From positions 3,697,001-3,761,000 of the forward strand of contig NZ_CP120737.1 in NCBI RefSeq assembly GCF_029581195.1: 64,000 nucleotides of DNA, in the 5' to 3' direction. This stretch comes from Solwaraspora sp. WMMD791. Its GTDB lineage: Bacteria > Actinomycetota > Actinomycetes > Mycobacteriales > Micromonosporaceae. Positions 1 through 64,000 of this stretch are shown piece after piece; the stretch's first letter is position 1, and each line of letters begins with the position of its first letter. The notes beneath the pieces were generated by a model. The model saw only the letters and a list, made by a program, of their open reading frames with translations. It made no database searches and had not been told where the DNA came from. Made by a program: the position numbers and the translations under genes.

Positions 1-277
1 GCAGCCCCAGCCGGCGGGCCAGGTCCTCGTCACCGGTCGGACCGGCCAGCCAGACCGCGGTGCCGTGCGCGGCGGCCGCCGCCAGCAGCGTCTCCTCTGC
101 GGGCTCCGGTGCCGGCGCGGTCACCGGCGAGCCGCCGGCCACGCTGATTGCCGTGGTCAACTCGCTCTCCGCGCCGGCGAAGACCGGAAACCGGCGTACG
201 GTGTCCCACGCTTGCGCCGTGAGCAGCCCGGCCGGCAGCCGGGGCGAGGTGACCAGCAGGACGACCCGGGCGGTCAC
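1..277 (-). CDS. mazG: MazG-family nucleoside triphosphate pyrophosphohydrolase, N-terminal part
   Basis: Only the first 92 codons are inside the window; the C-terminus lies beyond position 1. The GTG start (277-275) overlaps the stop of the upstream lipoprotein gene as GTGA, so the two are translationally coupled. The visible part begins TARVVLLVTSPRLPAGLL and continues AWDTVRRFPVFAGAESELT, matching the poorly conserved N-terminal region that precedes the MazG domain in actinobacterial proteins. The order mfd, SurA-like protein, mazG is common in actinobacteria. MazG enzymes hydrolyse NTPs to NMP and pyrophosphate (house-cleaning). The catalytic EExxE/D region is not in view, so the call rests on context and the N-terminal segment. 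Confidence 0.65.
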   Translation of the reverse strand, partial: MTARVVLLVTSPRLPAGLLTAQAWDTVRRFPVFAGAESELTTAISVAGGSPVTAPAPEPAEETLLAAAAAHGTAVWLAGPTGDEDLARRLGL

Positions 278-963
278 TGCCGTTCGCTGACCGTACCCGA
301 GTCGGTGTCGCCCAGCGGAATGCCGACCGCGATCACGTTGCTCTGGAAGCTGAGCACCGGAAACTCCAGCGGGCGGTAGCGCGGGTTCACCGACACGTCC
401 TGCTCGGCGGCCGCCTCGGCGATCGTGTTCCGGGTGGCCAGGGCCGACCGCAGCTGCTCGCCGTCGAGCTGGCTGGCGGCCTCCTCGTCGGTGACCTCGG
501 CCGGGATCACCCCGGCGGCGCGGCCCCGGTCGACCAGGTCCTGCAACTCCTCCTGGGTCGGCTCGACCAGCTCGCCGCCCTGCAGCCCGGAGATGCAGGT
601 CCACGCCTGCGCCGCCGCCTGCACGTACGCCGAGTCGGCCGGCAGGCCGAACTGCTGACCGTACTGCTCCGGAGTGATCTGCTGGCCGCCGGCCGGCACG
701 TCCAACTGCTCGCAGACGTCAGCCAGGACCAGGGCGCTGACGACCTGCTGGCGGGTCGGCGCAGCGGGGGCACCCTCCGGGGCGGCACCGTCGGCGCCGA
801 GCTGCTCGGTGAGCTCGTCGACGAGGCGGGTCACCTGCTCCTCGGTGTACTGCTCGTCGCCGACATAGGCGGCGACCCCGGGCTGCGACCGGCAGGCGGA
901 CAGTGCGGCGACCCCGACCAGGGCAATGACGGTGATCGACGCCAGGCGACGGACACGCTGCAT
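274..963 (-). CDS. SurA N-terminal-domain-like lipoprotein
   Basis: A 229-residue secreted lipoprotein. The ATG at 963 starts a signal peptide (MQRVRRLASITVIALVGVAA) ending in the lipobox LSAC with Cys24 as the predicted lipid-modified residue. The mature part is Gln/Glu-rich and alpha-helical, with the pattern AYVGDEQYTEEQVTRLVDEL seen in SurA N-terminal chaperone-like domains; no PPIase (parvulin) domain is present. It lies 13 nt downstream of the mfd stop and overlaps mazG by 4 nt, so it belongs to the mfd operon. A longer reading frame extends upstream into mfd but lacks a signal peptide at its start, so it was rejected. The role is inferred as extracytoplasmic chaperone or foldase. Confidence 0.8.
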   Translation of the reverse strand: MQRVRRLASITVIALVGVAALSACRSQPGVAAYVGDEQYTEEQVTRLVDELTEQLGADGAAPEGAPAAPTRQQVVSALVLADVCEQLDVPAGGQQITPEQYGQQFGLPADSAYVQAAAQAWTCISGLQGGELVEPTQEELQDLVDRGRAAGVIPAEVTDEEAASQLDGEQLRSALATRNTIAEAAAEQDVSVNPRYRPLEFPVLSFQSNVIAVGIPLGDTDSGTVSERQ

Positions 964-976
964 GGACGACACTCTC

Positions 977-3900
977 TCACGCACCCTTGCCGGCCGGTGC
1001 ACCGACCCGGGCACTGTCCGTCGACGTCGACGCTGCGCTGCTCGGCGGGTCGCCGAGCAGGTCACGCAGCAGCTGGCCGCACCAGTCGAGCAACGCCTGG
1101 TCACGCAGCGGGTCCCCGCCGATCCGCCGGGTCGTCGGCCGGGGCACGCTGACCTGGTCGACGGCCGACTTGTAGACCGCGTCCGGGTGGTAGCGCTTGA
1201 GCCGCAACTGCTTCGAGTCGGGCAGCACCAGCGGGGCGAACCGGACATGCTTGCCCTGCATCGACACGTCGGTCAGCCCGTACGCCTTCGCCAGCAGCCG
1301 GAACCGCGCCACCGCAACCAGGTTGCCGACCTGCTCCGGTGGTTCACCGTACCGGTCGGTCATCTCGGCGACGATCTCCTGCAACGCGGCGGCGTCGCGG
1401 GCCCCGGCCAGTTTGCGGTACATCTCCAGGCGCAGCCGTTCCACCCCGATGTAGTCGTGCGGCAGGTGCGCGTCCACCGGCAGGTCGACCTTCACCTCGG
1501 CGGCCTCGGCGTCGTCGGGCGTCTCGCCCTTGAAGTTCTGCACCGCCTCGCCGACCATCCGCACGTACAGGTCGAAGCCGACACCCTCGATGTGGCCGGA
1601 CTGTTCGCCGCCGAGCAGGTTGCCGGCACCCCGGATCTCCAGGTCCTTCATCGCCACGTACATGCCGGCGCCCAGCTCGGTGTGCTGGGCGATGGTGGCC
1701 AGCCGCTCATGGGCGTGCTCGGTGAGCGGCTTCTCCCGCGGGTAGAGGAAGTAGGCGTACGCCCGCTCCCGGCCCCGGCCGACCCGGCCCCGGATCTGGT
1801 GCAGCTGGGCCAGGCCGAGCAGGTCGGCCCGCTCCACGATCAGCGTGTTCGCGTTCGGGATGTCGATGCCGGATTCGACGATCGTGGTGCAGACCAGGAC
1901 GTCGAACTCCTTCTCCCAGAAGCCGACCATCACCTTCTCCAGGGCGTCCTCACCCATCTGGCCGTGCGCCACCGCGACCCGCGCCTCCGGCACCAGCTCG
2001 CGCAGCCGCCGGGCCGCCCTGTCGATCGACTCGACCCGGTTGTGCAGGTAGAAGACCTGGCCGTCGCGGAGCAGCTCGCGGTGGATCGCGGCGGCGACCT
2101 GCTTGTCGTCGTACGCGCCGACGGCGGTCAGCACCGGGTGGCGCTCCTCCGGCGGGGTGGCGATGGTCGACATCTCCCGGATTCCGGTGATCGCCATCTC
2201 CAAGGTGCGTGGGATCGGCGTCGCCGACATGGTCAGGACGTCGACCGAGGTACGCAGCGACTTCAGGTGCTCCTTGTGCTCCACCCCGAACCGCTGCTCC
2301 TCATCGACGATGACCAGCCCGAGCTGCTTGAAGCGGGTCGCCGACTGCAGCAGCCGGTGGGTGCCGATGACGATGTCGGCGGTGCCGTCGGCGGCAGCGG
2401 CAAGGGTCTGCTCGGTCTCCTTCGCGGTCTGGAACCGCGACAGCTGGCGGATCTGCACCGGGAACTGGGCCATCCGCTCGGCGAACGTGTTGTAGTGCTG
2501 CTGGGCGAGCAGGGTCGTCGGCACCAGCACCGCCACCTGCTTACCGTCCTGCACCGCCTTGAACGCCGCCCGTACCGCGATCTCGGTCTTGCCGTAACCG
2601 ACGTCGCCGCAGATCAGCCGGTCCATCGGGGTCGACTGCTGCATGTCGGACTTGACCTCGTCGATCGCCGCCAACTGGTCCGGGGTCTCGGTGTACGGGA
2701 AGGCGTCCTCCAGCTCCCGCTGCCACGGGGTGTCCGGCCCGAAGGCGTGCCCCTTGGCGGCCTTGCGGGCCGCGTACAGCTGGATCAGCTGGGCGGCGAT
2801 CTCCCGGACCGCCTTACGGGCCCGCGCCTTGGCCTTCTGCCACTCCGAGCCGCCCATCTTGTGCAGCGTCGGCTGCTCGCCGCCGACGTAGCGGCTGAGC
2901 TGGTCGAGCTGATCGGTCGGCACGAACAGCCGGTCACCGGGCTGGCCGCGCTTCGCCGGGGCGTACTCGATGACCAGGTACTCCCGGTCGGCGCCGTTGA
3001 CCTTGCGCTGCACCAGTTCGACGTAGCGGCCGATGCCGTGCTGTTCGTGCACCACGTGGTCGCCGGCGCGCAGCTCCAACGGGTCGATGGTGTTGCGCCG
3101 GCGGCTCGGCATCTTGCGCATGTCCTTGGTGGACGCGCCCCGGCCGCCGCTGATGTCGGCCCCGGTGACGATCGCCAGCCGGGCCCGTTCGGCGAGGAAG
3201 CCGTTGCCGACCCGGCCGCAGGTGACGATCAGCTCACCGGCTTTCGGCGCGTCCGGCACGGCCTCGGTGAGGGTCGCGCCGAGCCCGGCGTCACGCAGCA
3301 CGCTGACCGAGCGCTGCGCCGGCCCGTGCCCCTCGAAGACCAGCACCACCGACCAGCCGTCGCCGGTCCAGCGTTTGAGGTCGTCGACGACCCGCGCGGT
3401 CTCTCCGTGGTACAGCGGCGCCGGGACGGCGGCCAACGCCACCGCGTCCCCGGCGTCCGGGGTCACACTCACCGGAGCCGGCGCGTCCGCCCACGGCTCG
3501 TCGTCAGAGGTCGAGTCGGTCTCCGCCTCGGTCAGCCCGAACGGCGACAGCGTCCACCACGGCTGGTCGAGCGTCGCGGCCACCGCGCGTACCTCGGCCA
3601 GCGTGCGGAAGGCGGCCGCGCCCAGGTCGATCGGGGCCTGGCCACCGACGGCGGCCGCGGCCCAGCTGGCTTCGAGAAACTCCGCCGAGGTACGGACCAG
3701 ATCGTGCGCCCGGGTGCGGATCCGCTCCGGGTCGCAGAGCAGTACGTGGGTGCCGGCCGGCATGCAGTGCAGCAGCAACTCCATGCTGTCGGTGCCGTCG
3801 AGCAGGGCCGGGGCGAGGGACTCCATGCCTTCGACCGGGATGCCCTCGGCCAGCTTGTCCAGGATCTCGCCCAGCTCGGGGTGCTGCTGGGCCAGCTCGG

Positions 3901-4690
3901 CGGCCCGCCGCCGTACCGGGTCGGTGAGCAGCAACTCCCGGCACGGCGGGGCCCACAGCTGGCCGACGGCCTCGATGGTGCGCTGGTCGGCGACGGCGAA
4001 GGTACGGATCTCCTCCACGTCGTCGCCCCAGAACTCGACCCGGGACGGGTGCTCGTCGGTCGGCGGGAACACGTCCAGGATGCCGCCGCGTACGGCGAAC
4101 TCACCGCGCTTGGTGACCAGGTCGACCCGCGCGTACGCCATGCCGACCAGCCGGTCGACGGTCTCCTCCAGGCTCGCCGTGCCGCCCGGCGTCAGGTGCA
4201 CCGGCTCCAGGTCGCCGAGCCCTTTGAGCTGCGGCTGCAGCACGGACCGGACCGGCGCCACGACCACCCGCAGCGGCACCGTGTGGGTGGCACCATCCTG
4301 CGTCGGGCCGGTGTCGGCGTCGGGGTGCGCCAGCCGGCGCAGCACGGCGAGCCGCCGCCCGACGGTGTCCGATCGTGGTGACAGCCGCTCGTGCGGCAGC
4401 GTCTCCCAGCTCGGGAAGACCGCCACTTGACCGGCCGGCAGCAGGTCGCCGAGGGCGGCGGCCAGGTCGTCGGCCTCCCGGCTGGTCGCGGTGACCGCCA
4501 ACACCGGCCGTCCCGCGCCGCCTGCGGTTGTTTGTGCCGCCACCGCCGCGACCGTGAACGGGCGCAGCGCCGGCGGCGCGGTGACGTCCAGCCCGTCCTT
4601 GTCTGGCGTGGCAACCTTGGCCAGGTCCCGTACCCGGGTCAGGGCGGGATCGGCGAGGGCGGCGCTGAGCAGGCCGGCGAGCGCGGTCAT
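977..4690 (-). CDS. mfd: Transcription-repair coupling factor Mfd
   Basis: A 1237-residue superfamily 2 translocase that removes RNA polymerase stalled at DNA lesions and recruits UvrA. Order of domains: UvrB-like N-terminal region (about 1-400), RNA-polymerase-interacting CarD-like domain around residues 535-600 (GDHVVHEQHGIGRYV), helicase domain with Walker A GDVGYGKTEIA near 694-704 and DEEQ box (VDEEQRFGVEHKEH) near 793, motif III MSATPIPRTL, motif VI QIRGRVGRGRERAYAY, and a C-terminal TRCF domain. The ATG at 4690 (MTALAGLLSAAL) was chosen because residues upstream are basic, low-complexity and unlike the family. Length fits actinobacterial Mfd proteins. First gene of an operon with the SurA-like lipoprotein and mazG. 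Confidence 0.97.
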   Translation of the reverse strand: MTALAGLLSAALADPALTRVRDLAKVATPDKDGLDVTAPPALRPFTVAAVAAQTTAGGAGRPVLAVTATSREADDLAAALGDLLPAGQVAVFPSWETLPHERLSPRSDTVGRRLAVLRRLAHPDADTGPTQDGATHTVPLRVVVAPVRSVLQPQLKGLGDLEPVHLTPGGTASLEETVDRLVGMAYARVDLVTKRGEFAVRGGILDVFPPTDEHPSRVEFWGDDVEEIRTFAVADQRTIEAVGQLWAPPCRELLLTDPVRRRAAELAQQHPELGEILDKLAEGIPVEGMESLAPALLDGTDSMELLLHCMPAGTHVLLCDPERIRTRAHDLVRTSAEFLEASWAAAAVGGQAPIDLGAAAFRTLAEVRAVAATLDQPWWTLSPFGLTEAETDSTSDDEPWADAPAPVSVTPDAGDAVALAAVPAPLYHGETARVVDDLKRWTGDGWSVVLVFEGHGPAQRSVSVLRDAGLGATLTEAVPDAPKAGELIVTCGRVGNGFLAERARLAIVTGADISGGRGASTKDMRKMPSRRRNTIDPLELRAGDHVVHEQHGIGRYVELVQRKVNGADREYLVIEYAPAKRGQPGDRLFVPTDQLDQLSRYVGGEQPTLHKMGGSEWQKAKARARKAVREIAAQLIQLYAARKAAKGHAFGPDTPWQRELEDAFPYTETPDQLAAIDEVKSDMQQSTPMDRLICGDVGYGKTEIAVRAAFKAVQDGKQVAVLVPTTLLAQQHYNTFAERMAQFPVQIRQLSRFQTAKETEQTLAAAADGTADIVIGTHRLLQSATRFKQLGLVIVDEEQRFGVEHKEHLKSLRTSVDVLTMSATPIPRTLEMAITGIREMSTIATPPEERHPVLTAVGAYDDKQVAAAIHRELLRDGQVFYLHNRVESIDRAARRLRELVPEARVAVAHGQMGEDALEKVMVGFWEKEFDVLVCTTIVESGIDIPNANTLIVERADLLGLAQLHQIRGRVGRGRERAYAYFLYPREKPLTEHAHERLATIAQHTELGAGMYVAMKDLEIRGAGNLLGGEQSGHIEGVGFDLYVRMVGEAVQNFKGETPDDAEAAEVKVDLPVDAHLPHDYIGVERLRLEMYRKLAGARDAAALQEIVAEMTDRYGEPPEQVGNLVAVARFRLLAKAYGLTDVSMQGKHVRFAPLVLPDSKQLRLKRYHPDAVYKSAVDQVSVPRPTTRRIGGDPLRDQALLDWCGQLLRDLLGDPPSSAASTSTDSARVGAPAGKGA

Positions 4691-4828
4691 GATCACAACC
4701 TTCGCGGTGGGATACGCCTTGCTGTGCGGCGGTGCACGCCTGGGGCGCACACGCGACGACAACCCCGCGCCCGGTACGGGCGGGGGGTCAGGCCTACCAG
4801 CCTATCCGCCCCGCCCGCTCCGCCGAGG

Positions 4829-5059
4829 TCAGGCGGCCCACCGGTACGGGGTTGCCGCGTCGCCGCGCCGAGGCACCGCGTCGCCGGGTAGTAGTCGTGG
4901 AATGAGGTGCACCAGGGCGAGCGCCTGCGCGCGGTCGACCGGCCACTGGTCGACGTCGTCACCGAGCCGGGACGAGTGCCAGGCCGCGCTGTCGGGCGTG
5001 GTCGCGCAGTCGGGGCCACGCAGACACCGCGGCGGATGGGCACGCTTCGGTAAGAGCAG
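4829..5059 (-). pseudogene. Possible remnant of a small protein gene
   Basis: Between two minus-strand stops is an open frame of 76 codons. Its high third-position GC and protein-like composition (CLRGPDCATTPDSAAWHSS, then GDDVDQWPVDRAQALALVHL) look coding. No ATG, GTG or TTG is placed to start it, and the 5' end contains a TTA codon, rare in this genome. The family is not recognised. It may be the tail of a decayed gene or a chance open frame. Confidence 0.25.
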
Positions 5060-5187
5060 TCATCGAGGAGCCAGGAAGTCGCTCACCGGTCAAGGCCCGG
5101 GAACCTGGAGCGCCAACTCCACCCGGGCCGCCTACAAAACCTCACCACACTTCGACCTGCCACGGTCGACTTGGCCAATCTAGGATT

Positions 5188-5203
5188 ACCTGTCATGTCA
5201 GGT
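5188..5203. promoter_or_regulatory. Near-palindromic operator candidate for the GntR regulator
   Basis: ACCTGTCATGTCAGGT reads the same on both strands except for two symmetric T/T positions. It lies about 80 nt upstream of the GntR start in an otherwise non-coding, AT-richer stretch, the usual place for an autoregulatory GntR site. A TTGACA hexamer follows at 5220-5225. Binding by the adjacent regulator is inferred. Confidence 0.5.
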
Positions 5204-5283
5204 CAAGCCCTGTTCTCTCTTGACATTGACGCTTGAGCGAGATCCGTGATCACATGGGCATACCTGCCACGGAAGTCACGCCC

Positions 5284-5511
5284 ATGCCTGCCTACACGAA
5301 GAAACAGCGCTTGATCGACACGCTGACCTCGCGGATCGAGTCAGGCGAGTACCCACCCGGCGCGAAGCTGCCGTCCGGCACCGAGCTCTGCGCTGAGTTC
5401 GACGTATCCCGTCAAGTGGTCCGCGCCGCGATCGACTGGCTCAAGGCACGTGGCCTCGTCGATGGCGCACCCGGCGCCGGCGTGTTCGTACGGGAACAGT
5501 CGGATCGGTGA
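5284..5511 (+). CDS. Small GntR-family winged-helix regulator
   Basis: A 75-residue protein that is essentially only a GntR winged helix-turn-helix: KKQRLIDTLTSRIESGEYPP, then GAKLPSGTELCAEFDVSRQV with the recognition helix VSRQVVRAAIDWLKARGLV and wing GAPGAGVFV. There is no C-terminal effector-binding domain, a compact architecture common in Micromonosporaceae and Streptomyces. The start at 5284 is supported by GGAAG at 5271-5275, 8 nt upstream, and by the family's usual N-terminus. Earlier in-frame starts (TTG 5233, ATG 5254) would add residues not typical of the family. The near-palindrome at 5188-5203 is a plausible operator. Confidence 0.85.
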   Translation: MPAYTKKQRLIDTLTSRIESGEYPPGAKLPSGTELCAEFDVSRQVVRAAIDWLKARGLVDGAPGAGVFVREQSDR

Positions 5512-5565
5512 CGTAACCGGCCACCGGGGCTGCGGTCGGCATTCGGCGTCGGGCAGGCTCTGCCG

Positions 5566-6471
5566 ATGTCCCGCGCCGCCAAGATTCCGCGTGAGCTGAG
5601 GTCGGCCCCGTTCTCCGGGAGCGAGGCAGTCGCGACCGGCCTGGTCACCTGGGGCATGTTGCGCGGACCCACCTGGCGACGGTTACTCCCCGACGTCTAC
5701 CTGCGGGCGGCTGCGTTCGACGCCGACGACCACCGGATGTGGTGCGAGGCGGTGTCAGTGAAGTTGCCGGTCGGTGGAGCGGTCAGCGGACTGAGCGCCG
5801 CACTGCTGTGGGGTGTCGACCTGCTCCCCCGAGGCGGCGGCCCGGTGCACGTCACCCTGCCCCGCTCGGCCCGGCTGGGCACGCATCCTCGGCTGGCGAT
5901 CTCCCGTCGCACCCTCGACCCGACCGACATCACCATCTTGTTCGGCGGCGTACCGCTGACCACCGAGGTGCGTACCGCGTTCGACCTGGGCCGACTTCTC
6001 CCCCGCGCCGACGCGCTCGCCGCGCTCGACGCCATGCTGCACCGCCGCCTGTTCAAGGTCGACACCCTCACCTGTTACCTGAACGCCCACCCTCGCGGAC
6101 GCGGCATTGCTCAACTGCGCGAGCTCGTCGGGCTTGCCGAGCCACGGACCGAGTCACCGATGGAGTCCCAGCTGCGGCTGCTGCTGCACGACGCCGGACT
6201 GCCCCGCCCGACCGCGCAGTACGAGGTACGCCTGCCGACGGGACGGTTCATCGCCCGGGTCGATCTTGCCTACCCGCAGTGGCGGATCGCGATCGAGTAC
6301 GAAGGTGACCATCACCGGGAGCGTGCCACGTTCCGCCGTGACATCAGCCGGTACAACGCGCTGCGGGCCGCCGGCTGGCTGACGCTGCGCTTCACTGCGA
6401 ACGACGTACTCCGACAAAGCGGGCAACTCACCGATCTGGTTCGACATGCCATCATCCAACAAGGCGGTTGA
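5566..6471 (+). CDS. DUF559 / endonuclease-like domain protein (AbiEi-like N-terminus)
   Basis: A 301-residue protein of a family abundant in actinobacteria. The N-terminal half (GMLRGPTWRRLLPDVYLR, then SGLSAALLWGVDLLPRGG) resembles the AbiEi-type winged helix and transcriptional-regulator region. The C-terminal part has a DUF559/Vsr-like PD-(D/E)xK arrangement: RVDLAYPQWRIAIEYEGDHH with a candidate metal-binding Asp, Glu-Tyr-Glu and Asp-His-His, then RDISRYNALRAAGWLTLRF. Many relatives are annotated as AbiEi antitoxin-like or endonuclease-domain proteins, but function is unproven. No partner toxin gene is adjacent. A long terminator-like hairpin follows 7 nt after the stop. Confidence 0.75.
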   Translation: MSRAAKIPRELRSAPFSGSEAVATGLVTWGMLRGPTWRRLLPDVYLRAAAFDADDHRMWCEAVSVKLPVGGAVSGLSAALLWGVDLLPRGGGPVHVTLPRSARLGTHPRLAISRRTLDPTDITILFGGVPLTTEVRTAFDLGRLLPRADALAALDAMLHRRLFKVDTLTCYLNAHPRGRGIAQLRELVGLAEPRTESPMESQLRLLLHDAGLPRPTAQYEVRLPTGRFIARVDLAYPQWRIAIEYEGDHHRERATFRRDISRYNALRAAGWLTLRFTANDVLRQSGQLTDLVRHAIIQQGG

Positions 6472-6477
6472 ACGGAT

Positions 6478-6534
6478 CGAGGGAACCGTCATTGTCGTCA
6501 TCCGGCAGGTTTAACGACAATGGAGGTTCCCTCG
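6478..6534. terminator. Bidirectional terminator-like hairpin
   Basis: Arms 6478-6498 and 6514-6534 pair over about 19 of 21 positions (GAGGGAACC and CATTGTCGT matched on both sides) around a 15-nt loop. It lies just after the DUF559 gene on the plus strand and after the carboxypeptidase remnant on the minus strand. Confidence 0.75.
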
Positions 6535-6549
6535 CCGCGACGGAGGGGT

Positions 6550-7240
6550 CAGTAGTACACACGTGGGTGCGGCGGGCGGCGACGTCGATCCGGGCGAGTC
6601 CGCCGATCGGGACGATCAGCTGCGGATCGGTGTGCCCGACGTCAAGACCGAACACGATCACCGGCGCAGCGCCAACTCCAGCCTCAACACCACCACCGGT
6701 GCCATCACGACCAGCGCCAAGGCCAACTCCACCACCACGCCAGCGCCAGCCCCACCACCAGCACGGCCGTACTCGGTGAAGGCACGCAACACAAGCGGGC
6801 GCGGCGGGTCGAAGAGGGCGGCACGTAGGGAGGCCAGGGTCAACGGGTGCATCGCGCCCGGCCGGCCCAGGTGCACCAGCACCGAGCCGCCGTGGAAGGC
6901 GACCGTCCCCTGAGCGCGCGGGTGGTAGAGGCCGTGGAGGTGGTGCAGCAGGTTGGTGTTGTCGGAGTAGCCGAGGAACGGCCTCGGGTTCGCCCGCAGC
7001 ACCTCGTCGTCGAGATGGCGGATGACCGTCAGCTGGTCGTCACCGCCGACGGCGCGATCGACGAGGGAGGCATGCGCAGCCCTGGTGGTGGGGTACCCCA
7101 CGGGCACGAGGCCGAGCTGGTCGCGCAGCCGGCGCAGCCCCAGTTCGTACACGTGGGGGTAGACGGCCGCAAGTCCGGCGGAGGGCGACAGAACGGCCAC
7201 CCGGTCCCCGGCCGCACCTTCAACACTGAGCGTCGGCAGG
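6550..7240 (-). pseudogene. Decayed LD-carboxypeptidase (peptidase S66) gene
   Basis: Recognisable S66 segments occur in order on the minus strand but not as one intact protein. They are GDRVAVLSPSAG, YELGLRRLRDQLGLVPVGYP, GGDDQLTVIRHLDDEVLRA, PFLGYSDNTNLLHHL, FHGGSVLVHLGRPGAMHPLT and, in a different frame near 6655-6560, IVFGLDVGHTDPQLIVPIGG. The stretch between YPTTRAAHASLVDRA and GGDDQ lacks about 25 residues found in intact family members. The middle (about 6660-6790) is low-complexity and contains a frame shift, so most of the C-terminal domain is lost. Intact relatives trim cell-wall peptides or cleave peptide antibiotics such as microcin C7. Confidence 0.8.
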
Positions 7241-7391
7241 ACCCTTGCGGAGGCGCAGAAGGGGACATTCCGGTACGGTACGCCGATCGCTGAGACAAGA
7301 CTCACCAGTTTCCCCGCGCCCGGGGGGATCGCCGATAGCATCCAAAGATGTCGGACAGCGCCGTCCCTCGTACTCGCGTGAGGAGCGACCA

Positions 7392-10274
7392 GTGACCGAG
7401 CTGTCCGCAAACCCGATGCCCGACGCCCCGCAGACCGACGCCGCGACGCTCGACGCCACCCGGCTCGACGCGACGCTCGACGCCTCCGGCACCAGTCAGG
7501 ATCAGGACGGACCGGACGCGGCGCTGCGGGCGGACATCCGCCGGCTCGGCACGCTGCTCGGCCAGACCCTGGCCCGGCAGGAGGGCCAGCCGCTGCTCGA
7601 CCTGGTCGAGGAGATCCGCGCCCAGGTACGCAGTGACGCCGAGGCCGCCGCCGCCCGGCTCGGCGCGATGGACGTGACGACCGGCACGAAACTGGCCCGC
7701 GCGTTCTCCACCTACTTCCACCTGGCGAACATCACCGAGCAGGTGCACCGGGCCCGGGATCTGCGCCGCCGGCGGGCCACCGAGGGCGGCTGGCTGGACA
7801 AGGCGGCGACGTTGATCTCCGAGCGGGGGGTGTCGGCGGACGAGATCGCCGCCGCCGCCCGCCGGCTGGCGGTCCGCCCGGTGTTCACCGCGCACCCGAC
7901 CGAGGCGGCCCGTCGGTCGATCCTGTCGAAGCTGCGCGCGGTCGCCGACGAGCTCGACGTGGAGATGACCGAGGCGGTGCTCTACGGCGCCAGCGAACAC
8001 ACCTCGGCGAGCAGCCGTCGGCTGGCGGAGCTGCTGGACCTGCTCTGGCAGACCGACGAGTTGCGGCTGGACCGCCCGGATCCGACCGACGAGGCCCGCA
8101 ACGCGGTCTACTACCTGCGCGACCTGTACGCCGACGCCGCCCCGCAGGTACTCGACGACCTCGCTGACACGCTGCGCCGGCTGGGCGTCGAGACGTCCCC
8201 GACGTCGCGGCCGTTGACGTTCGGCAGCTGGATCGGCGGGGACCGGGACGGTAACCCGTACGTGACGCCGGCGGTGACCCGCGACGTGCTGATGATCCAG
8301 CACGAGCACGGGATTCAGGCCACCGACGCGGCGATGGACGCGCTGATCAGCGAGGTGTCGGTGTCCCGGCGGCTGCGCGGGGTGTCGTTGGATCTTTCCG
8401 CCAGTCTGGCGAAGGACCTGGACGCGTTGCCGGAGGTGGCGCCCCGGTTCCGGCGGACGAACGCGGAGGAGCCGTACCGGCTGAAGGCGCGCTGCGTGAA
8501 GGCGAAGCTGGCGAACACCCGGCTGCGGCTCAACCAGGGCACCGCGCACGTGCCGGGGCGCGACTACCGGGGCTCCGACGAGCTGCTGGCCGATCTGGAG
8601 CTGATGCGGGCGTCGCTGGCCCGCAACGCCGGGCAGCTGACGGCGGTCGGCAAGCTGGCGTCGGCGATCCGTACGGTGGCCGCGTTCGGCCTGCACCTGG
8701 CGACGCTGGACGTACGGGAGCACGCCGAGGCGCACCACGCGGTGCTGGCGCAGATGTACGCGCGGGTCGGGGAAGTGCCTGACTACAACTCGCTGTCGCG
8801 CCCCGAACGGACGAAGCTGCTGGCCGACGAGCTGACCGGGCGCCGCCCGCTGTCCAGTATCGACACTCCGCTGACCGAGTCGGCGCGCAAGACGTTCACC
8901 GTGTTCGGCACGATCCGCGAGGCACAGCAGCGGTTCGGTCCGGAGGTCGTCGAGTCGTACATCATCTCGATGACGCTGGGCTGCGACGACGTGCTGGCGG
9001 CCGCGGTGCTGGCACGTGAGGCCGGGCTGGTCGACGTGCACACCGGGCAGGCCCGGGTCGGCTTCGTACCGCTGCTGGAGACCCCGGCGGAGCTGGACGC
9101 CGGCGGTGAGCTGCTCGACGAGCTGCTGTCGCTGCCGGCGTACCGGGCGATCGTGCGGGCACGTGGCGAGGTGCAGGAGGTGATGCTGGGCTACTCCGAC
9201 TCCAACAAGGAGGCCGGCATCACCACCAGCCAGTGGAAGATCCACAAGGCGCAGCGGGCATTGCGGGACGTCGCGGCGCGCCACGGCGTACGGCTGCGGT
9301 TGTTCCACGGTCGTGGCGGCACGGTCGGTCGCGGCGGAGGGCCGACGCACGAGGCGATCCTGGCCCAGCCGTACGGCACCCTCGACGGCGCGATCAAGGT
9401 GACCGAGCAGGGCGAGGTGATCTCCGACAAGTACACGATCCCCGCCCTGGCCCGGGAGAACCTGGAGCTGACGGTGGCGGCCGTGCTGCAGGCCACGCTG
9501 CTGCACACCGCGCCGCGTCAGCCACTGGAGCTGCTGGAGAACTGGGACTCGGCGATGGACGTCGTCTCCGACTCGGCGTTCCGTTGCTACCGCTCGCTGG
9601 TCGAGGACCCGGACCTGCCGGCGTACTTCTGGGCGGCGACCCCGACGGAGCTGCTGGGGGCGCTCAACATCGGTTCCCGGCCGGCGAAGCGGCCGAACAC
9701 CGGTGCCGGCCTGGGTGGGCTGCGGGCGATCCCGTGGGTGTTCGGTTGGACCCAGTCGCGCCAGATCGTGCCCGGCTGGTTCGGCGTCGGGTCCGGGTTG
9801 GCCGCCGCCCGCGAGGCGGGCCTGTCGAACGTGCTCAGCGAGATGTACGACCAGTGGCACTTCTTCCGCACGTTCCTGTCGAACGTCGAGATGATGCTGA
9901 CCAAGACCGATCTGAGCATCGCGCGGCGCTACGTGGAGACGCTGGTGCCGGGTCCGCTGCAGCCGATCTTCGACAAGATCTCCGACGAGTACGAGCGGAC
10001 GGTACGCGAGGTGCTGGCGATCACCGGGTCGTCGAGTCTGCTGCAGAACAACAACGTGCTGCAGCGCACGCTCGCGGTGCGGGACACCTACCTGGAGCCG
10101 CTGCACCACCTGCAGGTGGCGCTGCTGCGGCAGTACCGCGAATCGGGGGCGGCGACCCGGACGGTGGCGACCGCGCCGGGGGCGCGCCGGGCACCGAGTG
10201 ACAACACCGCGTTGGAGCGGGCCCTGCTGACCACGGTCAACGGCATCGCCGCCGGGATGCGCAACACCGGCTGA
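7392..10274 (+). CDS. ppc: Phosphoenolpyruvate carboxylase
   Basis: A 960-residue anaplerotic enzyme that carboxylates phosphoenolpyruvate with bicarbonate to give oxaloacetate. Signature motifs are all present: FTAHPTEA with active-site His168, [16 protein letters not shown], the Lys-containing [10 protein letters not shown] (Lys606), [15 protein letters not shown] around 638-650, and the C-terminal ending RNTG (family usually QNTG). The N-terminal 45 residues are a non-conserved Asp/Ala/Thr-rich extension. GTG at 7392 is preceded by GAGGAGCG, a good ribosome-binding site; an in-frame extension further upstream is arginine-rich and unlikely. It feeds the TCA genes icd, mdh and sucCD found later in the window. 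A 14-bp perfect hairpin follows. Confidence 0.98.
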
Positions 10275-10306
10275 CCTCAGCGCACAGCCACCGATGACGC
10301 GGCCGG

Positions 10307-10340
10307 GCCGGCCGACCAGTGGGGAGACTGGTCGGCCGGC
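10307..10340. terminator. Perfect 14-bp hairpin between ppc and the ABC operon
   Basis: Arms 10307-10320 and 10327-10340 (GCCGGCCGACCAGT and its complement) are perfect, with loop GGGGAG. It separates convergent ppc and the minus-strand ABC permease, so it can serve both strands. No U-tract. Confidence 0.85.
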
Positions 10341-10380
10341 GCGGGCACCCCCCGATGCGCAGCCGCTCGGTACGGCCGGT

Positions 10381-11094
10381 TCAGCTGGTTTCGCCGGCCA
10401 CGCTGAACGAGCGGAGCCGGTCGATGGCGAGCAGGGTGAACAGCACCGCGATCACCGCGGTCATGATCACCGATACGGTGATCGAGACCTGCCCGTCGAA
10501 CAGCGCCGTGGCGGCCATCCGGTCGGCGAAGGTGACCACGTACTGCTGGACGGAGAGCACCTGGGTGCCGGAGACGACGTTGCCGAGCAGGCCCTCCCAG
10601 ATCAGGACGTAGACCAGGCCGAGCAGCACCGGGCGGCGGGTGATCAGGCTCAGCGCGACGAACAGTGCCGAGTACGCCAGCGCGCCGGCGGCACTCGCGG
10701 CGGCCAGGGCCAGGCCGAGGCGCACCGAGTCGGCGAGCACTCCGGCGACGTACAGCGGCACCGCGACGGTCAGCGCGGTCACGCCGACCGCGACGGCGAG
10801 CTTCGGCAGCACGATCTGCCAGCGGGGCAGCGGCTTGCTCAGCACGTGCACGATGGTGCCGTCGTCGATCTCCGAGCCGAGGACGCCGGTGCCGACGATC
10901 AGCGCCACCACCGGCAGCACCACCGCCAGGCCGAGGCCGATCAGCACCGGCTGGGCCCAGTTGCTCGGGGCGACGCCGAGAGCCCGGCACAGCACCGCGA
11001 GTGCGATCACGAGCAGCGGCAGCGGCAGCAGGAGCAGGAACCGACGGCGGCCGAACAACCCCCGCGCGGTGATCCACATGATGGTCGAGTTCAC
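10381..11094 (-). CDS. ABC-2-type transporter permease
   Basis: A 237-residue membrane protein with about six hydrophobic segments (for example LLLLPLPLLVIALAVLCRAL and VLIGLGLAVVLPVVALIVGT) and the ABC-2 motif GSEIDDGTIVHVLSKPLPR, where an intact DDGT/P element precedes the coupling helix. It starts 5 nt after the stop of the ATPase gene, and pairs with that ATPase as the second half of a duplicated exporter operon. Substrate unknown. Confidence 0.9.
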   Translation of the reverse strand: MNSTIMWITARGLFGRRRFLLLLPLPLLVIALAVLCRALGVAPSNWAQPVLIGLGLAVVLPVVALIVGTGVLGSEIDDGTIVHVLSKPLPRWQIVLPKLAVAVGVTALTVAVPLYVAGVLADSVRLGLALAAASAAGALAYSALFVALSLITRRPVLLGLVYVLIWEGLLGNVVSGTQVLSVQQYVVTFADRMAATALFDGQVSITVSVIMTAVIAVLFTLLAIDRLRSFSVAGETS

Positions 11095-11099
11095 GGCGG

Positions 11100-12073
<974 letters not shown>

Positions 12074-12077
<4 letters not shown>

Positions 12078-13003
12078 TGGCGGGCCGCCTTCCGGTAGCG
12101 GGCGATCAGGGCGGCGAAGCAGCCGGCGATCAGGACGAGGGTGACCAGTCCGTACAGCGGGCCGAAGGAGCCGATGCCGATGCTGCCGCCACCGTCCGGA
12201 CTGGTGACCAGCGCGTCACGGAACAGCCACAGTCCGGTGCCCTGCACCAGGCTGGACGGCGCGGCCAGACCGGCGAGCTGGTTGGCGGTGACCGACGGCA
12301 GCACCGACAGCACCCCGACGATCGGGGCGGTCATCAGGAACACGGCGACCACTCCACCGGCGGCGAATGCCCGCTTGCCGGTCACCGAGGCGACGACCAG
12401 GCCGATGGCGCTGAACACGGCGGCCCACAGCATCGCGTACACCAGGCCCGGGGCCAGGTCGGTGACCTCGTCCCACACTCCGGACCAGCCGGTGTCGGTG
12501 GTGAACGCGCCGCCGAGGAACATCACCAGCTGCGGTGCACCGAGCAGCAGGAACACGGCGCTGGCCAGGGCGGCGAACTTGGCCAGCGGATAGTCGACCA
12601 GCCGCAGTGGCCGGGAGAAGTACAGCGGCAGGACGCCGCTGCCGATGTCGCGGGAGACCAGTTCGGGGGCGACGACCGCGACGAAGAAGATCACCAGCCA
12701 GCTCATCGCGTCGGCGAACTGCGCGTACGTCAGCAGCACCTGACCGAACTGGGCGCGGACCGTCACCAGCCCGGCGGCGACGACCACCACCACGCCGACG
12801 ATGAACCAGGGGAAGATCTTGGCCTTGGCGCTGCGGCCGAGCCCGAAGGCGGTCCGCAGGCTGTGCGCGTAGAGCGCGCCGAAGACGTGGCGGCGGCCGA
12901 GTCGCTGGCCGGTGTAGCGCTGGTAGCCGATGTCGTGGATGACGCCGGCGGCCGGTGCCGGTGCGGCACCGCCGGTCGCGGTGAGCTGCTCAGACAGTGA
13001 CAC
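12074..13003 (-). CDS. ABC-2-type transporter permease
   Basis: A 309-residue permease with about six membrane segments (WFIVGVVVVVAAGLVTV, WLVIFFVAVVAPELV and others) and the ABC-2 element SRDIGSGVLPLYFSRPLRL. The N-terminus carries IHDIGYQRYTGQRLGR, a cytosolic motif seen in actinobacterial ABC permeases of this group. GTG start at 13003 lies 14 nt inside the upstream ATPase gene; its stop overlaps the next ATPase start. Partner of the ATPase at 12990-13919. Confidence 0.9.
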
Positions 13004-13919
13004 GGGTGTCCTCCGTGGTGGCGAAGAGTTCGGCGACCCGGTGCCGGCGCTGGTCGAGCCGGTGCAGCGGCAGGTCGAGGTCGACGACCGCGGTGAGGAT
13101 CCGGTCGTACACGTCGGTGCCGCCGTCGGTGGGCACCGGCACCAGCAGCAGCTGCCCTTCCCGGGTGACCGGCAGGTCGGCGGCGGTCAGCCGGGCGGCG
13201 AGCGCGTCGGTGCCCTCGCTGACCTCGATGGCGAGCACGTCGCTGGTGGTGGTCATGTCGGACAACTGCGCCGAGCGCAGCAGCCGACCGCCGTCGATGG
13301 CGATCAGTGAGTCGCAGATCCGTTCCACCTCGCCGAGCAGGTGCGAGCAGACCAGCACCGAGATGCCGAACTCGGACCCGATGCGGTGGATCAGGGCCAG
13401 CATGGCGTCCCGGCCGGCCGGATCGAGGCCGTTGGTCGGCTCGTCCAGCAGCAGCAGGTCCGGGTCGTGCACCAGCGCCTGGGCCAACTTGACCCGTTGC
13501 TTCATGCCGGTGGAGTAGCCGCCGATCTGGCGGTACCGCTCCTCGTAGAGCCCGACGTGGCGCAGCGCCTCGGAGGCCCGTTCCCGCGCGGCGGCACGCG
13601 GCAGCCCGCTGATCCGCCCCAGGTGGGTGACGAATTCGGCGGCGCTCAGGTCCGGTGGCAGGCAGTCGTTCTCCGGCATGTAGCCGACCCGGGCGCGGAC
13701 CGCCTCGGCGTCGGTGGTCGGGTTCAGGCCAAGGACGCGCGCCTGCCCGCTGGTCGGCGCGAGCAGGCCGAGGAGGATCTTGATGAGGGTCGACTTGCCG
13801 GCGCCGTTGGCGCCGACCAGGCCGACGATGCCGGGCTGGACGTCGACGGTCAGGTCGGCCAGGGCCGTCACCCGCCCGCCGTACGTCTTGGTCAGCGCAT
13901 CGGTCGCGATGAGAGTCAC
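12990..13919 (-). CDS. ABC transporter ATP-binding protein
   Basis: A 309-residue ATPase, first gene of a four-gene operon of two ATPase/permease pairs. Walker A GANGAGKST, Q-loop region GYMPENDCLPPDLSA, signature YSTGMKQRVKLAQALVHDP, Walker B LLLLDEPTNGLDP, switch His in CSHLLGEV. It resembles the CcmA/NatA class that drives ABC-2 exporters. GTG start at 13919. The intergenic region 13920-14181 separates it from the divergent APS kinase gene and holds both promoters. Substrate is not predictable; such pairs often export lipids, antibiotics or heme-related compounds. Confidence 0.93.
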   Translation of the reverse strand: MTLIATDALTKTYGGRVTALADLTVDVQPGIVGLVGANGAGKSTLIKILLGLLAPTSGQARVLGLNPTTDAEAVRARVGYMPENDCLPPDLSAAEFVTHLGRISGLPRAAARERASEALRHVGLYEERYRQIGGYSTGMKQRVKLAQALVHDPDLLLLDEPTNGLDPAGRDAMLALIHRIGSEFGISVLVCSHLLGEVERICDSLIAIDGGRLLRSAQLSDMTTTSDVLAIEVSEGTDALAARLTAADLPVTREGQLLLVPVPTDGGTDVYDRILTAVVDLDLPLHRLDQRRHRVAELFATTEDTRVTV

Positions 13920-14181
13920 CCGGTCAGCGTAGAAAGACCTGGCACCTCGTGGGATGGGGTTTCCCCCTCAATGTTCCCTGAGGTGCACCCCACATCGCGC
14001 CATTAGGGGTGGCCCGACGCCGCGCCGTCAGGGGTGGCACCGCCACCGCCCGGCGCTGAACCGCGTTCCGGTTCGACCCGATCGGACGTCGACATCGTGC
14101 GATGGCGGGAGAACTCGCCGTGCCAGTCTCGACCCACGGCCGGCAGGCTGCGAAACTGTGAGCCGATCCATTGGGGGTGTG

Positions 14182-15711
14182 ATGACCGACGGCTGGGTGC
14201 TGCCTGACGACGTGCTGCGGGACGCGCCGGCGTACACGCCGCGGCCGTTCGAGCTGGCCGATCTTGAGCTGATCCTCTCCGGTGCCTACGCCCCGTTGAC
14301 CGGCTTCCACACCCGCGACGACCTGACCGCGCTGCGCAGCCGCGGCCGGCTGGCCGACGGCACGGTGTGGCCGGTGCCGGTCACCCTCGAGGTGCCGGCC
14401 AGCCTGGTCGCCGGTCTGGACCTGACCAACCCGCTGCGACGGGTGCTGGTACTGGCCGACCCAGAGGGCGCTCCGGTGGCGGCGCTGGACGTCGCCGACG
14501 CGTGGCCGAGCCGGGACGGCTACTCGGCCGTCGGCGGCCGGGTCCGTCGGCTAGGCGACGGCGTCCACGGGCCGTTCCAGCGGCTGCGCCGCAACCCCGA
14601 GGAGGTACGCGCGCTGCTGCCGCCGGGACGGGTGCTCGGCGTGATCGCCGACCGCCCGTTGCATCGCCCCCAGTTGGCGCAGATCGCGCACGCGGCCCGC
14701 ACCCTGGCCGCGCATCTGCTGATCCTGATTCCGGTCGCCGACGGCGGTGTCAGCGGGCTGGCCCCCGAGGTGCTGGTCCGGTCGGTCTTCGCCGCCCGGG
14801 ACCGGATGCCGCCGGCGACGCTGGTCGCGGTGCAGTTGACCCGGCGCGGCGACGAGATCCGTGACGCGCTGCTGCGGGCCCGGGTGGCCGCCGCGTACGG
14901 CGTCACCCACCTGCTCTCCACCGGCGAGATGCTCTCCGGCGGCGGCCCCCGGGTGCTGGTGCCCCGGGAGCTGGCCTACGACAACCGGGACGGGCAGTGG
15001 CGCTGGCGCGACGACATTCCGCCGCGCAACCGACGGCTGGCGTTGAGCCAGGAGGAGATCGACGACCTGCTCGACCGGGGCTTCCCGCTGCCGGAGTGGC
15101 ACACCCCACCGGCGGTGGCGCGGGAGTTGGCCCGGGCCCGGCCGCCCCGGCGCCACCGTGGCCTGGTGGTGTTCTTCACCGGGCTGTCCGGCTCCGGCAA
15201 GTCGACCATCGCCCGAGGGGTCGCCGACGCGCTGCGCGAGTCCGGCGACCGGACGGTCACGCTGCTCGACGGGGACGTGGTGCGCCGGGAACTGTCGGCC
15301 GGGCTGACCTTCTCCAAGGCCGACCGGGACCGTAACGTGCGCCGGATCGCCTGGGTCGCCGCCGAGGTGGGCCGCCACCACGGGGTGTCGATCTGCTGCC
15401 CGATCGCCCCGTACGCGCAGGCCCGCGCGGTCGCCCGGCAGATGGCGACGGAGGCCGGTGCCGGCTTCCTGCTGGTCTGGGTGGCGACGCCACTGGAGGT
15501 CTGCGAGGCCAGGGACCGCAAAGGCCTGTACGCCAAGGCCCGCGCCGGCCAGTTGACCGGGATGACCGGCGTCGACGACCCGTACGAGGAGCCGACCGAC
15601 GCCGATCTGGTGCTCGACACCAGCAAGATGACCATCGAGGCGGGGGTGCAGGCGGTGCTGCACCACCTGACCGAGACCGGCTGGGTGGAGCCCCGGCTGC
15701 AGCCGGCCTGA
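14182..15711 (+). CDS. cysC: APS kinase with N-terminal degenerate ATP-sulfurylase-like domain
   Basis: A 509-residue fusion. Residues about 1-325 resemble ATP sulfurylase (LTGFHTRDDL, DLTNPLRRVLVLADPEG, RPLHRPQLAQIAHAAR), but the catalytic Q-x-R-N-P-x-H-R-x-H and GRDHAG-type motifs are not intact. The C-terminal domain (about 325-509) is a complete APS kinase: P-loop GLSGSGKST, LLDGDVVRRELS, FSKADRDRNVRRIAWVA, ICCPIAPYAQAR and GLYAKARAG. It should convert adenylyl sulfate to PAPS. ATG at 14182 follows a G-rich stretch; the frame extends upstream without a better start. The sulfotransferase gene that follows would use PAPS. Whether the N-terminal domain is active is doubtful. Confidence 0.88.
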   Translation: MTDGWVLPDDVLRDAPAYTPRPFELADLELILSGAYAPLTGFHTRDDLTALRSRGRLADGTVWPVPVTLEVPASLVAGLDLTNPLRRVLVLADPEGAPVAALDVADAWPSRDGYSAVGGRVRRLGDGVHGPFQRLRRNPEEVRALLPPGRVLGVIADRPLHRPQLAQIAHAARTLAAHLLILIPVADGGVSGLAPEVLVRSVFAARDRMPPATLVAVQLTRRGDEIRDALLRARVAAAYGVTHLLSTGEMLSGGGPRVLVPRELAYDNRDGQWRWRDDIPPRNRRLALSQEEIDDLLDRGFPLPEWHTPPAVARELARARPPRRHRGLVVFFTGLSGSGKSTIARGVADALRESGDRTVTLLDGDVVRRELSAGLTFSKADRDRNVRRIAWVAAEVGRHHGVSICCPIAPYAQARAVARQMATEAGAGFLLVWVATPLEVCEARDRKGLYAKARAGQLTGMTGVDDPYEEPTDADLVLDTSKMTIEAGVQAVLHHLTETGWVEPRLQPA

Positions 15712-15897
15712 CCCACCGCCTCCGGACGGCCGCCCCGCCCCGCCCCGCGCCGCAGGCCGGGCTCCCAGACCACTGCGGGCCGCGTCGGTGCCGGCCGCAT
15801 CGGTGCCGGACATGTCGGCCGGACACCGACCGGTTGTCCAGATGACGGGAAGTCATCCGCCCGGCCGGTCCCCGGCGCCCCGCGTCGGCGTTGACCT

Positions 15898-15926
15898 CCA
15901 CGAGGGTGTGCACCACACCCTCGTGG
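15898..15926 (+). promoter_or_regulatory. Perfect 13-bp hairpin abutting the sulfotransferase ribosome-binding site
   Basis: CCACGAGGGTGTG (15898-15910) and its exact complement (15914-15926) are separated by CAC. The ribosome-binding site AAGGGAG begins at the next base and the ATG is at 15940. The structure could end transcripts from the upstream APS kinase gene, or control access to the ribosome-binding site. Confidence 0.7.
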
Positions 15927-15939
15927 AAGGGAGACGCCG

Positions 15940-16878
15940 ATGCCGCTACGCAACCGGATCCCCGCGCCGTTGGCCCGGTTCGTGCCGGCCCGGCCCTGGT
16001 CGTACGGTCGGTGGACGGCACCCGGCCGGGTGTTGCCGACGTTCCTGATCTGCGGTGGCCACCGATGCGGCACCGCCGGGCTGCACCGGCTGCTCGCCGC
16101 CCACCCGCTGGTGCTACGGGCGGCCCGCCGGGACGGGGTCAGCTTCTTCGACGTCTCCTACGAGCGCGGCATCGACTGGTACCGGGGCCACTTTCCCCGG
16201 CAGCGCACCGCCCGGCGGCTGCAACGGCGGCACGGCGGACCGACGGGTGCCTTCGAGACCAGCCCGTACTACCTCTACCACCCGTACGCGGCGGTGCGCA
16301 TCGCCCGGGACCTGCCCGAGGTACGGCTGCTCGTCCTGGTCCGCAACCCGGTCGACCGCGCCTGGTCGCACTTCCGGCTGGAGCGGGCGGCCGGCCACGA
16401 ACCGGAGCCGTCGTTCGCCCGCGCGCTGGCGTTGGAGTCGGCGCGGCTGCGGGGTCAGGAGGAGCGGCTCGGGGTCGAGGCCGGCTACCGCAGCTTCGCC
16501 CACCAGCACCACGCCTACCGCCAGCGTGGCGAGTACGCCGCGTACCTGGACCGGCTGGCCGGGCAGGTCGGCCGGGACCGGATCCACGTGGTGGAGGCGG
16601 AGCGACTGTGGGCGGCGCCGGCACGGGTCTACGCCGAGGTGCTGGGGTTCCTCGGGTTGCCGCTGCTCGGCGTACCGCAGGCGGACCCCGTCGGGCCGCC
16701 GGCCGCTACCGAGGGCGCCCCGGTCGAGCCGCTGGCTGGCCGCATCCGGCGGGAGCTGGGTGACCACTTCGCCCCGCACGATGCTCGGCTCGCCGGCTGG
16801 CTCGGGCGCCCGCCGGTCTGGCGCACCGCCGACGTCCTGCACCGGATGCCGCCGCACCCGGACGCCACCACCTGGTGA
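15940..16878 (+). CDS. Sulfotransferase
   Basis: A 312-residue PAPS-dependent sulfotransferase. The 5'-phosphosulfate loop is FLICGGHRCGTAGLHRLLAA (family GxxxxGTT; the second Thr is Ala here and Arg replaces Lys, as in many actinobacterial members). The 3'-phosphate-binding motif is VLVRNPVDRAWSHFRLE. GAFETSPYYLYHPYAAVRI matches the acceptor-site region. The C-terminus ends RTADVLHRMPPHP. ATG at 15940 with AAGGGAG 7 nt upstream. It lies 228 nt downstream of the APS kinase gene, suggesting local supply of PAPS. The acceptor (lipid, glycan or secondary metabolite) is unknown. Confidence 0.88.
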   Translation: MPLRNRIPAPLARFVPARPWSYGRWTAPGRVLPTFLICGGHRCGTAGLHRLLAAHPLVLRAARRDGVSFFDVSYERGIDWYRGHFPRQRTARRLQRRHGGPTGAFETSPYYLYHPYAAVRIARDLPEVRLLVLVRNPVDRAWSHFRLERAAGHEPEPSFARALALESARLRGQEERLGVEAGYRSFAHQHHAYRQRGEYAAYLDRLAGQVGRDRIHVVEAERLWAAPARVYAEVLGFLGLPLLGVPQADPVGPPAATEGAPVEPLAGRIRRELGDHFAPHDARLAGWLGRPPVWRTADVLHRMPPHPDATTW

Positions 16879-16914
16879 GGCAGGCCGGCGGACGGCGTCG
16901 TGCCTCACCAGGTG
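16869..16914. terminator. Perfect 14-bp hairpin overlapping the sulfotransferase stop
   Basis: Arms 16869-16882 (CACCTGGTGAGGCA) and 16901-16914 are exact complements around an 18-nt loop. The sulfotransferase stop codon (16876-16878) lies in the left arm, so terminating ribosomes would oppose folding. Confidence 0.8.
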
Positions 16915-16993
16915 ACACCGGCTCTTCCGCTGGGCCTCGCTGCGCGATAGTGTTCGGATCTGTTTGATTAGGTTCGAGCACGTGGGAGGCATC

Positions 16994-17119
16994 GTGCGAC
17001 GGCTGGTGCTGGCGATCGACGGTCCCGGCGACGACGGCCACCGCGACGGGCCGGGCACCGACGACCACCGCGACGGTCCCGACGTCGGCGACCGCCGGCA
17101 GCAGGCCGGTGCCCACTGA
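16994..17119 (+). CDS. Short Asp/Gly/His-rich ORF coupled to the DeoR gene
   Basis: A 41-codon frame starts at GTG 16994 behind GGGAGG (16984-16989) and ends TGA at 17117-17119, sharing its last base with the DeoR ATG (TGATG). It begins RRLVLAIDGPGDDG and contains two similar HRDGPG/HRDGPD units. This may be a translated leader that couples translation to the regulator, or a chance frame; no homologue is recognised. AT-richer DNA just upstream (TGTTTGATTAGG, 16961-16972) is likely the promoter or operator. Confidence 0.4.
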   Translation: MRRLVLAIDGPGDDGHRDGPGTDDHRDGPDVGDRRQQAGAH

Positions 17120-17898
17120 TGCTCGCCCCGCAACGGCAGTCGGCGATCCTGGAGCGGGTCCGCGCCACCGGCGGGGTACGGGTCAGCGACCTGTCCGCCG
17201 AGTTCGGCGTCTCCGACATGACGATCCGCCGTGACCTGGACATCCTCGCCGAACGCGGCCTGCTGGCCAAGGTGCACGGCGGGGCGACGCTGGTCGACCC
17301 CGGCGCCGCCGACGAACCCGGCTTCGCAGCGAAGTCGGCCCGTCAGCAGGCGGAGAAAGCGGCGATCGCGGCCCGCGCCGCCGGCCTGGTCGCCCCGGGC
17401 AGCGCGGTGGCGTTGTCAGCCGGCACCACCACCGTCGAACTGGCCCGCCGACTGGTCGACGTCGCCGGGCTGACCGTGGTGACCAACTCGATCCCGGCCG
17501 CTGACGTGTTCTACCGCGACGGCCGCACCGACCGCACCGTCATCCTCACCGGCGGAGTGCGGACCCCGTCGGACGCGCTGGTCGGACCGGTCGCCGTCAC
17601 TGCGCTGCGTCATCTGCACGTCGACCTGCTCTTCCTCGGGGTGCACGGGATGAGCGAACGGACCGGGTACACCACGCCGAACCTGCTGGAGTCCGAGACC
17701 AACCGGGCGCTGATCTCGGCGGCGGCCCGGCTGGTGGTGCTCGCCGACCACACCAAGTGGGACACCGTCGGCATCTGTTCGATCGCCCCACTGGCCGAGG
17801 CCCAGTCGCTGGTCTCCGACGCCGGGCTGACCGCCGCCGCCCGCGACGCCCTCGCCGGGCACGACGTCGAGCTGCTGATCGCCGATCCACACCGATAG
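17119..17898 (+). CDS. DeoR/GlpR-family transcriptional regulator
   Basis: A 259-residue repressor. The N-terminal DeoR helix-turn-helix is clear (RQSAILERVRATGGVRVSDL, then FGVSDMTIRRDLDILAERGL), with the wing KVHGGATLV. The C-terminal DeoR sensor domain has the phosphosugar-binding features SAGTTTVELARRL, VVTNSIP, TGGVRTPSDALVG, and FLGVHGMSERTGYTTPNLLE. The start shares a base with the stop of the short upstream ORF. It lies 8 nt upstream of galT, so it probably controls galactose use in response to a sugar phosphate. Confidence 0.93.
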   Translation: MLAPQRQSAILERVRATGGVRVSDLSAEFGVSDMTIRRDLDILAERGLLAKVHGGATLVDPGAADEPGFAAKSARQQAEKAAIAARAAGLVAPGSAVALSAGTTTVELARRLVDVAGLTVVTNSIPAADVFYRDGRTDRTVILTGGVRTPSDALVGPVAVTALRHLHVDLLFLGVHGMSERTGYTTPNLLESETNRALISAAARLVVLADHTKWDTVGICSIAPLAEAQSLVSDAGLTAAARDALAGHDVELLIADPHR

Positions 17899-17906
17899 GA
17901 ACCCCG

Positions 17907-19010
17907 ATGAAACGCAGTACCGTACGACTCGCCGACGGGCGGGAACTGATCTACTTCGACGAACGTGACGACGCCGTCCGCGACGCCCCCGACCTGCGGG
18001 AGCTGCCCCCACCGCCGCCCGCCTCCGAGCTGCGCTACGACCCGCTCACCGACGAGTGGGTGGCGATCGCGGCGCACCGACAGACCCGCACGTTCCTTCC
18101 GCCTACCGACCAGTGCCCGCTGTGTCCGTCACGGCCCGGCCGGTCCAGTGAGATTCCGGCCCACGACTACGACGTGGTGGTCTTCGAGAACCGCTTCCCG
18201 TCACTGAGCGACCGGATCGGGACTTCCGCCGACCCGTCGTCGGCCGGCGACCAGAACGGCATCACCCCGTTCACCCCGACCCGGCCCGGTCTCGGCCGCT
18301 GCGAGGTGGTCTGCTTCACCGACCGGCACGACACCTCGTTCGCCGCCCTGCCACCGGAGCGGGTGCGGACCGTCGTCGACGCGCTCGCCGACCGCACCGC
18401 CGAGCTGTCCACGCTCGATGGCGTGGAGCAGGTGTTCTGCTTCGAGAACCGGGGCGTGGAGATCGGAGTGACCCTGCATCACCCGCACGGGCAGATCTAC
18501 GCGTACCCGTTCGTCACGCCGCGGACCCGGGCGCTGCTGGCCGCCGCCCGCCGGCACGCCGACGCCACCGACGGGCGCAACCTGTACGCCGACGTGCTGG
18601 CCGCCGAACGGGCCAGCGGCGAGCGGGTGGTGGCGGCGAACGAGCTGTGGACCGCGTACGTGCCGGCGGCGGCCCGCTGGCCGTACGAGGTGCACCTGGC
18701 GCCGCACCGGCAGGTGCCGGACCTCGCCGCGCTCGACGACGCCGAGCGGGATGCCTTCGGCCCGCTGTACCTGGACGTGCTGGGCCGCTTCGACCGGCTC
18801 TTCGACACCCCGCAGGGCACCGGGTACATCGCCGCCTGGCACCAGGCACCGGTGCGGGTGGATCGGGAACTGGGCTACCTGCATCTGCAGGTGTTCACGG
18901 TGCGGCGGGCGGCGGACAAGTTGAAGTACCTGGCCGGGTCGGAGTCGGCGATGGGGGTGTTCATCAACGACATCCGCCCCGAGCAGGCCGCCGCCCACCT
19001 CCGTCGCTGA
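17907..19010 (+). CDS. galT: Galactose-1-phosphate uridylyltransferase
   Basis: A 367-residue Leloir-pathway enzyme exchanging UMP between UDP-glucose and galactose-1-phosphate. The catalytic HPHGQ motif occurs in GVTLHHPHGQIYAYPF, the Zn-site cysteines in CPLCPS, and the family blocks FENRFPSLSD, ANELWTAYVPAAARWPYEVH and WHQAPV are present. ATG at 17907, 8 nt after the DeoR stop, follows TAGGA. galK and galE, often in this operon, are not next to it. A 17-bp perfect hairpin follows directly after the stop. Confidence 0.96.
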   Translation: MKRSTVRLADGRELIYFDERDDAVRDAPDLRELPPPPPASELRYDPLTDEWVAIAAHRQTRTFLPPTDQCPLCPSRPGRSSEIPAHDYDVVVFENRFPSLSDRIGTSADPSSAGDQNGITPFTPTRPGLGRCEVVCFTDRHDTSFAALPPERVRTVVDALADRTAELSTLDGVEQVFCFENRGVEIGVTLHHPHGQIYAYPFVTPRTRALLAAARRHADATDGRNLYADVLAAERASGERVVAANELWTAYVPAAARWPYEVHLAPHRQVPDLAALDDAERDAFGPLYLDVLGRFDRLFDTPQGTGYIAAWHQAPVRVDRELGYLHLQVFTVRRAADKLKYLAGSESAMGVFINDIRPEQAAAHLRR

Positions 19011-19017
19011 CCTGCGG

Positions 19018-19059
19018 TCCGCTCTCGGCCACGAGTGACGGGTCGTGGCCGAGAGCGGA
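19018..19059. terminator. Perfect 17-bp terminator-like hairpin after galT
   Basis: Arms 19018-19034 (TCCGCTCTCGGCCACGA) and 19043-19059 are exact complements around an 8-nt loop, 7 nt after the galT stop. No U-tract. Confidence 0.85.
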
Positions 19060-19183
19060 TGCTCAGAGGCTCCTTGCCCGCGCGCCGGTCCAGGCGAGCC
19101 GCTTCCCAATTCGGGATTCCCGATTTAGGATGCCGAGTGATCACTCAGGACGGGTTCTGTGACATCGATAGGAGGTAACAGAC

Positions 19184-19456
19184 GTGTCGTGGTTCACCCT
19201 GGCTTTCCTACTGGCGCTCGTCGGCTCCAGCGCTTACGCCGCCGGCCGCATGCACCTGCGCTTCGCCTATCGAGCCGGCTACCGCCATGGGCACACCGAC
19301 GGTGCCCACCGACAGGTCGGCACGATGGTGCGCGTCATGGAGGAGGTCTCCCGCAACGGCAGCGCCGTATACGCCCGACGACCGGCAGCGGGACCGGCCG
19401 GGCTGCCCTCCACTCAGGAGTACACCGCCACCGCCCGGCACCGCAGAATGGACTGA
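19184..19456 (+). CDS. Small single-pass membrane protein
   Basis: A 90-residue hypothetical protein. GTG at 19184 has a consensus ribosome-binding site AGGAGG at 19170-19175. Residues 3-21 (WFTLAFLLALVGSSAYAAG) form one membrane segment, followed by a basic, His/Arg-rich cytosolic part (RFAYRAGYRHGHTDGAHRQV). No family is recognised. A 27-bp hairpin begins 2 nt after its stop. Confidence 0.65.
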   Translation: MSWFTLAFLLALVGSSAYAAGRMHLRFAYRAGYRHGHTDGAHRQVGTMVRVMEEVSRNGSAVYARRPAAGPAGLPSTQEYTATARHRRMD

Positions 19457-19458
19457 CA

Positions 19459-19516
19459 GTGGCTGTCACAGTGGTCCGCCGGCGCATTCGCGCCGGCGGG
19501 CCACTGTGACAGCCAC
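19459..19516. terminator. 27-bp bidirectional hairpin between convergent genes
   Basis: Arms 19459-19485 and 19490-19516 pair over 27 positions with one G-T wobble and a 4-nt loop ATTC, the longest stem in the window. It fills the gap between two convergent small genes, so it can stop transcription from both sides. Confidence 0.9.
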
Positions 19517-19518
19517 AA

Positions 19519-19887
19519 CTATCCGGACTCCCGATCGTCCAGCTGGTCGACCACGTCCGCCAGCCGCGCAAGCCCGACGTCGATCCGCTCGAGACGAGCC
19601 GACGACACCGGTGGACTGATCGTCGAATCCAGGTGTTCCACCAGCCGGTCGCGCGCACCGCTGCGATGCGCACCAGCAGCCATCTCCGCTACCAGCGCGG
19701 CGGTGGTCCGATCCGTCGACAGGGCCACGATCCGGTTCCGCTGGGTCGGAGACCAGCAGCCGGCGGCGATCAGCTCCGCCACGAGGACCCGCACCGGATC
19801 GTCACCCGCCCCAAGACACCGGCCAACGGCGAGGTGCTCGGCCACCACCCGGACCGCCGCCCGCACTGCCGGGTGCACCGTCAGCAC
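19519..19887 (-). CDS. Hypothetical protein, 122 residues
   Basis: No family recognised. The predicted product is helical, with Ala/Val/Arg-rich N-terminal half (VRAAVRVVAEHLAVGRCLGA), TQRNRIVALSTDRTTAALVA, and a C-terminal heptad-like run (SARLERIDVGLARLADVVDQ) that may form a short coiled coil. Start is uncertain: GTG 19887 lacks a clear ribosome-binding site, and coding-like sequence (RRLARAARYRRHVARV) continues upstream in frame as far as a stop near 19937 without an ATG or GTG. A truncated 5' end is possible. Confidence 0.5.
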   Translation of the reverse strand: MLTVHPAVRAAVRVVAEHLAVGRCLGAGDDPVRVLVAELIAAGCWSPTQRNRIVALSTDRTTAALVAEMAAGAHRSGARDRLVEHLDSTISPPVSSARLERIDVGLARLADVVDQLDDRESG

Positions 19888-19984
19888 CCGCGCAACGTGC
19901 CTGCGGTACCGTGCCGCCCGGGCCAGCCTCCGTTGACATCAGCGGCCGAGTGAACGGACCGGCCCCGCCACGACGACTCGGCCA

Positions 19985-20539
19985 TCACCAACGGCCGCTG
20001 TCTGGGTCCTCGGTCATCACTTTCGCGAATTCTTCAGACAACATCTGGGCCCAGCTCACCCCGAAAACGTCCACTCCGCCGCGCATCATCCCCATGATCG
20101 TCGAGACCAATGCCTGCCGGGTGAAGAGCAGCGTCGTCCGCGGAGCCCGCCGCCCAGCCTGATCCCAGCCAATGAACTCCGCATAGATGAAGCGGTCGCG
20201 ACCACCGCCGGTGGTGTCAGCCGACACCACCCCGGTCCGCATGCTCCTGGCCCATATCGCCTCGTCGGCGGCCGGCGTCGCCGCCTGCCCGGGCCCACAA
20301 TCCGGAACAGCCGCCCCATCCTTTTTGCCGCCCGGCTCATTGCCGTTCACTGATCGAAATGCCACCGCCAGCTCCCCCAAACTCGTCGCATTCGCAATGA
20401 CGTGTCGCCATTGCCGCCGTCGTTGGAAACGCGCCAGTCGACACCCAGCAGGCAAAGCCCGGAGAAACCACCGCCCCACGCCGGGGGGCGGGGACCCACC
20501 AGTGTGGTGCCCGTTCACCTTCCCGCTTGCCAGTCCCAT
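19985..20539 (-). CDS. Hypothetical protein downstream of the XRE regulator
   Basis: A 184-codon frame. The C-terminal third looks genuine (RFIYAEFIGWDQAGRRAPRT, TLLFTRQALVSTIMGMMRGG, DVFGVSWAQMLSEEFAKVMT), whereas the N-terminal 60 residues are basic and irregular. The start is therefore unsure: ATG 20539 lacks a ribosome-binding site, and internal starts are possible. Base composition is visibly lower in GC than the neighbours, suggesting acquired DNA. The palindrome GTGACTtgAGTCAC lies about 60 nt upstream. No family is recognised. Confidence 0.45.
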   Translation of the reverse strand: MGLASGKVNGHHTGGSPPPGVGRWFLRALPAGCRLARFQRRRQWRHVIANATSLGELAVAFRSVNGNEPGGKKDGAAVPDCGPGQAATPAADEAIWARSMRTGVVSADTTGGGRDRFIYAEFIGWDQAGRRAPRTTLLFTRQALVSTIMGMMRGGVDVFGVSWAQMLSEEFAKVMTEDPDSGRW

Positions 20540-20596
20540 AATGGAACATACAAACAGGAACTCCCACTGTCACGCTCAGCTACGCATGGGTTTCAT

Positions 20597-20610
20597 GTGA
20601 CTTGAGTCAC
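20597..20610. promoter_or_regulatory. Palindrome GTGACTtgAGTCAC upstream of the hypothetical gene
   Basis: Perfect 6-bp arms with a 2-bp centre, in a non-coding gap between the XRE gene and the minus-strand hypothetical gene whose start is at 20539. The position and symmetry suit a dimeric regulator, possibly the adjacent XRE protein. Binding is inferred only. Confidence 0.4.
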
Positions 20611-20674
20611 AATGTTGTAGACGACGCCGAATCCTCGGCTGACCCCGACCCGGCCATGGACGGCCCGACACCCA

Positions 20675-21532
20675 TCAGAGGTCGGTCAGCGACTTGGCCA
20701 CCCGGACAAGAAAGTCGCTCGTCTCCTCCGGCGGGAGCGCGGCCTCACTCAGCCGCTCGAAAACCTCGCGGAAGCGCCTGACGTACGTCTCACCTTCCAC
20801 GAATTGAGCAACCTCACATGTCTCGAGGAAGACCAGTGGTGGATCCGGGTCGAGTTCGAGTGTCACGAAGCCCCCACCGGCTGCGGCAAACGTCCTTCCC
20901 GCGACGAACGGCAGAATTCGGACTGAGAGGTTCGGGCGCTCGTTCGCTGCGGCGAGCGCCGTTATCTGCTCGCGCAGGACCGCACGATTCCCGACCTGAC
21001 GGCAGATCGCCGATTCGTCGACGACCACCGAAATCGCGGCCGACGAGTCGGCACCGGTCAACAACTGCTGCCGAGCAGCCAGCAACTGCAACCGGTTGAC
21101 TATCGTGTCTGGGTCGTGCCCTTCGGCGGCCAGCGTCGCGGACGCGTAGTCGGCGGTCTGGAGCAGGTGGGGAACGAACAGGCTGTAGATCGACAGCGCG
21201 CTCGCGGTGGCTTCGAGCCCGACGTACGTACGGAGCCACTCGGGAACGATCACACCCTCGCCGAACAGGGACGCCCGCCAACCACGACGTCCAGCCTCCC
21301 GGGTGAGGTCCTCCAACTCGCTCCGCAACTGCGCTGGCGCCCCGTACACGGCCATCAACGCCCGCAACGTATGGATCTTCGGGGCCGAGTGGCCATTCTC
21401 GAAGCGAGAGAGCGAAGACTTGGTCACCTCTGCGCGTTGGGCGGCTGCCTCGAGAGTAAGCCCTTTGCGCTCCCGCAGCGCTCGCAACTCCGACGCGATA
21501 CGGCGCTTCAGGGCAACGGGCGGTCGGGTCAT
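20675..21532 (-). CDS. XRE-family regulator with DUF5753 domain
   Basis: A 285-residue actinobacterial regulator. Residues about 10-65 form the XRE helix-turn-helix (LRALRERKGLTLEAAAQRAE, VTKSSLSRFENGHSAPKIHT). The rest is the DUF5753 domain: WLRTYVGLEATASALSIYS, FVPHLLQTADYASATL, VVDESAICRQVG, and the C-terminal FLETCEVAQFVEGETYVRRF. ATG at 21532 was chosen because the helix-turn-helix starts soon after and the upstream frame is not conserved. Such genes often sit beside a DUF397 gene; none is seen here. An inverted repeat lies in the upstream region. Confidence 0.92.
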   Translation of the reverse strand: MTRPPVALKRRIASELRALRERKGLTLEAAAQRAEVTKSSLSRFENGHSAPKIHTLRALMAVYGAPAQLRSELEDLTREAGRRGWRASLFGEGVIVPEWLRTYVGLEATASALSIYSLFVPHLLQTADYASATLAAEGHDPDTIVNRLQLLAARQQLLTGADSSAAISVVVDESAICRQVGNRAVLREQITALAAANERPNLSVRILPFVAGRTFAAAGGGFVTLELDPDPPLVFLETCEVAQFVEGETYVRRFREVFERLSEAALPPEETSDFLVRVAKSLTDL

Positions 21533-21595
21533 GGCAGACAGTCTGACATGCGCACAAGGTCCCGACCACGCTCGGCCACGCAGCCGAGGCGGACT

Positions 21596-21637
21596 CTGTA
21601 GAACTTCCATTCGCGGAAATTCCATCCGAGTCTACAG
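21596..21637. promoter_or_regulatory. Inverted and direct repeats upstream of the XRE gene
   Basis: CTGTAGA (21596-21602) and TCTACAG (21631-21637) enclose TTCCATTCGCGGAAATTCCATCCG, which itself contains two TTCCATYCG direct repeats. The position 64-105 nt before the XRE start suits an operator. Confidence 0.4.
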
Positions 21638-21779
21638 GGTAGTTCGATGCATGACCGGGACAACGCCCTGGCAAATTTCGCCCAGATATCGGCACCACGC
21701 TACATATCGGTCAAGTGCGTGGCCCGATCGGGCGACTCCACCGACGACACACGGCAGCCGCTGCGGTCCGGACATGGTT

Positions 21780-21807
21780 GCGGGGGGCCCGGGACAGGGC
21801 CCCCCGC
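21780..21807. terminator. GC-rich 11-bp hairpin
   Basis: Perfect arms 21780-21790 (GCGGGGGGCCC) and 21797-21807 around GGGACA, about 210 nt beyond the icd stop in a non-coding region. Confidence 0.55.
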
Positions 21808-21987
21808 AGGGAAGGGACGGCAGGCTGCTGGTTCACAGCCGAGGACCGACCGCTGACGTCATGATGCTCAGGGCGACCGCCAGCGCCCGACCCCCCTTGG
21901 ACGCGACTGGCACCACGTCCATCCTGCTCAACGATTCGCCGTCGACACCGGTGACGGTGCCGCCCGACGGCCTCGAGACCGACGACC

Positions 21988-22013
21988 GGCTCAGCCGGGA
22001 CAGGCGCTGAGCC
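21988..22013 (-). terminator. Hairpin directly after icd
   Basis: GGCTCAGC (21988-21995) and GCTGAGCC (22006-22013) form an 8-bp stem with a 10-nt loop, 2 nt after the icd stop on the minus strand. Confidence 0.6.
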
Positions 22014-22015
22014 GG

Positions 22016-23233
22016 TCAGGCGCTCAGGCGCTTGGCCAGGTTGCTGTCGAGTGCTGCCATGAACTCGTCGGTGGTCAGCCACGGGGCGTTGCGGTCGATC
22101 AGCAACGCCAGGTCCTTGGTCATCTGGCCGCCCTCGACGGTGTCGATGCAGACCTGCTCCAGGGTGTTGGCGAACTCGGTCACCGCCGGAGTGCCGTCCA
22201 GCTTGCCGCGGTGCGCCAGGCCCCGGGTCCAGGCGAAGATCGACGCGATCGGGTTGGTCGAGGTCTTCTCGCCCTTCTGCCACTGCCGGTAGTGCCGGGT
22301 GACCGTGCCGTGCGCCGCCTCGGCCTCGACCGTACGGCCGTCCGGGGTCATCAGCACCGAAGTCATCAGCCCGAGCGAGCCGAAGCCCTGGGCGACGGTG
22401 TCCGACTGCACGTCACCGTCGTAGTTCTTGCAGGCCCAGACGAAACCACCCTCCCACTTGAGCGCGGCGGCCACCATGTCGTCGATCAGCCGGTGCTCGT
22501 AGGTGATGCCGGCGGCGGCGAACTCGGCGGCGAACTCGGTCTCGTACACCTCGGCGAAGATGTCCTTGAACCGGCCGTCGTAGGCCTTGAGAATGGTGTT
22601 CTTCGTCGACAGGTAGACCGGGTAGCCACGGTCCAGGCCGTAGCGCAGCGAGGCGCGGGCGAAGTCACGAATCGACTCGTCGAAGTTGTACATGCCCATC
22701 GCGACGCCGCCGCCAGCGAAGTTGGCGACCTCCATCTCGACCGGGGCGCTACCGTCGGCCGGGGTGTAGGTGATGGTCACCGTGCCCGGGCCGGGCACCA
22801 CGAAGTCAGAGGCCTTGTACTGGTCGCCGTGGGCGTGTCGGCCGATGATGATCGGCTTGGTCCAGCCCGGCACCAGCCGGGGCACGTTCGACATGATGAT
22901 CGGCTCGCGGAAGACGACACCGCCGAGGATGTTACGGATCGTGCCGTTCGGCGACCGCCACATCTTCTTCAGGCCGAACTCCTCGACCCGGGCCTCGTCG
23001 GGGGTGATGGTGGCGCACTTCACGCCGACGCCGTGCTGCTTGATGGCGTTGGCGGCGTCGACCGTCACCTGGTCGTCGGTCTCGTCGCGGTACTGGATCG
23101 ACAGGTCGTAGTAGTGCAGGTCGACGTCGAGGTAGGGCAGGATCAGCTGCTCCCGGATCTGCTTCCAGATGATCCGGGTCATCTCGTCGCCGTCGAGCTC
23201 GACGACCGGGTTCGTTACCTTGATCTTCGCCAT
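22016..23233 (-). CDS. icd: NADP-dependent isocitrate dehydrogenase
   Basis: A 405-residue dimeric, eukaryotic-type isocitrate dehydrogenase (family II), oxidatively decarboxylating isocitrate to 2-oxoglutarate. Typical blocks: [70 protein letters not shown], the metal/isocitrate site [29 protein letters not shown], and [15 protein letters not shown] at 23233 ([10 protein letters not shown]) follows GAGAGGAGCG. The longer upstream frame is non-conserved. Gene order icd then mdh on opposite ends of one intergenic gap is reversed in transcription: mdh lies upstream on the same strand. Confidence 0.98.
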
Positions 23234-23416
23234 CGACCGGCGCTCCTCTCGGAAACTCGTGTTAGCAGTACGAGCGTACTGGATTGCCGGTCGCGGCGTG
23301 CAGCCGGTGACCGAAGCAGCGACGGAGCTCAGCGGCGCGGGAGCGGCGGACGCCGACGGGCGGGCCGGCGTCGTCCGCCGTACCCGCCCGGTCTCCACTG
23401 GCGACCTGCCCGCCGC

Positions 23417-24367
23417 CTACAGGTTCGCGACGTCCGCCTGCTTGGCGCGGACCGCCTCGGCGGCCTCGGTCAGCGCGGCCAGCTCGGTCTCGGTCAGGTC
23501 GGTGGTGACCACCCGACGCACGCCCTCGGCCCCCAGCTCGGCCTCGACGCCCAGGTAGACGCCGTCGATGCCGTACTCGCCGGTGACCCAGGCACAGACC
23601 GGCATCACCGCGCCGGAGTCCTCCGCCACGGCCTTGGCCATCCGGGCCGCCGCCGCCGACGGAGCGTAGTACGCCGACCCGGTCTTGAGCAGGGCCACCA
23701 CCTCGGCACCGCCGTTGCGGGTCCGGACCACCAGCTCCTCGATCTTGTCTGCGGGCAGCAGCTCGGTCAGCGGCTTGCCGTTGACCGTGCACCGCGACGG
23801 CACCGGCACCATCGTGTCGCCGTGCGAGCCGAGGGTCAGGGTACGCACGGTCGCCACCGGTACGGCGAGCGTCTCCGCGACGAAGTGGGAGAAGCGGGCG
23901 GTGTCCAGCATGCCGGCCTGCCCGAGCACCCGGTTGCGCGGGAAACCGGTGGCGATCTGGGCCAGGGCGGTCATCTCGTCCAGCGGGTTGGACACCACGA
24001 TGACCACCGCGTCCGGGGCGTACCGGGCGACGTTCTCCGCCACCCCACGGACGATCTTCGCGTTGACCTCGAGCAGGTCCATCCGGCTCATCCCCGGCTT
24101 GCGGGGCAGCCCGGCGGTGATGATGACGACGTCGGAACCGGCGATCACCTCGTAGCCGGATCCGTCGACGCCGGTGGTCGCTCCGACGACCTTGGTCTCG
24201 AAGCCCTCGATCGGCCGCGACTGGTTGATGTCGAGGGCCAGGCCCTCGGGCTTGCCCTCGATGATGTCGGTCAGCACGACGGTGTCGAAGACGTCGTACT
24301 CGGCCAGGCGCTGCGCGGTCGTCGAGCCGTAGAAGCCGGCCCCGACGACGGTGACCTTCTTGCCCAT
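23417..24367 (-). CDS. mdh: Malate dehydrogenase
   Basis: A 316-residue NAD-dependent malate dehydrogenase of the LDH-like group. Rossmann motif VTVVGAGFYGSTTAQRLAE, substrate-binding arginines in TAGLPRKPGMSRMDLLEVNA, IVVSNPLDEMTALAQIATG, and catalytic His in LGSHGDTMVPVPS. Arg (not Gln) at the specificity loop marks it as a malate rather than lactate dehydrogenase. ATG at 24367. Together with ppc, icd and sucCD it builds the TCA segment of this window. Confidence 0.95.
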   Translation of the reverse strand: MGKKVTVVGAGFYGSTTAQRLAEYDVFDTVVLTDIIEGKPEGLALDINQSRPIEGFETKVVGATTGVDGSGYEVIAGSDVVIITAGLPRKPGMSRMDLLEVNAKIVRGVAENVARYAPDAVVIVVSNPLDEMTALAQIATGFPRNRVLGQAGMLDTARFSHFVAETLAVPVATVRTLTLGSHGDTMVPVPSRCTVNGKPLTELLPADKIEELVVRTRNGGAEVVALLKTGSAYYAPSAAAARMAKAVAEDSGAVMPVCAWVTGEYGIDGVYLGVEAELGAEGVRRVVTTDLTETELAALTEAAEAVRAKQADVANL

Positions 24368-24463
24368 TGTCGTCTCACTCCCTGCTACCGGGCGAATTTG
24401 ACGGGACCGTATCAGCCAGGTAACGGCTCAGCGGCCCAGGGGCGCGCCCGGAGACCCACCTCA

Positions 24464-24530
24464 CGCGCCCAGGACGGTCCCCGCCCGCACGCGTCCAGGA
24501 CGGTCCATTCTCCCGCGCCCAGGACGGTCC
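24464..24530. repeat. Three copies of a 17-bp direct repeat downstream of folD
   Basis: CGCGYCCAGGACGGTCC occurs at 24464-24480, 24490-24506 and 24514-24530. Copies 1 and 3 extend further (about 30 nt alike). The last copy ends 6 nt before the folD stop codon. They lie in the gap upstream of mdh. Confidence 0.8.
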
Positions 24531-24536
24531 CCGCCC

Positions 24537-25409
24537 TCACGCGTCGGCCAGGCCCCGCTCGGCGAGCTCGACGACGTTGGTCAGCAGCATCGCCCGGGTC
24601 ATCGGGCCGATCCCGCCGGGCACCGGCGCGAGGGCGCCGGCCACCTCGGCGACGTCCGGTGCCACGTCACCGGTGTACTGCCCTTTGCCGTTCTCGCCGA
24701 TCACCCGCGTGATGCCGACGTCGACCACGGTCGCCCCAGGAGTGATCATCTCGGCGGTGACCAGGCCGGGCACCCCGGCCGCAGCGATCACGATGTCGGC
24801 CCGGCGGGTGTGGTCGCCCAGGTCCAGGGTGCCCGTGTGGCACAGCGTCACCGTGGCGTTCTCGCTGCGCCGGGTCAGCAGCAGACCCAACGGCCGACCG
24901 ACCGTCGTACCGCGGCCGATCACCACGACCTCGGCACCCCGGATCCGGATCGCGTGGCGACGCAGCAGCTCGACGATGCCGCGCGGCGTACAGGCCAGCG
25001 GCGCGTCGAAGCCGAGCACCAGCCGGCCCAGGTTGACCGGGTGCAGCCCGTCGGCGTCCTTGTCCGGGTCGACCCGTTCCAGCACCCGCTGGGTGTCGAT
25101 CTGCGCCGGCATCGGCAACTGGACGATGTAGCCGTGGCAGGCCGGGTCGGCGTTCAGCTCGGCGACGACCGCCTCGACCTGCTCCTGGCTGGCGTCGGCG
25201 GGCAGGTCGCGGCGCAACGAGGCGATGCCCACCTCGGCACAGTCGCGGTGCTTGCCGTTGACGTACGCGTGGGAGCCGGGGTCGTCGCCGACCAGCACCG
25301 TACCGAGCCCGGGCACCACGCCCTGCTCGGCCAGGGCCTTGACCCGGGCGCGCAGATTGTCCTTGATCGCGGCGGCAGCCGCCTTACCGTCCAGAATTGT
25401 CGCCGTCAC
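24537..25409 (-). CDS. folD: Bifunctional methylenetetrahydrofolate dehydrogenase/cyclohydrolase
   Basis: A 290-residue enzyme interconverting 5,10-methylene-, methenyl- and 10-formyl-tetrahydrofolate. Key features are [14 protein letters not shown] with the catalytic Tyr and Lys, [27 protein letters not shown], the NADP Rossmann motif [17 protein letters not shown], and the C-terminal [20 protein letters not shown] start at 25409. It supplies 10-formyl-THF for purN and purH, encoded just upstream on the same strand. A pentapeptide-repeat gene lies between them. Confidence 0.97.
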
Positions 25410-25422
25410 GTCACCGATCGTC

Positions 25423-26022
25423 TCACGGGCGTACGTCGGCACCGTAGGCCGCCGCCACCTGCACCGCCTGGCCCAGGTCGATCCGGGCATCGGTGAGATC
25501 GAGACCGCGCAGCTCGACCCCGGCCAGGTCCGCGCCGCGCAGGTCGGCACCACGCAACGTCGCGTTGGTCAATCGGGCGTAGCCGAGGTCCGCCCCGGTC
25601 AGGTCCACCCGGCTCAGGTTCGCCCCGGTCAGATCGGCCTCCCGCAGCCGCAGCCCGGACAGTTTCGTCCCGGTCAGATCCGCCCCGCGCAGCAGCACGA
25701 AGCCCCAGTCGCCGCCGTCGACGTGCAACGGTCGCAGCGTGCAGTCCAGGAACTGGCTCCCGGTCAGCTTGCAGTCGGTGAAGGTCGCGTCGAACAACGA
25801 CGACCGCCGTACGACGCAGTGCAGCAGCGCGCAGTGGGTGAACGTCGCCGCGTTCGCCCGCACGTTGGCCAGGACGCAGTTGGTGAAGACGCAGCCGGCC
25901 AGCACCGCCTCGGTCAGGTCGACGTCGAGGAACTCACAGCGGTCGAAGTGGACACGGTCGAACTCGTCGAGCGCCCAGTCGGCGCCGACAATCCGTTCCT
26001 CGACCCGCTGCTGCGTCGACAC
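25423..26022 (-). CDS. Pentapeptide-repeat protein
   Basis: A 199-residue right-handed quadrilateral beta-helix protein. Repeats of A(D/N)LXX follow the centre-position Leu/Phe rule: [69 protein letters not shown]. An irregular mid segment ([17 protein letters not shown]) interrupts the helix, as in MfpA/Qnr and similar proteins. GTG start at 26022. Some relatives protect DNA gyrase from quinolones; that role is only a possibility here. It sits between purH and folD with short gaps (16 and 13 nt), suggesting one operon. Confidence 0.85.
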
Positions 26023-26038
26023 GACGGCGACCTGCGGC

Positions 26039-27682
26039 TCAGTGGAAGAAGTGCCGGGTACCGGTCAGGTACATGGTGACCCCTGCGGCGGCCGCCGCCG
26101 CGATCACTTCCTCGTCCCGCAGCGATCCACCCGGCTGCACCACCGCCCGTACCCCGGCGTCGAGCAGCACCTGCAGGCCGTCGGCGAACGGGAAGAACGC
26201 GTCGGAGGCGGCCACCGACCCGGCGGCCCGCTGCGCGCCGGCCCGGCGGACCGCCAGTTGGGCGGAGTCGACCCGGTTCACCTGGCCCATCCCGACCCCG
26301 ACGGTGGCCCCGTCGGCGGCCAGCAGGATCGCGTTGCTCTTCACCGCCCGTACCGCCCGCCAGGCGAAGACCAGGTCGGCCAGTACGGCGTCGTCGGCCG
26401 GCGTACCGGTGGCCAGCCGCCACTGCGTCGGGTCGTCACCGGCGGCGTCGATCCGGTCGGCGGTCTGGGCCAACGTACCGCCGGTGACCTGCCGCCACTC
26501 GACGGCGGCCGGCTGCCACGGCGGCGCGACAAGCAGCCGCAGGTTCTTCTTCGTCGCCAGCACCTCGACGGCCCCGGCCTCGAACCCGGGCGCCACCACG
26601 ACCTCGGTGAAGATCTCCGCGATCTGGCCGGCCAGTTCGACGGTGACCGGCCGGTTGACCGCGATCACCCCACCGTACGCCGACACCGGGTCGCAGGCGT
26701 GCGCCTTGCGGTGCGCCTGCGCGACGTCGTCGCCGACCGCGATGCCGCACGGGTTGGCGTGCTTGATGATCGCCACCGCCGGGGCGGTGAAGTCGTTCGC
26801 CGCCCGCCAGGCCGCGTCGGCGTCGACGTAGTTGTTGTACGACATCTCCTTGCCGTGCAGCTGCTCGGCCTGGGCCAGCCCGGCCGGGGCCGCCGGGTCC
26901 AGGTAGAGCGCCGCCCGCTGGTGCGGGTTCTCTCCGTAGCGCAGCACGGTGGAGCGGCGCAGCGCCGTCCCGGCGAACTCGGGCCAGTCGGCCGTCGCCG
27001 CGGCGGACGGCGTACCGGCCGTCGCCGCGACCCCGTCGACGACCCCGTCGGCGACCCCGTCGACGTCCGCGCCGACCAGGACACGGGCGCACCAGTCGGC
27101 GACCGCCACGTCGTACTCGGCGATGTCGGCGAAGGCCCGCGCCGCGAGGGCGCGGCGCTGCCGCAGGGTGAAGCCGCCGTCGGCGAGGGCCTGCTCGATC
27201 AACGGGTACGCCGACACCGAGGTGACCACCGCGACACTGGCGTGGTTCTTCGCCGCCGCCCGGACCATCGCCGGGCCACCGATGTCGATCTGCTCGACGC
27301 AGCCGTCCAGGTCGGCGCCGGAGGCAACGGTCTGCGCGAACGGGTAGAGGTTCGACACCAGCAGGTCGAACGGCGCGACGCCGAGGTCGGCCAGCTGCCG
27401 GGTGTGGTCGGCCGACCGCAGATCCGCCAGGAGTCCGGCGTGGACGTGCGGGTGCAGCGTCTTGACCCGGCCGTCGAGGCACTCGGGGAAGCCGGTGACG
27501 TCCTCGACCCGGACCACCGGCACCCCGGTGGCGGCGATCGTCGACGCCGTGGAGCCGGTGGAGACGATCTCCACCCCGGCGGCGTGCAGCAGGCCGGCCA
27601 GTTCGGTCAGTCCGGTCTTGTCGTAGACGCTGATCAGCGCACGGCGGACCGGACGACGGCCGTCGGTGGTGGTCGGGTTCAT
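26039..27682 (-). CDS. purH: Bifunctional AICAR formyltransferase/IMP cyclohydrolase
   Basis: A 547-residue enzyme doing the last two steps of IMP synthesis. The N-terminal cyclohydrolase (MGS-like) domain has [35 protein letters not shown] and [15 protein letters not shown]. The C-terminal formyltransferase has [57 protein letters not shown] and the terminal LTGTRHFFH. An Asp/Gly/Val/Ala-rich linker insertion around residues 208-237 ([19 protein letters not shown]) is unusual. The ATG overlaps the purN stop (ATGA, 27679-27682). Confidence 0.97.
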
Positions 27683-28293
27683 CCGATGGTGACCTTTCGG
27701 TGCGAGATGCTCCAGCCGTGCCGGACCAGCCGGCCGACGTACTCGACGAGTTGGGCGCGCTCGGCCTGCTTGATCCGCTCGGTCAGGCTGGCCTCGTCGT
27801 CGTCCGGTTCGACCGGGACGGCGACCTGGGCGACGATCGGACCGGTGTCGACGCCCGCGTCCACGAAGAACAACGTGGCCCCGGCCAGCTTCACCCCGTA
27901 GGCCAGGGCGTCCCGGGGGCCGTTCATGCCGGGAAAGGCCGGCAGCAGCGAGTTGTGGGTGTTGACGTACCGGTCGCCGAAGGCGTCCAGGAACCGCGCG
28001 CCGACCAGCTTGAGGAACCCGGCCGAGACGACCAGGTCCGGCCGGTACGCCGCGACCTGCGCGGTCAGCGCCGCGTCCCAGTCGGCGCGGGTCGGGTGGT
28101 CGCCGACGCGGGTCACGAAGGTCGGCACCCCGGCGGCGACCGCCCGCTCCAGGCCGGCGATACCGTCGCGGTCCGCGCCGACCGCGACCACCTCGGCACC
28201 GTAGGCCGGATCGGCGGTGGCGTCGAGCAGCGCCTGCAGGTTGCTGCCGGAGCCGGAGACGAGCACCACGAGTCGGGCCGCAGACGAGGTCAC
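27679..28293 (-). CDS. purN: Phosphoribosylglycinamide formyltransferase
   Basis: A 204-residue folate-dependent GAR transformylase. Motifs: [36 protein letters not shown], the catalytic region [15 protein letters not shown] with active-site Asn and His, and the downstream Asp in [16 protein letters not shown] start at 28293. It is the first gene of a minus-strand unit purN-purH-pentapeptide protein-folD, grouping consumers and producers of 10-formyl-THF. The upstream gap (28294-28435) is shared with a divergent DUF4190 gene. Confidence 0.96.
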
Positions 28294-28435
28294 GCCAGCA
28301 CCCTACCCGGCGGCGCACCGGTGCGTCGCAGGCCATCGGACGGCAGGATTTGCGCTGACCAGATACGCTGCCGGTCGCTCGGGCAGTTTCCATTTCCGGC
28401 CCGGCCTGAGCGTCGTCGTCGTGAAGGAGTGCCCT

Positions 28436-28987
28436 GTGCAGCCCGGCTATCCAGGCCAGGATCCGTACGGCCAGCAGCCCCAGCAGCCCCAGGATCCGAC
28501 CTCGTCTCCACCGTCCGACCCGTACGGCCAGCCCAACTACGGCCAGCCCGGCTACGGCCAGCCCACGTCGGGGCAGCCGGCCTACGGCATGCCGCCCACC
28601 TCCGGCCAGCCGTACGGCCAGCAGCCGCCCCCGGGCCAGCCCTACTCCGACCCGTACGCGCAGCAGCCGGTGCCGGGGCAGCCCTACCCGGCACCGGGTT
28701 ACGGCGCGCCGGGCCCGCAGAAGAACAACACCCTCGGCCTGGTCGGCATGATCGTCGGTATCACCTCGATCGTGCTGGCGTTGTGCTGCCCGCTGCTGGG
28801 CATCCCGGCTGCGATCGCCGGCATCGTGCTCGGCTTCCTCGGCCGCAACAAGGCCGACCAGGGCCTGGCGGACAACCGGGGTCAGGCGATGGCCGGTCTG
28901 ATCTGTGGCGCGGTCGGTGTGGTACTCGGTATCGCGAACGCGATCCTCGGCGTGGTGTTGAACACCGGCGGCGGTTTCACCTTCTGA
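28436..28987 (+). CDS. Pro/Gln/Gly-rich DUF4190 membrane protein
   Basis: A 183-residue protein. The first 95 residues are a low-complexity tail of [10 protein letters not shown]-type repeats, probably disordered and cytosolic. The rest is a DUF4190-type pair of membrane helices ([40 protein letters not shown], then [20 protein letters not shown]). GTG at 28436 has GAAGGAG 7 nt upstream. A second DUF4190 protein lies at 30566-30817. Function unknown. Confidence 0.85.
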
Positions 28988-29007
28988 GCTGGCCGGCCTC
29001 CTGAGCG

Positions 29008-29042
29008 CGCAGGGCGTCCCGGGTCAACCGGGGCGCCCTGCG
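29008..29042. terminator. 15-bp bidirectional hairpin
   Basis: Arms 29008-29022 and 29028-29042 pair with one G-T wobble around a GTCAA loop. It lies between convergent genes, and the minus-strand DUF6350 stop codon (29026-29024) is in the loop. Confidence 0.8.
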
Positions 29043-30406
29043 GCGCGTCTGCGGCTCATCCGGGGCACCCCACGGCGTTGCCGGGGCGGATGCCGCCGGG
29101 CGCCGGCCGTCGTGCCGTCAACCGGTGGCGCCGCCACGGCGCGGGCCGCGCCGGCGCCGATCGCCGCGCCGACGCCGACCACCGCGCCCGCGACCGCCGC
29201 CACCTGCCAGGCGACCGGCCCGACCTCGGCCAGCCGGCCGGCACCGAGCGGACCGCTGGAGGCGGCGGCACCGGCACCGAGGATCACCCCGGCGACCGGG
29301 CCGCTGAGTAGGGCCGCACCGAGCAACGCGAGCCACCCCACCGGCTCGGCGGTGTCGTCGGCACCGACGGTGGACCAGCGCCGGGTCAGTACCCAGCCGG
29401 CGGTCATCCCGGCCAGCACCGGCAGGGCCAGCAGCGCGGCGCTGAGCCCGCCGGACGGGCCGCCCGGCAGGCCGGCGAACAGCGGTACGGCCGGCAGACT
29501 GCCGAGGGTGACCTCGCTGGTGCGTACCGCAGTGCCGGTGCCCAGCGCGAACCCGGGGCCAAGCAGATAGGACGTCGCCCACATGGCGGCGTTCGGCGCG
29601 TACGCGAGGCTGAGCAGGGTGATGCCGGCCTGGCCGGCGACGCCGGCCCGGTAGACGCCGATGGTGTCGGCGGCGTCCCCACCGCTGATCGCCACCGACA
29701 GCCCGACGGCACCGGCACCGGCCGCGAGCACCAGCAGCGCCGCGACCAGCCCGGTCCGGCCGGCGTGGCGCAGCGGCACCGGGACGCGGGCCCGCAGTCG
29801 GGCGTCGACGCCGGTGGTCCGGGCCGCGCCGAGCAGCGCACCGACCCCGCCGAACACCGCCAACCCGAGCCCGGCCCGGGTCGGGTCGGCCGCCGCTGTC
29901 GTGGCCCCGGCGACCAGCCCGGCGGCGGCACCGACGGCGCCGTACACGAGGCCGACCGCGAGCGCGACGGCGGCGGTGTGCCCCGGCGAACCGCTGCGGC
30001 GGGCGCCGATGGCCCGGGTGGTGTGCACCCCGGCGCGGTAGATCCGCCAGGCGGCGAGGGCGCTGAGCAGCAGCGGGGCCAGCCCGAGCGGGCCGGTCGA
30101 GGTCTCCAGTGGTACGCCGTGGCCGAGCAGCCAGGCGGCGAGGCCGACGCGGGCCGCGTCGGACACCGACGACGCCCCTTCGGCCGAGCGCAGCAGCCAC
30201 AGCACCGCGGCGACCGGCAGGTAGGACACCACCGCCGCCCAGAGCGTGGTGACGGTGGCCGCGACCAGCAGCGGGGCCCGCCGGCGTCGGGCCGCACCGG
30301 CCGGTGACGGTCGGCTGGCATTCCCCGGCCGGCCGGCACCGGGCGGCCGGGCCACGTCGACGGGTACGGCGTGGTCCGGCGGCGGTTCCGGGGGGTGGGC
30401 TGCCAT
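29024..30406 (-). CDS. DUF6350 multi-pass membrane protein
   Basis: A 460-residue integral membrane protein with about 9-10 hydrophobic segments (for example LPVAAVLWLLRSAEG, GLGLAVFGGVGALLGAA, GLVAALLVLAAGAGAVGLSV, WLALLGAALLSGPVAGVILG) and Pro/Arg-rich cytosolic ends. The position between purN/purH and sucCD is characteristic of the actinobacterial DUF6350 family. Its last codons lie inside a terminator hairpin. No function is known. Confidence 0.85.
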   Translation of the reverse strand: MAAHPPEPPPDHAVPVDVARPPGAGRPGNASRPSPAGAARRRRAPLLVAATVTTLWAAVVSYLPVAAVLWLLRSAEGASSVSDAARVGLAAWLLGHGVPLETSTGPLGLAPLLLSALAAWRIYRAGVHTTRAIGARRSGSPGHTAAVALAVGLVYGAVGAAAGLVAGATTAAADPTRAGLGLAVFGGVGALLGAARTTGVDARLRARVPVPLRHAGRTGLVAALLVLAAGAGAVGLSVAISGGDAADTIGVYRAGVAGQAGITLLSLAYAPNAAMWATSYLLGPGFALGTGTAVRTSEVTLGSLPAVPLFAGLPGGPSGGLSAALLALPVLAGMTAGWVLTRRWSTVGADDTAEPVGWLALLGAALLSGPVAGVILGAGAAASSGPLGAGRLAEVGPVAWQVAAVAGAVVGVGAAIGAGAARAVAAPPVDGTTAGARRHPPRQRRGVPRMSRRRAAGRPG

Positions 30407-30565
30407 CGTGCCTACTTTGGCACGTCAGTGCACCGAAGCTGTGGCATTACCGCCGTGATCGGGCCGCTGACCTGCCGAACCACCCACCAATTCGGGCAAA
30501 AGACCGTACGCTCGGGGCGTACCGCACCGCCGTCGGCGGCGGTCGTCGACTCGACGGGGGTGTAC

Positions 30566-30817
30566 GTGACCGCGCAGTATCCACCGCCTGCGGCAGCGGC
30601 CGGCAGCGACCGGAGCACCCTGTGGGGTGTGCTCGGCATCGTGGTCGGCCTGCTCTGCTGTGGCATCCTCGGGATCCTCTTCGGCGCGCTGTCGATCCGC
30701 GACGCCAACCGCTTCGGCAAGTCCACCGTGCTGGGTTGGGTGGCGATCGTGCTCAGCGTGCTGAACATCATCGGTGGGGCCAGTCTCTGGGCCACCGGGA
30801 ACTACCCGATCGGCTGA
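30566..30817 (+). CDS. Small DUF4190 membrane protein
   Basis: An 83-residue protein with a short Pro/Ala tail and two membrane helices (LWGVLGIVVGLLCCGILGIL and VLGWVAIVLSVLNIIGGASL) separated by the DUF4190-type loop FGALSIRDANRFGKST. GTG at 30566 lies 5 nt after GGGGG; an alternative GTG at 30560 would add two residues. Convergent with sucD, with a hairpin between. Confidence 0.75.
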   Translation: MTAQYPPPAAAAGSDRSTLWGVLGIVVGLLCCGILGILFGALSIRDANRFGKSTVLGWVAIVLSVLNIIGGASLWATGNYPIG

Positions 30818-30831
30818 CCGGGCACAGCGTA

Positions 30832-30867
30832 GGGGGCCACCAGCCGGTCACCCGGCCGATGGCCCCC
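30832..30867. terminator. Hairpin between the DUF4190 gene and sucD
   Basis: GGGGGCCA (30832-30839) and TGGCCCCC (30860-30867) form an 8-bp stem whose 20-nt loop contains a second small stem (CCGG/CCGG). It lies between convergent genes. Confidence 0.7.
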
Positions 30868-30892
30868 CTGCGGTGCGCACCGGTACGGCGGC

Positions 30893-31780
30893 TCAGCCGC
30901 CGGTGATGACCTGCCGCATCAGGCGGGCGGTCTCGCTCGGCGTACGGCCGACCTTGACGCCGACCGCTTCCAGGGCGGCCTGCTTGGCGTCGGCGGTGCC
31001 GGCGGAACCGGAGATGATCGCGCCCGCGTGGCCCATGGTCTTGCCGGGCGGGGCGGTGAACCCGGCGATGTAGCCGACCACCGGCTTGGTCACGTTGGCC
31101 TTGATGAAGTCGGCGGCCCGTTCCTCGGCGTCGCCGCCGATCTCGCCGATCATCACGATGGCGTCGGTCTCCGGGTCGTCCTGGAAGGCCGCCAGGGCGT
31201 CGATGTGGGTGGTGCCGATGACCGGGTCACCGCCGATGCCGACGCAGGTGGAGAAGCCGATGTCGCGCAGCTCGTACATCAGCTGGTAGGTCAGCGTGCC
31301 GCTCTTGCTGACCAGGCCGATGCGCCCGGCGGGGGTGATGTCGGCCGGGATGATGCCGGCGTTGGACGCGCCCGGCGAGGCGATACCCGGGCAGTTCGGG
31401 CCGATGATCCGGGTCTTGCCGCCGGAGGCGGTGTTGTACGCCCAGAACGCCGTCGAGTCGTGCACCGGGATGCCCTCGGTGATCACCACGGCGAGCGGGA
31501 TCTCCGCGTCGATGGCCTCCATCACCGCGGCCTTGCAGAACGCCGGCGGGACGAAGATGACCGTGACGTCGGCGCCGGTGCTGCTCATCGCCTCGGCGAC
31601 GCTGGCGAAGACCGGCAACTGCACGTCGCCGAACTCGACCTGCTGGCCCGCCTTGCGGGGGTTGACCCCGCCGACGACGTTGGTGCCGGCGGCGAGCATC
31701 CGCCGGGTGTGCTTGGAGCCTTCGGAGCCGGTCATCCCCTGCACGATGACCCGGGAGTCCTTGGTCAGCCAGATCGCCAT
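30893..31780 (-). CDS. sucD: Succinyl-CoA synthetase alpha subunit
   Basis: A 295-residue subunit carrying the phosphohistidine and CoA site. Motifs: [69 protein letters not shown] and [15 protein letters not shown] with the active-site His. The ATG at 31780 (MAIWLTKDS) matches the family; an alternative GTG at 31789 overlaps the sucC stop as GTGA. Cotranscribed with sucC. Confidence 0.97.
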
Positions 31781-31785
31781 TTCGA

Positions 31786-32982
31786 TCACTGTCCTTCCGG
31801 GCGGCCGGACGCCGCTGCGGCGAGCTGCGCGGCCCGCTCGGCCGCTCCGTCCATGGTGTCGACCCGCTCGACGAGCGGGTTGGCTGCCGAGTCGAGGATG
31901 GCCCGGCCGGCCTCGGCGTTGTTGCCGTCGAGGCGGACCACGAGCGGCTTGGTGACCGTCTCTCCGCGCTGCTCCAGCAGCGCCAGGGCCTGCACGATGC
32001 CGTTGGCGACCTCGTCGCAGGCGGTGATCCCACCGAAGACGTTGACGAAGACGGTCCGCACGTCCGGGTCGGAGAGCACGATCTCCAACCCGTTGGCCAT
32101 CACCGCCGCGCTGGCCCCGCCGCCGATGTCGAGGAAGTTGGCCGGCTTGACGCCGCCGTGTGCCTCACCGGCGTACGCGACCACGTCGAGGGTGGACATG
32201 ACGAGGCCGGCGCCGTTGCCGATGATGCCGACCGAGCCGTCGAGCTTGACGTAGTTGAGGTCCTTCTCCTTGGCCCGCTGCTCCAGCGGGTCGACCGTGG
32301 ACTGGTCGACCATCGCCTCGTGGTCGGGGTGCCGGAAGCCGGCGTTCTCGTCGAGGGTGACCTTGGCGTCCAGGCACAGCACCCGCCCCTCGGTGGTGCG
32401 GGCCAGCGGGTTGACCTCGACCAGGGTGGCGTCCTCGGCGACGAACGCCTGCCAGAGACGTACCGCGATCTCGGTGATCTGGTCGGCGAGCTCCGCCGGG
32501 AAGCCGGCGGCGGTCACGATCTCGGCGGCCTTGGCCTCGTCCACCCCGACGGTGGCGTCGATGGCGATCTTGGCGACCCGCTCCGGGGTCTCGGCGGCGA
32601 CCTGTTCGATGTCCATGCCGCCAGCGACGCTGGCGATGCAGAGGAAGGTACGGTTCGCCCGGTCCAACAGGTACGACAGGTAGTACTCGTCGGCGATGTC
32701 GGCGGTCACCGTCAGCATGACCTTGCCGACGGTGTGCCCCTTGATGTCCATCCCGAGGATGTTGGTGGCGTGGGTGGTCGCCTCGTCGGCGTCCTCGGCC
32801 AGCTTGACGCCGCCGGCCTTGCCCCGACCACCGACCTTGACCTGGGCCTTGACCACGACACGGCCGCCGAGGCGCTCGGCGATCGCGCGGGCCTCTTCCG
32901 GGGTGGTGGCGACGCCGCCGGCGAGCACGGGCAACCCGTGTCGCTCGAACAGCTCGCGCCCCTGGTACTCGTACAGGTCCAC
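31786..32982 (-). CDS. sucC: Succinyl-CoA synthetase beta subunit
   Basis: A 398-residue ADP/GDP-forming subunit with an ATP-grasp domain. Blocks: [88 protein letters not shown] and [19 protein letters not shown] at 32982 was chosen because VDLYEYQ is the conserved N-terminus; the frame runs upstream without conservation. Operon sucC-sucD makes substrate-level ATP or GTP from succinyl-CoA. Confidence 0.97.
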
Positions 32983-33351
32983 GTTTGCGCGTCCCGTTCC
33001 GTCTCCGCGGCGCGCCGTCGCGCCGCCGCCAGCGTGCATTGCAGATGACTTGTCCGGTCACGAGCCGTGACCGGCCATTGGCGCAGCCTAACCACCCGTA
33101 CCGGTGGGGCCAGCAGCCGGGCGGACGGTGTGCGCAACCGCACACACCTCGCCCGGACGGGAAAAAGACCGGCTGGCCACGTAACCACCGGTGACAGGCG
33201 TCGTTGACTGAGATGTCGGTGCACGCGCAGCGGGGCCGACACGAAAGCGGCCGATGCCCTGTCGGTCGAGGGGTGGCGGCGGGGCATCGTGCATGGAGAG
33301 GCCGGACGTGTGAGGGGTGCGTCCGGCCTCTCACCTATTGGCGGACGTGAG
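32983..33351. other. Intergenic region upstream of sucC
   Basis: No gene is supported. It should hold the sucC promoter. A short inverted repeat (GTGTGCG, CAAC, CGCACAC) lies near 33129-33146, and the terminator of the B12-binding protein gene occupies 33296-33332. Confidence 0.55.
33296..33332 (-). terminator. Perfect 13-bp hairpin after the B12-binding protein gene
   Basis: Arms 33296-33308 (GAGAGGCCGGACG) and 33320-33332 are exact complements around an 11-nt loop, 20 nt after the stop on the minus strand. Confidence 0.85.
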
Positions 33352-33771
<420 letters not shown>

Positions 33772-34155
33772 CGCTGCGCCTCCCGCCCGTCGGCCCGCCG
33801 CATGCGGCCCTTAACGAAGGTTAACCAACGTCGGCAGGCAGGCGGGAGCCCGCCCGTCGCCCGACGTGGACCGGCGGGCCGACCCACTGAACGCACGATA
33901 AGTATTGCTCAATGTAACCGGGAGTTACCAACGAGTGGGCCGATAAAAGGTTACGAATTCGGACAATACACAACGGACGATCGCAGATCGTCAACGGTTT
34001 TTTGCGAGTCGGGTTGTGGCCGGGCTGGGGGTTGGCTACCGTGTCCACGGTTGTCATCTGGTTCCGGCCAGATCCAACCCGGCCAACGAGCGTTAACCAC
34101 ACGGTCCCACGACGCTTGCACCACCGGCCGAACTACCCGCCAACGGAGGGTGTGC
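33772..34155. other. AT-rich divergent promoter and leader region
   Basis: No gene is supported in these 384 bases. About 33890-34010 is strikingly AT-rich for this genome and includes small inverted repeats (GTAAC/GTTAC near 33914) and the terminator-like element at 33976-34003. It probably contains the promoters of the minus-strand B12-binding gene and the plus-strand M23 peptidase, whose long leader may be structured. Confidence 0.55.
33976..34003 (+). promoter_or_regulatory. Terminator-like hairpin with U-run in the M23 peptidase leader
   Basis: GACGATC (33976-33982) and GATCGTC (33986-33992) pair around GCA and are followed by AACGG then six T (33998-34003). It is the only canonical stem plus U-tract upstream of a gene here, 150 nt before the peptidase start, so it may be an attenuator or the end of a short RNA. 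Confidence 0.45.
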
Positions 34156-34878
34156 GTGCGCCAACGCCTGTCGTCAGAGCCCGACAGATATCGGGGTCGC
34201 CGCCGCGTACCCACCCCCCCTCGCAACCGGTACGCCGCGGTGATGACCACCGCCGTGGTCGGCGCGGGTGTCGTCGCCCTCGGGGCCAGCGCGATGCCGG
34301 ACGCCAAGACACTGAGCCCGTCGGCCCTGGCCGACCTGGAGACCACGGCTGCCCTCAGCGACCAGGCCCTCGAGCGCGCCAGCGATGCCGAGCGGGCGTC
34401 TCGGGACACCGACCGCGCCCCGGCCACCTCGATGACCCAGGCAGCGCCGGACGTGTGGATGCTGCCGCTGCACGGCTACACCTTCACCTCCCCGTACGGG
34501 ATGCGGTGGGGCAAGCTGCACGCCGGTGTCGACCTGGCCGCCCCGGAGGGCACCCCGTTCCAGTCGATCCACTCGGGCACGGTCACCCTGGCCGGCTGGA
34601 ACGGCGGCTACGGCTACTGCGTCATCGTCAAGCACGACGACGGCACCGAGGCGGTCTACGGGCACGCTTCCCGGCTGCGGGTCACCGCCGGCGACCGGGT
34701 CGAGGCCGGTGACCTGCTCGGGGACGTCGGGAACACGGGCCACTCCTACGGTGCCCACCTGCACCTGGAGGTGCACGTCGAGGGCGAAGCGAAGGACCCG
34801 ATCCCGTGGCTGCGGGACAAGGGAGTGGACATCCAGCTACAAGTCGAGTCAATTTACGGCGGAGTAGTCGACTCCTGA
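34156..34878 (+). CDS. M23-family peptidase (LytM domain), exported
   Basis: A 240-residue cell-wall endopeptidase. The N-terminus is basic, then a membrane or signal segment (YAAVMTTAVVGAGVVALGAS). The M23 domain covers about 95-235: LHGYTFTSPYGMRWGKLHAG-VDLAAPEGTPF with the Zn ligands His and Asp, and GHSYGAHLHLEVHVEG with the HxH motif. GTG at 34156 follows GGAGGG (34145-34150); GTG 34150 overlaps that site and is less likely. Such enzymes cleave peptidoglycan cross-bridges or activate amidases. A second M23 gene follows. Confidence 0.92.
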   Translation: MRQRLSSEPDRYRGRRRVPTPPRNRYAAVMTTAVVGAGVVALGASAMPDAKTLSPSALADLETTAALSDQALERASDAERASRDTDRAPATSMTQAAPDVWMLPLHGYTFTSPYGMRWGKLHAGVDLAAPEGTPFQSIHSGTVTLAGWNGGYGYCVIVKHDDGTEAVYGHASRLRVTAGDRVEAGDLLGDVGNTGHSYGAHLHLEVHVEGEAKDPIPWLRDKGVDIQLQVESIYGGVVDS

Positions 34879-34898
34879 CTTACGGTAGCAGAAGATAG

Positions 34899-34930
34899 CC
34901 GCCCAGACCAGACGGTCTGGGCGGTTTCTT
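34899..34930 (+). terminator. Intrinsic terminator after the first M23 gene
   Basis: CCGCCCAGACC (34899-34909) and GGTCTGGGCGG (34914-34924) form a perfect 11-bp stem with loop AGAC, followed by TTTCTT. It is a canonical stem and U-tract 20 nt after the stop. Confidence 0.92.
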
Positions 34931-35151
34931 GTGCCCCCCGGTCACCAAAAGTGACCTGCACCACTCGACGTATTGTGGCCGCCGTCACACTAACCTGCCC
35001 TGCGGAAACTACGCAGAGCTACCGCCCACGCCGCAGAACTCCCCCTCCGTAAGCACCCTGAGTGACTTCTCCGGGTACCCCGTACCCACCCTCCGTGGTT
35101 GGCACACCACCATTTTCGGGTCCGTGCTCTCCCTACCACGGAGGTCCCCCC

Positions 35152-36069
35152 GTGTCGCACACCGAGCCTTCCCGGCCCGCCGCACCGGCCCGACACCGCG
35201 CCACTGGCGCCCACCGGCTCCCCGCCGGCGCCCGCGCCCGGATCCGCCACATCGGGCGGCGCAGCCGCACCGTGGCGCTCACCGGGCTGGCGATCGCCGC
35301 CCTCGGCATCGGCGGTGCCGCCACCGCCCTGACCTACCCCGACGAGCCCGGGCAGAACGACCCCACCACCGTCACCACCGCTGGCGAACGGTCCAGCGAC
35401 GAGCAGGCGGCCGTCGACGAACGGTCCGACGCGGCACAGCGGGCCGACCGCAGCGACCGCCGAGCCACCGCCGAGCCCGGCGGGCAGGCCGGCTTCGGCC
35501 CGGCCGACGCCACCCCGACGCCGAGCGGCACGACACCTGCTGCCGCGCCTACCGACGCGGCGACCCCGACCGAGGCCGAGGCCGACGCGGAGGCCGACGC
35601 CCCGGCCGACAGCGGGGCGGCCACCGCTGCCGCCGCCACCGCTCCCGACCCGACGCCGAGCGCCACCCCCGACTGGGTCACTCCGATGCCCGGCGCTCAG
35701 ATCACCTCCTGCTACGGCCAGCGCTGGGGGGTCCTGCACGCCGGAATGGACCTCGCCATGCCGGCCGGTACGCCGGTCCTGGCCGCCGGAGCCGGCACCG
35801 TCACCGTCGCCGGCTGGGCCTACACCGGGTACGGCATCTCCGTGGTGATCGACCACGGCGACGGCCTGCTCACCCACTACGCCCATCTCTCCGCCACCAG
35901 CGTCGCCGTCGGTGACCGGGTGGCCCCCGGCGACCAGATCGGCCAGGAGGGCTCCACCGGTGACTCCACCGGCCCGCACCTGCACTTCGAAGTGCACGTC
36001 AGCGGGCTGTGGAGCCAGGTCGACCCGGCACCGTGGCTGCGCGAACGCGGCGTCGACCTGGGCTGCTGA
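35152..36069 (+). CDS. M23-family peptidase with long disordered linker
   Basis: A 305-residue exported peptidase. Basic N-terminus with membrane segment TVALTGLAIAALGIGGAATA, then an Asp/Glu/Ala/Thr/Pro-rich linker (about 60-175) probably spanning the envelope, then an M23 domain (about 180-300) with GQRWGVLHAGMDLAMPAGTP, THYAHLSATSVAVGD and STGPHLHFEVHVSG, all Zn and catalytic residues present. GTG at 35152 has GGAGGT 6 nt upstream. The end WLRERGVDLGC resembles that of the preceding peptidase (WLRDKGVDIQL), so the two genes are probably paralogues. Confidence 0.92.
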   Translation: MSHTEPSRPAAPARHRATGAHRLPAGARARIRHIGRRSRTVALTGLAIAALGIGGAATALTYPDEPGQNDPTTVTTAGERSSDEQAAVDERSDAAQRADRSDRRATAEPGGQAGFGPADATPTPSGTTPAAAPTDAATPTEAEADAEADAPADSGAATAAAATAPDPTPSATPDWVTPMPGAQITSCYGQRWGVLHAGMDLAMPAGTPVLAAGAGTVTVAGWAYTGYGISVVIDHGDGLLTHYAHLSATSVAVGDRVAPGDQIGQEGSTGDSTGPHLHFEVHVSGLWSQVDPAPWLRERGVDLGC

Positions 36070-36082
36070 CCGTCGCTGGCGA

Positions 36083-36113
36083 CCGCCGGTCGCGACCTGC
36101 CGCCGACCGGCGG
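36083..36113. terminator. 10-bp hairpin between the M23 gene and pcrA
   Basis: CCGCCGGTCG (36083-36092) and CGACCGGCGG (36104-36113) pair perfectly around an 11-nt loop, between convergent genes. Confidence 0.75.
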
Positions 36114-36147
36114 GGCGCGATCCGGCCGACCTGACCGGCGGCCGGGG

Positions 36148-38592
36148 TCAGACCTTCTCGATCGGGGCGTGCCGCAGCACCAGCCACATCGTCTGATCGC
36201 CGAAGTCGATCTGTGCCCTGGCCGCCGGGCCGTGGCCTTCCACCGCCAGCACCCGACCCAGCCCGTAACGCTGGTGGTTGACCCGCTCCCCGACCGCCAC
36301 CTTCGGAGCGGTTGGCAGCTCACTGGCGGTGCTCAGCCGGCTCGGGTCCACCCCGAGCCGCTGGGCGAGGCGGGCGGCTTTCGGCGTACCGCCGGCGAAG
36401 CCGCCACCGCGCGCCACCAGTGACCGGTCCGCAGTCCCCGACCGGCCCCCGACGCCGCCGCCCGTGCCGGACCAGGACGTGTACGCGCCCTCGGTGCGCT
36501 CCCAGCGGACCAGCTCGGCCGGCAGCTCGGCGAGAAACCGCGACGGCGGGTTGTACGCCGGCTGCCCCCACGCCGCCCGGGTGACCGCGCGGGACAGCAG
36601 CAACCGCTGCCGGGCCCGGGTGATCCCGACGTACGCCAGCCGCCGCTCCTCCTCCAGCTCGCGGGTGTCGCCGAGGGCGCGCAGATGTGGGAAGACGCCG
36701 TCCTCCAGCCCGGTCAGGAAGACCACCGGGAACTCCAGGCCCTTCGCGGTGTGCAGCGTCATCAGCGTGACCACGCCCTGGTGGTCCGGATCGTCGTCGG
36801 GCACCTGGTCGGCGTCGGCGACCAACGCCACCTGCTCCAGGAAGCCGGCCAGGGTGGCCGGCTCGTCGGACGCCTCGACCCGCTCGGTGTACTCCCGGGC
36901 GACGCTGACCAGCTCCTGCAGGTTCTCCACCCGGCCGGCGTCCTGCGGGTCCAGGCTCTCCTCCAGCTCGGTGAGGTACCCCGACCGCAGCAGCACCGCC
37001 TCCAGGACCTCCTCCGGCGTGGCGGTGGCGGCCGTCTCACGGACTCCGTCGAGCAGCGCCACGAACTCGCCGATGGCGTTCACCGCCCGGGTGGAGATCC
37101 CCGGGGCCTCGGCGGCGCGGCTCAGCGCGGCGCCGAACGAAATCCGCTCCCGGGCGGCCAACGCCTCGACGCACGCCTCGGCCCGGTCGCCGATCCCCCG
37201 CCGGGGCGTGTTGAGCACCCGCCGGATGCTCACCGTGTCGTCGGCGTTGACCACCGCCCGCAGGTACGCCAGCGCGTCGCGGACCTCCTTGCGCTCGTAG
37301 AAGCGCACCCCGCCGACCACCTTGTACGGCAGCCCGACCCGGATGAACACCTCCTCGAAGACCCGTGACTGGGCGTTGGTGCGGTAGAAGACCGCGACGT
37401 CGCCCGGCCGGGCCGACCCGTCGTCGCAGAGCTGGTCGATCCGCCGGGCCACCCAGTCCGCCTCGGCGTGCTCGGTGTCGGCGACGTAGCCGACGATCGG
37501 CTCGCCGTCGCCCTGGTCGCTCCAGAGCCGTTTCGGCTTGCGGCCGGCGTTGTTGGTGATCACCGCGTTCGCGGCGGACAGGATCGTCTGGGTGGAGCGG
37601 TAGTTCTGCTCCAGCAGGATCGTGCGGGCCTGGGCGAAGTCGCGCTCGAACTCAAGAATGTTGCGAATGGTCGCGCCCCGGAAGGCGTAGATCGACTGGT
37701 CGGCGTCGCCGACCACGCAGAGCTCCCCCGGCGGTACGCCGTCGCTGCCGTCGCCGACCAGCTCCTTGACCAACTGGTACTGCGCGTGGTTGGTGTCCTG
37801 GTACTCGTCGACCAACACGTGCCGGAACCGCCGACGGTAGCTCTCCGCGACGTGCGGGTGGGACTGCAACAGGTGCACCGTCGTCATGATCAGATCGTCG
37901 AAGTCGAGCGCGTGCGCCTCCCGCAGCCGGCGCTGGTAGAGCGCGTACGCCTCGGCGAGCGCCCGCTCGTTGGGGCCAGCCGCCCGGTCGGTGAACGTTT
38001 CCGGGTCGACCAGCTCGTTCTTCAGGTTCGACACTCCGGTGGCCAGCCCACGGGCCGGATAGCGCTTCGGATCCAGGTCCAGCTCGCGGGCGACGAGCTG
38101 CATCAGCCGCCGGGAATCGTCGGCGTCGTAGATCGAGAAGGTGGACTTCAGACCGGCGTGCTCGTGCTCGGAGCGCAGGATCCGCACACAGGCGGAGTGG
38201 AACGTGGAGACCCACATCATCCGGGCCCGGGGGCCGACCAGGTTGCCGACCCGCTCCTTCAACTCCCCGGCGGCCTTGTTGGTGAAGGTGATCGCCAGAA
38301 TCTCACCGGGGTGGGTGCGCCGAGCGGCGAGCAGATACGCGATCCGGTGGGTGAGCACCTTGGTCTTGCCCGACCCGGCACCGGCGACGATCAGCAGCGG
38401 GCCACCGGCGTGGGCGACCGCGTCCCGCTGCGGGCCGTTGAGACCGGTCAGCAGGGCCGCGCCGGCGAGGGAACCGTCGTCGCCGGTCCGGGCGCGGTCA
38501 GCGGTACGAGGGCTGTCGTCGGGTACGCCACTACCGCCACGGCTGGCAGCAGGTACGGGTGTGGCCGCTGGGGTTTCGAAGAGAGGATGCAT
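36148..38592 (-). CDS. pcrA: ATP-dependent DNA helicase PcrA/UvrD
   Basis: An 814-residue superfamily 1A 3'-5' helicase. Motifs: Q-motif LNGPQRDAV, Walker A VAGAGSGKTKVLTHRIAYLL, motif Ia AITFTNKAAGELKERV, motif II VLVDEYQDTNHAQYQLVK, motif III VGDADQSIYAFRGA, motif IV LLEQNYRSTQTILSAAN, motif V TLHTAKGLEFPVVFLTGLED and motif VI YVGITRARQRLLLSRA. The C-terminal Tudor-like RNA-polymerase-binding segment is present (VGERVNHQRYGLGRVLAVEG). A 50-residue disordered N-tail precedes the core. It acts in nucleotide-excision repair, complementing Mfd in this window. Confidence 0.97.
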   Translation of the reverse strand: MHPLFETPAATPVPAASRGGSGVPDDSPRTADRARTGDDGSLAGAALLTGLNGPQRDAVAHAGGPLLIVAGAGSGKTKVLTHRIAYLLAARRTHPGEILAITFTNKAAGELKERVGNLVGPRARMMWVSTFHSACVRILRSEHEHAGLKSTFSIYDADDSRRLMQLVARELDLDPKRYPARGLATGVSNLKNELVDPETFTDRAAGPNERALAEAYALYQRRLREAHALDFDDLIMTTVHLLQSHPHVAESYRRRFRHVLVDEYQDTNHAQYQLVKELVGDGSDGVPPGELCVVGDADQSIYAFRGATIRNILEFERDFAQARTILLEQNYRSTQTILSAANAVITNNAGRKPKRLWSDQGDGEPIVGYVADTEHAEADWVARRIDQLCDDGSARPGDVAVFYRTNAQSRVFEEVFIRVGLPYKVVGGVRFYERKEVRDALAYLRAVVNADDTVSIRRVLNTPRRGIGDRAEACVEALAARERISFGAALSRAAEAPGISTRAVNAIGEFVALLDGVRETAATATPEEVLEAVLLRSGYLTELEESLDPQDAGRVENLQELVSVAREYTERVEASDEPATLAGFLEQVALVADADQVPDDDPDHQGVVTLMTLHTAKGLEFPVVFLTGLEDGVFPHLRALGDTRELEEERRLAYVGITRARQRLLLSRAVTRAAWGQPAYNPPSRFLAELPAELVRWERTEGAYTSWSGTGGGVGGRSGTADRSLVARGGGFAGGTPKAARLAQRLGVDPSRLSTASELPTAPKVAVGERVNHQRYGLGRVLAVEGHGPAARAQIDFGDQTMWLVLRHAPIEKV

Positions 38593-38662
38593 CGCAGCAG
38601 GAGTCTATGCCGACCGACTGACAGCGGTGAGCAGGCTCTCGGCGGGCAGTTGGCCGGAATCC

Positions 38663-38692
38663 TTGCGCTGGCGTCGGCCGCATGGGCATACT
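38663..38692 (+). promoter_or_regulatory. Promoter of the aromatic leader and chorismate mutase gene
   Basis: TTGCGC (38663-38668) and CATACT (38687-38692) are spaced by 18 nt and resemble sigma-70-type -35 and -10 boxes. The -10 box ends 7 nt before the GTG at 38700, so transcription would start at that codon and the message would be leaderless. Inferred, not measured. Confidence 0.55.
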
Positions 38693-38699
38693 CACAGGC

Positions 38700-38768
38700 G
38701 TGATCCGCCGAGCGCGATTTTACTTTACCTACGGTTCCGGGAGTCCGGCTGCCGCAGGTCGCGCCTGA
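38700..38768 (+). CDS. Aromatic leader peptide (candidate attenuator peptide)
   Basis: A 22-codon frame from GTG 38700 to TGA 38766-38768. It encodes MIRRARFYFTYGSG and then SPAAAGRA. The Phe-Tyr-Phe-Thr-Tyr run uses TTT TAC TTT ACC TAC, unusually AT-rich codons for this genome. Four of five consecutive codons ask for the products of the pathway branch that the downstream chorismate mutase feeds. The predicted promoter would begin transcription at the GTG. Fifteen nt after the stop begins a strong hairpin. An in-frame ATG at 38682 overlaps the -10 box and is therefore unlikely. Confidence 0.65.
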   Translation: MIRRARFYFTYGSGSPAAAGRA

Positions 38769-38782
38769 TCATCAGACCTACG

Positions 38783-38816
38783 AATGCCCCGGCTCTCGCG
38801 AGAGTCCGGGGCATTT
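38783..38816 (+). terminator. Hairpin in the leader of the chorismate mutase gene (attenuator terminator)
   Basis: AATGCCCCGG (38783-38792) pairs with CCGGGGCATT (38806-38815); inside it CTCTCG/CGAGAG extends the stem, with one bulged T at 38805. ATTTCG follows. The stem is about 16 bp and lies between the aromatic leader peptide and the gene. A shorter hairpin centred on CTGATCATCAG precedes it and could be part of an alternative fold. Confidence 0.75.
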
Positions 38817-38874
38817 CGCGTTCCGGGCATCGCGGAGCGTCCACCGGGGGCCCGACCAGTCCAGGAGGCAGGAC

Positions 38875-39228
38875 ATGGGGACCAACGCCGTAGCGCCACA
38901 GAGCGCCGAGGACAGCGCCACCGGTGCCACCACGGGCGGCACACCGCCGGGTGGCCGGCAGCAGACCGGCACCGACGCTCCGGAGGCGGCCGACCGGATC
39001 CTGGCGATCCGCGACCGGATCAACGAGATCGACGAGGCCTTGATCTCGCTGTGGCAGGAACGTGCCGAACTGTCGCGCCAGGTCGGCGCGGTCCGGATCG
39101 CCTCCGGCGGCACCCGGCTGGTGCTGTCGCGCGAACGGGAGATCATGGAGCGGTACCGCACCGCGCTGGGCGCGGACGGCACCCAACTGGCCCTGCTGGT
39201 GCTGCGCGCCGGCCGTGGGCCGCTCTGA
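38875..39228 (+). CDS. Chorismate mutase (AroQ class)
   Basis: A 117-residue protein whose last 80 residues are an AroQ-type helical chorismate mutase: RILAIRDRINEIDEALISLW, QERAELSRQVGAVRI, and SREREIMERYRTALG, with the conserved Arg, Lys/Arg and Glu positions of the active site in register. The N-terminal 38 residues are a Gly/Thr/Ala-rich extension. ATG at 38875 has AGGAGG about 6 nt upstream. It converts chorismate to prephenate, the branch point to Phe and Tyr. The 107-nt leader carries the aromatic peptide and hairpin described separately. Confidence 0.9.
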   Translation: MGTNAVAPQSAEDSATGATTGGTPPGGRQQTGTDAPEAADRILAIRDRINEIDEALISLWQERAELSRQVGAVRIASGGTRLVLSREREIMERYRTALGADGTQLALLVLRAGRGPL

Positions 39229-39300
39229 GCCATCCGTGAGCGGCCGGTTCAACGACCTGTGAACCGCCGATTCGATTGCCCGTGAGTCGCCGCTGACGCG

Positions 39301-39356
39301 ACGGTGGCCGGCACCGATGACACCCGACGAGGGTGACGACCGGCGCCGGCCACCGT
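39301..39356. terminator. 12-bp hairpin between chorismate mutase and the oligopeptide ABC operon
   Basis: ACGGTGGCCGGC (39301-39312) and GCCGGCCACCGT (39345-39356) are exact complements; the loop contains a smaller CACCC/GGGTG stem. It lies between convergent units. Confidence 0.8.
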
Positions 39357-39378
39357 GGGCGGCAGCGCAGCCAGAGAG

Positions 39379-40389
39379 CTACTCCTTGGCGTGCACCACG
39401 TCGCGTACCTCGGCGAAGTGGCAGGCGCTCGGGTGCGCCGACGCGTCCCGTACCGTCAACGCCGGCTCCTCGGTCGCGCAGAGGTCCTGCGCCTTCCAGC
39501 AGCGGGTGCGGAACCGGCAGCCCGACGGCGGGTCGGCCGGCGACGGCACGTCACCTTCCAGAACGATCTGGTCACGCAGGCCGCGTACGGTCGGGTCCGG
39601 CAGCGGCACGGCGGAGAGCAACGCCTGGGTGTACGGGTGGGTCGGCCGCTCGTAGATCTCGTCCTCGTTGCCGATCTCCACGACCTTGCCGAGGTACATC
39701 ACCGCGACCCGGTTGGCGATGTGCCGCACCACCGACAGGTCGTGCGCGATGAAGATGTACGACAGCCCCAGCTCCTTCTGCAGCTTCTCCAGCAGGTTGA
39801 TCACCTGGGCCTGGATCGACACGTCGAGCGCGGAGACCGGCTCGTCGCAGAGGATGATCTCGGGACGCAGGGCGAGCGCCCGGGCGATCCCGATCCGCTG
39901 CCGCTGCCCGCCGGAGAACTGGTGCGGATACCGGTTGATGTGGTCGGGGTTGAGGCCGACCAGGTCCAGCAGCTCCTGGACCCGCCGTCGCCGGTCGCCG
40001 CGCGGCGCGACGTCCGGGTGGATCTCGAACGGCTCACCGATCAGGTCGCCGACCGTCATCCGTGGGTTCAGCGACGTGTACGGGTCCTGCATCACCAGCT
40101 GGATGTTGCGCCGGGCCCGACGCAGCTCGGCGCGGCTGCGACCGGCCACGTCGGTGCCGTGCACCAGGATCGAACCCGACGACGGCTTCTCCAGCCCGAC
40201 CAGCAGCTTGGCCAGGGTGGACTTGCCGCAGCCGGACTCACCGACGATGCCGAGGGTCTCGCCCCGGCTCAACTGCAGGTTGATGCCGTCGACCGCGCGG
40301 ACCGCGCCGATCTGCTTCTTGAACAGGATGCCCTGGGTCAGCGGGAAGTGCTTGACCAGGTCCCGGGTCTCCAGAACGACGTCACTCAT
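39379..40389 (-). CDS. Oligopeptide/dipeptide ABC transporter ATP-binding protein (OppF/DppF type)
   Basis: A 336-residue ATPase, last gene of the operon. Walker A GIVGESGCGKSTLAKLL, Q-loop LVMQDPYTSLNPR, signature PHQFSGGQRQRIGIARALA, Walker B IILCDEPVSALDVS, switch IAHDLSVV. The OppF C-terminal extension SGCRFRTRCWKAQDLC carries the cysteine cluster (CxxxxxxC...C) of the family. Its start lies 8 nt inside the upstream OppD gene. Confidence 0.95.
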   Translation of the reverse strand: MSDVVLETRDLVKHFPLTQGILFKKQIGAVRAVDGINLQLSRGETLGIVGESGCGKSTLAKLLVGLEKPSSGSILVHGTDVAGRSRAELRRARRNIQLVMQDPYTSLNPRMTVGDLIGEPFEIHPDVAPRGDRRRRVQELLDLVGLNPDHINRYPHQFSGGQRQRIGIARALALRPEIILCDEPVSALDVSIQAQVINLLEKLQKELGLSYIFIAHDLSVVRHIANRVAVMYLGKVVEIGNEDEIYERPTHPYTQALLSAVPLPDPTVRGLRDQIVLEGDVPSPADPPSGCRFRTRCWKAQDLCATEEPALTVRDASAHPSACHFAEVRDVVHAKE

Positions 40390-41425
40390 CGCCCTTGACC
40401 TCCTTCCAGAAGTGGCAGGCGGAGGTACGGGTGGGGGCCACCGGGAACCGCGGTGGTGGCGGATCGGCCCGGCAGACGTCCTGCGCGTACCGGCACCGGG
40501 GGTTGAACGAGCAACCCGCTGGGATGTTCGTCAACGCCGGTGGCAGCCCCTTGATGACGTTGAGCTGCTGGCCCTTGAGGTCGATCCGGGGGATCGACTC
40601 CAGCAGCGCCTTGGTGTACGGGTGCGCCGGTGAGGCGTAGATGTCCCGGACCGGCGCCTCCTCGACGACCCGACCCGCGTACATGACGGAGATCCGGTCG
40701 GCGACGTCGGCGACCACCCCCATGTCGTGGGTGATCAGCACCAGACCCATGTTGCGTTCCCGCTGCAGCTCTGCGAGCAGGCTCATCACCTGGGCCTGGA
40801 CGGTCACGTCGAGGGCGGTGGTCGGCTCGTCGGCGATCAGCACCTCGGGGTCGAGCGCCAACGCCATCGCGATCATCACCCGCTGGCGCATACCGCCGGA
40901 GAACTGGTGCGGGAAGTCGTTCACCCGCTGCCGGGCGGCCGGGATCTTCACCAGGTCGAGCAGCTCGACCGCGCGGGCCTTGCTGTCGGCCCGGGACATC
41001 CCCCGGTGCTTGCGGAACAGTTCGGACAGCTGGAACCCGACGGTGAAGACCGGGTTCAGCGCCGACAGCGCGTCCTGGAAGATCATCGCGATCCGGTTCG
41101 CCCGGATCTTGCGACGCTGCGACTCCGGCAGCTTCAGCAGGTCGACGCCGCGGTAGCGGATCTCGCCACCGGTGACGTACCCGGGGGGCGAGTCGATGAT
41201 GCCCATGATCGCCTGCGCGGTGACGCTCTTGCCGCAGCCGGACTCACCGAGGATCGCCAGGGTCTCACCGGGCTGCAGCGAGAAGCTGACCCCGTTGACC
41301 GCGTGCGCGATGCCGTTGCGGGTGCGGAACTCGACCTGCAGGTCCTTGACCTGCAGCGGCGGGGCGCTGGAGTCGAGGCCGGGCAGTGCGTCGATGGTGG
41401 CGGTGATGTCTCTGTCCGTCGTCAT
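40382..41425 (-). CDS. Oligopeptide/dipeptide ABC transporter ATP-binding protein (OppD/DppD type)
   Basis: A 347-residue ATPase. Walker A ILGESGCGKSVTAQAIMG, Q-loop MIFQDALSALNPVFTVG, signature PHQFSGGMRQRVMIAMALA, Walker B VLIADEPTTALDVTVQAQ, switch LITHDMGVV, and the oligopeptide-transport C-terminal domain with AGCSFNPRCRYAQDVC. ATG at 41425, 8 nt after the OppC stop. Partner of the OppF-type ATPase. Confidence 0.95.
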   Translation of the reverse strand: MTTDRDITATIDALPGLDSSAPPLQVKDLQVEFRTRNGIAHAVNGVSFSLQPGETLAILGESGCGKSVTAQAIMGIIDSPPGYVTGGEIRYRGVDLLKLPESQRRKIRANRIAMIFQDALSALNPVFTVGFQLSELFRKHRGMSRADSKARAVELLDLVKIPAARQRVNDFPHQFSGGMRQRVMIAMALALDPEVLIADEPTTALDVTVQAQVMSLLAELQRERNMGLVLITHDMGVVADVADRISVMYAGRVVEEAPVRDIYASPAHPYTKALLESIPRIDLKGQQLNVIKGLPPALTNIPAGCSFNPRCRYAQDVCRADPPPPRFPVAPTRTSACHFWKEVKGDE

Positions 41426-41433
41426 GGCTCACC

Positions 41434-42408
41434 TCACCGCAGTTTCGGGTCGAGGGCGTCACGCAGCGCGTCGCCCATGAGGATGAAGGAGAGCACCGTG
41501 CCGACCAGCAGGCCACACGGGAACAGCAGCAGCCAGGGGTCCTCCAGGAAGTAGACCTGGTGGGCGTTGATCATGATGCCCCAGGACTGCGTCGGGGCCC
41601 GCAGGCCGACGCCGAGGTAGGTCAACGTCGCCTCGGCCGCCACGAACGCACCCAGCGCGATGGTCGCGTAGACGACCATCGGCGCGATCGCGTTCGGCAG
41701 GATGTGCCGCATCATCATCCGGCCGTTGGTCGCGCCCATCGCCCGCGCCGCCTGGACGTAGTCCAGCCCCTTGGATGAGATCACGCTGCCCCGGATGATC
41801 CGGGCGATCGTGGTCCAGCCCAACAGGATCAGCACCGCGCCGATCGTCCAGACGTTCTGGATCCGGATCACCGTCAGGAAGACGATCGCGCCGAGCAGGA
41901 ACGGCAGTGAGAAGAAGATGTCGGTGATGCGGGAGAGGATCGCGTCGACCCAGCCGCCGAAGTAGCCGGCCAGCAGGCCGATGGCGCCGCCGATGAGCAC
42001 GATGCCCGAGGTCGCGAAGATCGCGATCGACAGCGATGGCCGGGCACCGTAGATGGCGTGCGAGTAGTAGTCGCAGCCCAGCTGGTCGAAGCCGAACGGA
42101 TGGTCCCAGCTCGGTGGCGTCCGGGTCCGGGAGACGTTGCAGTCGGCCGGGTTCTGGCTGGTCCACAGCCCGGGGAAGGCCGCCATCGAGCCGACGATCA
42201 GCAGGTAGATCGACGCGATCACGAAGACCGGGTCGCGGACCAGCTGCCGGCCCGCGTCGGCCCAGAGGCTGGCGTTGCGCTCCGTACCGGTCGTCGGGGT
42301 GCCGTTGGACGCGGTGCCGTTGGACGCGGCGTCGCCCGGGGTCGGGGTCCCGGCGGCGGGCGGCTCACCGTCGTCGACGGTCTTGGCCGCGTTGGTCGGG
42401 TCACTCAT
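41434..42408 (-). CDS. Oligopeptide/dipeptide ABC transporter permease (OppC/DppC type)
   Basis: A 324-residue permease. The N-terminal 45 residues are a Thr/Asn/Gly-rich hydrophilic tail. Membrane segments include VFVIASIYLLIVGSMAAFPG and the periplasmic signature HPFGFDQLGCDYYSHAIYGA of OppC proteins. The EAA coupling loop is DYVQAARAMGATNGRMMMRH-ILPNAIAP. The gene lies 71 nt after oppB. Confidence 0.95.
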   Translation of the reverse strand: MSDPTNAAKTVDDGEPPAAGTPTPGDAASNGTASNGTPTTGTERNASLWADAGRQLVRDPVFVIASIYLLIVGSMAAFPGLWTSQNPADCNVSRTRTPPSWDHPFGFDQLGCDYYSHAIYGARPSLSIAIFATSGIVLIGGAIGLLAGYFGGWVDAILSRITDIFFSLPFLLGAIVFLTVIRIQNVWTIGAVLILLGWTTIARIIRGSVISSKGLDYVQAARAMGATNGRMMMRHILPNAIAPMVVYATIALGAFVAAEATLTYLGVGLRAPTQSWGIMINAHQVYFLEDPWLLLFPCGLLVGTVLSFILMGDALRDALDPKLR

Positions 42409-42479
42409 GGTGCCACCTCACTACGCTCGGTCCGCCATGGGTCCGCACGGCGCCGGGCAGGCCGATGTGTCGGTTGTAC

Positions 42480-43490
42480 TCACTCATAGCGGATCCGTGG
42501 GTCGAGGACCGCGTAGAGCAGGTCGACCAGCAGGTTCACCACGAGGAAGACCAGGACCAGCATGGTGACCACGCCGATCGCCACGGACGCCTCACCGCCG
42601 GTCGCCGACCGGGCGACCAGCAGGCCGATGCCGGGGACGTTGAAGATCCGTTCGGTGACGACCGCGCCGCCCATCAGGACGCCGACGTCGACGCCCAGGT
42701 AGGTGATCACGGGGATCAGCGAGTTGCGCAGGGTGTGCACGCCGACGACCCGCTTGCGGGCCAGGCCCTTGGCCTTGGCGGTACGCACGTAGTCGGAGCG
42801 GATGTTCTCCATGATGCTGGTCCGGGTGAGCCGTGCGGTGGTGGCCAGCGACACCGCGCCGAGCACCAGACCGGGGATGACCAGGCTGGCGAACGGATAC
42901 TCCACCTTGAACCCGGCGCTGAAGACCCCGCGGGATATCAGGTCGGGTATCCAGTCGATGTCCCGCAGCACGTTGCCGAACTTGACCCCGACGTACTCGC
43001 GCACCACGATGCCGAGCACGAAGATCGGCACCGAGATCACGAACACCGTCGAAATCTTGACCAGGTAGTCGGCGAAGCTGCCGCTGCGCAGTCCGGCGAG
43101 CACGCCGGCGGCGATGCCCACGATGGACTGGAAGAGCATCGCGATCAGGACGATCTTCAGGGTGAACGGCACCGCGTCGGCCACCATCTCGACGACCGGC
43201 CGGCCGCGCAGGTTCACGCCGAAATCGAAGTGCAGGAATATGCCCTGCAGGCGGTCACCGAACAGCCCGAAGCAGGGGTTGAACTTCTGTTCCAGGCACG
43301 GGTCGTCGAGCCCCAGCTTGGCGCTGAGGGCGTCCATCTGTGCCTGGGTGGGGGTCCGGTCGCCGAACAGGGCCCGGACCGGGTTGCCGCTCAGTTGGAT
43401 ACCCACCGACGTGATGTAGTGCAGCAGGAACATCGTCCCGAGCACGGTGGGGATGAACTGGAGCAACCGTCGGATGACGTAGCGCCCCAT
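42480..43490 (-). CDS. Oligopeptide/dipeptide ABC transporter permease (OppB/DppB type)
   Basis: A 336-residue permease. N-terminus MGRYVIRRLLQFIPTVLGTM is the canonical OppB start, followed by LSGNPVRALFGDRTPTQAQM. About six membrane segments; EAA loop YVRTAKAKGLARKRVVGVHT-LRNSLIPVIT. An unusual Cys pair in DDPCLEQKFNPCFG lies in the first external loop. ATG at 43490. A 12-bp hairpin separates it from the upstream binding-protein gene. Confidence 0.95.
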   Translation of the reverse strand: MGRYVIRRLLQFIPTVLGTMFLLHYITSVGIQLSGNPVRALFGDRTPTQAQMDALSAKLGLDDPCLEQKFNPCFGLFGDRLQGIFLHFDFGVNLRGRPVVEMVADAVPFTLKIVLIAMLFQSIVGIAAGVLAGLRSGSFADYLVKISTVFVISVPIFVLGIVVREYVGVKFGNVLRDIDWIPDLISRGVFSAGFKVEYPFASLVIPGLVLGAVSLATTARLTRTSIMENIRSDYVRTAKAKGLARKRVVGVHTLRNSLIPVITYLGVDVGVLMGGAVVTERIFNVPGIGLLVARSATGGEASVAIGVVTMLVLVFLVVNLLVDLLYAVLDPRIRYE

Positions 43491-43516
43491 GACGGGGGTC
43501 TCCTCTCGGCGCTAAA

Positions 43517-43560
43517 CGTGGCGGCAACAGGCTCCTCGTGGGAGACCCGTTGCCGCCACG
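43517..43560 (-). terminator. 12-bp hairpin between the binding-protein gene and permease gene
   Basis: CGTGGCGGCAAC (43517-43528) and GTTGCCGCCACG (43549-43560) pair perfectly; the loop has its own small stem. Inside an operon, such a structure usually causes partial termination or protects the upstream message so that more binding protein than permease is made. Confidence 0.75.
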
Positions 43561-43593
43561 TCGCGTTACGACTTGATCAGTCAGACCCGGGGG

Positions 43594-45231
43594 TCAGGAG
43601 TTGCTCTTCAGCGTGATCTTGCCGTACTCGGCGTCCGAGATCTTGTTCCAGACGAACTGGTCGACGTTCTCGCCGTACAGCGCCGCGACCTTGCTGAACC
43701 ACATCGGGATGACCGGCAGGTCCTCCACGACGAGGTCCTCGGCCTGGTTGTAGAACGGGATGGCCGCTTCGAGGTTCTCGGCGGCGTCGCCCTGGGCGAT
43801 CAGCGAGTCGAACTCCGGGTTCGAGTACGTGGAGTTGTTGCTGCCCGAGCCGGTGCCGTACAGCGGCTGCAGGTAGGTCTCGATGACCGGGTAGTCCGGG
43901 CCCCAGCCGAGCCGGAACGGGCCGGTGAAGGCCTTCTGGTCGGCGGTCGACAGGTACTCGGGGAACTGCAGGTTGACCTTCAGCTCGTAGTCGATGCCGA
44001 GCGCCGCCTTGATCTGGTCGCCGACGGCCTGCAGCCAGGCCTCGTGACCGGCACCGGCGTTGGCCCACAGCTCCAGCGGCCCGCCCTTCCAGCCGCCGGC
44101 TTCCTCCAGCAGCTGCTTGGCCCGCTCGACGTCCTGGGTGCAGTACTCGCAGACGCCCGGACGGTAGCCGTCGAAGGTCGGCGCCACGACACCCTCAGCC
44201 GGGGTGAACCGGCCATTGAAGACGGCGTCGATGATGCCCTGCCGGTCGATGGAGAGCGAGAACGCCTGGCGGATCCGCTTGTCCTTGAAGTTCTCGTTGT
44301 ACAGCGGCATGCCGACGTAGGTGAAGCTGTCGCCCGGCGCCTCGTACATCTGCTCGCCGTACTGCTGCTTCGCCTCGGCGTAGCGGGCCGGCGGGATGGT
44401 GTACATGACGTCCAGCTCGCCGGCCTGGAAGGCGGCGTAGCCGGCGTCGACGTCCTGGTAGATCTTGTACGCCAGGGTGTCGGCCTTGCCCTTGTCCTCA
44501 CCCGCCCACGAGTCACTGCGCACCAGGGTGATGCCGACGTCGTGCTGCCAGCTGCCCTCGATCTTGTAGGGGCCGTTGCCGATCGGGGTCTCGTTGCAGG
44601 CCTCGGTGTCGGCGATGCAGGCCTCGGCCATCGGGAAGAAGCCGGAGTAGCCGACGATCGCCGGGAAGCCGGAGAACGGCGCCTTCAGCTCGACGGTGAA
44701 GGTCAGGTCGTCGACCTTCTGCAGACCGGACAGCTCCTGCGCGGCCGGCTCCGGAGCCTCCTGCGGCCCGTCACCGTCCGGGTCCTCACCAGCGGTGACC
44801 TCGTCGATGCCGGCGATGCGCTTCATGAAGTACGAGTTGTTCTGGGCGTTCGGCCCGTACGCCGTGAAGTTCCACGCGCGGATGAAGGCGTCGGCGTTCA
44901 CCGGCTCGCCGTTGTCGAAGGTGTAGCCGTCCTTGACCTTGATCGTCCAGGTCTTGTTGTCCTCGGACTCGATGGACTCGGCAAGGTCGTTCTCCGGCTC
45001 ACCGGTCTCGGCGTTGTACTTGACCAGACCACGGTAGAGCTGGCGGATCACCAGGATGGACGGCTCGTCGTCACCAGCGGACGGCAGCAGGAAGGCCGGC
45101 TCCGAGGCATAGATGCGAAGTTCACCGCCGGAGTCGTTCTCCGTGGTCTCTCCGCTGTCGCTACTGCAAGCGGTGGCGAACAGAGCGATGGCGGTCGTTG
45201 CGACCGCCACCTTTAGGGATTTCCCACGCAT
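43594..45231 (-). CDS. Oligopeptide/dipeptide-binding lipoprotein (SBP family 5)
   Basis: A 545-residue lipoprotein, first gene of the importer operon. Signal peptide MRGKSLKVAVATTAIALFAT with lipobox ATAC and lipidated Cys22. SBP_bac_5 features: LYRGLVKYNAETGEPENDLA, WTIKVKDGYTFDNGEPVNAD, FIRAWNFTAYGPNAQNNSYF, NGPYKIEGSWQHDVGITLVR, FSLSIDRQGIIDAVFNGRFT and LGWGPDYPVIETYLQPLYGT. The Asp/Glu-rich surface loop EDPDGDGPQEAPEP is extra. ATG at 45231 follows GAGGAGG (spacing about 8). Closest to dipeptide/oligopeptide binders; substrate unproved. Confidence 0.95.
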   Translation of the reverse strand: MRGKSLKVAVATTAIALFATACSSDSGETTENDSGGELRIYASEPAFLLPSAGDDEPSILVIRQLYRGLVKYNAETGEPENDLAESIESEDNKTWTIKVKDGYTFDNGEPVNADAFIRAWNFTAYGPNAQNNSYFMKRIAGIDEVTAGEDPDGDGPQEAPEPAAQELSGLQKVDDLTFTVELKAPFSGFPAIVGYSGFFPMAEACIADTEACNETPIGNGPYKIEGSWQHDVGITLVRSDSWAGEDKGKADTLAYKIYQDVDAGYAAFQAGELDVMYTIPPARYAEAKQQYGEQMYEAPGDSFTYVGMPLYNENFKDKRIRQAFSLSIDRQGIIDAVFNGRFTPAEGVVAPTFDGYRPGVCEYCTQDVERAKQLLEEAGGWKGGPLELWANAGAGHEAWLQAVGDQIKAALGIDYELKVNLQFPEYLSTADQKAFTGPFRLGWGPDYPVIETYLQPLYGTGSGSNNSTYSNPEFDSLIAQGDAAENLEAAIPFYNQAEDLVVEDLPVIPMWFSKVAALYGENVDQFVWNKISDAEYGKITLKSNS

Positions 45232-45690
45232 GGGAGAGCCTCCTCAGGGCGCTCACGGGGGGGTTGTGAGGTGACTGACACTGTGACACCAGGTAGCCCG
45301 TTGCGTGAAGGTGCCGTTATCAAGCCGATACGCGGCCGGGACGGCTCCGATACGCCGATCGAGATCTCTCGACCTCGCCCGGAACCCGTGCTGACCTGGG
45401 CATCCGACCACTGTACAACCCCGATTACCGGAGAGTAGGGACGCCCTGCTGTGACCTTCCCCGCCACCCCTTCATCACTCTCGGATGTCAAGTTAATACT
45501 TTCCGTCACCACTCGCCCGAGGTGTCCGGATGCCGGATTGGCGACAATTGCGAGATTGTAACCCCGGCGTGAACGCGAGTCCGCAGTAGCGCTGCCCCGG
45601 CGGCCGGACCTGCCGGGGTCGACAGCCACCCGACACCCGTGGCGCCACCAGGTTCCCATCATCCGGGAGATAGAGCAAGTCCACTGACGG
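45232..45690. other. Non-coding region upstream of the oligopeptide operon
   Basis: No gene is supported in these 459 bases. The stretch 45480-45560 is AT-richer and includes a minus-strand TTGACA (45491-45486) and a short inverted repeat ACAAT/ATTGT near 45544-45559. It probably holds the promoter of the binding-protein gene and gives it a long 5' leader. Confidence 0.5.
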
Positions 45691-46401
45691 TCAGATCAGT
45701 CGTCGGTCTGCCGCCCATCTGGATAGTTCGTACCGGTTTGACATCTGCAGCTTCCGCAGCACGTTCGACACGTGGGTCTCGACCGTCTTGATCGAGATGA
45801 AGAGCTCCTTGGCGATCTCCTTGTACGCGTACCCCCGGGCCAGCAGCCGCAGCACCTCGCGCTCCCGGTTGGTCAGCTGGTCCAGCTCCGGATCCACCAC
45901 CGGGGCGTCCGGCCGGGCCGCGAAGGCGTCCAGCACGAACCCGGCCAGTCGTGGGCTGAACACCGCGTCGCCGTCGGCCACCCGGTGGATCGCCGCCGCC
46001 AGGTCCTCCGGCGAGATCGTCTTGGTGACGTAGCCGCGGGCTCCGGCCCGGATCAGCCCGATCACGTCCTCGGCCGCGTCCGACACGCTCAACGCCAGGA
46101 ACCGCACCGACGAACGACCGGCACCCGGACCCCGCAGGACGGCGTCCAGTACCGCCCGTCCGCCACCGTCCGGCATGTGTACGTCGAGCAGCACCACGTC
46201 CGGTTCGGTCGCCGCGATCCGGCTGACCGCCTCGGCGACCGTGGCGGCCTCGCCGATGACCGCCACGTGCGCCCCCAGCTCGGCCCGTACCCCGGCCCGG
46301 AACATCGCGTGGTCGTCGACCAGAAAGACCCGCAGTCGCCGCCCGTCGGAGGTGTCCGGCTCACCACCCGCCGTCGGTCGACCGGTCGGCTCGTCCATCA
46401 C
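45691..46401 (-). CDS. NarL/LuxR-type response regulator
   Basis: A 236-residue regulator. Receiver domain: RVFLVDDHAMFRAGVRAEL with the acidic pair, phosphoacceptor Asp in VVLLDVHMPDGGG, Ser in ALSVSDAAED and Lys in GYVTKTISPEDL. C-terminal LuxR helix-turn-helix: LTNREREVLRLLARGYAYKE, IAKELFISIKTVETHVSNVL. The first 20 residues are a hydrophilic tail. GTG at 46401 overlaps the kinase stop as GTGA; ATG follows as the next codon. Partner of the PspC-domain kinase. Confidence 0.95.
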   Translation of the reverse strand: MMDEPTGRPTAGGEPDTSDGRRLRVFLVDDHAMFRAGVRAELGAHVAVIGEAATVAEAVSRIAATEPDVVLLDVHMPDGGGRAVLDAVLRGPGAGRSSVRFLALSVSDAAEDVIGLIRAGARGYVTKTISPEDLAAAIHRVADGDAVFSPRLAGFVLDAFAARPDAPVVDPELDQLTNREREVLRLLARGYAYKEIAKELFISIKTVETHVSNVLRKLQMSNRYELSRWAADRRLI

Positions 46402-47735
46402 TGTCCGCCCTCTCCTGTCCGCGCGTCGGCGCGCGGCTCGTCTCCAGCCGTACGTGGCCCGTCCCCGTTCGCCCGCACTCCGGCCGCCGGCCGGGTCTCC
46501 GGGCCGACCGGGAGGGTCAGCCGGACCTCGGTGCCCTCCCCCGGCGTGCTGATGATCTCCGCCCGCCCGCCGTGTCGACGCATCCGCCCGACGATCGAGC
46601 CGCGCACGCCGTGCCGATGGTCCTCGACCTGCGCCGGGTCGAAGCCGGCACCCCGGTCCCGGACGAAGACGCTGAGCTGCTCGGGTTCGGCCTCGGCGTA
46701 CAGCGAGACGGTCTGCACCCCGGCGTGCCGGGCAGCGTTGACAAGGGCCTCCCTCGTCGCCGCGACCAGGGCGCCGACCCGCTCGTCGGTGCCCCGGTCA
46801 CCGACCACCACCGCTTCGACGCTGAGCCCGTAGGTGTCCTCGACCTCGGCCGCCGCCTGCTCCAACGCGGCCGCGAACCGTTCCGTCGGCGACGCCGTCG
46901 GCTTGTACAGCCAGTTGCGCAGCGACCGTTCCTGACCACGGGCCAGCCGCTGCACGGCCTTCGGGTCGGCGGCGTTGCGCTGGATCAACGCCAGGGTGTG
47001 CAGCACCTGATCGTGGATCATCGCGGCCAGCTCGGCCCGTTCCTGCTCACGGACCCGACCCTCGCGTTCGGCCCGCAGCTGGTTGAAGGTCCGCCACAGC
47101 ACCGGCGCGGTCACCACCCCGACCCCGGCCAGCCCTACCAGAGCGAAGATCACCCCGTTGAGTACGGCGGCGGAGTTGCCCTGCGGCGTGTACACCGCCG
47201 CCACCCCGATCACGCCGACCGCGACGAGTAGCCCGCCGCCGATGAACCGCAGCAGGAACGCCCGCCGGTCGCTCTCCTCGACGACCGCCCCGAGCCAGGG
47301 CACCTGCGGCAGCGTCTCGCTCCACGCCCGCCGCCGCTCCGGCGCGGCGTCGTGCCAGATCACGCCGGCCCCGACCGCGACGATCGCGACCAGCCATCCG
47401 GCGGTGGTGCCGATCCCGCTGGAGGCGAAGACCAACGCCTGGATCAGGATGACGCCGAGGCCGATCGCGACGAACGGCAACAGCTCGACCAGGTCACGTC
47501 GGCGCGGCTGACCGTTGCTGGCCGGCGGGACGACGGCCCAGAACGCCGCGTAGAGCAGCACCCCGAGCCCGCTGAAGCCGATCAGCACGACGAACGCCGC
47601 CCGGACACCGACCAGTGGCAGGCGCAGATGCTGCGCGATACCAGCGGCCACCCCGGCCACCACCCGCTGCTCACGGGAGCGGTACAGCCGTGGTGGCTCG
47701 ATCGCGGTGGTGATCTCGGCCTCCCGGGACGGCAC
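46398..47735 (-). CDS. Sensor histidine kinase with N-terminal PspC domain
   Basis: A 445-residue membrane kinase. Residues about 15-70 are a PspC domain (RLYRSREQRVVAGVAAGIAQ, GLGVLLYAAFWAVVPP), followed by four to five more membrane segments to about 220. The HisKA_3-type dimerisation helix has ELAAMIHDQVLHTLALIQRN with the phosphoacceptor His near residue 240. HATPase: REALVNAARHAG (N-box), VFVRDRGAGFDPAQ (G1) and GSIVGRMRRHGGRAEIIS. GTG at 47735. It resembles LiaS/VraS-like kinases of actinobacteria where the sensor itself carries PspC; the divergent gene encodes another PspC protein. Confidence 0.93.
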   Translation of the reverse strand: MPSREAEITTAIEPPRLYRSREQRVVAGVAAGIAQHLRLPLVGVRAAFVVLIGFSGLGVLLYAAFWAVVPPASNGQPRRRDLVELLPFVAIGLGVILIQALVFASSGIGTTAGWLVAIVAVGAGVIWHDAAPERRRAWSETLPQVPWLGAVVEESDRRAFLLRFIGGGLLVAVGVIGVAAVYTPQGNSAAVLNGVIFALVGLAGVGVVTAPVLWRTFNQLRAEREGRVREQERAELAAMIHDQVLHTLALIQRNAADPKAVQRLARGQERSLRNWLYKPTASPTERFAAALEQAAAEVEDTYGLSVEAVVVGDRGTDERVGALVAATREALVNAARHAGVQTVSLYAEAEPEQLSVFVRDRGAGFDPAQVEDHRHGVRGSIVGRMRRHGGRAEIISTPGEGTEVRLTLPVGPETRPAAGVRANGDGPRTAGDEPRADARTGEGGQ

Positions 47736-47892
47736 GGACGCCGACGCGGCGGCGGCGGCGCTTCGATCGTCACACGTCGGACACCGCCCGGACCACGGGG
47801 ACGTCCCGGAGACCCGGTGGCATCGGATCTCAGGGTGCGCTCAGGGTCGAATCCCGAGGCATGCCGGGCGGCCGGACCCGCAGGATCACGGT

Positions 47893-49422
47893 ATGACCGA
47901 CGACCCGACCACGCCGCGCGGTCCGGTGCCGCCACCCGGCCCGCCGCCCGCCAGTGACCCGCCGGCGGCCGAGCCCTCGGCCGCCGGGCCGCTGCCCGAA
48001 CAGCCGCCGTCCGCCGAACAGCCGCCGTCCGACGAACAGCCGCCGTCCGACGACCCGCCACGGGGCGAGCCGTCGGCCGCCGGGTCGCCCGGTGGGGGGT
48101 CGGCGTGGGGTCCGCCGCCCGGGGCCTTCACCCAGCGGTACGGGCTCGTCCGGCCACGGCAGGGCCGTTACCTGGCCGGAGTGTGCGGGGCGATCGGGCG
48201 GGCCACCAACACCGACCCCGTCCTGTGGCGGGTGCTGCTGGCCGTCCTCGGCTTCTTCGGCGGCATCGGCATCCTGGTCTACCTGGTGGTCTGGCTCGGC
48301 ACGCCGAGCGAAGGGGACAGCACCTCCCCGGTGGAGGGGCTGCTGGGCCGGGGCCGGTCGAGCATGTCGCCGGTCACCGTACTGGTCCTCGGCATCCTGG
48401 CCGCGGTGATGTTCGCCTTCATCGTCACCGACGGGTTCCGCGCCGTGCTGCTCGGCTCGGCGGTGCTGATCGGTGGAGTGCTGCTGCTCAACCGCAGTGC
48501 CCACCAGGGCGGCCCGGCGCCGGCCCCGTACCCCGGTGGGGCCCCCGACCCGGCCCGCCAGGGACCGATGGCCGCGGCCACCACCCCGTACCCCCCGTCG
48601 GGTTTCCCGGCCGCGGCGCCCTACCCGACGTCCTACCCGGTGCCGGCGGCCCCGGCGCCGGCCTATCCGTCGGCGCCCGGCGGGGCCGCCGCCGCGCCCA
48701 CCGCCGGCTACCGGGCTCCGTTCGCCCCCTACGGGCCGTACGCGACCCGCCCGTCGCCGTACGGACCGGTGCCGCCGCCGGCACCGCCACCACCACCGGT
48801 GCCGCCACCACCACCGAAGGAGCGGTCCCGACTCGGCACCGTCACCTTCTCGATGATCTTCGTGGTGCTGGGCGTCGTCGCCGTGATCGACCTCACCGAC
48901 GCGGCCGCGACACCCCCGTCGGCCTACTTCGCGGCGGTCCTGGCCACGATCGCGGTCGGTCTGCTGGTCGGCGCCTGGTTCGGCCGGGCCCGGTGGCTGA
49001 TCGCACTGGGGCTGGTGGCCAGCGCCGCAGTCGGCATCTCCAGCCTGGCCGAGTCGGTCACCGCGACCGAGTCCCAGGCGGTGTACTGGCAGCCCGCCAA
49101 CTACGACCAGCTGGCCTACCGGTACGAGACGACGTTCGGCGACGCCGTTCTCGACCTGCGCGACGTCGACTTCGCCGACCGGCAGACGGAGGTGACGGTG
49201 ACACTCGGGCTCGGCACGCTGCTGGTGCAGCTGCCGCCGGAGGTGGACGTCCGGGCCGAGGCCGACGTGAAGGCAGGTGAGGCCGTGGTGCTCGGCCAGC
49301 GGTGGAGCGGATTCGACCAGTCCCCCCGGGTGATCTCCGATCTCGGCGACGACGGCGCCGGCGGCGGCGAACTCACCCTGCGTGTCAAGGTAGCGGCCGG
49401 CGACCTGGAGGTGGTCCGATGA
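47893..49422 (+). CDS. PspC-domain protein with LiaF-like C-terminus
   Basis: A 509-residue membrane protein. A Pro/Ser/Glu-rich tail (1-75, with SAEQPPSDEQPPSDD repeats) precedes a PspC domain (GLVRPRQGRYLAGVCGAIGR, FFGGIGILVYLVVWLGTPSE). A pair of membrane helices, a long Pro/Tyr/Ala linker (about 210-310), two or three more helices, and then a beta-rich C-terminal domain follow (YRYETTFGDAVLDLRDVDFA, TEVTVTLGLGTLLVQLPPEV). The last part matches LiaF C-terminal / Toast_rack-type repeats. ATG at 47893. Divergent from the kinase, it is probably its regulator or target. Confidence 0.85.
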   Translation: MTDDPTTPRGPVPPPGPPPASDPPAAEPSAAGPLPEQPPSAEQPPSDEQPPSDDPPRGEPSAAGSPGGGSAWGPPPGAFTQRYGLVRPRQGRYLAGVCGAIGRATNTDPVLWRVLLAVLGFFGGIGILVYLVVWLGTPSEGDSTSPVEGLLGRGRSSMSPVTVLVLGILAAVMFAFIVTDGFRAVLLGSAVLIGGVLLLNRSAHQGGPAPAPYPGGAPDPARQGPMAAATTPYPPSGFPAAAPYPTSYPVPAAPAPAYPSAPGGAAAAPTAGYRAPFAPYGPYATRPSPYGPVPPPAPPPPPVPPPPPKERSRLGTVTFSMIFVVLGVVAVIDLTDAAATPPSAYFAAVLATIAVGLLVGAWFGRARWLIALGLVASAAVGISSLAESVTATESQAVYWQPANYDQLAYRYETTFGDAVLDLRDVDFADRQTEVTVTLGLGTLLVQLPPEVDVRAEADVKAGEAVVLGQRWSGFDQSPRVISDLGDDGAGGGELTLRVKVAAGDLEVVR

Positions 49423-49778
49423 AACGGCACCGTACCGATGTGGTGTCCCTCACCTTCGGGCTGATCTTCAGCCTGATCGCCGGATGGTGGTTGGTCTCCC
49501 GCATGGCCGACGTCCCGCTCCCACAGGTCGGCTGGGTGGTCGCCGGCGGTCTGATCCTGATCGGCGTCCTCGGTCTGGTCGGCGCGCTGCGCTCGGGCCG
49601 GGGCGACCGCTCGGACACACAACGGACCGACACCGCACCGACCGGCGTACCGTCCACCGACGCACCGCCGGTCGACGCACCACCGGTCGGCATGCGGACC
49701 GACCCGCGGACCGGGGACGACAGCGATGCGCCGACCCTGACCGAGCTGAGCGACCTGCCCGGTCCGCCACGCGGTTGA
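49419..49778 (+). CDS. Small membrane protein coupled to the PspC gene
   Basis: A 119-residue protein with two membrane helices (VVSLTFGLIFSLIAGWWLVS and VGWVVAGGLILIGVLGLVGA) and a hydrophilic Thr/Asp/Pro-rich C-tail. ATG overlaps the stop of the preceding gene (ATGA at 49419-49422), so it is translationally coupled to the PspC/LiaF-like protein and likely part of the same stress system. No named family recognised. Confidence 0.8.
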   Translation: MKRHRTDVVSLTFGLIFSLIAGWWLVSRMADVPLPQVGWVVAGGLILIGVLGLVGALRSGRGDRSDTQRTDTAPTGVPSTDAPPVDAPPVGMRTDPRTGDDSDAPTLTELSDLPGPPRG

Positions 49779-49857
49779 CGGCCGCTGCGGGGTGCCGGGC
49801 CGGCACCTATGCTGGGCTTCGCGCCCCGCCATCACCGCCGCAAGGAGCCCGCCCGAC

Positions 49858-51102
49858 ATGTCTGACGCCCCTGCCCCGTCCGCTGCCGCCGCTGTCGGCA
49901 TCGGTGACCGCGCCGCCCGGGCACTCACCGCCGAACTGGCCCGGGACAACGCGGAGAAGCACGCGCTGCTGGTGGACGCGACAGCCGGATCCGCCGTACT
50001 CGGTGCCGCGATCGACGCGCTGCTGCCCGGCGACACCCTCACCGTGGTGCCGGCCGACGCCGGGCAGGCGGCCCGACTGCGTACGGAGATCGCCGCGCAC
50101 GGCCGCTGGGTCGCCGACCGGGTCCGGGTGGTGGACTCGCTGTCCGCCGCCGACCCGGCCGAGCTCCTGATCGTCGGGTCGGTCCTGACCGGCACCGGCG
50201 ACGAGGCCCGGGCGGCCGTCGACGGGTACACCAAGTACCTGGCCGACGGCGGCGTGCTGGCGGTGGCGGCACCCGCGCTGCCCGGTGGCTCCGCCGGTGC
50301 CGCCGCCGAGCTGGACCGGCAGGCCGCGCTGTTCGGCAGCGGCAGTGACCTGGTGCTGCGCAACGCCCCGCCGCTGCGGGTCCACCGGCTGCGCTTCGCG
50401 GCCGCTCCGGCCGCGCGGGCCGACCGGCTGGGGCCGCTGTACCGGACCAGCAGTGTGCCACTGACCCGCGACATGCACATCGATTCCAACGGTGTCGCGG
50501 CCGCCGCGATCGCCCTCGGGTTGGCCGCCGCCACCCGGCTGGCCCGGCCGAAGAGCCGGCTGTGGCTGCTGCCGGCCCTGGCGGCGGCCCCGGTCGCCGC
50601 GTTCTTCCGCGACCCGCAGCGGGACGTGCCGCAGGACCCGGCGGCGGTGGTAGCTGCCAGCGACGGCCGGGTGCTGTCGGTCGAGCGGGTCCGCGACGAG
50701 CGACTGGGCGCGACCGAGTTCCTCCGGATCGCGGTCTTCCTGTCGGTGCTGGACGTACACGTCAACCGGGCCCCGGTGGCCGGACGGGTGGTCGACCACT
50801 TCGTCGTCGACGGCGGGTTCGCCGCCGCGATGAAGCCGGCGGCCGAGCACAACGTGGCGGCGTACACGGTGCTGGAGACCTCGCACGGCCGGGTGGTCGT
50901 CGCGCAGCGGACCGGGATGGTGGCACGGCGGATCGTGCACCGGGCCCCGGTCGGCGCGCTGCTGGCCAAGGGCGAGCGGTTCGGGCTGATCCGGTTCGGC
51001 TCGCGCACCGACGTCTACCTGCCGGCGGAGTCCGTCGACGCCCTGGTCGGCCCGGGTGACCGGGTCGCCGGTGGTGCCTCGGTCATCGCCCGCTGGCGCT
51101 GA
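49858..51102 (+). CDS. psd: Phosphatidylserine decarboxylase with extra N-terminal domain
   Basis: A 414-residue protein. The C-terminal half (about 200-414) is a phosphatidylserine decarboxylase: AAVVAASDGRVLSVERV, FLSVLDVHVNRAPVAGRVVD, KPAAEHNVAAYTVLETSHGR, and the terminal self-cleavage region KGERFGLIRFGSRTDVYLP, where Ser of FGS would become the pyruvoyl group. The N-terminal 190 residues are not part of the core enzyme and look like a degenerate Rossmann/methyltransferase fold (LLVDATAGSAVLGAAIDALL, DTLTVVPADAGQAAR, LLIVGSVLTGTG, LADGGVLAVAAPAL). ATG at 49858 follows AAGGAG. It makes phosphatidylethanolamine; convergent pssA provides the substrate. Confidence 0.9.
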   Translation: MSDAPAPSAAAAVGIGDRAARALTAELARDNAEKHALLVDATAGSAVLGAAIDALLPGDTLTVVPADAGQAARLRTEIAAHGRWVADRVRVVDSLSAADPAELLIVGSVLTGTGDEARAAVDGYTKYLADGGVLAVAAPALPGGSAGAAAELDRQAALFGSGSDLVLRNAPPLRVHRLRFAAAPAARADRLGPLYRTSSVPLTRDMHIDSNGVAAAAIALGLAAATRLARPKSRLWLLPALAAAPVAAFFRDPQRDVPQDPAAVVAASDGRVLSVERVRDERLGATEFLRIAVFLSVLDVHVNRAPVAGRVVDHFVVDGGFAAAMKPAAEHNVAAYTVLETSHGRVVVAQRTGMVARRIVHRAPVGALLAKGERFGLIRFGSRTDVYLPAESVDALVGPGDRVAGGASVIARWR

Positions 51103-51176
51103 CCGGGGCACGCGCGGCTCCTGTTGGCGCTGACCGGGGCACGCGCGGCTCCTGTTGGCGCTGACCGGGGCACGCA
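51094..51176. repeat. 31-bp tandem repeat at the psd/pssA junction
   Basis: A unit beginning TGGCGCTGACCGGGGCACGC recurs with period 31: 51094-51124, 51125-51155 and a partial copy 51156-51176. Copies 1 and 2 are identical. The first unit contains the last codons and stop of psd. Confidence 0.9.
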
Positions 51177-51188
51177 CCGGTCAGCCGC

Positions 51189-52223
51189 TCAGATCGCCCG
51201 GCGGCGGTGCAGCCAGAGCAGCGGCCCGCTGCCGAGGTACGCGAGCACGATCAGCCCGAAGGTCAACCGTACGTCGATCAGCGCACCGACCACCGGCACC
51301 GCCCACACCCACGGCGGCAGCTTCAACAGCCGGGCGAGTTTGACGTACGGGAAGCTGGAGACCATCGCGAAGGCCAGCAACGCGACGACGGCGAGCTGGG
51401 CGTCGCCGGGCATCGGCACGTCGATCAGTACGCCGATGCCGAGCACGGCGGCGGCCAGGGTGGTCGGGATGCCGGTGAAGAATCCGCCGTCCTTGGCGCA
51501 GACGTTGAACCGGGCGAGGCGGATCGCGGCGCAGGAGGCGACGAGCGCGCAAGCGACGGCGGCCGCCGGCGTGGCGACCGTACCGGCCAGCGAGGCGTAG
51601 ACGACCACCGGAGCGGCCAGGCCGAACGAGCACATGTCGGCCAGCGAGTCCATCTGCGCACCGAACGGGCTGGCGACGCCGAGGCGGCGGGCCAGCGCCC
51701 CGTCGAGTCCGTCGAAGACGACACACGCGACGAGGCAGAAGGCGGCCAGCCGGATGTCGCCCTCCATCGCCAGGAAGATCGCGGCGAGGCCGAGCGTCAG
51801 GCTGGTCAGGGTGGTCGCGTTGACCAGCACGAAACTGGCCCGCCGGGCCAGGGTCGGGTCTCCGGGCAGCAGTGGTACCGCGACCGTCGTACCGTCGACT
51901 CCGTCGACGGACCGGGTCGCGGGGCGCAGCGTCGCATCCGGTGGGCCCGCCGGTCCGACCGCCGGGCTCACCGGGACGACCGCCGGGCTCACCGGGGCGA
52001 TCGCGGCGATCTCCGCCGCCGTCAACGGGTCGACGTCGAGCCAGCCGCCCGACTCCCCCACCGGCCTGGTCGACCGATGGGCGTCCCGGCCGCGCCGGCC
52101 GACCCGGACCAGGAGCACCTGTCGGGCGAAGGTGCCGCTGCGACGCAGCGGTCCGGCCCATCGACGTCCTGCCGGTCGAGGACTGTCGGTCGTACGCCGC
52201 CGCCGCCACGGGGCACTCGCCAC
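51189..52223 (-). CDS. pssA: CDP-diacylglycerol-serine O-phosphatidyltransferase
   Basis: A CDP-alcohol phosphatidyltransferase, about 344 residues from GTG 52223. The family motif D-G-x2-A-R-x8-G-x3-D-x3-D is present as FDGLDGALARRLGV then FGAQMDSLADMCSF. Six to seven membrane helices follow (for example FVLVNATTLTSLTLGLAAIF, AAVVYASLAGTVATPAAA-like, LIVLAYLGSGPLLWL). The start is uncertain: GTG 52223 has GGAGGG just upstream, while ATGs at 52235 and 52238 precede it. Residues before about 120 are a hydrophilic, non-conserved extension. Context with psd favours phosphatidylserine synthase. Confidence 0.88.
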   Translation of the reverse strand: MASAPWRRRRTTDSPRPAGRRWAGPLRRSGTFARQVLLVRVGRRGRDAHRSTRPVGESGGWLDVDPLTAAEIAAIAPVSPAVVPVSPAVGPAGPPDATLRPATRSVDGVDGTTVAVPLLPGDPTLARRASFVLVNATTLTSLTLGLAAIFLAMEGDIRLAAFCLVACVVFDGLDGALARRLGVASPFGAQMDSLADMCSFGLAAPVVVYASLAGTVATPAAAVACALVASCAAIRLARFNVCAKDGGFFTGIPTTLAAAVLGIGVLIDVPMPGDAQLAVVALLAFAMVSSFPYVKLARLLKLPPWVWAVPVVGALIDVRLTFGLIVLAYLGSGPLLWLHRRRAI

Positions 52224-52412
52224 GGATCCCTCCATCATCGGTCGGTCGTGCGTCGCGGTCGCGACGGACGCCCGATTATGCGGCCTACACCATTGCACAG
52301 CCGACGCGGGTTGGCGAGAGATCAGTCTGGAGCATACCGATTCGTCCTGGGTAAACCGGACATCCGCTCGCGTTTTCGCTAGCTGACGCAAGCACCCTCG
52401 GCCTACCGACGG

Positions 52413-53378
52413 TCACCGTCCGTCGTACGCCGTCAGACCCCGTACCGCCTCGGCGGCGAGCGTGGTCAGCGGCAGCGTCGTCACCTCGACCGGGGTGAAC
52501 CATCCGGCCGCGCCGGTCGAACCACCAGCGGCCTCGGTGACCCGCGCGGCGCTCGGCCGCTGCACCGACACCCGGTAGAGCACCTGCACCACGTGCCAGT
52601 CCACCGGATGGCCCTCCGGCCCGAGCGCGGCCGGATCATGGTGGTGCCGGACGGCCAGCAGCGCACCGACCCGCCCGTGCTGCCCGCTCTCCTCGACGAT
52701 CTCCCGGGCCAGCCCGTCGGCCGGCTGCTCGCCGAAGTCGGTGCCGCCGCCGGGCAGATGCCACCGGCCGGCGCCGGGGTAACCGGGGGCGGTCCGGGTC
52801 AGCAGGAGTCGGCCGGCCGGATCGGTCACCACGCCGTACGCACCGAACCGCTGGTGTCTGCGGCGCCGGGCGTCGGGGTCACCGGCCGCCGGCTGCGGGG
52901 CCGCCGCCAGCGCCGGCAGGTCCCGCCGCGGCAGGTCGAGCAGCCGGGCGCACCAGGGCAGCACCGGGACCTTCCGCACCCGCGGGTCGGGCAGGAAGGC
53001 GACCCGGTCGGTGCCTCCGGCCGGCTCGGCCCGCGGCGGCGCGTCGTCGACCTCGATCCGGTAGACGATCCGGTCGGTGTGCCGCAGCCGGCCGGTACCC
53101 GGATCCGGCCCGACGTCCGCGCTGACGGTGACCAGGTCGACGATCCGGGCGGTCAGCCCGGTCTCCTCGGCGAACTCGCGGACGACGGCGGCCGCCGGAT
53201 CCTCACCCTGCCGTACGCCGCCGCCGGGAATCTGCCACCAGCCCGGCACCCCGGTTCGTGCCGAGGCGCGGACCATCAGCAGCTGCCCGGCGGCGTCATG
53301 GCACACGCCGTACGCCCCGATCCGCCGCTCCCGGCCGGGACCGGCAACGACGACGCGGCCGGTTGCCCCTTCAGACAA
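52413..53378 (-). CDS. Double Nudix hydrolase
   Basis: A 321-residue protein with two complete Nudix domains. Domain 1 (about 18-145) has the box GGGVRQGEDPAAAVVREFAE-ETG; domain 2 (about 175-300) has GGGTDFGEQPADGLAREIVE-ESG. Each box keeps Gly, the REx2EE core and the following Gly, so both could bind metal and cleave nucleoside-diphosphate-linked substrates. A Pro/Arg/Ala-rich hinge joins them. ATG 53378 lies 8 nt inside the upstream gene, a paralogue of the same design. Substrates unknown. Confidence 0.9.
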   Translation of the reverse strand: MSEGATGRVVVAGPGRERRIGAYGVCHDAAGQLLMVRASARTGVPGWWQIPGGGVRQGEDPAAAVVREFAEETGLTARIVDLVTVSADVGPDPGTGRLRHTDRIVYRIEVDDAPPRAEPAGGTDRVAFLPDPRVRKVPVLPWCARLLDLPRRDLPALAAAPQPAAGDPDARRRRHQRFGAYGVVTDPAGRLLLTRTAPGYPGAGRWHLPGGGTDFGEQPADGLAREIVEESGQHGRVGALLAVRHHHDPAALGPEGHPVDWHVVQVLYRVSVQRPSAARVTEAAGGSTGAAGWFTPVEVTTLPLTTLAAEAVRGLTAYDGR

Positions 53379-54318
53379 GTCGGGCAGCGCCGACCGCCTC
53401 CGCGGTCACCTCGGTGAGCTCCGCCGGCGGCATGGCGGCCAGGTCGGCGGGGGCGAACCAGCGGGCCTCGGACGTCGACCCACCGACGTCGGCGACGATC
53501 GGCAGGGTCGGCCGGTCGACCGCGACCTCGTAGAAGGCCCGTACGCCGTGCCAGTCGATCGGGTAGCCCTCGGGGCCGAGCGAGGCGGCGTCGCGGTGGC
53601 TGGCCACCCCGAGCAGCCGGATCAGCCGGCCCCGCTGGCCGGTCTCCTCGACGAGCTCCCGGATCAGCGCGGTGCCGGGCTGCTCCCCGTAGTCGGTGCC
53701 GCCGCCGGGCAGGTGCCAGCGGCCGGCACCGGGGTAACCGGGGGCGATCCGGGTCAGCAGCACCCGCCGGGCCGGGTCGGTGGCGACCGCGTACGCGGCG
53801 AACCGTTGCGCCCGGTGCAGCCCGTCCGGGCCCGGTACGGCGTAGAACGACGGGAAGTCCGGCGCGGTGTCCGGCCGCAGGTCGATGGTGTCCGGCGGCA
53901 GACCGAGGGCGCTGGCCGTGAACGGCCGCAGCGGCAGCTGCTTGGCGTCGTCCAGGCTGCACCAGCGGGCCAGGTCGGTGGGCTGGTTGATCCGGTGGCA
54001 GAGCTGTCCACCCCGTACGGCGGCCTCGTAGATCAGCCGGTCGGTGTGGAGCGTGATGCCGCGCCGGGGCAGCGAGCGCATGTCGGCGAGCACGTCACGC
54101 AGTCCGGTGACCGCGACCGAAATTCCGGTTTCGGCGGCGGTTTCCCGAACGACGGTGTTGTAGGGGTCCTCCCCGTGGTCCACGGCCCCACCGGGCAGCG
54201 ACCACACCCCGGGCGTACCGGAGCGCGGAGAGGCTCGGACCAGGAGAAACCGGTCCTCCGAGTCGACACAGACAGCGTATGCCGCGATCCGGCGCAGCGG
54301 CTCCAGGGCGGGGGTCAC
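53371..54318 (-). CDS. Double Nudix hydrolase (paralogue)
   Basis: A 315-residue paralogue of the downstream gene. Domain 1: LPGGAVDHGEDPYNTVVRET-AAETGI; domain 2: LPGGGTDYGEQPGTALIREL-VEETGQ. Shared stretches with the neighbour include APGYPGAGRWHLPGGGTD and LGPEGYPIDWH/LGPEGHPVDWH, showing tandem duplication. Domain 1 is more divergent (LLVRASPRSGTPGVWSLPGG). GTG 54318. The pair gives four Nudix domains in 1.9 kb. The intergenic region upstream holds two inverted repeats. Confidence 0.9.
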   Translation of the reverse strand: MTPALEPLRRIAAYAVCVDSEDRFLLVRASPRSGTPGVWSLPGGAVDHGEDPYNTVVRETAAETGISVAVTGLRDVLADMRSLPRRGITLHTDRLIYEAAVRGGQLCHRINQPTDLARWCSLDDAKQLPLRPFTASALGLPPDTIDLRPDTAPDFPSFYAVPGPDGLHRAQRFAAYAVATDPARRVLLTRIAPGYPGAGRWHLPGGGTDYGEQPGTALIRELVEETGQRGRLIRLLGVASHRDAASLGPEGYPIDWHGVRAFYEVAVDRPTLPIVADVGGSTSEARWFAPADLAAMPPAELTEVTAEAVGAARLV

Positions 54319-54359
54319 GAGTCCGAATTCTGCCCGTCGGTGGACGCTCGCCGGGAAAA

Positions 54360-54406
54360 ACTGTCAGATTGGCGACAGTATTCTAGGTAACTACTTGACT
54401 ACCTAG
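54360..54406. promoter_or_regulatory. Two inverted repeats upstream of the PspC gene
   Basis: ACTGTC...GACAGT (54360-54379) and CTAGGTA...TACCTAG (54383-54406, 10-nt spacer) lie in an AT-rich gap between the divergent Nudix and PspC genes. The second contains TTGACT (54395-54400). They look like operators or overlapping promoters. Confidence 0.45.
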
Positions 54407-54487
54407 AGCCGCAATCCGGGGCAGATCAGGGTAATGATCCGGGCGGTCACCGAGGTCGCCGAGGGCCGGCACGCGGACCGTCGAAGC

Positions 54488-54793
54488 ATGACGACACACG
54501 ACACCGGCGCAGCTCAGGCCCCGTACAAGCAGCTTCGGCGACCCACCACTGACCGCATGATCGCCGGGGTGGCCAGCGGGCTCGGCCGCTACTTCGGCAC
54601 CGACCCGACCCTGGTCCGGGTGATCTTCGCGGTGGCCACCGTGCTGACCGGCGGCCTGGCCGCGCTCACCTACCCGGTGATCTGGTTCCTGATGCCGCAG
54701 GAGCCGCCGAACGCGCCGGCCTGGCCCGACAGCACCGGGACCCCGCCCGGTGCCGCGCCGGCCCGGCCCCACCCGGCCGCTCCCGCCGACTGA
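54488..54793 (+). CDS. Small PspC-domain protein
   Basis: A 101-residue protein. Its PspC domain spans about 15-70: LRRPTTDRMIAGVASGLGRY, FGTDPTLVRVIFAVATVLTG, GLAALTYPVIWFLMPQEPP. A Pro/Ala tail follows. ATG 54488. It is the third PspC domain in the window, after the kinase and its divergent partner. It converges on guaA with only 9 nt between the stops. Confidence 0.9.
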   Translation: MTTHDTGAAQAPYKQLRRPTTDRMIAGVASGLGRYFGTDPTLVRVIFAVATVLTGGLAALTYPVIWFLMPQEPPNAPAWPDSTGTPPGAAPARPHPAAPAD

Positions 54794-54800
54794 CCGGTCA

Positions 54801-56356
<1,556 letters not shown>

Positions 56357-56366
56357 ACCCCGGAGC

Positions 56367-58022
56367 CTACCGACCGTCGTCGGACCGCCCCGACGACGGT
56401 GCAGGTCGACGGTCCGGCTCACCCTTGACCGGCCAGTGGGCCATCGCCCGCTCGGCGAGCGCGACGATGGTCAGCGACGGATTCACCCCCAGGTTCGCCG
56501 GCACCGCCGCGCCGTCGACCACGTGCAGGCCCGGACAACCGAAAACCCGGTGGTACGGGTCGACGACGCCGTCCGCGCTGGTGGCCCCGATCACCGCCCC
56601 GCCCAGGATGTGCGCGGTCATCGGCACGTCGAACGGCTCGGTGAGCGCCCCGCCCGGGATGCCGCCGATCTCGTCGGCGAGCAGCCGCACCGCCCGGTGA
56701 CCGGCCGGGATCCAGCTCGGGTTGGGCTCGCCGTGCCCGTGCCCGGCGACCAGCCGGCCCCGACGGTGGTACGTGGTCAGCGAATTGTCCACCGACTGCA
56801 TCACCAACGCCACGATGGTCCGCCGCGACCAGTCCCGGACCGACAGCAGCCGCAGTGTCTCCCGGGGCCGGCCGACCAGCGCGGCCAGCCAGCGGCGCAC
56901 CCGGCGCGGCCCGCCGGCCACCAGCGCCGACTGCAGCAGCCCCATCAGGTTGGCGCCGTGACCGTAGCGGACCGGCTCGATGTGGGTGCCCGGCTCCGGG
57001 TGGAACGAGCTGGTGATCGCCACACCGTCGGTGAAGTCGAGGTCGCGGCGGCGGGCGGCCCGGCGGGGCACCGCCGCGCCGAGGATCGCCTCCGAGTTGG
57101 TCCGGGTGAGCGCCCCGATCCGGGCGGAGATCGCCGGCAGCGCGCCGGTGACGCGGGCGGCGTGCAGCAGCCGTTGGGTGCCGAGCGCCCCGGCGGCGAG
57201 CACCACCTGGTCGGCGGCGATCGTCTCCCGGCCGCCGACCCAGGCACCGGTACGCCGTACGTCGACCAGGTAGCCGGCACCGCCCGGACCCGGCCGCAGC
57301 CCGACGACCGTGGTCAACGCCCGCACCTGGGCTCCGGCCCGTTCGGCGAACCACAGGTAGTTCTTCGGCAGCGAGTTCTTGGCACCGACCCGGCAGCCGG
57401 TCATGCAGGCCCCGCAGTGCGTGCAGCCGACCCGGTCCGGCCCGGCCCCGCCGAAGTACGGGTCGACGACCTGCTCGCCGGGTGGGCCGAGGTAGACGGC
57501 GACGGGTGTCGGCCGGAACGTGTCGCCGACACCCATCCGGTCGGCGACCGCCCGCATCGCCTCGTCGGCGGCGGTGGTCCGCGGATAGTCGACGACGCCG
57601 AGCATCTGTTTGGCGCGGGCGTAGTGCGGGGCGAGTTCGGCCCGCCAGTCGGTGATGCCCGCCCATTGCGGATCGGCGTAGAAGTCGGCCGGCGGCTCGT
57701 AGAGCGTGTTCGCGTAGACCAGCGACCCGCCGCCGACGCCGGCCCCGGACAGCACCAGGACCCCGGACCGGGTACCGCTGCCTCGACCAGCCGCCGCGCT
57801 CTTGCCGGCGGGGCGCAGCAGGGTGATCCGCTGGATGCCGTAGCAGCCGAGCGCCGGCGCCCACAGGAACCGGCGGACCCGCCAGGAGGTACGCGGCAAC
57901 TCGTGGTCGGCGAAGCGGCGGCCGGCTTCCAGCACCAGGACCGAGTAGCCCTTCTCGGCGAGCCGCAGCGCGGCGACGCTGCCGCCGAATCCGGACCCGA
58001 TCACGACCACGTCGTACCGCAT
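56367..58022 (-). CDS. GMC-family oxidoreductase (cholesterol-oxidase-like)
   Basis: A 551-residue flavoprotein. FAD-binding motif [52 protein letters not shown]. The GMC C-terminal portion has [40 protein letters not shown] and [13 protein letters not shown], with His of AHILGG and Asn of NLGVNPS near the active site. A cysteine cluster [20 protein letters not shown] suggests an iron-sulfur site or structural metal. In actinobacteria this gene commonly lies between guaB and guaA. Natural substrate is unknown; sterol is not implied. Confidence 0.9.
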
Positions 58023-58077
58023 CCCGCCATCATCACCGGCACGCCACCAGCCGTGGCGTACGGGCTAGCCTGCCGGC

Positions 58078-58680
58078 ATGGGGAGCACCGAACTGGACGA
58101 GCTGATCGTCGCCGACGCCGAGGAGTTGCGCGCATGGCTGTCGGTCAACCACGCCACGTCGCCCGGAGTCTGGCTCGCCCTGACCCGCAAGGGCGGCACG
58201 GTCACCACGCTGACCTGGCAGCAGGCGGTCGACGAAGCGCTCTGCTTCGGCTGGATCGACGGACAGGCCCGCAAGCGCGACGAACAGACCTCCTGGATCC
58301 GGTACACCCCGCGACGCGCACGCAGTTCCTGGTCACAGCGCAACGTCGCTCACGTGGCCCGGCTGGAGGCGCAGGGGCTGATGATGCCGGCCGGCCGCGC
58401 CGTGGTGGAGGCGGCGAAGGCGGACGGACGGTGGGCGGCCGCCTACGCGCCGCCCTCGGAAGCCCAGGTGCCGGCCGATCTGCTCGCCGCGATCGCCGCC
58501 GACCCCGACGCCCAGGCCATGTTCGACGTCCTCACCAGCACCAATCGCTTCGCACTCATCCACCGGGTGAACGGCGTCAAACGGGCAGAGACCCGCGAAC
58601 GGAAGATCCGCGAGTTCGTCGCCATGCTGGCCCGGCACGAGACGATCTACCCGCAGAAGGCGAAACCGCCCACGTTGTAG
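58078..58680 (+). CDS. YdeI/OmdA-family protein
   Basis: A 200-residue protein of the YdeI (bacteriocin-protection / OmdA) family. The blocks ELRAWLSVNHATSPGVWLAL, DEALCFGWIDGQARKRDEQT and WIRYTPRRARSSWSQRNVAH fit the family, and the C-terminal helix region (ALIHRVNGVKRAETRERKIR) is typical. ATG at 58078 has a weak ribosome-binding site. Divergent from the GMC oxidoreductase. Biochemical role not established. Confidence 0.88.
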   Translation: MGSTELDELIVADAEELRAWLSVNHATSPGVWLALTRKGGTVTTLTWQQAVDEALCFGWIDGQARKRDEQTSWIRYTPRRARSSWSQRNVAHVARLEAQGLMMPAGRAVVEAAKADGRWAAAYAPPSEAQVPADLLAAIAADPDAQAMFDVLTSTNRFALIHRVNGVKRAETRERKIREFVAMLARHETIYPQKAKPPTL

Positions 58681-58687
58681 CGCATGG

Positions 58688-58960
58688 TCACCAGCGTTCC
58701 ACCAGGTGTTCGCGGCCGTCGAGCCACAGCGCGGCGAACCGACCCTCGGCGATCACTCGTCGTGCCCGCAGATGCCAGTCACCGGGACATTCGATGTCGA
58801 ATCACAGAAAGGCATCCTTGCCGCGACCGCGCTCCCGGGTCTGCGGCAGTTCGAAGACCACGTCGTCGGCGAGCAGGGCCGCGAACCCTGGCCAGTCCCG
58901 ACGCTCCAGGGAGCTCCCAGCACATGGCCACGATCGTTCCAGCCGTACGTGTCCTGACAA
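58688..58960 (-). pseudogene. NTF2/SnoaL-like gene with in-frame stop
   Basis: The minus strand encodes LERRDWPGFAALLADDVVFE then LPQTRERGRGKDAFL, a TGA at 58804-58802, and then FDIECPGDWHLRARRVIAEG, RFAALWLDGREHLVERW and a final TGA at 58690-58688. Together they match a SnoaL-like/nuclear transport factor 2 family protein (x-RDWP-F-LL-DDVV-ELPQTRER, and F-PGDWHLR-). The TGA interrupts a conserved core and the 5' end is worn. A further selenocysteine-type or readthrough use of the TGA is not supported. Confidence 0.65.
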
Positions 58961-59008
58961 GACCTTGCTTCCCGCAAGTTGGACGGCCGCCTTGCTCGCC
59001 GCCCCGGG

Positions 59009-59611
59009 CTACGTCGTGGTGGCGCCGATGGTCGCCCCGATCGCGACGGGCAGCGGGTACGGCCGCTCGGCGGGCAACAGGTCGGGCGGGACTGGCCCGT
59101 CGCTGGCGGCAAGCTGGCCTCGGATCGCGTGCGCCTGGTCGGTCACGTCGCTGATGCCGACGATCCACTCGTCGACGTACCGGTCGACGACCTGGCCGGA
59201 CAGGCCTACCTGCAGCGACCGGTACGGCAGCGGGCCGAGCGACGGCGACCGCTCCGGGTCCCACTGGACTCTGACCTGGCTGGTTCTTACCAGTCGCGCC
59301 CAGGTGGTTCGGTCCGGATACAGGTCACGGTCGTAGTGGCTCAGGCACGCCTGGGCGAGCGCCGCGTCGAATCCACCGCGGAGGATCCTGACCGCCAGCA
59401 CCCGCTCCTGACCGGGCTTGGACGCCCAGCCGCTGCGGTACATCATCCACAGGAACGACGGTTTGATCCAGGTCATCCGCTCGCGCTTGAACGGCGGCAC
59501 GAACCGTCCGGCGGCCACCGCCGGGGCGGCGATCTCCGGCGTGTACGCCTGGTAGACGGTGACGGTCTGCTCGTCGAACGCGGCCCGGATCTGGCGGTAC
59601 GGAACACTCAC
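59009..59611 (-). CDS. DUF4291 family protein
   Basis: A 200-residue protein. VPYRQIRAAFDEQTVTVYQA, then YTPEIAAPAVAAGRFVPPFK, RERMTWIKPSFLWMMYRSGW and PYRSLQVGLSGQVVDRYVDE match the DUF4291 family, which is widespread but uncharacterised. GTG at 59611 was chosen because the family starts at this point; the upstream frame (to 59812) is not conserved. The upstream gap (59612-59860) holds divergent promoters. Confidence 0.88.
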   Translation of the reverse strand: MSVPYRQIRAAFDEQTVTVYQAYTPEIAAPAVAAGRFVPPFKRERMTWIKPSFLWMMYRSGWASKPGQERVLAVRILRGGFDAALAQACLSHYDRDLYPDRTTWARLVRTSQVRVQWDPERSPSLGPLPYRSLQVGLSGQVVDRYVDEWIVGISDVTDQAHAIRGQLAASDGPVPPDLLPAERPYPLPVAIGATIGATTT

Positions 59612-59860
59612 GCGCCCGATCGTGCCGGACGTGCCGGGCCGACCTCCACAGGATCTACTCGCTGGCTTCTCCGACGGCTGCGGGGCCGCCACCGGCGTGA
59701 TGCCGGACATGGGGACGCTCTCGGCCCGGCGCAACCAACCACCTCCGCCTCGCGCTGCCGGATCAGGTCGGACCGTCGACCCGATCATTCGATCGCACGA
59801 CACCACCAGCACGAGTACGCTCAGTAACGAGATTCGGCAGCCTCACGACGAGGAGGCAGC

Positions 59861-60175
59861 ATGTCCATGTCACGCGAACAGTGGCTGGCGACCCAGGCGG
59901 CCAGCCGACAGACCCGGTCACGACCGACAGTTCACCGCTGCGGGCTGGTGGCCCGGCCGGACGGGCGGTTCGACGTACGGATCGAAGGGACCGACCTGCG
60001 CACCGGCGCCGTCCCGCCACTGATCCACATCGGTGGCCGACCGGCGCGGCGGATCGAGAGCCACGGTGGCACCGTCCTGCGTGCCGTGGTCGATCGCGGC
60101 GAACCCGGCGACGAGGTGACCATCGACCTCGGGCCGGCCGGCACGGTGCGGGCGACGGTCGGGCGGGTGTCATGA
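59861..60175 (+). CDS. Small hypothetical protein, first gene of the hydrolase module
   Basis: A 104-residue protein with no recognised family. After a helical N-terminus (REQWLATQAASRQ), it reads as beta-rich: RCGLVARPDGRFDVRIEGTD, VPPLIHIGGRPARRIESHGG, and TVLRAVVDRGEPGDEVTIDL, like an IPT/TIG-type immunoglobulin-like fold. No signal peptide. ATG at 59861 has GGAGG 7 nt upstream. Its stop overlaps the hydrolase start (ATGA), implying coupled translation. Confidence 0.7.
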   Translation: MSMSREQWLATQAASRQTRSRPTVHRCGLVARPDGRFDVRIEGTDLRTGAVPPLIHIGGRPARRIESHGGTVLRAVVDRGEPGDEVTIDLGPAGTVRATVGRVS

Positions 60176-62253
60176 GTGTCCACCCACCACGCGTCCTCGC
60201 TCCGGTCGCTACCGGCGACGGCGTCGTCTGGGTCAGCGGGACCACCCCCGGCGCGACCGTCACGATCCGACAGGGCAGTGTCGAACGGGGACGCCGACAG
60301 GCCACCGGCCCGGTGACCCCGGTCGGCGTCACCGGGATCACCGGCGACCCGGTCGAGGCCGTCGCGCACCTCGACGCGCAGAGCGCCACCAGCGCCGCGG
60401 TCACCCCGGTGCGAGATCCCGGGGAGGCCGGCGAGTTTCCGGGTGCGGCTGTCCGCGACGTCGACTACGGCAGCTTCCCGGTACCGACGCATGACACTCC
60501 GCAGGGCACCGACGGCGGGTTCGCGGCCCCGCTGCGCGGCCGGGTGTGGCTGCCCGCCGACAGTGCCGGGCAGGTGCCGGGCGGGCTGGGCCGCCGGCCG
60601 CTGGTGGTCATCGCGCACGGCTACTGGGGGAATCCGCTGGAGGACGTCGAAAGCCTCAAGGGGTACGCGTGGCTGGCCGGGCATCTGGCCCGCTGGGGCA
60701 TGGTGGCCTGCTCGATCGACCTGTCCACGGTCAACCGCGAGACGGCGATGGCGACCCAGCAGTGGTCCCGTGGCGAAGTGATCATGGCGATGCTCGACCG
60801 GCTGACCACCGACGACGACCTGGCCGGGTACGTCGACCGGGGCCGGGTCGGGCTGGTCGGCCATTCCATGGGCGGCGAAGGTGTCGTGCTCGCCCAGGCG
60901 ATCAACCGCACCCGCCGGCCCCGGTACGGCATCCTCGGACTGGTCAGCATCGCCCCGACCAACCACCGGCCGGACGTCGCCGCCACCCACACCGCGTACC
61001 TGCAACTGCACGGCAGTCTGGACTACCTTCTGCAGGATCCGAGGTACGTCACCGGACCGGCGCCCCGCTTCGGCGGGTTCCGGCTCCACGACCGGGCCTG
61101 GCGGCCCCGCAGCCTCGCCTTCATCGACGGTGCCCGGCACGAGGGCTGGAACCCGATCTGGCTGGCCAGCCCGAACAGCCTGGAGCCGGAACCGGATCCA
61201 GCGCTGCCGGTGCTGCCCGCCGACCGGCAGCGACGCATCGGGCAGGCGCTGGTCACGGCGTTCCTGCTCGACGTGCTGACCGGACGGGAAGACTACCGCG
61301 GCTACCTCGCCGGCCCGGTGCTGCCCCGGGTGGTCGGCGCCACGGTGGTGCGCCGCCAGCACCAGTCGCCGTCGGTCACCGTGATCGACGACTTCGGTGA
61401 CGCCGACGCCCAGCTCGACCTGCCGGCCGAGGAACCGGCCGACAAGACCGTCAACCGACGTGGCCTGGCCGCCCGCACCACCGGCGAGGGCATCGACCGG
61501 TGGGTGGACGTCGACCACCGTACGGACCTGCCGCTGAGCGTGCACGGCACGCGCGGGCTGGACGTCGCCTGGCGCAACGACACCACCAGCTACGAGACCA
61601 ACCTGGACGCGGTGAGCGTCGCGCCGTCGGACACGCTGTCGATGCGGCTGGCCCTGCACTACGACGAGACCGACAGCGGGCTGCCCGACGAGACACACAA
61701 CCCGGTCGGCGAAGACCTCGACGTCGTCGTGGAACTCGACGACGGAACCGAACGGGCAGCGGTCCCGCTGTCCGTGACCGGCCAGGTGGTGCGCTACCCG
61801 CTGGCCGGACCACAGACCTACAGCGTGTTCCAGACGGTACGGCTACCGGTCGACGCCTTCACCGCGACCAATCCGGACCTGGACGTCACCGCGCTGAAAC
61901 GGATCCGGCTGGTCTTCTCCGATCGGCCCACCGGCCGCCTGCTGGTCGACGACATCGAGTTCGAGACCGCCGCGCTCACCGCTCCGTCGGCGATCAGCAT
62001 GCTGCGGGTGCACGACCTGGGCGGCGGGTACGGCCCACCGGACGACCACATCGACACCGAGGTGATCGTGCACCTGGCCGGCCGGCCGGGCGAGACGTTC
62101 GGTCTGGCGCTGCGCGCCGACGCGACGTTGCCGGCCAACTGGGGCATGTTCACCGGGCTGCGCGTCGCGCTGGTCACCGGCGGTCAGATCCAGCTCGCCT
62201 ACCGGCGGGTCGGACCCACCGTACGGGAGATCGTCGCCGTCGTCCCCAACTGA
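60172..62253 (+). CDS. Large alpha/beta-hydrolase with C-terminal repeat domain
   Basis: A 693-residue protein. The N-terminal 100 residues look Ig-like (VATGDGVVWVSGTTPGATVT). The hydrolase domain (about 105-380) has RPLVVIAHGYWGNP, the nucleophile elbow VGLVGHSMGGEG with Ser232, and a likely catalytic His323 in DGARHEGWNP. A beta-rich region follows (DDIEFETAALTAPSAIS preceding). The last 80 residues form a domain starting LRVHDLGGGYGPPDDHID, shared with the next gene. No secretion signal is seen. It resembles large platelet-activating-factor-acetylhydrolase-like or chlorophyllase-type enzymes; substrate unknown. Confidence 0.75.
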   Translation: MSVHPPRVLAPVATGDGVVWVSGTTPGATVTIRQGSVERGRRQATGPVTPVGVTGITGDPVEAVAHLDAQSATSAAVTPVRDPGEAGEFPGAAVRDVDYGSFPVPTHDTPQGTDGGFAAPLRGRVWLPADSAGQVPGGLGRRPLVVIAHGYWGNPLEDVESLKGYAWLAGHLARWGMVACSIDLSTVNRETAMATQQWSRGEVIMAMLDRLTTDDDLAGYVDRGRVGLVGHSMGGEGVVLAQAINRTRRPRYGILGLVSIAPTNHRPDVAATHTAYLQLHGSLDYLLQDPRYVTGPAPRFGGFRLHDRAWRPRSLAFIDGARHEGWNPIWLASPNSLEPEPDPALPVLPADRQRRIGQALVTAFLLDVLTGREDYRGYLAGPVLPRVVGATVVRRQHQSPSVTVIDDFGDADAQLDLPAEEPADKTVNRRGLAARTTGEGIDRWVDVDHRTDLPLSVHGTRGLDVAWRNDTTSYETNLDAVSVAPSDTLSMRLALHYDETDSGLPDETHNPVGEDLDVVVELDDGTERAAVPLSVTGQVVRYPLAGPQTYSVFQTVRLPVDAFTATNPDLDVTALKRIRLVFSDRPTGRLLVDDIEFETAALTAPSAISMLRVHDLGGGYGPPDDHIDTEVIVHLAGRPGETFGLALRADATLPANWGMFTGLRVALVTGGQIQLAYRRVGPTVREIVAVVPN

Positions 62254-62395
62254 GCCGTGCGACGCGGCTACCGACCCGGAACACCGAGTGAGAGGAGAAA
62301 TCGCCATGGCGGTACTGCGGGCCAGCGGAAAGGTAACCTTCCTGCGGGTACACGACCTGGGCGGCGGGTACGGCCCACCGGACGACCACATCGAC
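62002..62395 (+). repeat. Duplicated 54-bp coding segment (62002-62055 and 62342-62395)
   Basis: The segments starting CTGCGGGTGCACGACCTGGG and CTGCGGGTACACGACCTGGG are identical in 53 of 54 positions, the only difference being G or A in a Val codon. They encode the LRVHDLGGGYGPPDDHID motif in the hydrolase and in the small downstream gene. The bases between the copies are unrelated. Confidence 0.95.
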
Positions 62396-62614
62396 GGCGA
62401 GTTGGTCACCACAGTCAGCGGGGCGCCGAACCACGCCGTCGGGGCAACGTTGCGCACCGACAGCCGGCTGCCCTCGCACGAGGGGATGCTGGCGCTGCTG
62501 CGTGACGGGCTGGTGCACCGATCGACGGTGGAGACCACCATCGACTACGACCTCGACACCGCGGCCGGCCGCCGCAACGGCCGGCTGATGCGGGTGGAGC
62601 TGCGCCCGGCCTGA
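62306..62614 (+). CDS. Small protein made of the hydrolase's C-terminal domain
   Basis: A 102-residue protein. FLRVHDLGGGYGPPDDHIDG starts a stand-alone copy of the domain ending the preceding hydrolase; later parts align loosely (GATLRTDSRLPSHEGMLALL against GLALRADATLPANWGMFTGL). The C-terminus (YDLDTAAGRRNGRLMRVELR) has no counterpart. ATG 62306 has AGAGGAGA about 8 nt upstream. It is probably made with the hydrolase and could bind the same partner. A coding-like frame continues after its stop. Confidence 0.8.
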   Translation: MAVLRASGKVTFLRVHDLGGGYGPPDDHIDGELVTTVSGAPNHAVGATLRTDSRLPSHEGMLALLRDGLVHRSTVETTIDYDLDTAAGRRNGRLMRVELRPA

Positions 62615-62734
62615 GGCGACGACTCCGCGCCCCAGCAAGCGCAGGCGGTGGGCCAGGCGAAGCGGGACACCTCCCACATGGAGGGTTTCGTGATCGACCC
62701 GGCGGCCGGCACCGGGCTCACCGCCGGGCGCTGA
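62615..62734 (+). pseudogene. In-frame coding-like tail after the small domain protein
   Basis: Directly after the TGA at 62612-62614 the same frame stays open for 39 codons (GDDSAPQQAQAVGQAKRD, then TSHMEGFVIDPAAGTGLTAG and R), ending TGA at 62732-62734. The composition and codon use look protein-coding and unlike random sequence. It may be the remnant of a lost gene's 3' end joined here by deletion. No family recognised. Confidence 0.35.
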
Positions 62735-62899
62735 CCACCCACCCGAACGTAGTGCTGCTGCCCGTCGGCTTCACCGTCGGAGCGTACGTCGACGGCAGCA
62801 CGCCCGTCGGACCCGGAGACGCATCTGCCGCCGGCCCGGCTGGTGCAGGAGCATCAGGAGCAGGAGCAGGCGTCCGATCCGGACTGACCGAGGGACGAG

Positions 62900-64000
62900 T
62901 CAGGGTTTCGCCGGGGCGGTGTCGCCGTACAACCAGGCGTCGAAGAACTCCCGCAGCGGCTGTCCGGTGACCCGCTCGGCGACCGTGACGAACTGCTCGG
63001 TGGTGGCGTTGCCGCCCCGGTACTCGCCGGCCCAGGTGCGCAGCAGCCGGAAGAAGGCGTCGTCGCCGACGGTCCGGCGCAGCGCGTGCACCGTCATCCC
63101 GCCGCGCTTGTAGACCGCCTGACTGAAGATCCCCGCCGGGCCGGGGTCGCCGGCCGGCTTCGTCCAGTCGATCCGGTCGTACTCCCGGTCGAACATCTCG
63201 TCGGCGGTGGCGACACCGTCGTGTTCGGACCACAACCATTCGGCGTACGTCGCGAAGCCCTCGTTGAGCCACATGTCCCGCCACTGCCGCAGCGACACGC
63301 TGTTGCCGAACCACTGGTGGCCGAGCTCGTGCGCGACCACCCAGGTCTCCGGACCACGGTCGAAGAACACGTCGCCGTACACCGGCCGGGACTGCGTCTC
63401 CAGGGCGTATCGGATCCGCTCGTCGCTGACCACGATCCCGCCGTACGCGTCCACCGGGTACGGTCCGAACACCGTCTCCAGGTAGTCGGCGATCTCCCCG
63501 GTGCGAGCCATCGCCTGCTCGGCCGTACCTCCCTCGGGCAGGTCGGCGTCGACGGCGATCACCATCGGCCGGCCGGCGTGGGTGCTGGACTCCACCCGGT
63601 AGTCGCCGATCACCAGGGTGGTCAGATAGCTGGCCAGCGGGGTGGACTCCGACCAGCGCCAAGTGGTCCAGCCGTCGGCGGTGGTGGTCTCCCCCGGCGC
63701 ACCGATGCTCAGCGCCGCCAACCCGTCCGGCACGGCGATTTCGAGGTCGAAGGTCGCCTTGTCCGACGGGTGGTCGTTGACCGGGAACCAGGTGCTTGCC
63801 GACTCGGGCTGACCGAGCGCGATCGCCCCGTCGTCGGTGACCTGGAAGCCGCCCTCGCCGAAGTCGCGACTGACCAACGGCTCCGGCCGGCCGCCGTAGT
63901 CGACGACGACGGTGAACGCCGACCCCTCGGGTAGCCCGGCGGCCGGGGTGACGACCAGCTCGTCGCCGTCGCGGGTGTGCTGTGCCGGCCGGCCGTCGAC
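62900..64000 (-). CDS. M1-family metallopeptidase, C-terminal part
   Basis: The last 366 residues of an aminopeptidase N-like zinc enzyme; the N-terminus lies past position 64000. The Zn-binding and catalytic motif HELGHQWFGNSVSLRQWRDM-WLNEGFATYAEW contains HExxH and the third ligand Glu 18 residues on. The substrate-binding element FATYAEW and RIRYALETQSRPVYG (the GxMEN-like region, here lacking the canonical GAMEN) are visible, as is VYKRGGMTVHALRRTVGDDA. The C-terminus ends EFFDAWLYGDTAPAKP. Actinobacterial homologues are often secreted lipoproteins. Confidence 0.92.
   Translation of the reverse strand, partial: VDGRPAQHTRDGDELVVTPAAGLPEGSAFTVVVDYGGRPEPLVSRDFGEGGFQVTDDGAIALGQPESASTWFPVNDHPSDKATFDLEIAVPDGLAALSIGAPGETTTADGWTTWRWSESTPLASYLTTLVIGDYRVESSTHAGRPMVIAVDADLPEGGTAEQAMARTGEIADYLETVFGPYPVDAYGGIVVSDERIRYALETQSRPVYGDVFFDRGPETWVVAHELGHQWFGNSVSLRQWRDMWLNEGFATYAEWLWSEHDGVATADEMFDREYDRIDWTKPAGDPGPAGIFSQAVYKRGGMTVHALRRTVGDDAFFRLLRTWAGEYRGGNATTEQFVTVAERVTGQPLREFFDAWLYGDTAPAKP

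Follow-up and report, generated by a model that had tools for sequence, protein, structure and literature searches.

The question raised by this locus is whether the DNA ahead of the chorismate mutase (CM) gene of Solwaraspora sp. WMMD791 regulates that gene, and if so, in response to what. Our answer is that the 175 nt upstream of CM very probably constitute a ribosome-mediated transcription attenuator that senses the supply of Phe and Tyr. Positions are given in the window, i.e., the whole 64,000-nt stretch of DNA analyzed; loci and families used for comparison carry our own L and f numbers.

The leader locus in the window

Promoter-like hexamers, a leaderless frame starting at GTG 38700, a hairpin, and a chorismate mutase gene had been claimed by a sequence-only reading of this DNA, and all of them lie where it put them, sequence and translation being in agreement. 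Promoter, frame, and genes are as follows.

38663..38692, + strand: predicted promoter of the leader transcript (-35 TTGCGC at 38663-38668, 18-nt spacer, -10 CATACT at 38687-38692)
38700..38768, + strand: leaderless leader peptide VIRRARFYFTYGSGSPAAAGRA, 22 codons, start GTG 38700, stop TGA 38766-38768
38718, 38721, and 38724, + strand: leader control codons TTT, TAC, and TTT, respectively
38863..38868, + strand: Shine-Dalgarno sequence AGGAGG of the CM gene, from sequence
38875..39228, + strand: stand-alone AroQ-type CM, 117 aa, ATG 38875 (NF005894, TIGR01808, PF01817)
36148..38592, - strand: PcrA helicase, divergent neighbor, start 38592 (TIGR01073, E 2.5e-284)

The CM protein matched NF005894 (E 4.1e-29) and TIGR01808, in both cases exceeding the cut-off, and PF01817 as well. 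As read from the sequence, 7 nt separate the CATACT box from GTG 38700, and transcription is predicted to start at or beside that codon. The leader had been credited with five AT-rich codons that are rare in the genome; this is true of TTT, which is found twice against 56 TTC in six window genes (a sample of our own choosing), and untrue of TAC and ACC, which are the usual codons in those genes. Another leader codon, TAC 38730, falls inside the first hairpin (1:2).

Scanning both strands of the window for short frames with at least four Phe/Tyr per five codons and a -10 box returned a single frame, that of 38700; without the -10 rule, the sole addition was ATG 38682, an alternative start for this frame that lies upstream of the -10 box. 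A stricter scan for promoters and T-run terminators had no match at the leader locus because the -35 TTGCGC is non-consensus and the tail of the hairpin has only three T. The least demanding explanation would be an ordinary terminator hairpin with a frame beside it by chance, and many weak matches of our RNA model elsewhere do resemble plain terminators. However, such an aromatic frame occurred in 0/2000 random 282-nt regions and the upstream neighbor, PcrA, is divergent, so the adjacent upstream gene has no need of a terminator at 38783-38816; we give this explanation next to no credence.

A riboswitch or other described RNA was rejected, as Rfam gave no match in the window at the gathering score and none at E up to 5 within 38560-38900. 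The leader RNA model had one strong match in its own genome. A second copy was considered and judged unlikely from the next full-length match (E 0.02), which comes directly after an unrelated frame ends and resembles a plain terminator. Upstream of its three type II DAHP synthase loci, this genome has no aromatic short frame, and type I DAHP synthase (TIGR01361) was not found in it.

Conservation of the frame and of three RNA pairings

Protein searches provided 87 CM loci for comparison, namely those of seven genomes of the genus (the window's included) and the best 80 of 91 loci on named contigs; we take these 80 to be Micromonosporaceae, except for two metagenome bins labelled Actinobacteria or Actinomycetales. 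An alignment of orthologous upstream regions was where the earlier claim could have failed, and it did not: the window counted, an aromatic leader precedes CM at all 87 loci (L055 was judged by eye) and in two further family members from the class search, and the terminator covaries. Conservation of the frame on this scale makes a chance frame untenable.

In the 86 scored loci of this set (L023 was unscored; the best 80 of 91 are included), a CATACT-like -10 box is invariably found 6-7 nt ahead of the start codon, and the best match to TTGCGC at a spacing of 16-19 nt is 6/6 in 58, 5/6 in 19, 4/6 in 8, and 2/6 in 1. In 85 of the 86, start codon and aromatic run share a reading frame (the exception, judged by its length, is L055), and the distance from stop codon to terminator is scattered over all three frames (35, 29, and 22 loci). 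L023 and L055 have a frameshift after the aromatic run, with the run itself retained. Such conservation of the frame argues that the leader is translated.

With the Tyr before Gly numbered as codon 0, Phe or Tyr occupies codon -4 in 52 of 78 leaders, -3 in 75, -2 in 77, -1 in 68, and 0 in 78. Parsimony on the CM tree (one reconstruction) gave 41 changes in the control codons, 22 of which exchanged Phe and Tyr; 14 led from Phe or Tyr to another residue (seven at codon -4), one led back, and four were among other residues. Codon occupancy and the 22 exchanges indicate that Phe and Tyr are largely interchangeable in the leader.

Within the family, the C-terminus of the leader peptide, GSPAAVGRA, is also highly conserved, as would be expected if the peptide itself were active, whether by arresting its ribosome or in trans, and its Phe/Tyr content were incidental to codon supply. 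We consider this very improbable: the GSPAAVGRA stretch coincides with paired RNA, the frameshifted L023 and L055 still keep the aromatic run, C-termini in other families are quite unlike this one, and Trp usually joins Phe and Tyr in leaders ahead of DAHP synthase. A leader read for its codons is thus preferred, and the RNA that would respond to it comprises the following elements.

38729..38757, + strand: hairpin 1:2 (anti-antiterminator), CUACGGU-U-CCGG, loop GAGU, CCGG-CU-GCCGCAG
38740..38748, + strand: outer antiterminator stem, 5' strand GGAG-U-CCGG, which pairs with 38789-38796
38754..38781, + strand: inner antiterminator stem, GCAGGUC 38754-38760 with GACCUAC 38775-38781, one C-A mismatch in the window strain
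38783..38816, + strand: terminator hairpin and short U tail, 38783-38796 with 38801-38815

Pairing was assessed in alignment A1 of 78 rows, window included, from which the duplicates L010, L043, L044, L050, L051, L072, and L074 were removed, along with L055 (no in-frame start) and L040; L041 and L087 were shortened at their 3' ends. The Salinispora rows seem to be one column off in the terminator arm and were counted as unpaired there.

The terminator hairpin begins 14 nt past the stop codon. It had been put at roughly 16 bp; the hairpin is there, but its computed size is 14 pairs, with a bulged U at 38805 and a stability of -23.5 kcal/mol that 0/2000 random 34-mers matched. Its family form is AAAGCCCCGGGCUC with GAGCCCGGGGCUUU. 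Over the 78 sequences, 95.9% of 1087 cells are paired and 21 two-sided cells occur in four pairs; none of 500 shuffles attained the observed two-sided cells or covariation score. The tail has three T in the window and four or five in many relatives.

Earlier, the antiterminator had been drawn as CCGGGAG with CTCTCG. This is right in part, as GAG 38741-38743 does pair with the terminator-arm CUC; more completely, 38740-38748 pairs with 38789-38796, and the inner stem is added. In the family, GGAGUCCGG pairs with CCGGGCUCC in the terminator arm, and GUAGGUC with GACCUAC forms the inner stem. Outer and inner stems combined are paired in 95.6% of 1238 cells (inner helix, 96.5%). Among 500 shuffles, none reached the percentage paired, two reached the covariation score, and 362 reached the number of pairs with two-sided changes.

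The hairpin at 38729-38757 is a third element, absent from the earlier reading. Its family pairing is UACGGC(n)CCGG with CCGG(nn)GCCGUA, and 97.4% of 779 cells are paired in the 78 sequences, A38731-C38755 being a mismatch in the window strain. In the 78-row alignment, 110/500 shuffles reached each of its measures; within the family this hairpin is too invariant to beat shuffles, and covariation was therefore sought between families. One C-G pair of the family is U-A in 23/23 sequences of f19, and another is G-C in 6/6 scorable sequences of f2 (nine were tried).

Slid-register controls for the three elements reached at most 69% paired, vs the 95.6-97.4% observed. RNAalifold returned most of the terminator, part of hairpin 1:2, and a short local hairpin over the inner antiterminator strand, an incomplete picture because a single consensus cannot represent alternative structures. 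At 38754-38756, the window has GCA, as does L005 at the same codon, where most relatives show GTA or GTG; the C of GCA disrupts one pair of hairpin 1:2 and one inner antiterminator pair together, so the balance between them may be kept.

The leader might also sense Phe and Tyr and yet act via Rho, or by controlling access to the CM ribosome-binding site, rather than by intrinsic termination. The U tail is short in the window and weak at several f19 and f2 loci, and translation attenuation is described for cysteine genes of M. smegmatis in the relevant passages of PMC13236596. We nevertheless judge this route unlikely, as no other element covaries as well as the terminator stem, many relatives do have four or five U, and the Shine-Dalgarno sequence at 38863 lies outside the paired elements. 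Intrinsic termination remains our preferred reading.

Folding with a ribosome in place

The effect of a ribosome was modelled by folding nascent RNA that ends before the terminator 3' arm, with pairs spanning the ribosome forbidden; here and in an earlier run that permitted such pairs, stem probabilities are averages taken over the best two-thirds of the pairs in each stem. Over the 78 sequences, the outer antiterminator stem averaged 0.85-0.90 with the A-site at codons -5 to -1, 0.41 at codon 0, and 0 beyond codon 0 or with the stop codon in the A-site; without a ribosome the mean was 0.31. The corresponding values in the window were 0.88 at codons -5 to -2, 0.51 at -1, and 0.10 at 0, and the stem was at 0 both without a ribosome and with one at the stop codon. 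Codons -3 and -2, the most protected ones before the hairpin, are among the most effective in this model. A cruder folding of 23 f19 leaders gave 0.59-0.63 with the A-site at codons -6 to -2, compared with 0.26 when no ribosome was placed and 0.18-0.25 once it had passed the run.

These values have to be read with three properties of the model in mind. A stall ahead of the aromatic run (codon -6) likewise frees the antiterminator (0.80-0.85), so the model does not restrict the effect to Phe/Tyr codons, and it is the codons that give specificity. The loss of the antiterminator at the stop codon depends on forbidding pairs across the ribosome, because the permissive run left the outer stem at 0.82 (78 sequences) and 0.93 (window) in that position. 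On the full-length transcript of the window, the terminator prevails at every tested ribosome position (0.96), and the switch must thus be kinetic, acting during RNA synthesis. Within these bounds, antiterminator and terminator are mutually exclusive in the model, and stalling on the control codons favors the antiterminator.

The scheme that we propose is one in which the start site, the stalling, termination in the cell, and the response to Phe and Tyr are what we infer. Transcription would begin at GTG 38700 or right beside it, whereupon a ribosome would immediately load on the leaderless frame. When Phe-tRNA or Tyr-tRNA is scarce, it would stall at TTT-TAC-TTT and mask the first strand of hairpin 1:2, releasing GGAGUCCGG; the latter would pair with the terminator 5' arm, over the inner stem, to form the antiterminator, and RNA polymerase would continue into the CM gene. 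With ample Phe and Tyr, the ribosome would reach the stop codon, the terminator would form, and transcription would end near 38816. The same end is predicted if the frame is not translated, as hairpin 1:2 would form and the terminator after it.

At the level of sequence and its folding, the locus has a run of end-product codons in a short frame, a terminator between that frame and the gene, and an antiterminator exclusive of the terminator. The claim of ribosome-mediated attenuation is supported by the aromatic leader at 87/87 loci (the best 80 of 91 plus seven of the genus), the covarying terminator, and the folding of the antiterminator. The frame and its conservation, the pairings and theirs, and mutual exclusion in folding are what sequence analysis establishes for the putative attenuator.

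Other families, DAHP synthase, and known systems

A class search found a CM match in 60 of 197 genomes, of which the best 50 were examined. Among these, leaders like MLTHPTFLFTYGNRPTGCHGRAA stand ahead of CM at 15/15 loci of f19, probably Streptomyces; 13 were found by the scan, and two with fewer Phe/Tyr (L115, L118) were read individually. In f2, probably mycobacterial and of the same order, leaders like RRFFYGYRPAVPVV occur at 8/14 CM loci of the same 50 genomes; the other six have no aromatic leader (five in the scan, L117 separately). Leaders before CM in f41 and f42 contain KFFYGNR, RFFYGIR, and SFFYGHR, whereas at the nine CM loci of f18 there is a short FYG alone in seven, FYQG in one, and nothing in one.

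In alignment A2 of f19, TTT ACC TAT precedes GG in 23/23 sequences (TTT AGC TAT in L118). TTT and TAT are expected to be rare in genomes of this type, and rare codons may sharpen stalling in the f19 leaders. Upstream of CM in L102 and L119, both from genus g4 of f2, there is no Phe/Tyr run; instead, there is a leaderless-looking short frame and a common stretch, GGTCTGTTTCACGGTGAA, which may represent another control in place of the attenuator.

The family RNA model was also run against 394 genomes. CM lies downstream at 28 of the best 30 loci (window counted) and DAHP synthase at the remaining two. Matches at E up to 0.01 occurred in 140 of the 394 genomes, a tally that overstates the spread because 9/17 inspected matches seemed to be upstream of neither gene. 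The two DAHP synthase loci and two weaker matches, all in f17, precede type I DAHP synthase. Of the 30 best type I DAHP synthase loci in a class search, 20 are preceded by a short aromatic frame (e.g., MQRNFWRFYGYRPTGSVARRALR and MRTAWSFWYGDGPVRTDRLQALR) and ten are not. Loci with the frame are as follows.

f17: L202-L207, L210, L213, L219, L224, L226, L229
f14: L220, L228, L230
f32: L214
f29: L215, L217, L218, L231

CM supplies Phe and Tyr only, whereas DAHP synthase supplies Phe, Tyr, and Trp. By one rule, Trp was found near Phe/Tyr in 17/20 DAHP synthase leaders (best 30 loci) vs 4/114 CM leaders; counting distinct peptides, the figures were 15/18 and 4/85. The P value of this contrast, 4e-15, ignores relatedness, and the contrast is in reality backed by a handful of lineages. 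Both kinds of leader are present in f32, which has YFYG and FFFYG before CM (L121, L125) and AFWYDYEF before DAHP synthase (L214). In 14 DAHP synthase leaders, the outer pairs of a hairpin 1:2 are mostly not conserved. On balance we lean toward a class-wide actinobacterial attenuator with control codons tuned to the place of the enzyme in the shikimate pathway, Phe/Tyr at CM and these plus Trp at DAHP synthase, the plan of promoter, peptide, and hairpin being inherited or reinvented per gene. The leaders would then form a natural experiment in which the amino acids read tend to match the branch supplied by the enzyme.

The attenuator would give the aromatic amino-acid branch point a regulator in these actinobacteria, among which antibiotic producers are numerous, and attenuation predicts a short terminated RNA that can be looked for in existing RNA-seq data. 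In the main texts of the open-access literature, we found no description of a leader peptide at an actinobacterial CM. The survey of PMC1262725 states that conserved RNA structures were not seen upstream of phenylalanine and tyrosine operons in Actinobacteria; the passages of PMC8079986 on S. lividans leaders name eight, none for Phe/Tyr; trpL is the sole leader mentioned in the corresponding part of PMC12125101; and the word chorismate is absent from the main texts of PMC2965389, PMC13236596, PMC4633059, and PMC11109978. Ribosome-mediated attenuation is classical; it is its place at CM in this phylum for which no earlier report was found, and the evolutionary evidence for it there is unusually clear.

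Three known systems invite comparison. In E. coli pheL-pheA, as outlined in PMC11802643, a leader peptide governed by Phe-charged tRNA likewise precedes a gene for CM activity, but the enzyme is a bifunctional mutase-dehydratase rather than the stand-alone AroQ mutase of WMMD791, and pheL reads Phe, whereas the WMMD791 frame is leaderless and contains codons for both Phe and Tyr. The actinobacterial trpL, ilvL, and leuL are similarly leader peptides before amino-acid genes, and most of the S. lividans ones listed are leaderless, but they sense other amino acids (the pertinent parts of PMC1262725 and PMC8079986). In aroR-aroF of C. glutamicum (Neshat 2014, as summarized in PMC11802643), an actinobacterial Phe-Tyr-Phe leader attenuates an aromatic-pathway gene; according to the same summary, aroR responds to Phe limitation, the supply of Tyr being reported as without effect, and the gene downstream is that of DAHP synthase, whereas in WMMD791 it is CM.
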